Under the pieces are notes generated by a model that saw nothing but the letters and a program-made list of their open reading frames with translations, was not told the origin of the DNA and made no database searches. Position numbers and translations under genes: made by a program. A stretch of DNA of 43,390 bases from a virus, in the IMG/VR virus record IMGVR_UViG_3300025313_000038, positions 1-43,390 of that record; one strand, 5' to 3'. Each line of letters opens with the position of its first letter. Position 1 is the first letter of the stretch. Below, piece after piece: positions 1-43,390 of the stretch.

Positions 1-1017
1 CGTCTTGCCAGATCCGGCACGAGCACCAACCACCATCGCAGTACCAGGTTTCACATCCTTGACCCAGTCGAAGATCGGCAAGTGATACTTAGAGGCAGCG
101 AAACCTTTTGGCTTTTCAGAGATCATCATCGGAGCTTGATCGAACGACTTGACAGGAGAAGTCCAATCAGGAAACAGACGAGCCTGACGCTCCATCATCT
201 GCTTATCATCAGCTTTTCGTTTCTCGTCCTCACGATCACGTCGCTGAATTTCAGCATCGAATCTGCGCTCGTCCAGCACATCGAACATTACTTTAGCGAC
301 AGCAACGTCCAACTGTTTACTCTCCGCAGTCGGTTCGACAGGTACGGGTTTCCATTCGTCGGAGTCGTCGTCCACGTTCCGAGCACCATTACAGGCTGGA
401 TAAATCGAGCAACCCCAGAACTGACCGGAACCGTCCTTACGATTACGAAGGATCATTTTGGCACCACACTTTGGGCACGAGGGAGCTTTCTTGACGTCTG
501 CCTTGACAGCGGTTGGCTCTTCCTCCTGATCGGTTTCGTCCAGCCAAGTGAACGAGTTCGGACAGTTGCATTTGATGAACAGCCGTCCCTTATTTTTCCC
601 CTCTTTCTTGACGATGAACACCTTTTCCATTGACTTGCACTTCTCGCAATACTCAATGGACTGCCCCATCGAGAGCAAGATAAACAGCATATTTGACAGA
701 CGTTCCTGCCAGCCAGGTAGACGAGTGACCCAACGCTGTATTTTGTTCCCTAGTGGAGCACCGTCCCTATCGGATAGCCAAGCACGAATGGAGTTCTCAC
801 CAGAGGTAGCGGACAGACCGTCCCTCTGAATCGTAGAATTGATATCCACACAAATCCAATTAGACTCGCCAACAGGCTTGATATCAAAGTGGTAATGAAG
901 TTCACCATTTCGGAGACCGTCCTTATGCCAAGAGATGCCATTGCCATATTCTCCGACAACAGCATCTAGGACGGTCTCAAACTCTTGACTTCTGAATACA
1001 TCAACTTTGGCTTTCAT
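1..1017 (-). CDS. Zinc-finger P-loop ATPase, probable helicase; C-terminal part beyond window
   Basis: The frame is open from ATG at 1017 to the left edge (339 codons, no stop), so only the N-terminal part is present. AAGGAGG lies 9 nt before the start. An N-terminal region of about 110 residues that I do not recognise is followed by a Cys cluster (C-E-K-C ... C-N-C), then a topoisomerase-type C4 zinc finger (C-P-K-C-G ... W-G-C-x5-C). The last visible residues are G-A-R-A-G-S-G-K-T, a Walker A motif typical of UvrD/Rep-like and other superfamily 1 helicases. It would act in phage DNA replication or repair. The motor identity is inferred, because helicase motifs II-VI lie outside the window. 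It overlaps the upstream zinc-ribbon gene by 17 nt. Confidence 0.75.
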   Translation of the reverse strand, partial: MKAKVDVFRSQEFETVLDAVVGEYGNGISWHKDGLRNGELHYHFDIKPVGESNWICVDINSTIQRDGLSATSGENSIRAWLSDRDGAPLGNKIQRWVTRLPGWQERLSNMLFILLSMGQSIEYCEKCKSMEKVFIVKKEGKNKGRLFIKCNCPNSFTWLDETDQEEEPTAVKADVKKAPSCPKCGAKMILRNRKDGSGQFWGCSIYPACNGARNVDDDSDEWKPVPVEPTAESKQLDVAVAKVMFDVLDERRFDAEIQRRDREDEKRKADDKQMMERQARLFPDWTSPVKSFDQAPMMISEKPKGFAASKYHLPIFDWVKDVKPGTAMVVGARAGSGKT

Positions 1018-1204
1018 GACTATCTGCCTCCTTGCCTACCTTAGAAGCAACGTCTTGGGCATTCGTAACAGATTCTGCATCATATCGACTGTGACAAAAT
1101 CGACACTCTACAACATCATAATTCTTCCAGCCAAAGGCATGCTCATGATTAGCATAATGCAAACCTTTTTTCTTACACTTTGGGCACACTATTGTGAATT
1201 TCAC
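1001..1204 (-). CDS. Small zinc-ribbon protein
   Basis: This is a 67-residue protein with C-P-K-C near the N-terminus and C-R-F-C-H about 30 residues later, the usual pair of knuckles of a zinc ribbon. The C-terminus is polar. It starts with GTG at 1204, set by AGGAG at 1213-1217 with an 8-nt spacer, in a leader resembling those of two other genes in this region. The 3' end overlaps the next gene by 17 nt, so the two are probably co-translated. Its function is unknown; a nucleic-acid-binding role is only a guess from the fold. Confidence 0.7.
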   Translation of the reverse strand: MKFTIVCPKCKKKGLHYANHEHAFGWKNYDVVECRFCHSRYDAESVTNAQDVASKVGKEADSHESQS

Positions 1205-1210
1205 GTTCTT

Positions 1211-1245
1211 ATCTCCTGCAATGCCATGGTCGGATCCCTACGACC
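1211..1245 (-). promoter_or_regulatory. Leader hairpin with GGGAUC loop and conserved ribosome binding site (copy 3)
   Basis: On the plus strand GGTCG (1228-1232) and CGACC (1241-1245) form a stem closing an 8-nt loop, read UAGGGAUC in the transcript. It is followed by GCAGGAGATAAGAACGTG, where GTG is the start of the gene ending at 1001. Two other leaders (near 1600 and 4975) share the loop core and the binding site. The shared layout is seen directly; a regulatory role is inferred. Confidence 0.55.
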
Positions 1246-1582
1246 GTCGTTTCATCTCGATAATCGCCACAGGGCGATCACTGACCCATATCTGATTTTC
1301 GCGTTTCGTACGATGCCAAGCAGCCTGTTCAACTGGAGTCATGTCCACCTCCAACATCATCTGATATGGCAAAGTACCACGAATGCAATCACGAAACACA
1401 ATTTCCAATTCCTTGCCAAACCGCTGACGATCCCAACCTGTAGCATCACAAACGATACGACAAATTGGACCGATAGGCTGAACAATCCCACAATTCAATT
1501 TGCGCATAGCCACATATGCTGCATAAATGGCATCAGCCAATTCACTGACAGCAATCATATGCTCATACTTCACAGTTTTCAC
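1238..1582 (-). CDS. Hypothetical protein, 114 residues
   Basis: I do not recognise this family. The protein is mostly helical, with a leucine/alanine-rich N-terminal half and a C-terminus rich in Trp and Arg. The GTG start at 1582 is chosen because AGGAG (1591-1595) sits 8 nt upstream in the same arrangement as at 1204 and 4946; the upstream extension to 1621 would run through the leader hairpin. It is the first gene after the promoter at 1654-1682 and probably heads a short operon continuing into the zinc-ribbon and helicase genes. Confidence 0.7.
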   Translation of the reverse strand: MKTVKYEHMIAVSELADAIYAAYVAMRKLNCGIVQPIGPICRIVCDATGWDRQRFGKELEIVFRDCIRGTLPYQMMLEVDMTPVEQAAWHRTKRENQIWVSDRPVAIIEMKRRS

Positions 1583-1590
1583 GTCTTTAT

Positions 1591-1642
1591 CTCCTGCTAA
1601 ACTTTTCAAAGAGCACGGCAACGGGATCCCGACCGCTGCCTC
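1591..1642 (-). promoter_or_regulatory. Leader hairpin with GGGAUC loop and conserved ribosome binding site (copy 2)
   Basis: GGCAACGG (1619-1626) pairs with CCGCTGCC (1635-1642) with one mismatch, and the transcript loop contains GGGAUC. Downstream come GTTTAGCAGGAGATAAAGAC and the GTG start at 1582. The stretch from the promoter through the binding site matches the leader at 4953-5035 closely enough to be a duplicated regulatory module. Confidence 0.6.
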
Positions 1643-1653
1643 CCCCTACAATC

Positions 1654-1682
1654 ATTATACCTCAAGATCGCAGAAAAGTAAA
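1654..1682 (-). promoter_or_regulatory. Sigma70-like promoter P2
   Basis: On the minus strand TTTACT (1677-1682) is separated by 17 bp from a perfect TATAAT (1654-1659). The same upstream context, TTGCCTCTTTACT, precedes promoter P1 near 5035. It drives the leftward operon that begins at 1582. Confidence 0.75.
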
Positions 1683-1690
1683 GAGGCAAT

Positions 1691-1792
1691 TCACACAGAG
1701 TTATCATCTTTGAAAGCTCCGATTCGCCAGAGAATGAAGGCAATTAGAGACATTCCGAGAATCATACATGAGACAATCAGTTCCCAATTCAT
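1691..1792 (-). CDS. Single-pass membrane microprotein, 33 residues
   Basis: This short frame encodes a Met-rich hydrophobic segment (about residues 4-22, with I-V-S-C-M-I-L-G-M-S-L-I-A-F-I-L-W) and a polar tail ending D-D-N-S-V. AGGAG lies 7 nt before the ATG at 1792; an in-frame ATG two codons earlier overlaps one copy of the ATGGAAAT motif. It fills an otherwise empty gap just upstream of promoter P2. A transmembrane helix is likely; function is unknown. Confidence 0.5.
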   Translation of the reverse strand: MNWELIVSCMILGMSLIAFILWRIGAFKDDNSV

Positions 1793-1802
1793 TTCCATTC
1801 TC

Positions 1803-2039
1803 CTATCTTCCACAAATTGCGGAATAGAAGTCCGGTTTCTGTACCCCCTCATCAACTTTCAGACGAGATGAACACAGCTTATCATCATGAATGCTCTTGA
1901 ACACAAGAACAACAGCACGATCGCTGTCATCAACAATCTTCGCTCGCAAGTACCAAGAATCTTTGGATATAATTCTATGGCAAGCGACGCATCTTGTTGA
2001 GTTCTTCGCAACTTTCGCAGAGAATGTTATTTTCTTCAT
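1803..2039 (-). CDS. Small Cys-containing hypothetical protein
   Basis: This 78-residue protein starts M-K-K-I-T-F-S and has C-V-A-C-H near residue 17, then single cysteines near residue 57 and at the C-terminus. A zinc-binding fold is possible but incomplete by eye. AGGAG is 9 nt before the ATG at 2039. The first 65 nt overlap the end of the upstream gene in another frame, longer than the usual 4-nt overlaps here, but the strong binding site supports both frames. Confidence 0.6.
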   Translation of the reverse strand: MKKITFSAKVAKNSTRCVACHRIISKDSWYLRAKIVDDSDRAVVLVFKSIHDDKLCSSRLKVDEGVQKPDFYSAICGR

Positions 2040-2250
2040 CGACGCGAACTCCTTCAGAAATGAGAGATGCTACAATGATTGCTCGAGCAAACGCACGAGC
2101 ATGATGACCATCAAGAGAAGCAGAGCCATCTATCTCAACAACTCCGCCTGGACGAACGACGATGGCAAACTCCTTCGCATAATCAAATGGAAATACAGAT
2201 GCGATGATGAACTTCTGTTTGTCAAGATCTGACTCATACACTACGTTCAT
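1975..2250 (-). CDS. Hypothetical protein, 91 residues
   Basis: I do not recognise this family. The N-terminal two thirds look like a small alpha/beta domain; the last 20 residues carry C-E-S-C, half of a possible zinc site. The ATG at 2250 overlaps the stop of the upstream gene as ATGA, so translation is probably coupled. It contains one ATGGAAAT copy at 2187 (plus strand). Confidence 0.65.
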   Translation of the reverse strand: MNVVYESDLDKQKFIIASVFPFDYAKEFAIVVRPGGVVEIDGSASLDGHHARAFARAIIVASLISEGVRVDEENNILCESCEELNKMRRLP

Positions 2251-2528
2251 TCAGTACTCCGAAATATTTGCGAATGGATTGACTGTCCGTATATCATGGT
2301 CTCAAAACCACTAACACCATAAAGGTGATCAGTAACCACCCTTTCAGACCAAACTCTGACAATTCCTTCATGTGACCCAACATACTTCCTATAGCGATTT
2401 GCCAAACTGGTAGTCGTGCACAATGCACGCAAAGAAACCGTTCCATCTTCAGAAATAGACCAGACAGCATGCAAAATAAGGTGATCCTTTGCATCCTTTT
2501 CTGTAACGCTATCTAATTCTATACTCAT
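2247..2528 (-). CDS. Hypothetical protein, 93 residues
   Basis: The start ATG at 2528 follows TAGGAGG by 6 nt, one of the best binding sites in the window. The sequence looks like a compact beta-rich domain (repeated short strands with Trp and Val) with no recognisable motif. It lies 10 nt after the VWA gene and overlaps the next gene by 4 nt, so it belongs to the MoxR-VWA operon. Confidence 0.65.
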   Translation of the reverse strand: MSIELDSVTEKDAKDHLILHAVWSISEDGTVSLRALCTTTSLANRYRKYVGSHEGIVRVWSERVVTDHLYGVSGFETMIYGQSIHSQIFRSTE

Positions 2529-2538
2529 ATCAATCCTC

Positions 2539-3807
2539 CTACACTCTCACGCTCACAAATTCCATCAGGACTTGCCGCAGAATGCCAGCCACATTATCTT
2601 TGTCAACTGCCATCTGAAAGCATCGACGAGGCAAGGTGGAATTGACCCACTGTTCAATGGGCAGAAAGTTCAATAGCACTGAGGACAGAACACCATCACG
2701 GTGTTCCTGAATCTTATCCGACTCGCGAATATCCATCGGATGCTCCAACACAGCGTCGGTGATGACGATATCCAATTTCAGAGCACCAGGATCGCTTTCC
2801 TCTTTCTCCCACCGCTCGATTGCAGAGAACAATGGAGAAATCCAGGTGTCTTCACCATCGAACGGACCACGACCATACCACTCGTGAATTTTCGATGGAG
2901 CATATTCACGAAGAGCTTTCATATCATATTCGTTCTTCGCCTCACCACGAAAGACCAACTGATCCACACGACGCCCAGCCTCCTTATAAGCATCAAGACT
3001 GAACACCCAGTACGAAGTGAAGAGATCGTCCTGATATAAGCCTTTCAATTCCTCCAGAGTAAGGCACAGATTACGAAACGATTCGGCAGCAATGATATGA
3101 ACACCATTGTAGTACATCGAGTTAGACAGGTCGAGCGACACGGTGATTTGCAGCCTGACACCAATTGCCTTGTCTTCCTCGTAACCGTATCCACTGCCAT
3201 CGGTGTAAACCTCTACAGCATCGTCGATCCAATCTCCAGCCTCTCCTACACGATCACGACTCTTGAAAGCAGAATTGAACTCTGCCTCAAACATTCCGAC
3301 AGTCGGTGAGACAGTTTGTTGAATTTGTTCGTAATCCTCACGATCGACGATGGCTTGCTTCGCCTCTTGAGCGGCATGATACGCGTCCCATTCTCCTTGA
3401 CGCTTTTCAGCACGTTCCTTTTGCGCCTGTTCAATATGATCTCGCTGACGATTGTAACCATCCACAAGATAAGAATGGAAATCGACCCAATCCTTCTCGT
3501 CGAGATGCTTGATAACGAGACGATGAGCACGAGTGTCGCTATACTCATTCCAGCCAGGAGTCCAGTGAAAAGCGATATCCACAAGACCGTATCGCTCGAC
3601 AGAGTTCTTCAACAGCCAGTAGCACTTATCGTCGCCGAGCGACATGAGCCACGACTTTGTAAAGTCGGCGGCAGTATAGTTCGTCTCGAACCACTCCCAA
3701 ACAGACTTAGAAGTGCCACGCCCCTGATCGTCATAGAAACTGCCACCACCGCCACTGTAGCGACCACCACCAGAACCACGAGTAGTCTTTACATCTCCTC
3801 TAGCCAT
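2539..3807 (-). CDS. VWA-domain protein, partner of the MoxR-type ATPase
   Basis: The 422-residue protein opens with a Gly/Ser-rich disordered stretch (about residues 5-35), then a helical middle with a charged coiled-coil-like part (near 120-160). The von Willebrand factor A domain follows in the C-terminal half. Its metal-ion site is D-L-S-N-S (DxSxS), with a later T-W-I-S-P-L-F and a strand ending V-I-T-D-A. AGGAGG precedes the ATG at 3807, which shares one base with the stop of the ATPase gene (TGATG). In bacteria, MoxR ATPases and VWA proteins act as pairs that remodel or activate a target, often a metalloenzyme. The target in this phage is unknown. Confidence 0.8.
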   Translation of the reverse strand: MARGDVKTTRGSGGGRYSGGGGSFYDDQGRGTSKSVWEWFETNYTAADFTKSWLMSLGDDKCYWLLKNSVERYGLVDIAFHWTPGWNEYSDTRAHRLVIKHLDEKDWVDFHSYLVDGYNRQRDHIEQAQKERAEKRQGEWDAYHAAQEAKQAIVDREDYEQIQQTVSPTVGMFEAEFNSAFKSRDRVGEAGDWIDDAVEVYTDGSGYGYEEDKAIGVRLQITVSLDLSNSMYYNGVHIIAAESFRNLCLTLEELKGLYQDDLFTSYWVFSLDAYKEAGRRVDQLVFRGEAKNEYDMKALREYAPSKIHEWYGRGPFDGEDTWISPLFSAIERWEKEESDPGALKLDIVITDAVLEHPMDIRESDKIQEHRDGVLSSVLLNFLPIEQWVNSTLPRRCFQMAVDKDNVAGILRQVLMEFVSVRV

Positions 3808-4946
3808 CACACACCTCCTATCGAATTCAGAATCTGCTTAGCAACATTCGCCTCGACAGGCGAATCGATGGAGTCGATGACAGCCATCGACATAGCCTCT
3901 TTGATAGTAAAGCCGTCCAGATTCATGAGAACGACGGCATCCATGAGGCGACGAGACGTGATCTGATATCGCATCTGCCCACGCTCATGAGCATCCCACA
4001 TCCGCAGCCCATACTCGAGCACAGACTCGCACCACACAGCATTATCATCCATTCCATGAGCAACAAGGATATTGCGCAATTGAGCCTTGCTGAAGAAGGG
4101 AACCTTGATGGAAAAGAACCGATCCTTGAACGACTGAGGTAATGGTTTCGTACCAACAAGCCCAGGATTGTAAGAAACGAAGAGACGAAAGTCGGGATGT
4201 ACAGGATACGCACGCCCACCGATGGAAATGACATACGGAGGGGCAAGCTGCGTGTTTATGAACATCAACGCATCAGCATCGGCAGCATTGACCTCGGTCA
4301 AAAGCACCCACCAACCAGACACGACGGCAGTAGCATACTCAGCAACATCCAGGAATGAAGAACCTTTGGAAATCTGAGTCGTACCGACAAGGTCACGGCG
4401 ACGAAAGCCAGCATCGCCGCCAACAGTCACAAGAATTCTGCCTTCACGAGCAGCAAGCTCCTGAACAGCAGTGTCCTTACCAACCCCTGGAGGACCAGCC
4501 AAAGCGATATGACGACCAGCATCCACCATCATTTTCATCGTCTTGAACCAAGACGGTTCACGAAACTTATCACCAAGACCGACGATGATCGGAGGAGCCT
4601 GAGGCCAACGAATATCAGAAGCAGTCGGGGCATCCTCCTGCGGAACAGTGATTTCCACTGACGACACGACTTCCTGAGCAATCGCCACAGGACGAGGCTG
4701 AATGTCTTGATACGACAAAGCAATACTCTTGTCATCATCATGAGTGCGGACGACACGAACGTTGTCGAACCAATTATCCATTTTACTGGCCAACCATGCG
4801 GAACGAGAAAGTCCACCGATTTCCTTCAATTCATCGGTAGACAGAGGACCACCGTGATCCATGAAAGCACGAATCAGGCGATCCATCTCCGAATTTTGTC
4901 GGACTCGGAGAGTGAGAGGGGTATTCGGCAAAACTTTTGTAGTCAC
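3807..4946 (-). CDS. MoxR/CbbQ-type AAA+ ATPase
   Basis: This 379-residue protein has an N-terminal winged-helix-like region (about 20-75), a linker, and an AAA+ domain with Walker A G-P-P-G-V-G-K-D-T, Walker B-like W-V-L-L-T-E-V-N and sensor-1-like V-S-Y-N-P. The E-V-N in place of the usual D-E is a form seen in MoxR/CbbQ proteins. The GTG start at 4946 is set by AGGAG at 4955-4959. The longer frame to 5009 would run through a hairpin and the promoter. It is the first gene after promoter P1 and is followed directly by its VWA partner, so the two form one regulated unit. Confidence 0.85.
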   Translation of the reverse strand: MTTKVLPNTPLTLRVRQNSEMDRLIRAFMDHGGPLSTDELKEIGGLSRSAWLASKMDNWFDNVRVVRTHDDDKSIALSYQDIQPRPVAIAQEVVSSVEITVPQEDAPTASDIRWPQAPPIIVGLGDKFREPSWFKTMKMMVDAGRHIALAGPPGVGKDTAVQELAAREGRILVTVGGDAGFRRRDLVGTTQISKGSSFLDVAEYATAVVSGWWVLLTEVNAADADALMFINTQLAPPYVISIGGRAYPVHPDFRLFVSYNPGLVGTKPLPQSFKDRFFSIKVPFFSKAQLRNILVAHGMDDNAVWCESVLEYGLRMWDAHERGQMRYQITSRRLMDAVVLMNLDGFTIKEAMSMAVIDSIDSPVEANVAKQILNSIGGV

Positions 4947-4952
4947 GTCCTT

Positions 4953-4995
4953 ATCTCCTGCTAAACTGAGTCTCAAGCACCGATCCCAGGTGCTT
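4953..4995 (-). promoter_or_regulatory. Leader hairpin with GGGAUC loop and conserved ribosome binding site (copy 1)
   Basis: AAGCACC (4975-4981) and GGTGCTT (4989-4995) form a perfect 7-bp stem; the transcript loop is UGGGAUC. GTTTAGCAGGAGATAAGGAC then leads to the GTG start at 4946. A GGA in an apical loop plus a second GGA in the binding site is the arrangement bound by CsrA/RsmA-type repressors; that link is inference. Confidence 0.65.
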
Positions 4996-5007
4996 CCCCC
5001 TACAATC

Positions 5008-5035
5008 ATTACACCTCAAATCTGAGGAAAGTAAA
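5008..5035 (-). promoter_or_regulatory. Sigma70-like promoter P1
   Basis: On the minus strand TTTACT (5030-5035) and TGTAAT (5008-5013) are 16 bp apart. The spacer holds the short inverted repeat CCTCA-AATC-TGAGG (5014-5027), a possible operator. It shares its upstream and downstream flanks with promoter P2 at 1654-1682. Confidence 0.7.
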
Positions 5036-5043
5036 GAGGCAAT

Positions 5044-5937
5044 TCATGAATTCTCTAATTTCAGAGCAATTCTATTCTTGAAACTGTACTCCATCTCAAC
5101 AAATTTTCCGTTCGGATCAGCAGGATCACCTGTCAAGTATCTCCACAGGAGCACGGTCTTTCCATTTACATGCAATTCATGACAGAGTTTGCTCATGGTA
5201 GGATAAGCACCAGGCTCGAGCGCAATAATGAACGTTTCGGCAGAAGAACCTATCAATCTTGAAAGCTTCTCCTCTGTTGGCTCTTTTCCAATAAGTGCGA
5301 CAGCATTCTCTCCGACAGCCATCGCACTGAACGCTCCCTCACACACGACGACTTCATCGAACTTGTGAAGAGCCTGACTGTTGAAAATAACATCCCTTGC
5401 AGGATTTGAAGGATTTATGTATTTTGGCTCCATCGCCTTGAAGATACGTCGTGCTTGCCAATATCCCTTCTCGATCGGAATCACAACTCTTCCATATAGA
5501 GATGCTGCCACTCCGATGTTGTACGATCTCCAATGATCGTCACCAAATCCTCTAAGCAAGAGATATTCCTTTGCTTTCCTTGGAAACAATCCCATCGCAT
5601 CACACAAATTCTCGAAGTCTTTCGGGAACCTATATTCAGACTCCTTCTCCTCTTCATTTTCTTCACCTTGAAATAGTATCCCACTGAAATCCCTCACATT
5701 CGGTTGAACATACAACTCGCCAAAAGCACGATGAAATGGAAATCCGGTGACACCCATCACCAGACCAATCCAATTCGCTTTATAACCACAACGAAAACAA
5801 TGACACACTGGCTTGTTTATCGCAATCGACAGGTGATGCTTGACATCCTCACAAAACGGACAAGCAACGCTATAATTCTTGTCGTTTTGCTTGACATCGT
5901 CGAACGTTCTATAGACCCAATTCTCTATGTCAAACAT
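5044..5937 (-). CDS. DNA primase, CHC2 zinc finger plus Toprim
   Basis: This 297-residue protein would synthesise RNA primers for the phage replisome. The N-terminal zinc finger is C-P-F-C ... C-H-C-F-R-C-G (about residues 26-51), matching DnaG-type CHC2 domains. The Toprim region is in the C-terminal half, with V-V-V-C-E-G supplying the catalytic Glu. The following acidic motif reads A-L-E-P-G instead of the common D-x-D, so metal binding may differ. It is about half the length of bacterial DnaG and has no helicase-binding domain. The start overlaps the stop of the helicase gene by 8 nt, which fits a primase-helicase pair. Confidence 0.85.
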   Translation of the reverse strand: MFDIENWVYRTFDDVKQNDKNYSVACPFCEDVKHHLSIAINKPVCHCFRCGYKANWIGLVMGVTGFPFHRAFGELYVQPNVRDFSGILFQGEENEEEKESEYRFPKDFENLCDAMGLFPRKAKEYLLLRGFGDDHWRSYNIGVAASLYGRVVIPIEKGYWQARRIFKAMEPKYINPSNPARDVIFNSQALHKFDEVVVCEGAFSAMAVGENAVALIGKEPTEEKLSRLIGSSAETFIIALEPGAYPTMSKLCHELHVNGKTVLLWRYLTGDPADPNGKFVEMEYSFKNRIALKLENS

Positions 5938-7207
5938 TTTTCTCTTCTCTGTCTTTATACGTCACTAAACTTGTCGTGATGATTGCTTGCTGTGCACCAT
6001 AGAACTTCGCACGAATCGTGTCATGATTGCTTCCATCACGAACCTTTGCCATAAATAACCTACACTGATCCGTATCTTCTTCCTCTTTCGTACGGCAAAC
6101 AGAGATAATGACATCAGCAATAGAAGCTTTTCCGATATCTTCAGCAATATCAGCAAGCGTTATAATCTCTTTAGAAAATGAAGCTCTCCTAGACTGCGTG
6201 GCTCCCCAAACCACAGCATCTCTACGCTCTCCCAAATCTCGCAAGTCCTCACAAACCTCCGACAACTCGAACCGTCTATCTTTATATCGACGACGAGACA
6301 TGAGCAAATCAGGATAATCATCTATGATTAGATCCGGATGGAAATCATTTGCCTCCAGTCTATCAAGCTCATTCTCGATGTCTAACACAGTCATCTTCTT
6401 CTTACGACGAACTATACGTATCTTACCACGAAGCAGCTTGCGAGCAGCCTCTATGAATTCTTCAGCATACTCATCTAAATCATCTGACTTCCTTGGAAAT
6501 CTAAACGAAATGCGTGCAGCATAACGTTTCGCCACTTGAGCAGCACGCATCTCATGAGAAAAGTGAACAACATTCAATCCACTGATAACAGACGACGCAC
6601 CAAGTCCGATATTGACGAGAGACATACTCTTGCCAGCATTCTGTGGTGCCATAATCAACCCCATCTCGCCACGTGCTGGACCACCCTCCAATATATTATC
6701 AACATGCATCCAACCAGTCGGCACCTTATCCTGCCAATAGTCGTACAACCAAGAATGATAATCTAACAAATCTATGCCAGGAACTTCTATCTCCTCACCA
6801 ACTCGAAGAGCTTCCTTCATACGATCAATTGCAGACTGAATATTCACACCATTCTGCACATCGTCAACACTCTCCAATATGGCAAGCTTAGCAGCTTGTT
6901 CCCTGGCAAACTGAACAGCCATATCCGATGCGAGACTCAAGTCCCAACCATTTACACCCTTGTACAATTTTGAAACGAGTTCCTTATTACTATCCCCACA
7001 CAGAACCAGTAAATCAACATAATCAGGAGTCTTCTTGTATTTGCTTCTGTACTCTAGAAGTGCTTTCGCAACACTCTCCTCGTCCTCCCTCTCGAAATAT
7101 TCAGACTTGATTATGAAATTTCCATATCTAGACATCCAACCATCATCTAGACACAGAGCCAATAATTTTAGTCTGAAGTCACGATCGAACTCGTACGTCG
7201 GTTCCAT
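5930..7207 (-). CDS. DnaB-like replicative helicase
   Basis: This 425-residue RecA-fold helicase would unwind DNA at the fork. The N-terminal part (about 1-160) is helical. The motor has Walker A A-P-Q-N-A-G-K-S, Walker B L-I-I-D-D-Y-P-D and a G-A-T-Q-S-R motif, the DnaB motif 3 equivalent. The overall order and length fit phage DnaB/Gp4-type helicases. It overlaps the unknown upstream gene by 40 nt and the primase by 8 nt. Four ATGGAAAT-type sites lie in or near this gene and the primase (5736, 6338, 7118, 7754). Confidence 0.9.
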   Translation of the reverse strand: MEPTYEFDRDFRLKLLALCLDDGWMSRYGNFIIKSEYFEREDEESVAKALLEYRSKYKKTPDYVDLLVLCGDSNKELVSKLYKGVNGWDLSLASDMAVQFAREQAAKLAILESVDDVQNGVNIQSAIDRMKEALRVGEEIEVPGIDLLDYHSWLYDYWQDKVPTGWMHVDNILEGGPARGEMGLIMAPQNAGKSMSLVNIGLGASSVISGLNVVHFSHEMRAAQVAKRYAARISFRFPRKSDDLDEYAEEFIEAARKLLRGKIRIVRRKKKMTVLDIENELDRLEANDFHPDLIIDDYPDLLMSRRRYKDRRFELSEVCEDLRDLGERRDAVVWGATQSRRASFSKEIITLADIAEDIGKASIADVIISVCRTKEEEDTDQCRLFMAKVRDGSNHDTIRAKFYGAQQAIITTSLVTYKDREEKNV

Positions 7208-7800
7208 AGTCCAGTCCGTTGTCGCACAGTGTTTATAATGTCATTGTATGAATTGGCTCTCTTCACGCCAAACTCTTCACACAACTGATACAATACCTCG
7301 TCGATTGGTCTGCCGTTTTTATCTTCATCATACATACTATACCAAACTTCATCGACGAGAATCCTGATATCATCAACGATCGTCCTCATGCGAACTGGAA
7401 AATCTCCAAGATTTCTGTTGATATACTCTCTTGCAATGATAAGTTCTGAATTGAATAATCTCGTGTATAAATCATCGTCGACAGTATCTATTCTAACTGT
7501 CGACGATTTCATCACTTTCATGAATTTACCCATCGCCCAATTTCCACAAAACACTCTTACTGGGATACTATTGAATTCTTTCTCCACAGCCCACTTGTGT
7601 AGAGTCTTTGTGACAACCATAGCATATTCGCTACATGGTATATTGGCATCTCTGAGATCATCTTCCAGAGCAAGTAACAGCCCGTACCATCTCTCGTGTA
7701 CGAACGGTCTACTGCCAAACACTTTCTTGTGCGCATCCATATAGCAACTAGCAATGGAAATATCAGCGCAATAGCGTCGTCTTGAATCCCTCGCTGGCAT
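7168..7800 (-). CDS. Hypothetical protein between the two helicases
   Basis: I do not recognise this 210-residue protein. It has no clear motif; it is mostly helical and charged, with scattered single Cys residues. It overlaps the UvsW-like gene by 38 nt and the DnaB-like gene by 40 nt in other frames, so all three are probably translated together. Its place suggests a replication accessory role, such as helicase loading or a single-strand binding partner. That is inference from position only. AGGGTG lies upstream of the ATG at 7800. Confidence 0.65.
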   Translation of the reverse strand: MPARDSRRRYCADISIASCYMDAHKKVFGSRPFVHERWYGLLLALEDDLRDANIPCSEYAMVVTKTLHKWAVEKEFNSIPVRVFCGNWAMGKFMKVMKSSTVRIDTVDDDLYTRLFNSELIIAREYINRNLGDFPVRMRTIVDDIRILVDEVWYSMYDEDKNGRPIDEVLYQLCEEFGVKRANSYNDIINTVRQRTGLWNRRTSSIVTSD

Positions 7801-9118
7801 ATAATTTCACCCTCGCTGAAGATTGCTTGAACAGAAACTTGTTGTTATCGTCAATGAAATCATACACAGTTAGACGATTTCCATTTTCCTTCTTCCTCAA
7901 TCCCCTGCCAATTCTCTGGAGAATCTTGACATGATTCTTACCAGAACCAGCCAATATGAGAGTGCTTATGGCTGGAATGTCTATTCCTTCATCAAATATT
8001 GGTGTGGCGATGAATATACCTCCTTTGCCCATGCTATCAATTACTTCCTTACGAAACTCTGTAGAATCACCACCACTAACAAATGCAGAGCCTCGTATCG
8101 ATTCTTGTAATAATTTGCCATGTTCGATGCGCTCTACAAGTATAAGCACAGTTCCATTATCATTCTCAGCAAATTGCCTTATCCTCGCATTGCGTACATC
8201 ATTGCGAACAATAAGATTATCGTACGCATCACTATAATTCATGTCCCACAAATCGTCATCACCATCACTGATGACACTAACATTTATGGTTGGCTCAGCA
8301 CTATACTCATGTTCAATCATCCACTTGTTGCCAAGATCGAACACAACCTCTCCAGTGTATGCAATGAGTTTCATGTCTGACAATACATCGTACTTCAATG
8401 GAGTCCCACTGAATCCGAAACGATAACAACCAGGAATGCTAGACAACACATCCATCATCGTATCGCTAGATACGTGGTGGCATTCATCGATCATAACGAG
8501 AACATTTCCATTGACATCTAACACATTGAGCTTATTGCTCAACGTCTGAATCATGGCAACTGTTATTGTTTGTGGATCCCAAATGCCGTCACCAATCTTA
8601 CCAATTCTGATATCTAATCTATCTTCAAATCTTTTCGCAGTCTGATGAAGCAACTCTTTCCTGTGCAACAGTACGACAGTTTTCGGCACATGAAGAGCTT
8701 TGATAATTGCAGCCATGACTTCTGTCTTACCAGAATTCGTTGCCATCTTAGCAACACCACGTCTGAATCCCAACAGTGCATTTGCTGCATTGATCTGATA
8801 TTCTCTTAGAATAATTCCACTGAGATCGTTCTCGCAAACAGTAGTGAAATCCCCCAATCTGCCATCCTTGTACCAAAGACTAGCTTGTACACCATACTCA
8901 TCTAACTTGCCAACAACGAGATCTAACAATCCTGTTGGAAATGTGGACATATCCTTCATGAGTGAAATATAACCGTCCCAATATCCGGATTTATACTTCG
9001 GCATGAAGCGATATCCGTTCGGTCTCGCTCTACAAACTTCTCTAATTATAGCAAGAGCACGTGGATTAGATCTAGGCTGCAATATGGATGAGTATATATC
9101 TCCGACAACGATTTCCAT
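7763..9118 (-). CDS. UvsW-like superfamily 2 DNA helicase
   Basis: The 451-residue protein has the full set of SF2 motifs: A-T-N-S-G-K-T (I), D-E-C-H-H (II), S-G-T-P (III), I-A-T-P-I-F-D-E-G-I-D (V) and Q-R-I-G-R-G-L-R (VI). The first 110 residues resemble the DNA-binding N-domain of T4 UvsW. Such helicases branch-migrate recombination intermediates and clear R-loops during phage replication. The start at 9118 begins with the over-represented 8-mer itself (ATGGAAAT, encoding M-E-I). A 12-bp hairpin lies 15 nt upstream of the start. Confidence 0.88.
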   Translation of the reverse strand: MEIVVGDIYSSILQPRSNPRALAIIREVCRARPNGYRFMPKYKSGYWDGYISLMKDMSTFPTGLLDLVVGKLDEYGVQASLWYKDGRLGDFTTVCENDLSGIILREYQINAANALLGFRRGVAKMATNSGKTEVMAAIIKALHVPKTVVLLHRKELLHQTAKRFEDRLDIRIGKIGDGIWDPQTITVAMIQTLSNKLNVLDVNGNVLVMIDECHHVSSDTMMDVLSSIPGCYRFGFSGTPLKYDVLSDMKLIAYTGEVVFDLGNKWMIEHEYSAEPTINVSVISDGDDDLWDMNYSDAYDNLIVRNDVRNARIRQFAENDNGTVLILVERIEHGKLLQESIRGSAFVSGGDSTEFRKEVIDSMGKGGIFIATPIFDEGIDIPAISTLILAGSGKNHVKILQRIGRGLRKKENGNRLTVYDFIDDNNKFLFKQSSARVKLYASEGFKTTLLR

Positions 9119-9132
9119 AATGACCTACAGAC

Positions 9133-9166
9133 GCTTCGAGAGAGCTATCTTACACTCTCTCGAAGC
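9133..9166. other. Perfect 12-bp hairpin, 10-nt loop
   Basis: GCTTCGAGAGAG (9133-9144) and CTCTCTCGAAGC (9155-9166) are exact inverted copies around a 10-nt loop. It sits in the 103-nt gap between the membrane protein gene and the helicase gene. There is no U-run after it on the minus strand, so it looks more like an RNA-processing or attenuation structure than a simple terminator. Confidence 0.75.
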
Positions 9167-9221
9167 AATTACAAAGGAGGAACCAACGTCCGGCTAATTT
9201 ACTAAACTTGCAAACGATAAT

Positions 9222-9671
9222 TCATTCGCCAGTCATTTCCTCCATCATTTCACGAAGGATAGTCTCTCTCACAACACCAAATTTCTCTACAAGCTTGTCA
9301 TATTCTAATTGCACATACTCAGAGAATTTATCTTTTGGCACATACTTCTTCCAATCAATCTTCACATTGAGAACACCGATATGAATATATCCAGGAAGAA
9401 GATCATAGATTGCATCAGCAAGCTCTTTCTTCTGAGCACCACGAAGCCTGTCTTCTACAGCATCGAACACAGCGTCAGAAGATTTGTATGCAAGAACGAT
9501 AGCCTCGTGAACGAATCCAAGAAGTGCTGGATGTGCACCAGTCTTCAGCAAATGACGATTCAACTGCACGAATCCGACGAATGACAGCAGCACGACAGCA
9601 GAGAACAGGAACAGGACAGCAAGAATCACAGTCCAGTTTTGCAACTGCTCAGGAAATTGAATGAACAACAT
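9222..9671 (-). CDS. Single-pass membrane protein, holin or tail-associated candidate
   Basis: The 149-residue protein has one strong transmembrane helix at about residues 15-37 (V-I-L-A-V-L-F-L-F-S-A-V-V-L-L) followed by a charged helical domain. AAAGGAG lies 9 nt before the ATG at 9671. It is the last gene of the structural block and is followed by a hairpin and then replication genes. One transmembrane segment and a long cytoplasmic domain do not match common holins closely. A membrane-anchored late protein is the safest call. Confidence 0.65.
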   Translation of the reverse strand: MLFIQFPEQLQNWTVILAVLFLFSAVVLLSFVGFVQLNRHLLKTGAHPALLGFVHEAIVLAYKSSDAVFDAVEDRLRGAQKKELADAIYDLLPGYIHIGVLNVKIDWKKYVPKDKFSEYVQLEYDKLVEKFGVVRETILREMMEEMTGE

Positions 9672-9684
9672 GATATTTCTCCTT

Positions 9685-10845
9685 TCAACGTCTCATCGAT
9701 GGAAATTTTCCACCTTGACCAATCTTCGCACGACTATCTGACATCCACACTTTGATTGCAGCTCTAGAAGAACCGTATGGTGTTATCGGAGCACCTTCAT
9801 CCGTGATATTATCCTCTTTCCAACAGCCAGCGCACAAGTCAAGACGATCCGGAATTAGGAATGGTAATAGTGTGTGAGCAAGACGAATCGTATTCATCTC
9901 TGTAAGCATTGATAATGTTCTACCGGAACGATAATTGACGACAACCTTGTCAGGTCTTCCACAATTACTAAAACTTGCTGCCGTCCATGTTGTTCCATCG
10001 AACGAACCAGGATACAATTTCACGATAGCAAGCCTGGCATTGATGATGTCAGCAAATGCCAACTGAGAATCCTGAGCAAATGTAGAAAGCTGATGAAGAT
10101 CACAGCAGCAATTCATCAGTGTTGGAAATACAGGACATGAACCATTCCCCCACCAATAGAACATCGCTCCAGTAGATGGATCCGTATAGCACCTCTTTAC
10201 ATCAACAGAAGTGATGAAATTATCGTTCTCATAATAGCTCGGAGGAGGGTCGCAGTTTGTATCAATGAACGGACTGATAAGCCTTGCACGAGGAATCCGT
10301 ATCGTCGCAATACCACCAGAAATGGAAATAGATGATGGATGAATCTCTATCGTTTCTCCAGGATGATATACACGTATCTCACTAGAATTCGTGACCGTCG
10401 TAGCAACAGCAATTACAACAGGATCGTTCGGAGCGGTCTCCAATCCAAGATTCAGTGCGACACCAGAAGAAATAACAGTACACGTCTCTGAACCGACAGC
10501 AATGAGATGTTTCCTAGAGAGGATCAATGGAAATACATAGTCCACAGTCTCACTTGTATATGCAGGATACGGAAAGTATCCTAATTCCGCAATACGCATT
10601 TCTTCAGCCTGAGCAATTGCTTCAGCAAGAGCATAGCGGTCAGTTTGTTTCCACACATATGCGCAGTCAAAGCAAGGAGCTTCATCATCCTTCAACAATC
10701 CATTGAATGCAGCAATAGGAATCCTCATCAACTCCTGATACCGATCCAGTGACAACATCGTTGCCGGCAATAGAGAAATGACATCAGTCGGAGGAATAGC
10801 ACCAGAAGAAATTGGAGTACCAGTTCCGGAACCACTTGAAGGCAT
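9685..10845 (-). CDS. Cys-rich virion-type protein, function unknown
   Basis: The 386-residue protein starts with a Gly/Ser/Thr-rich segment (1-20), has a helical part (30-95) and then mostly beta-strand sequence. I count about 12 cysteines, including C-x2-C near residues 58-61 and near the C-terminus, and a C-C-C run. That is unusual for a cytoplasmic virion protein and suggests metal sites or disulfides. Its place within the tail block suggests a baseplate, connector or adaptor role. I do not recognise the family. GAGG lies before the ATG at 10845. Confidence 0.6.
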   Translation of the reverse strand: MPSSGSGTGTPISSGAIPPTDVISLLPATMLSLDRYQELMRIPIAAFNGLLKDDEAPCFDCAYVWKQTDRYALAEAIAQAEEMRIAELGYFPYPAYTSETVDYVFPLILSRKHLIAVGSETCTVISSGVALNLGLETAPNDPVVIAVATTVTNSSEIRVYHPGETIEIHPSSISISGGIATIRIPRARLISPFIDTNCDPPPSYYENDNFITSVDVKRCYTDPSTGAMFYWWGNGSCPVFPTLMNCCCDLHQLSTFAQDSQLAFADIINARLAIVKLYPGSFDGTTWTAASFSNCGRPDKVVVNYRSGRTLSMLTEMNTIRLAHTLLPFLIPDRLDLCAGCWKEDNITDEGAPITPYGSSRAAIKVWMSDSRAKIGQGGKFPSMRR

Positions 10846-10852
10846 AATTACC

Positions 10853-11383
10853 TCAGCTCACAATCTCTGTATCAGGGTCAACAAATGTATAGCCAGCCTT
10901 TTGTCTGAAGAAATAATATGTTCCAGGATCCAACCGTGGAAGATTTCCATTATCGTCTCTAGCAACACCGAACGCATCTGTATCTCCAGACCAAATGATA
11001 GACGTGCCAGCAGTATTCCTACTGATCCACACCTGAACTCCTTCTATTGGCTGACCGTTCGTAATGTCTGTAACATCGTATGCGAATTCAATTGCGCTTA
11101 TCGCACGATCCTTCACCACATACTCAAGATTTTGCTGAACACAGCCAGCACCATTCACGCGAATGGATAACGGACCAATCGTGTCAGTCTCTGATGCTGT
11201 GAGAACATAGCGATACCATCCACTGCTGATCTCTGCCTTCGTACCAGCAGAACCAACGAATGCTCCGCCAACCTTGCGTATTTCTAAAGTGAATGTTGCA
11301 CCGAGACCGGCAACTTCTGTGCTCGTTGCATCTACCATGACAAATGTAATCTCTTGAGACTGACCAAGTATCAAATCGTACAT
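10853..11383 (-). CDS. Baseplate/appendage beta-sandwich protein
   Basis: The 176-residue protein opens with an N-terminal beta-sandwich resembling the N-domain of BppU-type baseplate proteins (G-Q-S-Q-E-I-T-F-V-M). A second domain with I-E-G-V-Q-V-W-I-S and the final T-Y-Y-F-F-R-Q-K-A-G-Y resembles carboxypeptidase-regulatory or Ig-like adhesion domains. The start codon overlaps the stop of the repeat protein as TAATG, so stoichiometric coupling with that gene is likely. Virion location is inferred from neighbours. Confidence 0.6.
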   Translation of the reverse strand: MYDLILGQSQEITFVMVDATSTEVAGLGATFTLEIRKVGGAFVGSAGTKAEISSGWYRYVLTASETDTIGPLSIRVNGAGCVQQNLEYVVKDRAISAIEFAYDVTDITNGQPIEGVQVWISRNTAGTSIIWSGDTDAFGVARDDNGNLPRLDPGTYYFFRQKAGYTFVDPDTEIVS

Positions 11384-13062
11384 TAGCTCATCCTTCGACG
11401 CATCCCTTTATACATGCCTTTGAACAGCACGACGATGATTCCACCAGCTGTCTGAATCGCTATAACTTGCCCAATAGCAGACAAAAGCGCAACATCTAGG
11501 GAAACAATGACTGCACCAGGAACAACACTGAGTGTCTGACCAACAGTACTCAATAAAGCAGAATTCAAATTTACAACTACCACTCCCGATGGAGCAGAAA
11601 TGGTAATCGCCTGTCCCTGTGCAAGCAAATTGGCAACACCAAGTGACAAACTGAATGCTCCCGGCTGAACATCTAAAACTTGTCCTTGAGCAGATAATAA
11701 CGCAGACAACAGACTAACAGACACTGATCCAGACTGTTGATCGATAACCTGACCAACAGCAGAAATGATAGCAGACTGTAAGTTGACAGTTGCAGCACCA
11801 GGAACAATGGAAATATTCTGGCTAGTAGCAGAAAGAGCAGCAGCAAGAAGTGATACAGACACTGCTCCAGACTGTTGATCAATAACCTGACCAAGTGCAT
11901 TTAGCACAGCGGCAGATAGGTTTACATTCACACCAGGTGCGGGAGCAGAAATGGTAATAACTTGTCCCTGTACATTCAACAACGCATTCAGCAAACTGAT
12001 GATTCTATCACCAGGCTGCACATCGAAAATCTGTCCTTGAGCAGACAAAGAAGCGAAATTCAAAGGAATGGAAACCGCTCCAGACTGCTGATCTAATACT
12101 TGACCAGCAGCGTTCACTTGAGCAGCTTGCAAATTCACAGTTGCTTCTCCAGACTGTTGATCTATCACCTGTCCCTGAGCAACAATACTCGCAGCTTGAA
12201 GATTGACTATTGCCTCTCCAGATTGTTGATCAATTACTTGTCCTTGAGCAGTGATCTGAGCAGCTTGCAGATTTACAATGATGGCAGGAGGCGGAGCAGA
12301 GATGGTGATTGCCTGACCCTGAGCAGCTATAGCTCCGGCAGACAGATTCTTTGTTACTTCGCCAGGCTGTACATCAATCACTTGACCAGCAGCAGACACA
12401 GCAGCAGCGGATAGATTTACGACAACAACGGCTGTTTCCTTTATCGCCAGTCCGATGATAGTGGCGTCGTCGGCGACGTCCGATGTATACCCCGCGGTCA
12501 CGTCGGTCGAGCCGATAGTGTCGTAGGTGAACACGCCCGCCGTCGCCGCCCCGTAATCGTGCTGGTACCTGTTGGTCCAGCTCGCCAGGGGGGTAATCAT
12601 GCTCGGAGTCTGCCTCCCTGAAAAGTATCCAAGGCAGCAAAAGCAGGCTAGACCCCCCAGGCTCAGCGTGAAGGAGGGGTCGTCTATAGAAGCGGAGTTG
12701 ATCGAGTTGTCGGAGTCTTGCAGCTCCAAATCTGCAGCAGCAGTCACTGAAATACAAGCAGCAGCTTTTGGATCAGCACCACTCACAGTTACTAGAACAG
12801 TCTGATCACCAGTAGGAATACTAGATAACAGAGTATAAGCATAAACTACGTCGGGTTCACCACTTGTTTTTCCAATGGGTGAGACCGGAGCCTCCACCAT
12901 AGATACTCCGCCATACGTAACACTACTTACTTCATCCGTGCCACCGCCCTGCTGGATAACATATACAGTAATCCCTCTTGGTACTCCAACAGGAGAATGC
13001 GTCCAAGACAGGTTCCCCGTGCCGGCAGTCGCATTAGATATGGCATCGTATGCGATAGTCAT
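11383..13062 (-). CDS. Tail/appendage protein with 14 repeats of 23-24 residues
   Basis: The 559-residue protein has an N-terminal globular beta domain (1-210) and then about 14 tandem repeats (213-545). Each repeat has the pattern V-x-L-x-A-A-x-x-x-A-x-G-Q-V-I-D-x-Q-x-G, and two repeat endings alternate (D-Q-Q-S-G and T-I-S-A-P). The C-terminus ends in a basic patch R-R-R-M-S. Such repeats usually build a fibrous beta-structure, so a tail fibre or head decoration is likely. The DNA for residues about 112-206 (12445-12725) is far more GC-rich than the rest, a sign of exchange within the gene. Confidence 0.7.
   Translation of the reverse strand: MTIAYDAISNATAGTGNLSWTHSPVGVPRGITVYVIQQGGGTDEVSSVTYGGVSMVEAPVSPIGKTSGEPDVVYAYTLLSSIPTGDQTVLVTVSGADPKAAACISVTAAADLELQDSDNSINSASIDDPSFTLSLGGLACFCCLGYFSGRQTPSMITPLASWTNRYQHDYGAATAGVFTYDTIGSTDVTAGYTSDVADDATIIGLAIKETAVVVVNLSAAAVSAAGQVIDVQPGEVTKNLSAGAIAAQGQAITISAPPPAIIVNLQAAQITAQGQVIDQQSGEAIVNLQAASIVAQGQVIDQQSGEATVNLQAAQVNAAGQVLDQQSGAVSIPLNFASLSAQGQIFDVQPGDRIISLLNALLNVQGQVITISAPAPGVNVNLSAAVLNALGQVIDQQSGAVSVSLLAAALSATSQNISIVPGAATVNLQSAIISAVGQVIDQQSGSVSVSLLSALLSAQGQVLDVQPGAFSLSLGVANLLAQGQAITISAPSGVVVVNLNSALLSTVGQTLSVVPGAVIVSLDVALLSAIGQVIAIQTAGGIIVVLFKGMYKGMRRRMS
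11400..12430 (-). repeat. Tandem repeats coding for 23-24-residue units
   Basis: About 14 diverged units of 69-72 bp lie in the 3' part of the fibre-like gene, the most similar sharing the CCAGACTGTTGATC segment (plus strand, e.g. near 11730, 11870, 12150, 12220). Their divergence argues for an old expansion under protein-level selection. Confidence 0.8.
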
Positions 13063-13137
13063 CCTACCTCTAACTAATCAGCGACATACTCAGTGTATAA
13101 GACCTGCACATCGGCCATTTATATGCCACAACTCTCA

Positions 13138-13569
13138 CTAAGTGATTCTCAGTATTCCATTGGCATGAAAAGCGAGAGTATAGTTGCCCCCATTCGAGTT
13201 GGTGGCGATCTCCCAAATGATGCAGTGCCACTTGGTCACGGTGGTGTCGTCGTACAGAATGGCCCGCTGGATTGTCGCAGTGGCAAGAGACGTCCATGTG
13301 ACATTCGTACCATCATCATCCCAACTAGCAAAGTCGCTGGTATCGTCCTGTGCGACGACAGGAACACCGATGCTCTCGCCAGTGGCAGTGTATCCAGATG
13401 CAACGATCTCATTGGTGGAGCTATAGGCTGGATCAGCACCATCAATTTGCCCAGCAGCATAGGCATCCGAATACAACGCCAATCGGAATGTATCCGAGTT
13501 GAAGTCCATAGTTTTGAGCAAAAGCTGCTCTTTCATATTATTGACAGTGTGAGGATCACCTTCTGCCAT
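13138..13569 (-). CDS. Tail-associated structural protein
   Basis: The 143-residue protein matches a common phage tail/virion family by its pattern. It has an N-terminal K-E-Q-L-L-L-K-T with D-F-N-S-D-T-F-R-L-A-L-Y, a G-Y-T-A-T-G-E-S motif, a D-D-D-G-T-N-V-T-W segment and a final beta strand. Those proteins are small beta-rich tail components found near fibre genes. AAGGAG precedes the ATG at 13569 by 6 nt. A 75-nt gap separates it from the repeat-protein gene. Confidence 0.65.
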   Translation of the reverse strand: MAEGDPHTVNNMKEQLLLKTMDFNSDTFRLALYSDAYAAGQIDGADPAYSSTNEIVASGYTATGESIGVPVVAQDDTSDFASWDDDGTNVTWTSLATATIQRAILYDDTTVTKWHCIIWEIATNSNGGNYTLAFHANGILRIT

Positions 13570-13572
13570 AAT

Positions 13573-13908
13573 CTACTCCTTGTAACTTTCGTCTCTAGTG
13601 ATATGCAACGAGATAGATTTGCCAACTTTCAGAGCCAATGCTCTTTTGAACCATACCCATGCAGCAGTGATCTCTTTTCCATCTGCAACCAATTTAGCAA
13701 CTTCCTTCACAACACCACTTGCAGCAATGGATGGATCGTCATCGCTCATCTTGATCAACTCTGCTGGCAGATTCACTTGCCATTTTGTTGCCAACACTTC
13801 TTTGATACGAGCAATCGTCGGAGGAACTACATCAGCAGGATTCGCAACGTGCTGAACATTTCCATCTTTCTTCTTCTCCTCCGAGCATAATTTCAACGGA
13901 TCATACAT
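13573..13908 (-). CDS. Hypothetical protein, 111 residues
   Basis: I do not recognise this protein. It is helical, starts M-Y-D-P-L-K and has a charged Lys-rich segment near residue 12 and again near the C-terminus. AAGGAG precedes the ATG at 13908. It lies 3 nt upstream of the tail protein gene and 1 nt after the next upstream gene, so it is part of the structural operon and may be a tail assembly factor. Confidence 0.6.
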   Translation of the reverse strand: MYDPLKLCSEEKKKDGNVQHVANPADVVPPTIARIKEVLATKWQVNLPAELIKMSDDDPSIAASGVVKEVAKLVADGKEITAAWVWFKRALALKVGKSISLHITRDESYKE

Positions 13909-13909
13909 A

Positions 13910-14182
13910 CTATTTTACTCCTTCCGATTTAGCAAATAATCGTGCAGTCTTCAAATTGACGACAACCGGCTCTGGTTCTGGAATTCCGTGTTCTTGACGA
14001 TACAATTTCTCCGCCTGAATACGCTCCGCGTTTATCTGCTTATATTGCGCACGATAATGATCCAAAGCATCAGGCTGACGTGGATCATCGGCACAATCAT
14101 TGACCAGAACACGAATGAAGAAATTACACAGAGCAAGACGTGCATTCAATTCTTCTACAGATCTCAATTGACTGTTGCTCAT
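13910..14182 (-). CDS. Hypothetical helical protein, 90 residues
   Basis: This small helical protein has no recognisable motif. The N-terminal 65 residues look like one or two long helices (possible coiled coil), then a Pro/Glu stretch (G-I-P-E-P-E-P) and a short tail. Its ribosome binding site is TGGAG. Position within the late block suggests a virion assembly or chaperone role; this is inference only. Confidence 0.6.
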   Translation of the reverse strand: MSNSQLRSVEELNARLALCNFFIRVLVNDCADDPRQPDALDHYRAQYKQINAERIQAEKLYRQEHGIPEPEPVVVNLKTARLFAKSEGVK

Positions 14183-14185
14183 GAT

Positions 14186-14524
14186 TTATTTCTCCACCAG
14201 AACCATATTCAATATTGCCGACACACCTAATCCAATAATAAATACTAAAATGATAAGAATAGACCTAACATCGACAACAGAAGCAAAGTACAAAATGGAA
14301 ATGAGAAGACAAATCCATGTCGACATACAGTAGAAACAATTGTACAATCCATTCAAGAACGGTCTCTTGAAGATGTACTCTTCCACATTCGCAACTGTAA
14401 AACAATCCGTCGCCCAGTATTTCATCTTATACAAGATGTCAAACGGACCATCTAAGTACAAGACGAAGAACGTGATGACGAAAGTGGAAATGCCAACTGC
14501 CAAACCATGAGTGAGAAGATTCAT
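14186..14524 (-). CDS. DUF1360-like membrane protein
   Basis: The 112-residue protein has an N-terminal hydrophobic helix (6-22), a central C-F-Y-C-M-S-T-W motif, and two further hydrophobic stretches (70-105). The C-x2-C-x-S-x-W motif in a membrane context is the hallmark of the DUF1360 family, whose function is unknown. It is found in phages and sporulating bacteria. It overlaps the end of the glycosyltransferase gene by 4 nt. Confidence 0.65.
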   Translation of the reverse strand: MNLLTHGLAVGISTFVITFFVLYLDGPFDILYKMKYWATDCFTVANVEEYIFKRPFLNGLYNCFYCMSTWICLLISILYFASVVDVRSILIILVFIIGLGVSAILNMVLVEK

Positions 14525-15702
14525 TTCCTCTTTTTCCTATCGACAGGAGTCTTCTCAACAGAAGTCCTTGCTATACGAACCACTTCCTCTATAACAGACT
14601 GTGGAATTGAACCAACCTCATCCACAACTGGCTTTGGCTTGCTAGAAACAACAACCTCTGTAATCGGCTGCGGAGTCTTCTCAACTGACTTCTCTACACG
14701 AACAAGCAGAGAACGAGAGCCAATATTGTCCTTCGAGCGAGAATCTCTCTCATCTACATACAGATAATCACCATACGATACTTTGTATGGCTGCTTCGAG
14801 ACTATTCCTTGATAGTAGTGTTTTGCTCTTCCCTGCCCGCCAATATATACAGATAGAACCTTACCATCTGGAGACTGAATAGGCAAATGAGTCGGAGCCT
14901 CGCCAATATTCACGGTCACTCTCTCTACAGGCGCTGACTGAACAGCCATCTTACTCAATGCGTTCTGTGACAAGCTTTGAGTTCTTCGTTTACTGCAACC
15001 AGGGCAAGCCATTTCCATTCTCCTTATACGCTCTAGCAACGTCAATGCAAACGCTCTAGATTGCGAATCGTACTGTTTTGTTCTCTGATATTGATGAATT
15101 CTGTACTCTACAAGAGGATGAGGATATCTTACACCACAGAAACTAGCAAACAGTCTCGCATTATACTCACCATCCTCGTAGAATCTTACAGAAGCATCAT
15201 ATCCGCCAATAGATTTCCATTGATCCGTCCTGTGAAGGACATTTACGGAGGAAAATCCGACGAATTTTGTAATGTTCTCACAATCGAAGTCGAGCAACTC
15301 ATAATGAGATACGACCTCGTCACCAAACTTCGACACATCTGGATAGGTTGGAGTGTCGTTGTGCTGACGATGAAAATCATACAATTGCTCGACAGCACCA
15401 CTGACAAGACGATCGTCACTATCAAGAGGCAGAATATAATCGGTATCGCAATTCTCGATCGCCGCATTCCTAGCATACGACACACCATTATTGTTAGTAG
15501 AGTCTATGAATATGTCAAATGGAAATCCGGTAACAATCCTCTTCACATCCTCTAATAGAGGAGAATTGTCATCACAAACGACAACACTACAATTCTGACT
15601 GCAAGCACTTGCAAGACACTCTTCCAACCAACCTACCTGTTCGGAAGTGTAGCAATACACAGGAATGACGATAGAAACAGGAAGCTTGTTCACTTCTTCC
15701 AC
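14521..15702 (-). CDS. Family 2 glycosyltransferase with C-terminal extension
   Basis: Residues 1-240 are a GT-A glycosyltransferase: V-S-I-V-I-P-V-Y at the N-terminus, V-V-C-D-D-N-S, and the D-S-D-D metal/nucleotide-sugar motif near residue 115. A C-terminal region of about 150 residues carries C-P-G-C and a long Pro/Val/Lys-rich tail that may anchor it to a partner. Substrate and acceptor are unknown. The start is taken as GTG at 15702, overlapping the stop of the upstream gene; a second in-frame GTG lies four codons later. It is the last gene of a five-gene sugar/methyl-transfer cluster. Confidence 0.8.
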   Translation of the reverse strand: MEEVNKLPVSIVIPVYCYTSEQVGWLEECLASACSQNCSVVVCDDNSPLLEDVKRIVTGFPFDIFIDSTNNNGVSYARNAAIENCDTDYILPLDSDDRLVSGAVEQLYDFHRQHNDTPTYPDVSKFGDEVVSHYELLDFDCENITKFVGFSSVNVLHRTDQWKSIGGYDASVRFYEDGEYNARLFASFCGVRYPHPLVEYRIHQYQRTKQYDSQSRAFALTLLERIRRMEMACPGCSKRRTQSLSQNALSKMAVQSAPVERVTVNIGEAPTHLPIQSPDGKVLSVYIGGQGRAKHYYQGIVSKQPYKVSYGDYLYVDERDSRSKDNIGSRSLLVRVEKSVEKTPQPITEVVVSSKPKPVVDEVGSIPQSVIEEVVRIARTSVEKTPVDRKKRK

Positions 15703-17369
15703 AGATGATGGATCAATTCTCGTACACGAGCATCAAATGAGTGATACTCTGTAACATAATCGCAACCAGCTTTGGCAATTTCCTGTCTCTCTTTATCATG
15801 ATTCAGATAATATCCGATCTTGTCAATAAGATCCGCAATATCGCTCCACATAACGAAGTGAACGCCGTCTCTAAGTCCGAGGAGATCTTCTGCTCCATCG
15901 AACCACTGATGGAGCATGAACGCTCCGACAGCCATTACCTGGAACAGTCTGTTAGAGACAAAACCTTTAGCATCTGGCCACTGACTGTCTCCGATGGCAA
16001 TTTTACAATTCTTATATAGTCTCGCTCCGGAGTCGAAGTCATAAATTGTATTGCCGCTCGGACGATATTGCTTTGGCCACATTCCGTAGAGTCCGAAACT
16101 GCTGATTCTCTGTCTGAGAGTCTTGACAAGCTCGATTCTAGCATCTGAATATCCATTTCCCATAAACAACACGTCATGCTTCGGAGTACTGCGATCAGGG
16201 ACAGCAACTGACTCCTCGTAACCTATTTGCCAATAGAACCAGCGAATCTTCTCTTTAGTATATGTACTTTCCACAGCAGTCGTAACCAATCCTGTCAAGT
16301 CAAGCAATCTAAGTGTGCGCATGTATTCATTATTGTACAAATGTTCTGGATGATAATCTCCATTCCAATTCACGAATACAGCACCAGGATGCAATTTGCG
16401 CAATTCCCTAATAACAGATTCATTGAACTCTCCAATAGAATGAAATTGAAGAAGAAACATATCTGGCTTGAAGACACTTGCCAAATCAAACAAATAGTCT
16501 ACAGACCTGTGAACATAATCACACTCTGTAACAATGGAAATCTTCTTCAATGCTTCCCTCAAGCCACGCTTTTGCTTTCTCTGAATATCATGACCTCTCT
16601 CATAAATTGGAACATACAGGATACGATATGACCGGTCGACAGGATTCTCTATTTGAGGATCGTCCACAACAACTGGGCCAACAAGTCCATTCCTTGTCCA
16701 CTTGTCCAACCATTTCTGAGTATCGGGATGATTTCCATCCGTAGGAGGATTATTTATAGCACGTAGACCATCCTTCGGAGTGCTATCATGTATACAAGCA
16801 CATGGAATTGGCTTCACCCCATAACCTAATTCCAGAACATTACATGACAACTCATTATCACCACCATACGTTCTGAGATAATCTCCCCACCAACCAACCA
16901 TATCTCCGAGCCAACGAGGAACAATACAGACCTGACCATAGTCAACGCTTGCTTGTTTTCCATTGACGACTCCAGGCATCTGCTCGACATGCCAATCCCA
17001 CCCACGACGATCCTGATAAAAGCAACCAATTCCGATATCAGAATTATCTTCCATGAATGAGATTGCAGACTGAATAGATTCGTCAATGAAAGTGATGTCA
17101 TCATTGGCAAGAATTACATATGTTCCCTTCGCAACCTTTGCTCCATCATTGAATGCTTTCACAGCACCAAGAAGCTCTCCATGCTCAATGAGAACAATGT
17201 CTTTCTGCAATCTGCACCAATTGATAGTGCCGTCCTTACTGCCACCATCCACTACAATTATCTCGTACGAAATGCCAACACCAATAGAGAGACGAACACT
17301 CTCCACCATCGACTTGAGATGATTGAGGCGATTATATGTCCCTGTAACAATTGAAATGAGAGGACTCAT
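15690..17369 (-). CDS. Two-domain glycosyltransferase: GT2 plus CgeB-like GT-B
   Basis: The N-terminal half (1-215) is a GT-A domain: S-I-V-T-G-T-Y-N-R, V-V-D-G-G-S-K-D-G-T, N-D-D-I-T. The C-terminal half (260-559) resembles the CgeB/YkvP family, with G-F-V-S-N-R-L-F-Q-V-M-A-V-G, D-G-V-H-F-V and an H-S-F-D-A-R tail. One polypeptide could therefore add two sugars in turn. Both domains look complete. The ATG at 17369 overlaps the upstream stop as ATGA after GAGG. Acceptors could be a virion protein, a host surface glycan or modified DNA. Confidence 0.85.
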   Translation of the reverse strand: MSPLISIVTGTYNRLNHLKSMVESVRLSIGVGISYEIIVVDGGSKDGTINWCRLQKDIVLIEHGELLGAVKAFNDGAKVAKGTYVILANDDITFIDESIQSAISFMEDNSDIGIGCFYQDRRGWDWHVEQMPGVVNGKQASVDYGQVCIVPRWLGDMVGWWGDYLRTYGGDNELSCNVLELGYGVKPIPCACIHDSTPKDGLRAINNPPTDGNHPDTQKWLDKWTRNGLVGPVVVDDPQIENPVDRSYRILYVPIYERGHDIQRKQKRGLREALKKISIVTECDYVHRSVDYLFDLASVFKPDMFLLQFHSIGEFNESVIRELRKLHPGAVFVNWNGDYHPEHLYNNEYMRTLRLLDLTGLVTTAVESTYTKEKIRWFYWQIGYEESVAVPDRSTPKHDVLFMGNGYSDARIELVKTLRQRISSFGLYGMWPKQYRPSGNTIYDFDSGARLYKNCKIAIGDSQWPDAKGFVSNRLFQVMAVGAFMLHQWFDGAEDLLGLRDGVHFVMWSDIADLIDKIGYYLNHDKERQEIAKAGCDYVTEYHSFDARVRELIHHLWKK

Positions 17370-17956
17370 TGCTTCCTCAATACAAGAAAGTTTTTATACA
17401 TTGTAATAGATGTATGACCATGTTCTAGAATACTATCAAATAACACTTCTTGATGAATCGGATGCAAAGCTTTCCAGTCCTCTATTATATACAGACCACC
17501 AGACTTGACAAACTTGAATAGAGATAAAATGCTAGCTGTGATAGTCTCTATGGTGTGTGCGCCATCATCTATAATGACATCTACACCATTAGGAAATTCA
17601 ATGTTTATACATTGCTCGACAGCATCAATACATAACGAATCCATATAATAAACCGATATATCATGAGAATGAAAATACTCTGACAACGCATACGATACCT
17701 CAAATCTATTATCGATGCCGACAACCTTACAACCAAACACTAAATTCCATAGAATCAGGGATCCACCATCAGCCACTCCAATTTCAAACAAGGATGTAAT
17801 ATCTTCATGTCCAAAAAACATATCTTTGTAACTATCTAATGTAGTTTTATTCTTGCGATGAACAACATCTGTATCGTCCCCACACAACTCATATGGTCTC
17901 AAGAAAAGTTCATCATTCAAAGATATTCTAGAAAATTCCAAATATTGAAGATTCAT
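17366..17956 (-). CDS. SAM-dependent methyltransferase, macrocin/cephalosporin-hydroxylase-like
   Basis: The 196-residue protein has the class I fold motif I F-E-I-G-V-A-D-G-G-S, an acidic end of strand 2 (V-V-G-I-D-N), and V-D-V-I-I-D-D-G-A-H, which matches sugar O-methyltransferases of the macrocin/TylF type. It probably methylates a sugar laid down by its neighbours. It is coupled by ATGA overlaps on both sides to glycosyltransferases. Confidence 0.75.
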   Translation of the reverse strand: MNLQYLEFSRISLNDELFLRPYELCGDDTDVVHRKNKTTLDSYKDMFFGHEDITSLFEIGVADGGSLILWNLVFGCKVVGIDNRFEVSYALSEYFHSHDISVYYMDSLCIDAVEQCINIEFPNGVDVIIDDGAHTIETITASILSLFKFVKSGGLYIIEDWKALHPIHQEVLFDSILEHGHTSITMYKNFLVLRKQ

Positions 17957-18561
17957 CGTCCACTGAGATTTTGAAAGTGATACGCAAAGCTCCTTACACG
18001 AAGCAATTTTGTACCGAAGTTCGCAGTTACACGATTCCAGAACAGGATGTCGTTGGGATTGGGAAAGCCAATAGTGGTGTCAAACCCTCCTGTCCAATTG
18101 AACCAATCCCTGAGAAACGCACACGGCATATACCAACCATGTTCTTCTTTCACTTCTGGGACTGTTGCACCATACGACACAACAAATTTCTCGAATTCTT
18201 CATCTTTGAATATATATGGGCCTCTGCCAAAATCTTTATGAATGTTTACATCTGCAACACCAATATTGCCAGGCTCAACGAGATATCCAGTCAATATTGC
18301 ATTGTCCTGCATGTACTTTACGAAAGGAACATCCCAGTCTTTCGCCATAATAACATCTGAATTGGAAAAGATGAGAATCTCTCCCCTAGCATGTTTCGCA
18401 CTTTCGTTCCAAATTTTGTAGACATCCTTTGGAGACTCTGTATCAATGACAAGCTCGAAAGAATGATGCGTGTTCTCGAACAGTCTAGCAATGTTCAATT
18501 GCAGTGCAGCATCGTTCATCGACTTTCTTAGATGAGGAATGACAATCGTCATATCAGGCAT
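17953..18561 (-). CDS. Family 2 glycosyltransferase
   Basis: The 202-residue protein is a compact GT-A enzyme: M-T-I-V-I-P-H-L at the N-terminus, I-F-S-N-S-D-V in place of the usual D-x-D, and a W-T-G-G-F-D motif near residue 160, typical for the acceptor side of GT2 proteins. It is shorter than many GT2 enzymes but the core looks complete. The stop overlaps the start of the methyltransferase gene. Confidence 0.75.
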   Translation of the reverse strand: MPDMTIVIPHLRKSMNDAALQLNIARLFENTHHSFELVIDTESPKDVYKIWNESAKHARGEILIFSNSDVIMAKDWDVPFVKYMQDNAILTGYLVEPGNIGVADVNIHKDFGRGPYIFKDEEFEKFVVSYGATVPEVKEEHGWYMPCAFLRDWFNWTGGFDTTIGFPNPNDILFWNRVTANFGTKLLRVRSFAYHFQNLSGR

Positions 18562-18562
18562 A

Positions 18563-18682
18563 TTATTTGAATCCTAATGAAATAAGAAATTGTTGAATAT
18601 ATGGCAACAAATCAACAACTGCAATGATGACAATTGCAACCACGACAATGATAAGCAAAGCTTTCAGAAAATCATCCTCCAT
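18563..18682 (-). CDS. Single-pass membrane microprotein, 39 residues
   Basis: The frame starts with ATG at 18682 and encodes M-E-D-D-F-L-K followed by about 20 hydrophobic residues (A-L-L-I-I-V-V-V-A-I-V-I-I-A-V-V) and a short tail ending G-F-K. It starts inside the last codons of the upstream methyltransferase gene and fills the 110-nt gap before the next glycosyltransferase. A membrane anchor for the sugar-transfer enzymes is one possibility; function is unknown. Confidence 0.5.
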   Translation of the reverse strand: MEDDFLKALLIIVVVAIVIIAVVDLLPYIQQFLISLGFK

Positions 18683-19286
18683 CATACACTCTCCTGACAA
18701 TAGAGATTCCGAAACCTGGCTCAACAAATCCTGGATATTGAGAAGGATGAAGAAAGTTCATTTCCATCTTCTCACCTGGTAACCATTCCCAGAACTCTGC
18801 CATGCGAGGATCTAAAATATCGTCACAGCAAATTAGACACTCATCGTCAAGCAAATACGAGTAAACTTCGAACTCTTCCCTCGGAGTTACACCATCGTGC
18901 TCGGAATCGAGAAACAGAAGACCAACATTACATCCCAATTCGCTACATATCCTACAAACAACAGAAGCAGCGTCTGTAGTGTATCTGTGAACGAATGTGA
19001 CATTCTTACACCTTTCAGCGACCTCTAGAGCTTCTCTCCTCGCTTCCATGTCTATCGTAACAACTCTCGTACCACCATTTCCAAGTGCCATATGCTCGGC
19101 AGCCACACCAAGATAGGTTCCACACTCTACAACAAGCTTTGTCTTGAACACACTGACAACGGAATGCAGAAAACGATAATATGGAGCAGAGGACTCTGCA
19201 TTATTGAGATGAGTATAACCTAATCCCCAAGGCTGCTCAACAACAGAATGCGCAATTGAAAGCAGTCTAGAAGCATCCATATTCAT
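18672..19286 (-). CDS. Class I SAM methyltransferase (Methyltransf_24-like)
   Basis: The 204-residue protein has L-V-V-E-C-G-T-Y-L-G-V-A-A (motif I), V-V-T-I-D-M-E at strand 2 and L-L-F-L-D-S-E-H-D at strand 4, the pattern of O-methyltransferases that act on sugars or small molecules. The ATG at 19286 overlaps the glycosyltransferase stop as ATGA. It probably works on the product of the neighbouring transferases. DNA methylation is unlikely because no D/N-P-P-Y motif is present. Confidence 0.75.
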   Translation of the reverse strand: MNMDASRLLSIAHSVVEQPWGLGYTHLNNAESSAPYYRFLHSVVSVFKTKLVVECGTYLGVAAEHMALGNGGTRVVTIDMEARREALEVAERCKNVTFVHRYTTDAASVVCRICSELGCNVGLLFLDSEHDGVTPREEFEVYSYLLDDECLICCDDILDPRMAEFWEWLPGEKMEMNFLHPSQYPGFVEPGFGISIVRRVYDGG

Positions 19287-20017
19287 TCTATAATGTCCTT
19301 CCCCCAGTATGGATGATCGCCTACAATGTATTCGAGAGTACCATCGTCGACATATGGCTCTGGATTCCAGAAGTTCTCGTTCGTCGGATGAACGTCCTTA
19401 TCGCCAGGTTTCCATTCAAGGAATTTCTTCTCAAACCATCTCGGTCTCAACTCCGCCTTGTGACCGTGTATATTCATCTTATAATACACTATAGAAGGCG
19501 ATTGTGCGTATCCCATGTGAAAGAATTTACCAGAATGGAAATATTCCTCTCCGGCATCTCTAGGCAAATCTGTTCGAATGAAGCGAGTTGGCATTGCAGG
19601 ATCATCGCAAATCCACTTCAGAGAACGCCAGAAGTGTCTAGCTCCAACACGAAAACTGTGATACGGTTTACTCTGAGTGTACGTCACAGCATTCTGCAAT
19701 GCTTCCTGATCCCATATCTCATCAGCATCCACCACAACAACAAGATTTGCACCAGCATTCTTACACGATTCGACAGCGAACTCTCTATGAATTCCCTCAT
19801 GCTGATATCCAACAGCATCGTGCCAAATTGGCTGATAAGGTTTCGCAATGTTATACAACTCATCACGAGTTTCCGGATTGCGAAGATCTGTTCCATGACC
19901 ATGAGAAGGTCTACTGGTGTAAAATACATAAATCTCATCCACAATCGAGCGAACAGATCTCATCGACCATCCTAGCCATTCCTTGCCATAATGCAAAATG
20001 TAACAAGCGCAGATCAT
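19283..20017 (-). CDS. GT-A glycosyltransferase
   Basis: The 244-residue protein contains L-V-V-V-V-D-A-D-E-I-W, a clear D-x-D nucleotide-sugar motif, after an N-terminal strand (M-I-C-A-C-Y-I-L). The start is placed at 20017, where TAATG joins it to the upstream stop and AAGG lies 8 nt before. The frame extends seven codons further but with no ribosome binding site. The C-terminal region has several His and Trp that may bind the acceptor. Confidence 0.75.
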   Translation of the reverse strand: MICACYILHYGKEWLGWSMRSVRSIVDEIYVFYTSRPSHGHGTDLRNPETRDELYNIAKPYQPIWHDAVGYQHEGIHREFAVESCKNAGANLVVVVDADEIWDQEALQNAVTYTQSKPYHSFRVGARHFWRSLKWICDDPAMPTRFIRTDLPRDAGEEYFHSGKFFHMGYAQSPSIVYYKMNIHGHKAELRPRWFEKKFLEWKPGDKDVHPTNENFWNPEPYVDDGTLEYIVGDHPYWGKDIIE

Positions 20018-20862
20018 TAGATGAACCTTTCTATGCACTGTCTAAACGAGAGTGCACCAGTCATTATCATTCTGTTATCCGCACCGACACTACGAATTTT
20101 GTCATAATTGTTCACAACACTTCTAGCAACATTACAAAAGCTGGTGCCATCGAACATATACACACGATCATATGGCGAAGTGGACAAACTTGCCTCTGCA
20201 ATGATCGGCAATCCGTACGCAGCAGCAAGAGCATATCTCAATGGTTCTATAAATGGAAATTCATCCTGATGAGTACACAACATGAACCTAGACTTCATCA
20301 ATCTCTCATGACGCTCCTGTCCCCAACCATTCGGAGCAACAGACAATCCACACAAATCCGACTTTGGAAGATCCGGACGATGGAACATCCACGAACGATG
20401 ATTGCTATAACAAGACAAATGAATCAGATCGTACAACTTTTCTTCGTAAGTGCCAGGAAACCCAAGATCCTCATGAGATCCTACAGGAACATAAATGAAA
20501 TTTACACCACATTCAGACATAAGAGCAACGTCCGACACGATTATCTTATCAACATAACATTGTTCAACAAGCTCATCGCCACTGACACGATAATTAGAAA
20601 CACCACCACCACCCGGACGTTCTAGATTCCATAGATAGATAATGCTAGCTCTATTATGACGACAACGTAAATCATCTCCAAGAACATTATCCATATGAGG
20701 TCTATACTCTCCATTCATTGGAGATAATATGTACAAATTATCACCATGGAAGTCCATCTCATCTACATAGACAGCATCGAATCCAGAAAGCTTGACGAGC
20801 TTCCAGAAATCTGAATAACTGTCATAATGATATCTTGTCTTGACGAAAATGGGATCGCTCAT
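20017..20862 (-). CDS. GT-B-like glycosyltransferase
   Basis: The 281-residue protein ends with D-E-F-P-F-I-E-P-L-R-Y-A-L-A-A-A-Y-G-L-P, a motif typical of the nucleotide-sugar-binding half of GT-B (GT4 or exostosin-like) enzymes. The N-terminal half holds alternating strand/helix segments. Only a weak binding site precedes the ATG at 20862. It heads the sugar-transfer operon after a 255-nt non-coding gap that may carry its promoter and the upstream terminator. Confidence 0.65.
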   Translation of the reverse strand: MSDPIFVKTRYHYDSYSDFWKLVKLSGFDAVYVDEMDFHGDNLYILSPMNGEYRPHMDNVLGDDLRCRHNRASIIYLWNLERPGGGGVSNYRVSGDELVEQCYVDKIIVSDVALMSECGVNFIYVPVGSHEDLGFPGTYEEKLYDLIHLSCYSNHRSWMFHRPDLPKSDLCGLSVAPNGWGQERHERLMKSRFMLCTHQDEFPFIEPLRYALAAAYGLPIIAEASLSTSPYDRVYMFDGTSFCNVARSVVNNYDKIRSVGADNRMIMTGALSFRQCIERFI

Positions 20863-20889
20863 GGTCTAGATAATGAAAATAATGACCGG

Positions 20890-20966
20890 GAGGATGCCGC
20901 TGGGCTTTGATCCCACGTCACTGATTTATTCAGCAGGTTTCGCCGACCAACATCGACGACATCCTC
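20890..20966 (-). other. tRNA-like cloverleaf, possibly a degenerate tRNA
   Basis: GAGGATG and CATCCTC form a perfect 7-bp closing stem around 77 nt. On the minus strand it is followed by T8-C9, a 4-bp D-arm-like hairpin (GTCG/CGGC, loop ATGTTGGT with GG), a TGCTG/CAGTG hairpin with a 7-nt loop AATAAAT, and TGGG/CCCA with a 7-nt loop ATCAAAG close to the T-loop consensus. Against a working tRNA: A instead of U33, five extra bases before the anticodon arm, four before the acceptor 3' strand, and no CCA. The anticodon position would read TAA. Confidence 0.3.
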
Positions 20967-21011
20967 TAACATCGTACAATGCTATAATACTAAACTTGCT
21001 TATGCGTAGAA

Positions 21012-21040
21012 TGGCAGCCAGGAAAGGAGACTGGCTGCCA
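21012..21040 (-). terminator. Hairpin after the capsid gene, possible terminator
   Basis: TGGCAGCCAG (21012-21021) pairs perfectly with CTGGCTGCCA (21031-21040) around a 9-nt loop. It lies about 80 nt downstream of the major capsid gene on the minus strand. The bases after it are TTCTACG, a poor U-run, so termination efficiency is uncertain. The stem is GC-rich and perfect. Confidence 0.55.
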
Positions 21041-21086
21041 CTCGTAGATAGGAGGATGGAAATGCTCTAGTCGTTTCAATCCAACA

Positions 21087-21102
21087 CTCACAATTCTGTG
21101 AG
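21087..21102. other. Small palindromic hairpin
   Basis: CTCACA-ATTC-TGTGAG is a perfect 6-bp inverted repeat, 15 nt downstream of the capsid gene stop. It may protect the 3' end of the capsid message or act with the larger hairpin at 21012. Confidence 0.5.
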
Positions 21103-21117
21103 CGACATGAAAACTAT

Positions 21118-22590
21118 CTAGTCTAGAGTACCACCACGTGAAGAAGCAACGTGGAGAGGCTTTCCACCTGGCAGGTAGAATTTCTGGTACGGATCACCAG
21201 TCAGAGGCTGGCGCTTGCGAGCGCAGCACACATCGCTGATACGCACCTGAGCCCAAGGAGCAGACAGATAGATTTCCGGAGACGTGCCCATCATCAGAGT
21301 CACGCACCAGTTATCTTCCTTGCCTTTCACAACGAACCGACCGCCACTGTCAGCACGAGCAGTGAAGTCAGGCATCTGGCGACGAATGCGATTCTCATAC
21401 TCTCGCATGTCCAAGAACTCGCCATACAGCACGTCGATGGAGCCAATCTTGCGAGTAAGCAAATAGATATCGGTGCACCAAGTTCCAGCACCTTTGGTGA
21501 TATCCATTGCATCGTCCACCATGATCGGCAACCGGCGACCAGACTTCAGTTGGATAAAGCCAACAGCAGAGGCACCATCATACAGCGGACCACCATTCAG
21601 AGCCATACGCATTTCGCGTTGCGCACGACGCAGAGCCTGATCGGTGACGTCATTCTCTGAAGTCACACCACAGGTCGTATAGCAAGCATACGCATCCAAC
21701 AGACAGGTGGCCATGAAGCGAGTCGTGAACAGAACCATATCGGTTTCGGCAATTGTGCCGATCATAGAAGCACGATATTCGGTCTCTGTGACAAGTTCGT
21801 CGAGGTAATCGAAGAAATTTCCATTACCATTCACAGCACCGTCGAGATCGTCGAAGTTCCAGTTGACGAGCACAGAGTCGGCAGCAGGGCAGGTCACGCC
21901 ATTGTTATCTTCGTAACCAGTCTTGATAATCGACTCGAGACCATCCATCTGATAAGAGTTTGTATGAGCGCCATGAACGATATCCCGACGCATATCCTGC
22001 TGAAGAACGGTCATGATGCCGTTCATCTGCCACTCGACGTCGTCACGGATCATCGCACCATTCACACGATACCGTGGAGAAGTCTCGCAGCGCTCCTGAA
22101 TCACAGTATGAGGAGTGAGAGCATCCCCACCACGATGATACCAGGAAGTGTGGACGAGATCATATCCACAGTAACCATATTCCCAACCAGTTGGATCTTC
22201 GCAGGGAGAACCAGCACCAGTCACATTCGTGCAAGCGACGGTGCCAGTAGGACCAATCCATGGGATGAAGTCCACACGACGCTTGTAGAAGCGATTCGGA
22301 CGCCAACCCAACCAGTTCATAAAACCTACAGTTTGCACCTGAAGACCGAAAATGTCACCAGATGAGCAGCAGTCGAAGATACTCATGCGACCGTAGATAG
22401 AGTGATTGCCAAGCAAGGCGTCGAGAGACGCTTCCTTGTAGGCAATCGGACGAGCACCACGGTCGTAATGTCTCTGAGAATTGGCAAGTGCGTGACCAAT
22501 TGCAGTACCAAGCACAGCCACGTCGCCAGGATCCTCAGCAACGAGAGCACCACCATCGAAATAGGACTTCAGTCGTTTGTTTTTCTTCAT
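21118..22590 (-). CDS. Major capsid protein (candidate)
   Basis: The 490-residue protein follows the protease-scaffold gene directly, the usual place of the major capsid protein in portal-protease-capsid cassettes. Its codon choice is richer in G/C than its neighbours, as often seen in highly expressed genes. It has a strong binding site (GGAGG) 8 nt before the ATG at 22590 and hairpins behind it. I count 14 cysteines including two C-C pairs, high for a capsid protein. The fold cannot be proven by eye; the call rests on order, size and expression signals. Confidence 0.65.
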   Translation of the reverse strand: MKKNKRLKSYFDGGALVAEDPGDVAVLGTAIGHALANSQRHYDRGARPIAYKEASLDALLGNHSIYGRMSIFDCCSSGDIFGLQVQTVGFMNWLGWRPNRFYKRRVDFIPWIGPTGTVACTNVTGAGSPCEDPTGWEYGYCGYDLVHTSWYHRGGDALTPHTVIQERCETSPRYRVNGAMIRDDVEWQMNGIMTVLQQDMRRDIVHGAHTNSYQMDGLESIIKTGYEDNNGVTCPAADSVLVNWNFDDLDGAVNGNGNFFDYLDELVTETEYRASMIGTIAETDMVLFTTRFMATCLLDAYACYTTCGVTSENDVTDQALRRAQREMRMALNGGPLYDGASAVGFIQLKSGRRLPIMVDDAMDITKGAGTWCTDIYLLTRKIGSIDVLYGEFLDMREYENRIRRQMPDFTARADSGGRFVVKGKEDNWCVTLMMGTSPEIYLSAPWAQVRISDVCCARKRQPLTGDPYQKFYLPGGKPLHVASSRGGTLD

Positions 22591-22648
22591 CTCTCAAACC
22601 TCCACAAAGGAGAGCACAGATTGTTTATCTTATAAATCTCTGATGAAT

Positions 22649-24046
22649 CTAGCGACGAGACTTTGCCTGATGAGGACCAAGCACGAGGTCGGTCATAGAA
22701 GTGTATTGCGTACCATCAGCACCAACGATAGCAGCAGTTGCTTCCTTCTCTTCTTCCTCACCGTCTTCGTAATCCTCGTCCTCATCATCCGCCATATCTT
22801 CATCATCCATCATGCGTTTCTTCTTGCCGTCCATCTCTTTAGAGACCTGCTTGAAGCGACGAATGCGAAGCTTGTTGGCACGAGGCTGATCCTGAACTTC
22901 CTTGCGAATCTTCTCGCCATCAGTCTCGAGCAGTTTGTCAACCTTCTCTGAGAGAGCCTCGACCAATTCCTTCAATTCGGTAATGGCTTCAGATTCCTTG
23001 CTCTCAGCAATCTCGATGGTCAAGCCATCCAGAAGAGTTGACACACGCTCTTCGACTTTATCGGCAATTTCCTTGAGGACAGAATCGTCGAGAACGAAAC
23101 CTTCCTCACTATCATCGTCATCCTGCTTATCAGCAGCGTCCTTCATTTCCTTGAGGACAGCCTCAGGAATATCCTTGTATTCCTTCAGAGTCTCATCGGA
23201 CATATCCTTCAGACGCTCGTCAACCACTTCCTCAGGGATGCCAGCTTCGAGAAGTTTTTTCTTCATTTCTTTTTTGGTCATGGAAAAATCCTCCACACTA
23301 TTCAGTTTGATTGCAGATGCACTTGTCCACGGAACACAGGGAATATCCGTGATGGTAACATCGAACGTTCTGACTTTCTCGAAGCGAACATCCTTCAGAA
23401 TTCTCTTATAAGTTTCGTATACAGACTTACAAGAAGGACAACGAAAACCAATCTTGAGATGTTCCTTCCGAACAATCAGACCACTGCTACAATTCGGACA
23501 CTTCCCTGATACCTCTCTAGCAAAGAAACCACGACTGACTCTCCACTGTCCATTCTTGTTACCTGCGAGCATCTTTTCGCAGACAGCAAGAGAGAACGGG
23601 TCTTCATAAGATGATCCCTCGTCGACCAGAAAAATGCCTACTCGACGCATCTTCTCGACTTTGCCAACTCCCAATTTACTTGTATGAAACACACGAAACT
23701 CAGGATAGATATCAGTTTCTTTCGCGATTCTGATATCCTCATCCATTGCCTCTGTTGTGAACGTTTCATCATCTTTATCAGGAAGAGCAGCAGTCGAAAC
23801 AGTCGTGATCCAGTAGCCACCAGATTCCTTCTTCTCGACATAGGCGAATGAAGCATTATCATCGACAATCTCTTTTTGGACCCAGGCATCGCCACGAATC
23901 TCGTTGATTGTCTTGAATACAACAACCTGCCAATCGAGGTCTTGCTCTTTTCCAATTTGTTGTGCTAGATCATACACCAAATTGGCTTGGGAATTAGAGA
24001 GAGGAATGCCCTCTATTTCTTGCATGTCCTTTATAGACAATTTCAT
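22649..24046 (-). CDS. Prohead protease-scaffold fusion with zinc ribbon
   Basis: Residues about 75-250 look like a phage prohead protease domain, with S-G-G-Y-W-I-T-T and a candidate catalytic region R-V-F-H-T-S. Within it lies a zinc ribbon C-P-N-C ... C-P-S-C (about 183-211). Residues 265-440 are highly charged, Glu/Lys/Asp-rich and coiled-coil-like, as expected for a scaffold, with a poly-acidic run near 410-430. The scaffold would direct capsid assembly and then be cut by the protease. Protease class is inferred from position and domain layout. Confidence 0.6.
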   Translation of the reverse strand: MKLSIKDMQEIEGIPLSNSQANLVYDLAQQIGKEQDLDWQVVVFKTINEIRGDAWVQKEIVDDNASFAYVEKKESGGYWITTVSTAALPDKDDETFTTEAMDEDIRIAKETDIYPEFRVFHTSKLGVGKVEKMRRVGIFLVDEGSSYEDPFSLAVCEKMLAGNKNGQWRVSRGFFAREVSGKCPNCSSGLIVRKEHLKIGFRCPSCKSVYETYKRILKDVRFEKVRTFDVTITDIPCVPWTSASAIKLNSVEDFSMTKKEMKKKLLEAGIPEEVVDERLKDMSDETLKEYKDIPEAVLKEMKDAADKQDDDDSEEGFVLDDSVLKEIADKVEERVSTLLDGLTIEIAESKESEAITELKELVEALSEKVDKLLETDGEKIRKEVQDQPRANKLRIRRFKQVSKEMDGKKKRMMDDEDMADDEDEDYEDGEEEEKEATAAIVGADGTQYTSMTDLVLGPHQAKSRR

Positions 24047-24086
24047 GATGCGAACTCTCCAGCAATATATACTAAATACACAAGAA

Positions 24087-26192
24087 CTATCCTATTGTCT
24101 CCGGAACAGGAACTGATTCATGTACCTCAATAAGAACTTCTTTTCCATTTCTCTCGATGCAAGTTTCACAATGTTCGGCAGGGCGATTGTGATAAGTTGC
24201 CTGTATGAGATTATAAGTTCGTCCACCACGCTTGACAGTATCGATAACTCTCAATGACCACATGCACATGCAATTTACAAGGCATTCGCTCGAACCGTCT
24301 TTTGGCAACCAAGGTAACTTCTTAGAGAATACGTCTCCAGCCTGTATCTTTATTGCACTGAACTCACCAGCATTGCCATACATATGCGCTCTTGCTTTGA
24401 TAGCAGCAAGCGAAATAGAATCTCTGTCTAATGCTATCTTCTCGGCAAACGCATGTAGATAACGATATTGCTCTTTGACAATCGGACCAATTCGTCCCCA
24501 ATCAGCAAACGTCATTTGATCCCAACCACCCTTGCCAATCGCAGCAATGGAAGCATGAAGCTCTCTAATCAAAGCACGCATCTGCTCTTCCCACTGACCA
24601 ATGGAAATCTCTCCGACATACATACGTTCGACAACAGCATCGACTTCGTCAATGAACATAGCTTTACGTATCTCAATAAGATTCGTTATCGAGTCCTCAT
24701 CAATCGGCAACTGTTTATAGACAATATCTCCTGTGAATGGAAATTCGATGTGCTCATCACCAAAATACACGTAAACAGAATCGAATACAGCAGAATAATT
24801 GATGCTATCTGATGGAATGTCGATAAGCTCATGAGGAATGTAACCTAATGTCACATGAGGGGTGAAACCATGATCTTCCTTTTCTACAAGCACTTGCAAC
24901 GGTGCACCATCACGAATTGCAGACTTCAACAAAGAATGGAAACCTACAAGAGAAGGAGAGTCGAAAAGCAAAACGATGGGACAAAGATCCTCATCAGAAT
25001 ATTCCTTCCACACAGGAACAGCATCGGTCAATGGCACATCACCATACAAACGAACTTCTTCCAGCCCGTATCGTCTACCAAGATCGAAATTCATAAGCAA
25101 TGCACCAGTCCTCAAGTTCTGTCGTGGAATCCTGACATACCCCACTCTATTCGAATTCACTTTTTCCATTGCTTCTGTCGCATTGAAGAATATAGGATTC
25201 CTTACACCAGTAGCACGTTCTCTAGCACTAAAATAATCTCGCATCACATCGCCAATCATGTATGTAGACGATACAGTCGCATAATCCTTGTAACTCCAAC
25301 CTTCATTTGCCTTAGAATATTCATCCATGTCAGATATAATATTATTCACGTGCTCTTCAGAATCTATCTGATTTCCATTCCTGTCAAACACTTCCCAATG
25401 TGATGTCGCTTCGTTGAAACTGAGTCTCTCTCCAGTATATTTCTTTGCCATATCGGCATACACACGAGTGTCCATCACCAATTGTTTAGCAATGTCCTCA
25501 TCCACAGTCATAGATACAATTTGATCGTACTTATCACCACCAAGACCACCCTCTCCACGAGCACTGATTTCACCACTTTTGGAAATCCCTGGCATGCTAG
25601 TCGTCATGTGATAAACATAATCACCAATACGAGGATCATCTGGACTGATAACTTCATAGCCACGAATCGGTGCACCAGTCGGTTGCTTGTTGCTATCTCC
25701 GTGCATATCCTGTGGTTTAGTCCCGATTGGAAATCTGGACGCTGGCACACCGACATAGACATCCATGGAAGAAGCGATTTGAGGAGCACTCCCTCCAACT
25801 TTACCAGGTCTTCCAGCATGGCCATGAAAGCCACTTCCCTCTCCTCCCTTCTCCTCGATGAACTCCTTCCTCTGATCAAAGTATCCGTATCCATTGAACA
25901 CGCCACGAATCGGAGCATGAGTATCGGCAATCGATCGTACTGTCTCTAATAATTTATCCTTATCGACTTCGTCCATATTGCCAACGAACAGCAGTGCGAG
26001 ATGAAGATCGTCGATACGATATTCTTCAGGAACAAGGCTCTCTTGAAGCTTGAGAATGTCCTCATTGCCTTCGAGGTTGAAAGCAACAATGACAGAATCA
26101 GAGAAGTCTTGCTGCTTCTCCTCCTCGCCTGGGCGTCCTGAATGACCAAAGTGACCAGAGCCTTTCCCTCCCTTATGAATGACGACTTTCAT
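24087..26192 (-). CDS. Minor head protein with split 2H phosphoesterase and inserted ART-like domain
   Basis: Residues 7-22 carry the tag K-G-G-K-G-S-G-H-F-G-H-S-G-R-P-G. A 2H phosphoesterase (2'-5' RNA ligase-like) fold follows, with H64-x-A-L and H446-V-T-L as the two catalytic motifs, about 380 residues apart instead of roughly 80. The insert (about 113-400) starts with a second tag copy (115-135) and then an ADP-ribosyltransferase-like domain with Y-H-M-T-T (194-198) and E-E-V-R-L-Y-G (378-384). Residues 510-701 resemble Mu gpF-type minor head proteins, with C-L-V-N-C and H-C-E-T-C at the end. It overlaps the portal stop by 4 nt. Confidence 0.7.
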   Translation of the reverse strand: MKVVIHKGGKGSGHFGHSGRPGEEEKQQDFSDSVIVAFNLEGNEDILKLQESLVPEEYRIDDLHLALLFVGNMDEVDKDKLLETVRSIADTHAPIRGVFNGYGYFDQRKEFIEEKGGEGSGFHGHAGRPGKVGGSAPQIASSMDVYVGVPASRFPIGTKPQDMHGDSNKQPTGAPIRGYEVISPDDPRIGDYVYHMTTSMPGISKSGEISARGEGGLGGDKYDQIVSMTVDEDIAKQLVMDTRVYADMAKKYTGERLSFNEATSHWEVFDRNGNQIDSEEHVNNIISDMDEYSKANEGWSYKDYATVSSTYMIGDVMRDYFSARERATGVRNPIFFNATEAMEKVNSNRVGYVRIPRQNLRTGALLMNFDLGRRYGLEEVRLYGDVPLTDAVPVWKEYSDEDLCPIVLLFDSPSLVGFHSLLKSAIRDGAPLQVLVEKEDHGFTPHVTLGYIPHELIDIPSDSINYSAVFDSVYVYFGDEHIEFPFTGDIVYKQLPIDEDSITNLIEIRKAMFIDEVDAVVERMYVGEISIGQWEEQMRALIRELHASIAAIGKGGWDQMTFADWGRIGPIVKEQYRYLHAFAEKIALDRDSISLAAIKARAHMYGNAGEFSAIKIQAGDVFSKKLPWLPKDGSSECLVNCMCMWSLRVIDTVKRGGRTYNLIQATYHNRPAEHCETCIERNGKEVLIEVHESVPVPETIG

Positions 26193-28150
26193 TTGCGCAG
26201 TCCTTTCACAAGCAACTCCTCCTCTTCAGCAGACAGAGCATACTTGCTCAATATTGGATGCTTGCGCCAACGCTCTAATTCACTCTTGATCGTCTTCGCT
26301 GTCGTACTAGAACCTCTGCCAACTTCTCCTTCAGGAATTGGCTCTCCTTTGATGTTGCGATGCAGAGCCATTACTTCATCTTCCTTCGTCTCGAGGAACT
26401 TGAGAGCATCAGTGATAGAATCGAACTCTCTTTCACGATGATTTCCATTCGTCTTCAAGATCGCATCAGGAACATATTTGCCATCAGGCAACTGTCTTGT
26501 GTTTATCACAATCGGAGCAAGACGACGAGGAGACAGAACGCCATCCTTCCACACATATGAGATGTAATCCTCGTCATGAACGTCGTCATCCTTACGAATA
26601 CGGACATCGGCGTCACGAATGGCAATTCTCTGATCATTAGCAAGATAATCCGGAAGAACACCTTTGTCGATGAGTAATCTCAATAATTGTTCTTTATTGA
26701 TCACCTGTCCAGACTTCTGATCATTTCCATTCTGCTGAGCAGGAACAGGCAGTTGCTTCATCTCGACACGATCAGCACGCTTGCCAGCAGGTTGTCCTTC
26801 TTGCTGACCAGCCTTTGTTCCAGGCATCGATTGAGGAGAAGGAGGAGTAGTTTGACTCTTTACACCCTCATACAGAGGCCAGAATGCATCGATCCAAGCA
26901 CCGGCAATCTTCGCAGAGTTGAAATCCTCCTCGATATCCTGCGTATCGTATCTCATCTCAGCATCGTCTGGAAGTTCACCATTGAGATGTCGTTCTGTAA
27001 TGGAAATGAACTCTCCTGGTCCCTTGCCACGTGCCTTCTGATGCTGAATCTCTGACTCGCTCGCAGTTCCAAGAGAGCCAGATGAAATTGGCCAGAACTC
27101 TCTTGCATCGACGCCAAATGCAAGAGCAAGAGTGTTCACATACTGATCGACAACCGTCTTTCTTTCAAAACTTTCTGGCAGTTGAGAAAATCCTTGGATG
27201 GCGACCTTCACTTCGACGTTTGGCTGAGAACCAAGCAGCCACAGTACCTGTGGGAATGTCAACGAATTGTCAGACTCTCTCTTTGCCTTCCACAGATTGA
27301 CAGCATCGACGAACTCGTCCATCGTGAGACCAGTAATTGCAGCAATGCCCTCTGGAGGGAGATTGTCTAATTTTTCCTCATCGTAATCATGCAAACCGAG
27401 AAGAAGCTTTGCAGCACGATAAGCACGACTTACAGCACAGAAACCAATACCAAGATATCGCTCACGAGAAGATGGAAGAGAGGCAAAATGGATATATTCA
27501 CCATATTTGAAACGAATAGTCTGACCTGTCACCTCGGACATGTAAACCATCGGACGTTTCTTGTTACCAGTCAAAGTACATGACAGACTGTCAATGTGTC
27601 CTAGATCTGTAACGTGTCCAAGATTATCACGAGGAGTTTCCCAAAATGAACCACGATCTGTTGTAAAGAAATCATTTGCTGTAGATGAGATAAATCCTCC
27701 CCAGTCATATCCATCCATGTGAGCAGCAGTAGCAAACATCTCTGCTGCTGTCTTTGCTACTCTCTTCCTACCAGTAACAGACCAAGACAGAGCAGTCATC
27801 TTCGCAACCATTGAATAGACAGCACCAGCAAGGATTGGTTCATCCATCCAGATCTCCGACATATGAATATCCCTGTCTAATGTAGCATAGACAGGACACT
27901 CATCTCCTTTTTTGACGAAGGATCTGAGGATATTCATAGCAGAGTAATAAGCAATATCTCTGTCTGTATGACGAACATCAAGCTTAGATTTGTCATCTTC
28001 AGAAGGATTGTTCTGCTTCTCAACAGTCTGAAGCGACTTGTTAGCAATCATCTCATCAATTTTTCTTGAAGCAGAACGAAAGTCTGGAGTAGTTCTGAAA
28101 GCATGTACTCCAGCACGTAATCCTCTCTGAATTCTTGTGAATACATTCAT
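26189..28150 (-). CDS. Portal protein
   Basis: This 653-residue protein forms the dodecameric DNA channel at one capsid vertex. It shows a portal layout: a basic N-terminus, the central wing/stem region with I-L-A-G-A-V-Y-S-M-V and W-S-V-T-G-R-K, then G-F-C-A-V-S-R-A-Y-R-A-A and A-L-A-F-G-V-D-A-R-E-F-W-P, typical of HK97-like and DUF935-related portals. A Gln/Pro-rich linker (about 430-480) separates a C-terminal extension of about 170 residues that is not part of the core and may reach into the head. GGAG precedes the ATG at 28150. Confidence 0.85.
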   Translation of the reverse strand: MNVFTRIQRGLRAGVHAFRTTPDFRSASRKIDEMIANKSLQTVEKQNNPSEDDKSKLDVRHTDRDIAYYSAMNILRSFVKKGDECPVYATLDRDIHMSEIWMDEPILAGAVYSMVAKMTALSWSVTGRKRVAKTAAEMFATAAHMDGYDWGGFISSTANDFFTTDRGSFWETPRDNLGHVTDLGHIDSLSCTLTGNKKRPMVYMSEVTGQTIRFKYGEYIHFASLPSSRERYLGIGFCAVSRAYRAAKLLLGLHDYDEEKLDNLPPEGIAAITGLTMDEFVDAVNLWKAKRESDNSLTFPQVLWLLGSQPNVEVKVAIQGFSQLPESFERKTVVDQYVNTLALAFGVDAREFWPISSGSLGTASESEIQHQKARGKGPGEFISITERHLNGELPDDAEMRYDTQDIEEDFNSAKIAGAWIDAFWPLYEGVKSQTTPPSPQSMPGTKAGQQEGQPAGKRADRVEMKQLPVPAQQNGNDQKSGQVINKEQLLRLLIDKGVLPDYLANDQRIAIRDADVRIRKDDDVHDEDYISYVWKDGVLSPRRLAPIVINTRQLPDGKYVPDAILKTNGNHREREFDSITDALKFLETKEDEVMALHRNIKGEPIPEGEVGRGSSTTAKTIKSELERWRKHPILSKYALSAEEEELLVKGLRK

Positions 28151-28190
28151 AAATTTACTCCAGAATTTTCTTTTCTCATGTTTTCTCTCA

Positions 28191-28258
28191 GCGACCGACA
28201 GGTCGCTTATTATTATAATAAATATACGAGCGAAGCGAGTATATTTATTATAATAATA
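28191..28258. other. Two adjacent hairpins, one a perfect 20-bp AT-only-like stem
   Basis: GCGACC-GACA-GGTCGC (28191-28206) abuts a hairpin with 20-bp arms at 28208-28227 and 28239-28258, perfect inverted copies made almost entirely of A and T with a C-G closing pair. The 11-nt loop GAGCGAAGCGA contains a GCGAAGC mini-loop. It lies between the portal gene and the replication initiator gene. It could be a cruciform at the origin, or a terminator for the early operon. Confidence 0.8.
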
Positions 28259-28390
28259 GATATAAATACCAAATAATAAATATAAGTTTTCTTTATTCTT
28301 TTATTTAGTCTTATCTTTATTATTGTTAGCCACCATACTAACGCTGGCGTTAGTAGCTTTACTAACGATAACGTTAGCTCCTGTACTAAC
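28208..28390. other. Putative replication origin
   Basis: Three 18-bp iterons (28325-28390) lie inside the 3' end of the RepO-like gene, next to an AT-rich segment (28208-28324) that includes the 20-bp hairpin. Lambda ori has the same plan: O-protein iterons inside gene O, followed by an AT-rich unwinding region. The iterons and the AT bias are seen directly; origin function is inferred. Confidence 0.65.
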
Positions 28391-28678
28391 GCTCCATAGC
28401 GCACCGTCTTTGCTGCCTGTCTTACACACGATCCATCCCTCATCGATGAGCTTAGCACACGCATCGTGAAGATTTGGCAGATATGTTCCAAGATCGTCCG
28501 CCATCTTCCTGTATGATCGCTGCCAAACTTCTCTATGATAGCCAAATGTCATCCTCACTATGTAATCTATAATCTTGCGTTCCAATGCTGTCAACTTGCA
28601 TTCTGGATTTATTAATTTGTCTAGTACACAGTTCGGATATCTGGTAAATACATCATCCGTTACTGTGCCTTTGCTCAT
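28301..28678 (-). CDS. RepO-like replication initiator
   Basis: The 125-residue protein matches the N-terminal winged-helix domain of lambda-O-type and phage RepO proteins: an N-terminal F-T-R-Y-P-N-C-V-L-D, then L-T-A-L-E-R-K-I-I-D-Y-I-V-R-M-T-F-G-Y and the W-Q-R-S-Y-R-K-M-A-D-D-L-G recognition segment. The C-terminus is a short Ser/Val/Asn repeat encoded by the iterons, and it lacks a long helicase-binding domain. The protein would bind the iterons in its own gene and recruit the replication proteins. It overlaps the upstream zinc protein gene by 26 nt. Confidence 0.75.
   Translation of the reverse strand: MSKGTVTDDVFTRYPNCVLDKLINPECKLTALERKIIDYIVRMTFGYHREVWQRSYRKMADDLGTYLPNLHDACAKLIDEGWIVCKTGSKDGALWSVSTGANVIVSKATNASVSMVANNNKDKTK
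28325..28390. repeat. Three 18-bp iterons at 24-bp spacing
   Basis: GTTAGC-N6-ACTAAC at 28325-28342, GTTAGT-N6-ACTAAC at 28349-28366 and GTTAGC-N6-ACTAAC at 28373-28390. Each is an inverted repeat of 6-bp arms around a 6-bp centre. Start-to-start distance is exactly 24 bp, slightly over two DNA turns. Confidence 0.85.
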
Positions 28679-28913
28679 ACTTCACAACCTTCTTTGCCTT
28701 CTTGTCTAATCTATCGTGATAACATGGCATGCAGATGAATTTACCAGCCTGACGAATCAATTCTTGTTCATCATCTACACGCACAAGCCACTCATGGCCA
28801 CATACAGTACACAGAAGACCAATCTTTATTGTGCTGATAATTACAGACTCTTCTGTGTACTTATGTACGATATCAGAAACCTCACGAATAGACATTGCCT
28901 TCTTTGCCTCCAT
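28653..28913 (-). CDS. Small zinc-binding protein
   Basis: This 86-residue protein has C-T-V-C-G-H and, about 27 residues later, C-M-P-C-Y-H, a zinc-ribbon pair. The first 30 residues look helical (I-R-E-V-S-D-I-V-H-K-Y). The start is uncertain: ATG at 28913 follows GAGGTG closely, and an ATG six codons later also has purine-rich sequence before it. It precedes and overlaps the initiator gene and may be a replication accessory or a transcription factor. Confidence 0.6.
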   Translation of the reverse strand: MEAKKAMSIREVSDIVHKYTEESVIISTIKIGLLCTVCGHEWLVRVDDEQELIRQAGKFICMPCYHDRLDKKAKKVVKYEQRHSNG

Positions 28914-28952
28914 CACCTCTTCTCAGTATATAATTACCTTTCAATGACAACA

Positions 28953-28979
28953 AGCGCATATCCGATACAGACATGCGCT
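28953..28979 (-). terminator. Hairpin after the nucleotide module, possible terminator
   Basis: AGCGCAT (28953-28959) and ATGCGCT (28973-28979) form a 7-bp stem, and on the minus strand TGTTGTC follows. It is 24 nt beyond the stop of the ThyA-like gene. The loop of 13 nt is longer than in strong terminators. Confidence 0.4.
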
Positions 28980-29002
28980 AAACAAATAAGCGAAGAAAAC
29001 TT

Positions 29003-30082
29003 CTATTTGCACAAATTCTCTACAATCTTCCTCTCGTCTGGATTCAGGAACAACTCCTTCAAGAACTCGTATCCGATGTTGCGATGAAAATACTCGATGG
29101 CTGCGAACTTGAAGTCGCACTTGTTCATGTTCGATACGCACGAGGCAAGCGAGTCGATGTAACCATCTCTCTTGTTTAGAAAGATGTTGTATGCACGCAA
29201 CATGCCAACACATGCCGCAAGAAACTCGTCTCGTGGATCATCACAAGCATTGCACCAACGATTATCTCTAAATGACTCTTCCCATGCGAACACTCTCTCT
29301 AAATCATCGAGGAAGTACTCCTTCGACGGCTGAGGAGAGGTAACGTTGTAATCGTACAGATAATCATACTCTCTACGATCATTCAGTATTTTATCCGCAC
29401 GCACCCAATGCTTGTCGTACAGATGCAAATTGGAAATGAAGTATGTCAACCAACCAACCTTCACACCAACCATGGCAGCCACGACGTCCATCAACACACT
29501 CCACTGAAATACGTCGATTCCAGATAATCCCCATAAAATGTCAGAAGATCTCTGAGCAACATTCAAGTGAAGCTTATCACCACGAATATAGAAATGCAGC
29601 CAGTTGTTGCAAGGGATATCCAGACCATCTACTACATCTATCGATGGATCCCAAATGGAAATGACAGCACGCCTAGTGTTCGGATCAGCCACCAACAAAT
29701 CAACAACATTCATCAACTGATCAGTGTAATAAGGATGTCCACCAGTCCACTTGCGAATCCGTGGGCCATACGCTCCTCTCCACCTACATCCATCGTCGCT
29801 GTAATCGTATACTCGAGGAACATAGCGAGCAAGCCAATCCAAGTCATCACGACCAGCAATCATCCACAGTGTCTCGGCAATCTTCGCAAAGATGTTGTCG
29901 TTGCGACCATGAACAATTAGGCATCTCTTCCATGGCTCTCGTATGACGATGGTTCTATTCAAGATCTCCTTGACTTTGCTTCCTCTTACCTCTATCGTCT
30001 CGCCATATGTGACGACGTTATTCAGTTCATACAAGAACGCCTCTTGAACTGTAGAATAATTGCAAACAGATGTCTCATACAT
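29003..30082 (-). CDS. ThyA-fold pyrimidine methylase/hydroxymethylase, possible dCMP hydroxymethylase
   Basis: The 359-residue enzyme has the thymidylate-synthase fold: the catalytic Cys in D-I-P-C-N-N-W, Q-R-S-S-D for phosphate, and N-L-H-L-Y-D-K-H near the dUMP ribose site. In ThyA the G-L-P-F-N motif supplies an Asn that selects dUMP. Here the aligned stretch G-L-S-G-I-D-V-F-Q-W has Asp instead, the change known in T4 dCMP hydroxymethylase (gp42). The Cys is also followed by Asn rather than His. It probably acts on dCMP rather than dUMP, though this is not proven. The start at 30082 has GGAG 7 nt upstream and overlaps the dCMP deaminase stop. The C-terminal 90 residues are extra to the family. 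Confidence 0.75.
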   Translation of the reverse strand: MYETSVCNYSTVQEAFLYELNNVVTYGETIEVRGSKVKEILNRTIVIREPWKRCLIVHGRNDNIFAKIAETLWMIAGRDDLDWLARYVPRVYDYSDDGCRWRGAYGPRIRKWTGGHPYYTDQLMNVVDLLVADPNTRRAVISIWDPSIDVVDGLDIPCNNWLHFYIRGDKLHLNVAQRSSDILWGLSGIDVFQWSVLMDVVAAMVGVKVGWLTYFISNLHLYDKHWVRADKILNDRREYDYLYDYNVTSPQPSKEYFLDDLERVFAWEESFRDNRWCNACDDPRDEFLAACVGMLRAYNIFLNKRDGYIDSLASCVSNMNKCDFKFAAIEYFHRNIGYEFLKELFLNPDERKIVENLCK

Positions 30083-30593
30083 TTCCATACTCCAATCCGA
30101 CGTCGACGTGAATGCACTCGACGCCAGCATTCTCTAGAATCTTGCGAGTCCTTTCCTCGTCGTATGCTGCTCCGGCATAGTAAATCTTTTTGATGCCAGC
30201 AGCAATGATGAGCTTAGAGCACTGATAGCACGGCTTGAGAATGGAAAACATAGCCATACCATTCGTTTCTATGCCATAATTTGCAGCGGATGCAATCAAC
30301 ATTTGCTCTGCATGAATAGTGCGAATGCAATGACCACCGAACTCAGCAGATTCATCAGGAACTTCGTATGTCTCCCACACCATTTCGCAACCGACTTCTT
30401 TGCATGTAGGAGATCCTTGCGGAGGCATCACGCCAGCAACGAGCACACGCTCATCCATATTGCCAACGTCTACCAACATTGCTCCAGCAGCACCAGGAGG
30501 ACGATTACAGGTGTATAGTTCCTTAGTTTGTTCGACAAGGAATTTCATTGTATCAACTGCCCAATCTACTGTAATTTTATCTTGTACGACCAT
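30075..30593 (-). CDS. dCMP deaminase-like protein
   Basis: The 172-residue protein has the zinc deaminase signature: T-I-H-A-E-Q (H-A-E) near residue 95 and K-P-C-Y-Q-C (P-C-x2-C) near 120, with an N-terminal T-C-N-R-P-P-G-A-A-G-A region typical of dCMP/dCTP-type deaminases. It would convert dCMP to dUMP. Its gene overlaps both neighbours, the Dcd-like gene upstream by 17 nt and the ThyA-fold gene downstream by 8 nt, so the three act in one pathway. Confidence 0.85.
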   Translation of the reverse strand: MVVQDKITVDWAVDTMKFLVEQTKELYTCNRPPGAAGAMLVDVGNMDERVLVAGVMPPQGSPTCKEVGCEMVWETYEVPDESAEFGGHCIRTIHAEQMLIASAANYGIETNGMAMFSILKPCYQCSKLIIAAGIKKIYYAGAAYDEERTRKILENAGVECIHVDVGLEYGNV

Positions 30594-31125
30594 TGTTCCT
30601 CCATGATAGTGTTGGCACTTCTTGATTCATGTAATGACCAGTGAAATTATATGGACGATCACACTCCTCCATCTCCTCAAGAACCAGTTGAACAATGCGC
30701 ATTCCACTCACTAAACGAAACTTTGAATGCGCAGTTAGCATCAATGTGAGCTTGCCACTATATCCAGGATCAATCCAATCCGCAATCGGATAACCTAATC
30801 CTTCTCGAATACACGATGACTTCAGCTTCACCATGCCAGCAATGCCATTAGAAATGGAAATGCTCTCCATCGTCATTGCTAACACAGCCGTCATCATTCG
30901 TGGAACTTTCGTAACCTTTGCGAGAAGATTGAATGTATCTGTAAATGCTGTTCGTGGATATAACATCACTTGATTCGCACTGAACACAGCATTCTTGTTG
31001 TGATAATCTCTCCACAAATTGCCAACTCTGAGGTCAATGCTTGCGGGATTGATGTTGTTCATCTCAAATGGAGTAATTCCACCATTGCTTGCCCATGCGA
31101 CGATCATCCAGTCTGGTAGTATCAT
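30577..31125 (-). CDS. Dcd/dUTPase-superfamily protein, catalytic Glu of deaminases missing
   Basis: The 182-residue protein is clearly of the dCTP deaminase/dUTPase fold: N-P-A-S-I-D-L-R-V-G, K-S-S-C-I-R-E-G-L-G, I-D-P-G-Y-S-G-K-L and a final G-M-R-I-V-Q-L. In dCTP deaminases the strand after the glycine carries L-E-F/L with the catalytic Glu; here it reads L-T-L-M-L, with Met. It may be a dCTPase, dUTPase or regulatory form rather than a deaminase. It is coupled by ATGA overlap to the endolysin gene upstream. Confidence 0.75.
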   Translation of the reverse strand: MILPDWMIVAWASNGGITPFEMNNINPASIDLRVGNLWRDYHNKNAVFSANQVMLYPRTAFTDTFNLLAKVTKVPRMMTAVLAMTMESISISNGIAGMVKLKSSCIREGLGYPIADWIDPGYSGKLTLMLTAHSKFRLVSGMRIVQLVLEEMEECDRPYNFTGHYMNQEVPTLSWRNNGRTR

Positions 31126-32045
31126 ATAAATCTCATGTATGTCATTCTGTTTGGCTGAATTCTACTCATCGATGTCCATTTTGTCGATGGTTCTCCGTCT
31201 GGAGACAGTCTTGCCCACGTCATGCCATTGCCATCGATGAGCAATTCATAAACATCCACGACATCTCCGAGCTTCAATCCGCCAATTCCATTTCCCATAG
31301 GAGATGATCTAATCCACAAGCTTCTGACGATGCAAACAGCCTTCTTCGGGAACTCATCTGGCGGAGGAGGATTCCAATCAGTGATGAATGACTGAAACTC
31401 AATCTCGTCGCCCATAAATCTATCGTGGTCTGTGCCACCAACAAGTCCAGGAACCTTGTACACAAAACTGTCTTGCCATATTCTTGCTTTCTTCCATGGA
31501 CCATTACGTGGTAAAAATGGAAGTGCAGCACGCGTCGGATTCGACACATACAACTCGCACTCGCTGAAGATATCTCTCAGTGGCATGTATCTCCAGTACC
31601 AATCCGCAGTGTAGATCAATGGATATCTTCCAGTCTGATCTCTCATCGTGCGAATATTCAACTCTAATTCATTCGCTGTTTGCTTGTACGAAGCAGTACT
31701 GTTGAACTCAGCATCGACAATATCAGGAAGATTCATCTTGAACTTCGACTTCTTCTCAAGATAGAACATTGCTTGAAGCTTTCCGCTCTGATCGCCAACA
31801 AAGAACTGATATCCACCTCTCGGCACCCAATTCCTAGTATCTCTCTCTATCAATTCACATGCAGGATCCGGAAAGCCTCCTTCTGGACGAAATCTGCTGC
31901 CTTGCACCAATTTCCAATACATGAAACGTATCTTACTCTGTAGACGAACTTTCTCGAAATCTGCAACGTAGATCAATGACTTATTGTCATTGGATCGTAT
32001 CATCACTTCCCAAAACGCAATATCGAATCCTTCGATATCTGTCAT
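31122..32045 (-). CDS. GH25 endolysin with C-terminal SH3-like domain
   Basis: The 307-residue protein begins with E-G-F-D-I-A-F-W-E, the first Asp of GH25 lysozymes, and has D-I-V-D-A-E-F with the D-x-E acid pair near residue 110. It also has Y-P-L-I-Y-T-A-D-W-Y-W and W-Q-D-S-F ... V-P-G-L-V-G-G-T-D of the barrel end. It would cut the peptidoglycan glycan strand between MurNAc and GlcNAc. Residues about 235-295 (C-I-V-R-S-L-W-I-R-S-S-P, W-A-R-L) resemble an SH3b wall-binding domain. No signal peptide is visible, so release would depend on a holin. Confidence 0.85.
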   Translation of the reverse strand: MTDIEGFDIAFWEVMIRSNDNKSLIYVADFEKVRLQSKIRFMYWKLVQGSRFRPEGGFPDPACELIERDTRNWVPRGGYQFFVGDQSGKLQAMFYLEKKSKFKMNLPDIVDAEFNSTASYKQTANELELNIRTMRDQTGRYPLIYTADWYWRYMPLRDIFSECELYVSNPTRAALPFLPRNGPWKKARIWQDSFVYKVPGLVGGTDHDRFMGDEIEFQSFITDWNPPPPDEFPKKAVCIVRSLWIRSSPMGNGIGGLKLGDVVDVYELLIDGNGMTWARLSPDGEPSTKWTSMSRIQPNRMTYMRFI

Positions 32046-32051
32046 CGTTGT

Positions 32052-32414
32052 CTACACTCCTTGTATTTGTCTCCAATGCTCATATGCTTGAACAGCGTCG
32101 TGCTCTTCTATGTCAGGAAACCTGCCATGAATATATACTGACATATCGTTCGGACTTCTAACACCACTTGCCCACAGGATGTCGATGTACTTCACAACCT
32201 CCTGTGAGACCGACATTGGATTATCTACAACAGTACAGATGATTCCATCTTCCAACATTGCACGAAATGTTTCAGCAATAAGTATTCTCTCACTTGCTAT
32301 CATGTTATCCCACTCTACATCAGTGAGTATGCTGGTCTGCTTCCATCCAAATTTCCTCTTCAGTTTCCGACGTGTATCGTGATACACTCTTGCGATGTAT
32401 TCTTCCTTGTTCAT
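32052..32414 (-). CDS. Hypothetical protein, 120 residues
   Basis: I do not recognise this protein. It is helical, with a basic N-terminal half (R-R-K-L-K-R-K-F-G-W) and an acidic C-terminal half. It could be DNA- or protein-binding. GGAG lies upstream of the ATG at 32414, just after a 12-bp hairpin. It is 6 nt from the endolysin gene. Confidence 0.6.
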   Translation of the reverse strand: MNKEEYIARVYHDTRRKLKRKFGWKQTSILTDVEWDNMIASERILIAETFRAMLEDGIICTVVDNPMSVSQEVVKYIDILWASGVRSPNDMSVYIHGRFPDIEEHDAVQAYEHWRQIQGV

Positions 32415-32428
32415 TTCTATTCTCCAAG

Positions 32429-32462
32429 AAGAAGAGTGGGAATATTACTCCCCACTCTTCTT
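32429..32462. other. Perfect 12-bp hairpin, 10-nt loop
   Basis: AAGAAGAGTGGG (32429-32440) and CCCACTCTTCTT (32451-32462) are exact inverted copies. The structure covers the last codons of the upstream gene and ends just before the next ribosome binding site. It has the same 12-bp/10-nt geometry as the hairpin at 9133. A translation-control or processing role is possible. Confidence 0.7.
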
Positions 32463-32732
32463 AGGAATGAAACCGACGACCGAAATATTCAGATTCTTCA
32501 GGATCGTATACTGAGCATCTACACGATGACGATAATTGGAAATCAGTGACAGTAACAGTTGCCTACATCCACTGTGAGGATTATCATACGTCTCAATAGA
32601 CACAAGGTCGCTGCTCATGCTTGCCAACCTGCAAACTGGATCTGCAAACACAGCCTTGGTTGGCACATATGTCCTTTCCAGCAACCAAATAACGATAACA
32701 ATCCACAGTGGGTAATCGGCGATTGTCTTCAT
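32445..32732 (-). CDS. Hypothetical protein with N-terminal hydrophobic segment, holin-like candidate
   Basis: This 95-residue protein starts M-K-T-I-A-D-Y-P-L-W-I-V-I-V-I-W-L-L-E-R, a short hydrophobic stretch (8-18) that could be a membrane anchor. The rest is mixed alpha/beta. Its start overlaps the lipoprotein stop as ATGA. Being beside the endolysin and a lipoprotein, it may be part of the lysis group, but one short hydrophobic segment is weak evidence for a holin. Confidence 0.5.
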   Translation of the reverse strand: MKTIADYPLWIVIVIWLLERTYVPTKAVFADPVCRLASMSSDLVSIETYDNPHSGCRQLLLSLISNYRHRVDAQYTILKNLNISVVGFIPKKSGE

Positions 32733-33256
32733 GTATCAAGATCCTTCGAGATTCCCAACTCTTCCAGGAATGCATCAGATGCATTGAGTGGCACAAACAC
32801 GAATGTCGGCATGATATTCGACAGCGCAACAAGCCAGTTGGCAACTGTCCCATACCCTTCCCACACGATTGCAGGAACCTCCTTCGCAACCACAACCTTC
32901 CATCCATTCTTCATGAGTGCATCGACGAGATCAGCAATCGTCTTACAATTACAAAAATTGCCTCCTCTAGCAATGTCTCCTGCGATGTCCAACGTTTGCT
33001 TTGATGCAGTATTGATAGCGGTGAATGCCCATCCCTCTTTCAGAGGCCAGATGAATACAACATTGCCAGTGTCTCTCATCATGATAAACGTGCCTGGAAT
33101 CTCTCCCAATGCAGCACGAATACCATTGACGGTCGTGCCAACTTGCAGCGCGAGGATCTCTCCATCCGGAGGAGGAGGCAATGCTGCACCAGCACATGCA
33201 CTGAGCAGCAGAGAGATTATGGCAATCACAATCGGAGCTTTCATGAAAATCTTCAT
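32729..33256 (-). CDS. Predicted lipoprotein, 175 residues
   Basis: The N-terminus M-K-I-F-M-K-A-P-I-V-I-A-I-I-S-L-L-L-S-A-C is a lipoprotein signal peptide with the lipobox L-S-A-C; the mature part begins with a Pro-rich linker P-P-P-P. A C-x-C pair lies near residue 102. AAAGG and AAGG lie just before the ATG at 33256. A phage-encoded lipoprotein near the endolysin might block superinfection, or help disrupt the outer membrane like an outer spanin, but it is longer than known spanins. Confidence 0.65.
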   Translation of the reverse strand: MKIFMKAPIVIAIISLLLSACAGAALPPPPDGEILALQVGTTVNGIRAALGEIPGTFIMMRDTGNVVFIWPLKEGWAFTAINTASKQTLDIAGDIARGGNFCNCKTIADLVDALMKNGWKVVVAKEVPAIVWEGYGTVANWLVALSNIMPTFVFVPLNASDAFLEELGISKDLDT

Positions 33257-33564
33257 TTCCTTTTCCTTTCTATGTATTGAAATTCGGTATCGGTCACTCT
33301 ATAACGCAAAACTTGCTTTCTGTATTTACATTTGTTGATAAGTTCTACAGAAGAAACAGGGATAGCACCAGCACGGATCGCTCTTGCTCTCATTCCTGCC
33401 GTAAGATCGTAATGAGGATGAAGAGGATGGTCTTGAAACCAATGTCTCTTCATGCCAATTCTCTTCGCAAACAAATGCAGTTCGTTGGTGTCACTGTTAT
33501 CTGTCATCATGTGACACCAACGAACTATTGTCAACGTCTTCTGCGGAGGATCAACGTAAATCAA
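33253..33564 (-). CDS. DUF4031-family protein
   Basis: The 103-residue protein fits DUF4031: M-I-Y-V-D at the start, H-M-M-T-D, E-L-H-L-F-A-K-R-I-G, W-F-Q-D-H-P, P-H-Y-D-L and A-I-R-A-G-A. The many conserved His and Asp suggest a metal-binding enzyme, but the family has no known role. The start is TTG at 33564, with AGGA 9 nt upstream; it overlaps the upstream gene by 14 nt and the lipoprotein by 4 nt. Confidence 0.8.
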   Translation of the reverse strand: MIYVDPPQKTLTIVRWCHMMTDNSDTNELHLFAKRIGMKRHWFQDHPLHPHYDLTAGMRARAIRAGAIPVSSVELINKCKYRKQVLRYRVTDTEFQYIERKRK

Positions 33565-33796
33565 CTCTGAAGATCCTATAAGAGAACGTGAAGTCTGTAT
33601 CCGATACAGTGTCGCTATCAGAGCCAGGGTAGCAGATCATGCCATCAGGACATTCTCCTACATCGACGCCACCACTGTCAGAGCCAGGGTAGCAGATCAT
33701 GCCATCAGGACAGTTATCTTGTGCAGCAACGCTAATCACTCCGACGAGAGCAACAAGCATTGCCAACAGTGCTAGAACAACAATTGTTTTCTTCAT
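33551..33796 (-). CDS. Small secreted Cys-repeat protein
   Basis: The 81-residue protein has a classical signal peptide (M-K-K-T-I-V-V-L-A-L-L-A-M-L-V) with an A-A cleavage site near residue 25. The mature part of about 56 residues has two copies of C-P-D-G-M-I-C-Y-P-G-S-D-S, so four cysteines in two C-x5-C pairs, likely disulfide-bonded outside the cytoplasm. AGGAGG precedes the ATG by 10 nt. The repeat is copied at the DNA level (35 of 35 bases). Role is unknown; host-envelope modification or exclusion is possible. Confidence 0.65.
   Translation of the reverse strand: MKKTIVVLALLAMLVALVGVISVAAQDNCPDGMICYPGSDSGGVDVGECPDGMICYPGSDSDTVSDTDFTFSYRIFRVDLR
33618..33712 (-). repeat. Two identical 35-bp direct repeats, 60-bp period
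   Basis: The 35 bp at 33618-33652 recur exactly at 33678-33712 inside the secreted-protein gene, 20 codons apart. Perfect identity, including third codon positions, points to a recent duplication. Confidence 0.85.
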
Positions 33797-33836
33797 CAGT
33801 CAATTTACCTCCTCTCGCAGATATTCTATAGTAGTG

Positions 33837-34004
33837 CTATGGTCTAACAGTGACCAAGCAACTTCCAACAAAGTACACCTTCGGCTGAACTTTATCAACC
33901 AAGCCGTATCCAGTCAACACCTTTCTGACTGGATACTTTGGATACATGCCAGTCGGTGTAAGAACTCTGTGAATGCGACTCATAGACTCCAGTTTCAACA
34001 ACAT
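33837..34004 (-). CDS. Hypothetical protein, 55 residues
   Basis: The start at 34004 (M-L-L-K-L-E-S-M-S) is chosen because GGAGAGGAGG lies 8 nt upstream; the longer frame to 34256 has no such site and runs across two other coding frames. The protein is basic and beta-rich (V-R-K-V-L-T-G-Y-G-L-V). No family is recognised. Confidence 0.5.
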   Translation of the reverse strand: MLLKLESMSRIHRVLTPTGMYPKYPVRKVLTGYGLVDKVQPKVYFVGSCLVTVRP

Positions 34005-34009
34005 GTCGA

Positions 34010-34195
34010 TTACCTCCTCTCCATAGGATTCCTTCCCATCAGCATATGTAAATACTGCCATCCTGTGACGGCGAGAGTCACAACTACGATAATGACGAAC
34101 AGTGTTGGCTTGTTCGTTGCGATAGTAGCATATATCATAAACACAATGGAGAATAGCAACGATATAGATAATATAGAATTTATCAGCATTCTCAT
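34010..34195 (-). CDS. Two-helix membrane protein, 61 residues
   Basis: Two hydrophobic segments (about 3-25 and 31-49) separated by a short polar turn are followed by a tail with R-N-P-M-E-R-R. The ATG at 34195 overlaps the upstream stop as ATGA. Size and two helices fit a small holin or anti-holin, but the nearby endolysin gene is not adjacent. A longer frame in the track (to 34279) has no supporting start. Confidence 0.55.
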   Translation of the reverse strand: MRMLINSILSISLLFSIVFMIYATIATNKPTLFVIIVVVTLAVTGWQYLHMLMGRNPMERR

Positions 34196-34371
34196 AGAAC
34201 AACTCCAATGCCGACATACACAATAGCGAGTATGAGCATAACGGCAGTAAATACAATCATTGCTCTTGCCGCCTTCCAATTTCTCCTCACAGTGAAGATA
34301 ATTCCTGTAATGGAAAACATCATAGCAATTACAGCACTAAAAACAGCAGGAAATGACTCTGTAACATTCAT
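34192..34371 (-). CDS. Two-helix membrane protein, 59 residues
   Basis: M-N-V-T-E-S-F-P is followed by two hydrophobic helices (8-28 and 38-59) with the basic turn R-R-N-W-K-A-A-R between. The ATG at 34371 overlaps the stop of the microprotein gene before it and its own stop overlaps the next start, forming an ATGA chain. The frame can be read upstream to GTG at 34485, but coupling supports the shorter form. Holin is a possible role. Confidence 0.55.
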   Translation of the reverse strand: MNVTESFPAVFSAVIAMMFSITGIIFTVRRNWKAARAMIVFTAVMLILAIVYVGIGVVL

Positions 34372-34457
34372 ACTAGGCTCAGTATGTACACCAATAGCTT
34401 CAACGCAATATATGTCACAAGTGTTATCGCAAATATTGCAAAGAAAATTTTCAGCAT
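34368..34457 (-). CDS. Single-helix membrane microprotein, 29 residues
   Basis: The frame M-L-K-I-F-F-A-I-F-A-I-T-L-V encodes one transmembrane helix. The stop forms ATGA with the next gene start, and GAGG lies about 10 nt upstream. It is too short for a homology call, but the two-sided coupling makes translation plausible. Confidence 0.45.
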   Translation of the reverse strand: MLKIFFAIFAITLVTYIALKLLVYILSLV

Positions 34458-34481
34458 CTCGTCCATACCTCACCAAACTTG

Positions 34482-35129
34482 TCACACATCATTATACACG
34501 AAAATGGAATTGATGGCATCTGCATAAATTCGAATGTATCCAAAGCTCTGTAAATGCCATGTTATTTGCCTGTCTCTGACGTTCATAACAGGATCACTGC
34601 TCATTGCGTGAGTCTCTATGATGACCATCAATGGTTGCCAATAATCAATCTCAACACTCTTCAGCACGTGCAACTCATAACCTTCGACATCGACAACAAG
34701 CAAATCGAAGCCAGGCTTGATACTCTCGCTCCAAAGTATGTCGTGAAGCAACACAGGATTGACTGTCAATACACGTGCTCCAGGAACTCGTAAACCTGCC
34801 TTCTGTATGAATCCCTCGTCGGCAGTGTTTATATCATAGCGACAGAATAATTCTACAGGTTTCTCGTCATCAGACACAAACTCCTTCAGGACAAGCACAC
34901 TTAGATGAGATTTGTGATTCTCTACACATTTCTCGTATAATTCGGGAACTGGCTCAATATATACCCCTTTCCAGCCAATTGCAGCGAGAAAATAGGTGTT
35001 TGAGTATGAAATTCCGTCATTTGCGCCGACTTCTACGAATGTTCCATCAGTCTTATAACCGAAGAAACCATTGTATATCTCAGCCAATCCTTTGATCTGA
35101 CAGTCATGACGAATCGTGTACATATTCAT
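34482..35129 (-). CDS. FkbM-family methyltransferase
   Basis: The 215-residue protein has G-T-F-V-E-V-G-A-N-D-G (SAM motif I), G-V-Y-I-E-P-V-P-E at strand 2 and D-L-L-V-V-D-V-E-G-Y-E, the typical FkbM motif with V-L-K-S-V-E. FkbM enzymes O-methylate sugars or small molecules. Unlike the other methyltransferases at 17-19 kb it is isolated among small genes. Its start forms ATGA with the tag-bearing gene. It could modify capsular or virion glycans. Confidence 0.8.
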   Translation of the reverse strand: MNMYTIRHDCQIKGLAEIYNGFFGYKTDGTFVEVGANDGISYSNTYFLAAIGWKGVYIEPVPELYEKCVENHKSHLSVLVLKEFVSDDEKPVELFCRYDINTADEGFIQKAGLRVPGARVLTVNPVLLHDILWSESIKPGFDLLVVDVEGYELHVLKSVEIDYWQPLMVIIETHAMSSDPVMNVRDRQITWHLQSFGYIRIYADAINSIFVYNDV

Positions 35130-35563
35130 TCTCGTCTCAGAGCTTTACGCTCTTTATCTGTCATGTTTACAAGCATATTACATAGAGCTTGTCTCCTTGC
35201 ATAATCAAGAAACAGCTTTGATCTTATAAACTCATCTAATTTTTCCTGTTCTTGCATGTTATCTGGAGCCCAACCAATTTCCATCATAGCACCGTCTAGA
35301 AGTTCTTCAGATGCATATTCCAAATCCACTTCTAGATTTTCTCTCTCCCATCGTGTTGGCTTGACATAGTTCTCGAAGTCTGCAACACTCTTCTTTATCA
35401 TGGATTCCATTTCTTTTGGGACCAATCCTGTGTATGCTTTTCTTCCAGCAGTCTTTCGCGAACGTCCTTCTTCAGATGATCCACCAACCAATCCAGGTCT
35501 ACCAGCATGACCATGAAAACCAGACCCTTCACCACCTTTATTTACACGAATTGTGTATTTCAT
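35126..35563 (-). CDS. Small tag-bearing protein, 145 residues
   Basis: The start M-K-Y-T-I-R-V-N at 35563 follows AGGTG by 5 nt; the longer frame to 35650 crosses the previous gene. Residues 9-29 are the tag K-G-G-E-G-S-G-F-H-G-H-A-G-R-P-G-L-V-G-G-S, nearly identical to the internal copy in the minor head protein. The rest is helical and charged with no ADP-ribosyltransferase motifs. Because the tag is also on a head protein, virion packaging is a reasonable guess. Confidence 0.6.
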   Translation of the reverse strand: MKYTIRVNKGGEGSGFHGHAGRPGLVGGSSEEGRSRKTAGRKAYTGLVPKEMESMIKKSVADFENYVKPTRWERENLEVDLEYASEELLDGAMMEIGWAPDNMQEQEKLDEFIRSKLFLDYARRQALCNMLVNMTDKERKALRRE

Positions 35564-35565
35564 AA

Positions 35566-35934
35566 TCACCTGCTTATAACGCTTTGTGTCTTTCTCCACT
35601 CGCTCTGAATCTCTGACATCAGAGCGTTTCTCGTCTCTTCTGCTGCCCACTCTGGAATCTCTGTTGAAATAGCCTCTTGAGTCGCCTTATACTTCACTAT
35701 GAGATCTTCTTGAGCACTATTCTCAACACCTTGTACTCGTGCTGTCTCTTGTAATTCTACACAGCGTTCAGAACAGACAGGAGTCCTCTTTGCTGACTTG
35801 TTCACTGTCTCTTCGCTTATGACGCATGCCAGCATCAGAACGCCAAGGACGATCCCGATGAGGAGCGTTCTGTATTGCAATTTCCTTGCTTCCCACAGCA
35901 ATCGGTAATTCTTGAAATTGAACTTTGTCTTCAT
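35566..35934 (-). CDS. Predicted lipoprotein/membrane-anchored helical protein
   Basis: M-K-T-K-F-N-F-K-N-Y is followed by L-L-I-G-I-V-L-G-V-L-M-L-A-C, with a possible lipobox M-L-A-C. The mature part has C-S-E-R-C and then a long helical, Glu/Gln-rich region, a layout like an inner or outer spanin. AAGGAG lies 7 nt before the ATG at 35934. It shares 167 nt with the zinc-ribbon gene in another frame; overlapping lysis genes are common in phages. Confidence 0.5.
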   Translation of the reverse strand: MKTKFNFKNYRLLWEARKLQYRTLLIGIVLGVLMLACVISEETVNKSAKRTPVCSERCVELQETARVQGVENSAQEDLIVKYKATQEAISTEIPEWAAEETRNALMSEIQSEWRKTQSVISR

Positions 35935-36097
35935 TATTTGTCTCCTTGAGTTCAACAGCTTCGTTTTCCGCACAAACGTATCTCTTGTCCACTTTTGTCA
36001 TGATGTAAACATATGCACCACATCTCTTACAATTCACACCGCGTGCATCATTGACGATATTATTACGACGACTACAAATAGGACAAGAAACAATCAT
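35768..36097 (-). CDS. Zinc-ribbon protein overlapping the next gene
   Basis: The 109-residue frame starts M-I-V-S-C-P-I-C-S-R-R-N and has C-K-R-C-G about 20 residues later, a zinc ribbon. The ATG forms ATGA with the upstream stop. The C-terminal 55 residues lie on top of the lipoprotein frame, and only the first half has clear family features, so the 3' end may be read little or the protein may be bipartite. Confidence 0.55.
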   Translation of the reverse strand: MIVSCPICSRRNNIVNDARGVNCKRCGAYVYIMTKVDKRYVCAENEAVELKETNNEDKVQFQELPIAVGSKEIAIQNAPHRDRPWRSDAGMRHKRRDSEQVSKEDSCLF

Positions 36098-36222
36098 TCT
36101 CGCATTCTCTCTTCATCTGTTACAGTCTTCGAATACAGCATGAGATGTACGAAGAAGATGACACATACAATAATCCATGATCCGCAGCATACGAGACCAA
36201 TGCCTATCAGATACTCATTCAT
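36094..36222 (-). CDS. Single-pass membrane microprotein, 42 residues
   Basis: M-N-E-Y-L-I-G-I-G-L-V-C-C-G-S-W-I-I-V-C-V-I-F-F-V is one membrane helix, followed by a charged tail T-D-E-E-R-M-R-E. Stop and start overlaps (ATGA) link it to both neighbours. No family is recognised. Confidence 0.5.
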   Translation of the reverse strand: MNEYLIGIGLVCCGSWIIVCVIFFVHLMLYSKTVTDEERMRE

Positions 36223-36362
36223 CTCTCTTCATCCTCTTCGAACATGTCATCAGGAGTGAATGCTTGCGCCTCTCGAGCGATATATCCTTCTTTCTCTAGG
36301 ATCTCCTCATCGCAGCATTCTTCTTCTTCTTCTTCATCGTCATCATTGTCCGGAGGAATCAT
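36219..36362 (-). CDS. Acidic 47-residue protein
   Basis: M-I-P-P-D-N-D-D-D followed by six Glu and C-C-D-E-E make it extremely acidic (about 20 Asp/Glu of 47). Small acidic phage proteins often mimic DNA to block host enzymes, but no homolog is recognised. It is linked to both neighbours by 4-nt overlaps. Confidence 0.5.
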   Translation of the reverse strand: MIPPDNDDDEEEEEECCDEEILEKEGYIAREAQAFTPDDMFEEDEER

Positions 36363-36520
36363 TCTTCACTGTCCAGTACGACGAACGTCTCGTCGCCAGG
36401 CTCTCTAAGATCTTCTACCAAATCGACAACAGTCAATTCCTTGTACGCAACCGTCACTTCGATGTCGCCATGCTTCTCTGCGACTTTATTGAGCATATCG
36501 ATGAGCTTGTACAGTTTCAT
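36359..36520 (-). CDS. Hypothetical protein, 53 residues
   Basis: M-K-L-Y-K-L-I-D-M-L-N-K-V begins a compact helix-strand protein with an acidic C-terminus. GGAAGTGAAG lies before the ATG at 36520. The pattern (helix, V-T-V-A-Y strand, E-P-G-D-E, V-V-L-D strand) resembles a small phage family seen beside replication or zinc genes, but I cannot name it. Confidence 0.5.
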   Translation of the reverse strand: MKLYKLIDMLNKVAEKHGDIEVTVAYKELTVVDLVEDLREPGDETFVVLDSEE

Positions 36521-36524
36521 GTCT

Positions 36525-36689
36525 TCACTTCCCTAGACACACATGCTTCCATAGCAATCTGATGATTACACACCACTTGCGCAACCAGGCAGTAGACTTG
36601 TAATGAGCAGCAATTTCGGCACCTTTCATCAGTTCATTGCCCAACTCTGGATCATACAGCATCAGAATCCTCAAGGATGTTTCTTTCAT
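36525..36689 (-). CDS. Hypothetical protein, 54 residues
   Basis: M-K-E-T-S-L-R-I-L-M-L-Y-D starts a mostly helical protein with a basic, Trp-rich C-terminus (W-L-R-K-W-C-V-I-I-R-L-L-W-K). The C-terminal helix is amphipathic and may bind membrane. GGAG lies 7 nt before the ATG, which overlaps the upstream stop as ATGA. Confidence 0.5.
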   Translation of the reverse strand: MKETSLRILMLYDPELGNELMKGAEIAAHYKSTAWLRKWCVIIRLLWKHVCLGK

Positions 36690-36919
36690 GTCGGTGCTCC
36701 GCACTGCTCACAGAACTTATCTGTAGAAGATACTTTACACTGGCAATACTTGCATCTCTTCTCATGCTGTGATAGCATTTGCAGGTAAGCAGGATCGCAA
36801 AGAATTACATTCTTTTTTGGCAATGCTGTAATCTCTTGTGAAGCAAGAATGACTCTCATCATCGCAGCAGACTCGAACTCGTTTGCAGTCACACCAGGAT
36901 GTTTCACAGTCTTATTCAT
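36686..36919 (-). CDS. Zinc-ribbon protein, 77 residues
   Basis: The start at 36919 (M-N-K-T-V-K-H-P) has GGAG 8 nt upstream and overlaps the previous stop as ATGA. The C-terminus has C-K-Y-C-Q-C and C-E-Q-C-G-A, a zinc ribbon like those at the ends of many small regulators. The N-terminal part is helical. Function unknown. Confidence 0.6.
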   Translation of the reverse strand: MNKTVKHPGVTANEFESAAMMRVILASQEITALPKKNVILCDPAYLQMLSQHEKRCKYCQCKVSSTDKFCEQCGAPT

Positions 36920-37128
36920 TGATAATTCTCCACGACAGCCATAACCCATGGCATCTCATCTTCTTTGATTACTCCGCATCCCATGTTTCTACCAATGTAC
37001 TCACAGGGAGCAGGGTATCCATTCACGAACCTTGCAGATGGAGGATGAATGTCTGTACACTCTTTGGTGACGACACCACAGTAAATACACTTATAACCAA
37101 CTATTTTCCTTATGATTTTCGTATTCAT
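36916..37128 (-). CDS. Zinc-binding hypothetical protein, 70 residues
   Basis: The protein starts M-N-T-K-I-I-R-K and has C-I-Y-C-G followed by further Cys in C-E-Y and M-G-C-G, consistent with a metal site. AGGAG lies about 15 nt before the ATG, farther than usual. This gene is the first downstream of the long non-coding gap and probably heads the operon of small proteins. Confidence 0.55.
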   Translation of the reverse strand: MNTKIIRKIVGYKCIYCGVVTKECTDIHPPSARFVNGYPAPCEYIGRNMGCGVIKEDEMPWVMAVVENYQ

Positions 37129-37508
37129 ATACTACTAAACTTCACTCCTTCTATATACGAAAATCAACATTTTTCCTACTCGTCATCGTTGCTCTCTCGC
37201 TGCCTTCATACAAAATTTTTACAATTTTTACAAAATCTCCTCCCTATACGAAAATGATCTTTTATAAAAATTCCTTGCTCTCTCAACTACATCTTTACTG
37301 TCTTTCCAAACACATAGCTCAAATGTTCTACCGAAAACACGGGCATTTTCCTTTAGCTCAAACGTTCTATATGAGGACTCCTCTGCGCCCACCGTCCATT
37401 ACTCTCCTATAGAAAATTTTACAAAAACACCACCGGAGGACTGTATATCAAATTTGATATAACCGTCATTGTACAATAATCACTCTCATTTACTCTCTAC
37501 ACAGTAAT
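37129..37508. promoter_or_regulatory. AT-rich non-coding regulatory gap
   Basis: About 380 nt without a gene separates the terminase from the small-gene operon. It holds the palindrome at 37444, two copies of TAGCTCAAAYGTTCTA (37315-37330, 37354-37369) and two copies of an ATTTTCGTATA-type leader followed by a purine-rich binding site (minus strand; 37145-37167, 37238-37259). I see no convincing -35/-10 pair, so promoter placement is open. Confidence 0.6.
37444..37461. other. Perfect 18-bp palindrome, operator-like
   Basis: TATATCAAATTTGATATA is an uninterrupted palindrome, 48 nt downstream of the terminase stop on the minus strand. This is the size of a dimeric repressor site. Confidence 0.6.
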
Positions 37509-39602
37509 TCAGATAACAACTCCTCCACCGCTTCCAGCGCTCCAGAATGCCAAGCAAACAGCGTCACCATAGTCTGTAGATCTGCCAATCCTCTCACGAA
37601 TAAGCTTCTTGCTCTCAACCTTTACAACACCGTCAGAAATCATGTCCCACTTCGGAGCAGTCAGGTCTATTTTTAGCTCTTCAACAGGAGGCAAAGCAAC
37701 TTCTTCACCATTGTCAGGATCCAACAGCTCTCGCATATTCCACCACATAGCACTACGAACGTCATCAAAAGAAAGTTGTTTCGATTTATCACGAAACTTC
37801 GTACTTCCACCAACCGTTATAGGACGTAAGAGTGGAACTCCCTGCTCACGTAAGTTATCATACACAGCAGCACCAAGTCCGCCATCTGTTTCTATGTGTA
37901 TATACCGATTCTCAGCACGCACCTTCACATGACCTGTAGTTGCCGTGGTCGGTAGCTTCGAAAACACATACAGATTGGGGACAAGGAACGCGTCCCTCAC
38001 AGCGATCACCGTCTTGTCATCGCCAGCACGTGCCACGTCCACACCAAGTGTCCTCTTGCCATGCTGGTCAGGAGATCCTGACTCTCTCCATTCCTTCCAT
38101 CTACTCTGTGCTGACAGCACCCACGATAATGGGATGACTCCTTCCTCTGATGTATCTGCGAACTCTCCTAGTACTCTGTTCTGGAACATAGCACTATCTC
38201 TCCCCCATTGCTTCTCCCTCTGCGCTACCCACAATGATGAGACCCTACCTGCACGGACAGCTTCATCTATAGTAACATGTCTTGCTATCCAGTCCTCGAA
38301 TCCTGGTTTCCTCATATGTATGTCATAGAACTGTCCTGATGGTGCACCAGGAGTACTTATTGCGAATGCTCTCGCTTCATACACAGTAGAGACGATACCA
38401 GCAGACCTTACCTGTGTATGATCGTCAATGACGGTGATATGAGAGGACTTACTTGTATTGCCGTGTGAGGAGGTATTGTGAGATGATTGTAGAGCATTGC
38501 TATGGGAGAGAGGATCCTTGAGAGCGGAATGAGGGAGACGTGGTGACATGGGATGCTCTTTTATTACATCAGAACTATCCTTACTGGAAGCAATGTTACT
38601 ATTCCCTAGTGATGTACTAGTAACTCTCTCCTCTACTACGCCATCACTATCATCATCCTCTATCATATCTCTATACACACCAGCATCTGTAAGCTTCTTT
38701 ATATTCTCTTCACTAGCAAGTAATCCTGTATCATCACTAGTAATTACACCATTACTCCCTATGTACGCTTTTTCACTACGGAATATTTCAGGAATGTCAT
38801 CATCTACATTTTTAGCTAGTGCTTTATATACATCCTTCATAGTAGAGTTTTTTGCTGGAACGTAATTTTGCGGAGAGTTATCCTGAGTATTTTTCAAGGA
38901 GGATTGATGAGATGAATCCCTATCTCTAGGAAATACTCCATACTCCCCTACTCCATATTCTCCCAGCGTAGTTTCTCCCAGAACTTTTGCTCCTGCATTA
39001 GAGAATGCTCCTTCGATGGCGTCCCATGTTGGTCTTGGAATGCTCTTTGCTTCATCGAGAATATAAAACAGGGAAATTGCGTGGGCTCCCTCCATTGTCG
39101 TATGATCGTCAGATGCGACAGCAAAGGACTGAACAAGACCTTCCTTGAGTTTTATCTGTAGAGACAGCAGCTCTGTTCTGAGATCGTATGCTGGACGGCC
39201 GATGTTTGACCAGTTGATGAGTTTAGATACTTTTCTGATTTCTGGCCAAAGGTATCTCTCTAATTGACGCCAAGCACTTGCTGTTGTGGGAACCTTTGCT
39301 TCAGTATCTGCTGTTAGGACAGTATGATGAGTGAGGACAGCAGCGATAGTAGTTTTTCCAAGACCATGAGAACCTCTTACAGCTACTTTACTGTAACCAT
39401 CATCGAAATATCCTAGGATTTCCTCCTGATAATCTGCGAGAGTATTTCCAAGATCTGGAAGACAATCATACACGAAGGCAATTCTATCATTTCTGTACAT
39501 CCTCTGGAATCTTGAAAATGCAGACTTGCCAGAGATGTCAATATAGACATTCTTTAACAACTCTGCCATTGTTCCTATTTGGCTTGTATCCAGAGACTTC
39601 AT
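37509..39602 (-). CDS. Terminase large subunit with disordered insertion in ATPase domain
   Basis: This is the packaging motor. The 697-residue protein has Walker A G-S-H-G-L-G-K-T (77-84), Walker B F-Y-I-L-D-E (179-184) and the coupling motif I-S-T-P-G-A-P-S-G (415-423). The C-terminal nuclease has G-V-D-V-A-R-A-G-D-D and a final G-D-A-V acidic residue. Most relatives have about 430-510 residues. The excess lies at about 206-403 (38394-38987), a Ser/Asp/Asn-rich stretch between Walker B and the coupling motif. It does not look like an intein: no Cys/Ser junction with His-Asn end. A later ATG at 39569 has AGGA close by and may be the true start. Confidence 0.85.
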   Translation of the reverse strand: MKSLDTSQIGTMAELLKNVYIDISGKSAFSRFQRMYRNDRIAFVYDCLPDLGNTLADYQEEILGYFDDGYSKVAVRGSHGLGKTTIAAVLTHHTVLTADTEAKVPTTASAWRQLERYLWPEIRKVSKLINWSNIGRPAYDLRTELLSLQIKLKEGLVQSFAVASDDHTTMEGAHAISLFYILDEAKSIPRPTWDAIEGAFSNAGAKVLGETTLGEYGVGEYGVFPRDRDSSHQSSLKNTQDNSPQNYVPAKNSTMKDVYKALAKNVDDDIPEIFRSEKAYIGSNGVITSDDTGLLASEENIKKLTDAGVYRDMIEDDDSDGVVEERVTSTSLGNSNIASSKDSSDVIKEHPMSPRLPHSALKDPLSHSNALQSSHNTSSHGNTSKSSHITVIDDHTQVRSAGIVSTVYEARAFAISTPGAPSGQFYDIHMRKPGFEDWIARHVTIDEAVRAGRVSSLWVAQREKQWGRDSAMFQNRVLGEFADTSEEGVIPLSWVLSAQSRWKEWRESGSPDQHGKRTLGVDVARAGDDKTVIAVRDAFLVPNLYVFSKLPTTATTGHVKVRAENRYIHIETDGGLGAAVYDNLREQGVPLLRPITVGGSTKFRDKSKQLSFDDVRSAMWWNMRELLDPDNGEEVALPPVEELKIDLTAPKWDMISDGVVKVESKKLIRERIGRSTDYGDAVCLAFWSAGSGGGVVI

Positions 39603-39638
39603 GGGAATAATTTCACAGAGGAATGAAGGAAGAGAGGA

Positions 39639-40592
39639 TTAGTCATTGTATGCTTCCTCGAAAGCATAGACCTTGGAAATCCTCACTCTATGACCAGGAA
39701 TGGAACCAAAGATGACAACCTCTGCTTCGTCGTAGCAACCATATCCTGTTCTCGGAGTGGAGAGGATGTTTCTGATCGGGACTTTCATTTCCAAGACATA
39801 GCCAAAACTGCCACCCTCTTCTAATGAACCATTGGCAAACTTTATTGCTGTATAATAATCAAATGTCCAAGATTCCATTGCGTTGCCTTTGTACTCTGCA
39901 ATGTCTCCTTTCTTGCCAAAGAAGTCATCATGCTGAAGTCCTCTGTAGAGAATAACAGAATCTTCTGGCTTATATCCAGCATCAGACAATTCCTTCTGAG
40001 TCCTCTCATACATGGAACGAATGATATCTCTCCTCTCATCTATAGACAATTGGCCATCATAACTCCCTATCATTTTCAACTGTTTCTTTTGCCAATCAGA
40101 TAACTCCACATCTAATCCGAACTCTTCATCTACAGCTTGTTGTGAACGAAGAGAGTCAATGTTGGTATCATTGGACGAGAGTGCCCAATTGGCAATTATG
40201 TCATTCACCCCATTGTATTCGATATTGGTGTCGGCAGCAAGATATGCAACAGTCTGAGCCTTGAGGAATCTATCACTTTGTTCATAATAGTCGTTCATGT
40301 TACGAAGTGCCAACGTTTTGTTCTTACTGTCCAATTGAGAATCTACAACCTTCTGTTGCACTTCTCCTAGTATCTCACTTTTGATATCTTTGAATCCCCA
40401 ACCAAAATAATGTAACAAATCAGCATTTGCTTCAGGATAATTAGATTCTTCCTCTGTCGGAGCACTTCCTGGAGTAAACTTGGAAATGCTTGCTCCTTTA
40501 TCAGGAACAGAGCCACCAACCTGTCCTTTACGTCCAGCATGCTGGAAATGCCCTGAACCTTTACCTCCCTTACATATTTTGATACTAATCAT
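39639..40592 (-). CDS. Tagged ADP-ribosyltransferase, copy 1
   Basis: The 317-residue protein starts with the tag K-G-G-K-G-S-G-H-F-Q-H-A-G-R-K-G-Q-V-G-G-S. Its catalytic part shows the R-S-E class: Y216-R217-G218, then S241-W-T and the E289-A-E291 motif ahead of V-V-I-F-G. This is the layout of bacterial and phage toxins that attach ADP-ribose to Arg. T4 Alt is a known virion-carried example. GAGG lies 6 nt before the ATG. The gene is adjacent to a similar copy and directly precedes terminase. Confidence 0.8.
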   Translation of the reverse strand: MISIKICKGGKGSGHFQHAGRKGQVGGSVPDKGASISKFTPGSAPTEEESNYPEANADLLHYFGWGFKDIKSEILGEVQQKVVDSQLDSKNKTLALRNMNDYYEQSDRFLKAQTVAYLAADTNIEYNGVNDIIANWALSSNDTNIDSLRSQQAVDEEFGLDVELSDWQKKQLKMIGSYDGQLSIDERRDIIRSMYERTQKELSDAGYKPEDSVILYRGLQHDDFFGKKGDIAEYKGNAMESWTFDYYTAIKFANGSLEEGGSFGYVLEMKVPIRNILSTPRTGYGCYDEAEVVIFGSIPGHRVRISKVYAFEEAYND

Positions 40593-41549
40593 TCAATCCT
40601 CAAGCATTCTGAAATCATATTTCTTACGAATTCTTACTCTACTCTCAGGAATTGAGCCAAAGATGACAACCTCCTCTACATCATAGCAACCATATCCTGT
40701 TCTAGGAGTTGAGAGAATATTCTTTATTGGCACCTTCATTTCCAAGACATAACCATATTTAGTATCTTCTATACCTATCAAACCATCACCAAATTCTTTG
40801 GCTGTATCATAGTCAAATGTCCAGGATTCCATTGCATTGCCTTCATACCTTGTAATATCTCCTCTATCTCCGAAGAAGTCATTGTGCTGCATACCACGGT
40901 ACAGAATAACAGAATCGTCTGGCTTATATCCAGCATCTGCTAAATCTTTCTGAGTCCTCTCATACATGGAACGAACGATATCTTTCCTTTGATCCATTGT
41001 AAGATCGCCAGATCCTTCTATCGTTCCCAATTTCTCTTTTTGCCAATCAGATAACTCCACATCTAATCCGAACTCTTCATCTACAGCTTGTTGTGAACGA
41101 AGTGAATCCACATTGCTATCATTGGCAGAGAACGCCCACTGACCAATCATATCATTTACTTTCTTGTATTCTATATTTGTATCAGCAGCTAAGTATGCTG
41201 CCGTTTGAGCCTTGAGAAACCATATATCATCTTCATAATAGTCGTTCATGTTACGAAGAGCAATTTCCTTATCTGAAGTACTCAATTGTGAGTTGGCGAC
41301 TTTTTGTTGAACGTCCTCCAACATCTTATTCTTGCCTTTTTCCGATATCACAAAATGATCAATAAATTTTCTATCTATAAGTCCAAAATTTGCAGAATCT
41401 TCATGTGTCGGAGCACTACCAGGAATAAACTTGGAAATGCTTGCTCCCTTGTCAGGCAATGCACCACCAACTAATCCAGGACGTCCTTCATGTCTAAAGT
41501 GTCCTGATCCTGGACCACCCTTTTTTATGATGACTGTTACTATAGACAT
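40593..41549 (-). CDS. Tagged ADP-ribosyltransferase, copy 2
   Basis: The 318-residue protein is clearly homologous to copy 1 along its whole length and carries the tag K-K-G-G-P-G-S-G-H-F-R-H-E-G-R-P-G. The Y-R-G and E-S-W-T motifs are kept, but the final motif reads D-V-E-E-V-V instead of D-E-A-E-V-V, so the first Glu of the E-x-E pair is replaced by Val. That pair helps choose the target residue, so the substrate may differ. The start at 41549 has AGGA 6 nt upstream; the longer frame to 41585 covers the previous gene's end. Confidence 0.8.
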   Translation of the reverse strand: MSIVTVIIKKGGPGSGHFRHEGRPGLVGGALPDKGASISKFIPGSAPTHEDSANFGLIDRKFIDHFVISEKGKNKMLEDVQQKVANSQLSTSDKEIALRNMNDYYEDDIWFLKAQTAAYLAADTNIEYKKVNDMIGQWAFSANDSNVDSLRSQQAVDEEFGLDVELSDWQKEKLGTIEGSGDLTMDQRKDIVRSMYERTQKDLADAGYKPDDSVILYRGMQHNDFFGDRGDITRYEGNAMESWTFDYDTAKEFGDGLIGIEDTKYGYVLEMKVPIKNILSTPRTGYGCYDVEEVVIFGSIPESRVRIRKKYDFRMLED

Positions 41550-41556
41550 ATATTTC

Positions 41557-42828
41557 CTAATAGCTATCAATCGTCCCTGAACCACTGTCCACTGCGTCTA
41601 CAGCACATTTGCGTTTGTGAATCGTTGTACCAGAACCTGCAACAATTCCATTGACACTGCCATAAGAACTGCAACGATCCAACCACATAACACCTGATGT
41701 ACCACACATAAAATCAGCATTCTGTCCACCAGATGCAGCAATCGATTCATGCGACTTCACACCTAGATTCCAACTTTCTAGTGCGCCGTCTTCAACAACG
41801 TTTGGTCCTTTGCAGTTATAATATTTTCCACCAATTCTTATTATAGATCCACCGTCATGACAACTAGATGCATTATCTGTATCGGATACTGTTGTACCAT
41901 TATTTCTACTGATACAATTTATCTCTATTGCTTTTGGCACTATTCCATTGTGAGCGTGGTAATTGAAACCATCCTGTATATTGGCAGCAGCAATACAATC
42001 TTGCAGGATAGTTTCAGACGCGGTAAGAACGGTCAAACCATTTCCATTCGTAGAATATTTGAATTGACAATTTTTAGCATAGAGTTTGGGGGTTTGTCCT
42101 GCTCCACTATCATTTATTCTAAATGCAATAATTCCACCCTCAAAAGTTATATTCTCCATATAGACAGTAATGTTTCCTAGTGCTTCCCCATTATATTGTA
42201 TTAGACTAATGTATACATCTGCATCCACAGGTCTATTATCTATTGTATGTACATAGATAGTAGTTCCAGATTGCCACCATGAGCCTGGGGTTGCCTCGAC
42301 TGTTGCAATACTGGATTGATTGGAATAACGAGTATAATCCCCATTATTGTCTAATACAGCTTTATCGAATACTCCTTGAACATTTGATCTGGTAGCTTGA
42401 TAGGTATAAGTTTGTCCTGCTGTCAATGCCCAAACTAAGCCAATCACCTGGGTAGAAGATATTACCTGACCACCTACACCAATAATAGAACAATTTCTGG
42501 ATAGATTAGCATCATTCCAGCCAAAAGTGCGTGTATATAATCCTGCTTGTACATAAATTCTATCTACATCTGCTTTTCCTACTGCGGTCTGTATACTACC
42601 GAGTGCATGATCCCACGATAGTCCTGTATCAGCATCGCTTCCACCTAACTTTACATAGTAGGTAACAACTGCGGTAGGCATCATACTGGATACGTCAAAA
42701 CCGGATGCACGAAAACGACGTCCATTGCGATAAATATTCAATCCATGGGCCCAACTCCAGCCAACAGGATTATCAACAGACACCCAATTCAGTACTGTAG
42801 ATGCGAGTGCTGCTATTCGTAGCATCAT
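41557..42828 (-). CDS. Right-handed beta-helix appendage protein
   Basis: The 423-residue protein has an N-terminal hydrophobic stretch, then Y-Y-V-K-L-G-G-S-D-A-D-T-G-L-S-W-D-H-A-L and repeated strand turns of the pectate-lyase/beta-helix type with I-G-V-G-G, E-N-I-T-F-E-G-G and N-C-I-S-R-N-N-G. Such proteins bind or cut surface polysaccharide as tail spikes or fibres. ATG at 42828 overlaps the upstream stop as ATGA; the TTG at 42843 is less likely. Confidence 0.75.
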   Translation of the reverse strand: MMLRIAALASTVLNWVSVDNPVGWSWAHGLNIYRNGRRFRASGFDVSSMMPTAVVTYYVKLGGSDADTGLSWDHALGSIQTAVGKADVDRIYVQAGLYTRTFGWNDANLSRNCSIIGVGGQVISSTQVIGLVWALTAGQTYTYQATRSNVQGVFDKAVLDNNGDYTRYSNQSSIATVEATPGSWWQSGTTIYVHTIDNRPVDADVYISLIQYNGEALGNITVYMENITFEGGIIAFRINDSGAGQTPKLYAKNCQFKYSTNGNGLTVLTASETILQDCIAAANIQDGFNYHAHNGIVPKAIEINCISRNNGTTVSDTDNASSCHDGGSIIRIGGKYYNCKGPNVVEDGALESWNLGVKSHESIAASGGQNADFMCGTSGVMWLDRCSSYGSVNGIVAGSGTTIHKRKCAVDAVDSGSGTIDSY

Positions 42829-43133
42829 GCTCTGTGCCAACAAATAACTTCTGTATTGACATCTGAGTCAAAACGAAGTCGTTTCAAATTCGTCACGGAA
42901 ATTAGGACAGATTCTCCCGGATCAAGAGGGTATCCATTTGCGTTCGTCACGTCTCCGGAGCCATCATTTCCAATCCAAACAGCATCTGCATTATCCGGAT
43001 GTGCTTTCAACCAGAATCCATTCGGATTGCCAACATCCGGACCAGGCACAGCGGTTCCAGCAGTGGCGATAGAAATTTGCCCACTACATTGATCAGCAGT
43101 AGAAATAGTGGCAATTTGCACTATCTGAACCAT
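42825..43133 (-). CDS. Small virion-type beta protein, 102 residues
   Basis: The protein contains P-D-V-G-N-P-N-G-F-W-L-K-A-H and V-W-I-G-N-D-G-S-G-D-V-T-N-A-N-G-Y-P-L, a pattern found in small phage head- or tail-associated proteins of unknown role that often sit beside fibres. It is upstream of and coupled to the beta-helix gene. Confidence 0.65.
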   Translation of the reverse strand: MVQIVQIATISTADQCSGQISIATAGTAVPGPDVGNPNGFWLKAHPDNADAVWIGNDGSGDVTNANGYPLDPGESVLISVTNLKRLRFDSDVNTEVICWHRA

Positions 43134-43144
43134 GATTTGCCTCC

Positions 43145-43342
43145 TTACACTAATTCAATATCCCCACGAATACGACGCTTGTCCTCTTCATCTTTCGGAG
43201 GACTGACAACCACAGAACCATCTTTCGGATTTACGACGACATGACCGTCAGTGCCAGAGAAGTTCTCACCATCTGTAGATTTATAGCCGTTGTTCTTCAA
43301 CCACTCAAGGAACTCGTCAAGCTTGTCCTTGGAAATCTCCAT
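43145..43342 (-). CDS. Hypothetical protein, 65 residues
   Basis: The start at 43342 (M-E-I-S-K-D-K-L-D) has AAGGA 7 nt upstream. The frame also stays open to the right edge, but a stop in another frame just upstream suggests a different gene ends there. The N-terminus is helical and the C-terminus is charged with V-V-V-N-P-K-D-G-S-V-V-V-S-P repeats of strands. No family recognised. Confidence 0.5.
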   Translation of the reverse strand: MEISKDKLDEFLEWLKNNGYKSTDGENFSGTDGHVVVNPKDGSVVVSPPKDEEDKRRIRGDIELV

Positions 43343-43390
43343 TCTTATATCCTTACCGATGGTCGCCTTGCTGGCAAATCTACGCATCTG

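Follow-up and report, generated by a model that had tools for sequence, protein, structure and literature searches.

A candidate lambda-type replication origin with an O_N-only initiator gene in a phage encoding its own DnaB-like helicase and primase

In phage lambda, the origin of replication is recognised by one protein, O, whose other half brings the helicase loader and the helicase. The origin itself lies inside gene O and consists of inverted-repeat iterons, which bind dimers of O, and an adjacent 40-bp A+T-rich region (PMC5043065). The features that define it include the strand asymmetry of the A+T-rich tract (PMC5043065; PMC4488673; PMC7466680), and two iterons together with this tract constitute the minimal unwinding unit (PMC7466680). 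Here we describe a locus of closely similar layout in a phage with a different replisome. The window, that is, the entire stretch of DNA analysed (43,390 nt), is an IMG/VR record that corresponds to about half of the genome in a family of 74–79 kb phages. The features on which the argument turns are as follows.

28653–28916, minus strand: gene of 87 aa that overlaps the O-like gene at its start; its only matches are weak and zinc-finger/HNH-like
28301–28678, minus strand: O-like gene for an initiator of 125 aa that consists of the iteron-binding O_N domain alone (Pfam, PHROG)
28373–28390, minus strand: iteron 1, first in gene direction, starting from codon 97; GTTAGT-ACAGGA-GCTAAC on the gene strand
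28349–28366, minus strand: iteron 2; GTTAGT-AAAGCT-ACTAAC on the gene strand
28325–28342, minus strand: iteron 3, adjoining the A-rich tract; GTTAGT-ATGGTG-GCTAAC on the gene strand
about 28281–28329, minus strand: A-rich, strand-asymmetric tract, the predicted unwinding element, which adjoins iteron 3 and holds the stop codon of the O-like gene
28208–28258, no strand: perfect 20-bp AT hairpin (arms 28208–28227 and 28239–28258) with loop GAGCGAAGCGA on the plus strand; an element conserved in the phage family
28190–28207, no strand: leader of the 653-aa gene, with a small GC hairpin, AGCGACC-GACA-GGTCGCT
7763–9118: UvsW-like helicase with a PF21241 N-terminal domain and helicase domains

The 125-aa protein matches Pfam family PF04492 (Phage_rep_O) over residues 7–89 with 35.7 bits (cut-off 28.7) and PHROG 678 (replication initiation, O-like) with an E-value of 1.9e-6, and the invariant Trp at the end of the O_N domain is kept in the alignment. 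The O protein of Proteus phage Pm34 is its sole phage match at E < 0.01; at relaxed E-values the matches are mostly annotated O proteins, and the identity to the best phage match and to most of the weak ones is 24–30%. Close relatives were found neither in viral nor in genome or plasmid collections, and a sequence search of the PDB yielded no match for this protein, nor for lambda O itself. A single-sequence AlphaFold2 model has a mean pLDDT of 39, too low for it to be of use. Hidden Markov models of three O_C types retrieved nothing within the window, and Rfam gave no match in the region. The downstream neighbour of the O-like gene is a 653-aa gene of the structural module, which is without PHROG or Pfam match.

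For comparison we took eight phage O genes that match or are related to the 125-aa protein, namely those of lambda, Pm34, N7, phiES15, IME1369_01, CBP1, Bas106 and IPK. A repeat finder located arrays just past the O_N domain in all eight, mostly of 18-bp inverted repeats 19–24 bp apart (spacings of 20/24/23 in lambda, 24/24 in Pm34 and IME1369_01, 20/24/24 in N7 and Bas106, and 19/24/24/24 in CBP1). The O_N domain, the inverted-repeat iterons and the strand-asymmetric A-rich tract thus form a plan common to these genes and to the window. The agreement with lambda extends to detail, since in both cases (i) an O_N domain is combined with 18-bp inverted-repeat iterons, 20–24 bp apart, inside the initiator gene, (ii) the first iteron begins one codon past the invariant Trp, and (iii) 40 bp of A-rich, strand-asymmetric DNA directly follow the iterons. 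However, lambda O comprises 299 aa, 155 of them past the iterons, whereas the window protein comprises 125 aa and ends only 7 residues after the last iteron; lambda has four iterons with nearly constant centres, and the window three with variable centres; and the loader gene P lies next door in lambda, while a hairpin and the structural operon follow the O-like gene here. The short C-terminal part likewise sets the protein apart from the comparators as a whole, which are 260–391 residues long and have 123–239 residues past the last iteron in the seven that were measured.

In iteron number and spacing, the closest counterparts are the O genes of Pm34 and of Morganella phage IME1369_01, which likewise carry three iterons at exactly 24 and 24 bp in the same place. 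Their iteron arms (GTCTC/GAGAC) are unlike those of the window, the proteins are longer (301 and 263 aa, respectively), and, unlike in the window, a P or DnaC-like gene follows. Replication protein O of Caldibacillus phage CBP1 resembles the window in its 24-bp period, in its A-rich tract and in that its iterons, e.g. GTAAGC-N6-GCTGAC, encode a similar 8-residue repeat, Val-Ser-x-x-x-Asp/Asn; unlike the window protein, it has 334 aa with a long C-terminal part and five repeats.

The preliminary description of this DNA had noted three inverted-repeat iterons at 24-bp intervals in the 3′ end of a RepO-like gene, and these are confirmed at 28325, 28349 and 28373 as 18-bp repeats GTTAGY-N6-ACTAAC with a spacing of exactly 24 and 24 bp. 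Exact copies of this pattern occur nowhere else in the window, and all other matches listed have 3 mismatches. When the protein was held fixed and codons were redrawn from the phage's own usage, the array score of 38 was reached in none of 3000 redraws (null maximum 35), and three GTTAGY-N6-RCTAAC sites arose in none of 100,000 redraws of residues 94–120; elsewhere in the window, the highest array score is 25. Since synonymous redraws never give an equal array, the array must be held at the DNA level, which bears out the view, previously derived from the exactness of the spacing despite codon freedom, that the DNA is under selection. Scoring of direct repeats alone is weaker (2 of 200 and 5 of 300 shuffles were as high) because the 6-bp centres differ and the signal resides in the inverted-repeat arms. 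The A-rich tract is equally distinctive: the 40 bases past the last iteron contain A27 T6, close to the A26 T5 of lambda and to the counts for most of the other O genes compared, and 40-mers of this kind occur at this place only in the 43-kb window, on either strand.

Possessing a Phage_rep_O N-terminal domain, in-gene iterons and an adjacent A+T-rich tract, the locus belongs by its anatomy to the lambda type, but it is not a full lambda O/P system, as it has neither O_C nor an adjacent loader. No P or DnaC-like loader adjoins the O-like gene or was seen among the proteins scanned, with about half of the genome lying outside the window. We favour, with a probability of roughly 0.7, an interpretation of the locus as a lambda-type replication origin cassette with a 125-aa initiator of the O_N type, and in view of the absence of both O_C and an adjacent loader we describe it as an O_N-only cassette in a phage with another replisome. 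The anatomy is that of a lambda-type origin, and it is from this anatomy that we infer origin activity. By analogy with lambda, the 125-aa protein would bind the iterons as dimers and introduce a bend, and in negatively supercoiled DNA it would open the adjoining A-rich tract. The opened tract may then be used by the phage's own DnaB-like helicase, directly or via a loader; we propose this helicase since O lacks its C-terminal half here and since a DnaB-like helicase (5930–7207) and a primase are encoded by the phage itself. The earlier view of the locus as a lambda-like origin is supported with respect to the O_N domain, the form of the iterons, their 24-bp period, their distance from the domain end and the A-rich tract, and has to be qualified in that O_C is absent and the phage is not lambdoid.

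This last point follows from comparison with the phage's family. A comparison of positions 22649–28678 with 50,697 phage records gave no DNA-level match. At the protein level, relatives with about 50% identity exist, contigs of 71–79 kb among them, and two (74 and 79 kb) were judged circular and complete from a 127-base end overlap; in one of these two, the 653-aa gene spans the contig ends. The comparison covers six IMG/VR records (G001, G002, G004, G007, G009 and G010), all of which have the 653-aa gene. This gene, ThyA, TerL, the DnaB-like helicase, the primase and the UvsW-like helicase are common to the window and the family and are found in synteny, and the structural genes are likewise shared. 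Given the lack of a DNA match among phage records and the synteny with circular genomes of 74–79 kb that carry their own helicase and primase, the phage is, judged from its genome, not lambdoid and has neither a lambda-like genome organisation nor lambda-like relatives. The UvsW-like helicase suggests recombination-dependent replication in the family.

Within this family the cassette stands alone. Protein and Pfam-profile searches of the whole records found no O-like gene in any of the six relatives, and a more sensitive local O_N profile found none in the two complete genomes and the available parts of the other four; additional family members, collected via a 490-aa protein (21118–22590), added no further O-like gene. 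Relatives that keep the protein without the iterons, which the preliminary description had named as the contrary case, were not encountered, no relative found having the protein. In five of the six relatives, ThyA is directly followed by an intergenic region, and it is between these two that the window carries an insertion made up of the 87-aa gene, the O-like gene and the origin of the latter. The 87-aa gene is also absent from the two complete relatives, and in both of them a lambda-type A-rich tract is missing at the corresponding place. Against our reading it counts that the replisome common to the family can evidently start replication without the O-like gene, which the six relatives lack, and that the iteron centres vary. 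GC skew has a uniform sign in the window and in both complete relatives and thus indicates no origin position, and the DnaA box TTWTNCACA is absent from both strands of the window (about 4 would be expected by chance).

It is tempting to go further and to regard the minimal O_N-only initiator with its origin as a working plug-in for a phage that encodes an unrelated DnaB-like helicase and primase of its own, with recognition and melting separated from helicase recruitment; we advance this tentatively and rate it at somewhat short of even odds. The novelty would lie in the stripped initiator beside a different replisome. If the cassette is active, it shows that origins of the lambda type are able to spread as cassettes beyond the lambdoid phages, and the locus would offer a natural system for studying origin melting without the recruiting domain. 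It would also provide a candidate origin for one member of a phage family without a recognised initiator.

Because ectopic lambda origins block lambda replication (PMC4488673; PMC3349717), the chief rival explanation is interference: the extra iterons and an O_N protein devoid of O_C might tie up or block the initiator that a lambda-type prophage or competitor uses in the same host. A protein without O_C would indeed bind DNA but not recruit helicase, and the relatives replicate without the cassette. Yet the A-rich tract, which was dispensable for the published plasmid inhibition (PMC3349717), is intact in the window and its retention speaks for an origin, and no lambda-type competitor with these iterons was present in the viral or genome collections searched; we thus hold interference to be unlikely. 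Somewhat more improbable still is that part of an O gene of the lambda type, together with its origin, was gained by recombination, truncated and left out of use, as might be surmised from the occurrence of the cassette in one family member only and from a gene that ends inside the A-rich tract; the frame is nevertheless open, the domain scores above the Pfam cut-off, and the iteron arms, their spacing and the A-rich tract are all intact. Least probable, finally, is that the sites serve as operators, with the winged-helix protein acting as repressor of its own operon or as activator of the structural operon starting at 28150. Although the protein is a small DNA-binding domain and the sites lie upstream of that operon, they are located in the 3′ coding region rather than before the start of the O-like gene, the number of promoter-like sites in the region does not exceed chance, and position, period, iteron shape and A-rich tract agree in detail with lambda-type origins.

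The AT-rich segment beside the iterons had been described together with its 20-bp perfect hairpin. The A-rich tract does adjoin the array and the hairpin is real, but the latter, located downstream of the stop codon of the O-like gene (gene end 28301), was rejected as a part of the origin: three relatives without an O-like gene (G002, G007 and G010) carry, at the corresponding position and in the same orientation, a hairpin whose loop is identical (GAGCGNAGCGA) and whose arms have changed with their pairing kept. There is one such loop per record (G002, 7823–7833; G007, 1042–1052; G010, 17858–17868), the hairpin is flanked by the ThyA side and by the 653-aa structural gene, and GAGCGNAGCGA lies in every case on the strand opposite the genes. 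Hence, we judge the AT hairpin, on the sequence comparison, to be a separate intergenic element of the phage family that does not belong to the O cassette. Other intergenic hairpins are common in the family genomes, and similar motifs in unrelated contigs sometimes stand before T-runs, which makes a transcriptional role plausible. Read on the strand opposite the genes, the loop could pair as C-GA-GC-GNA-GC-GA-G, a type of DNA mini-hairpin with unusually high stability; because of the GCGAAGC loop, a promoter for a virion RNA polymerase of the N4 type was also considered as a possible role. The flanked motif ATAC-GAGCGNAGCGA-GTAT is also found in 14 IMG/VR stretches, mostly unrelated. At the place of the small GC hairpin, the sequence L003 has a similar one, GCGTGGC-TGT-GCCACGT.

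Regarding repeats elsewhere, the same double iteron was found in none of the viral contigs scanned and three times in the genome contigs scanned, never near an O-type gene. Three contigs, one from Nitrosopumilales and two from Bacteroides, carry GTTAG...CTAAC arrays with a 24-bp period away from O-type genes (L074, 1310–1351; L073, 7348–7389; L075, 6531–6572). In G002 (L036), three copies of an iteron-like 19-bp tandem direct repeat, AAAGTAAGTATATATAAGT, lie just upstream of the hairpin; no initiator was seen near them in this relative without an O-like gene. An iteron origin at this place might be common to all relatives; of the six, G002, with these repeats, and G007, with a weaker array, score above shuffles, and the other four do not. 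Finally, the large terminase of the window (37509–39602, 697 aa) contains a Ser/Asn-rich insert of about 200 aa between two conserved parts; the terminase of G009 (508 aa) appears to be without the insert, and that of G007 is similar in size to the window's (748 aa).
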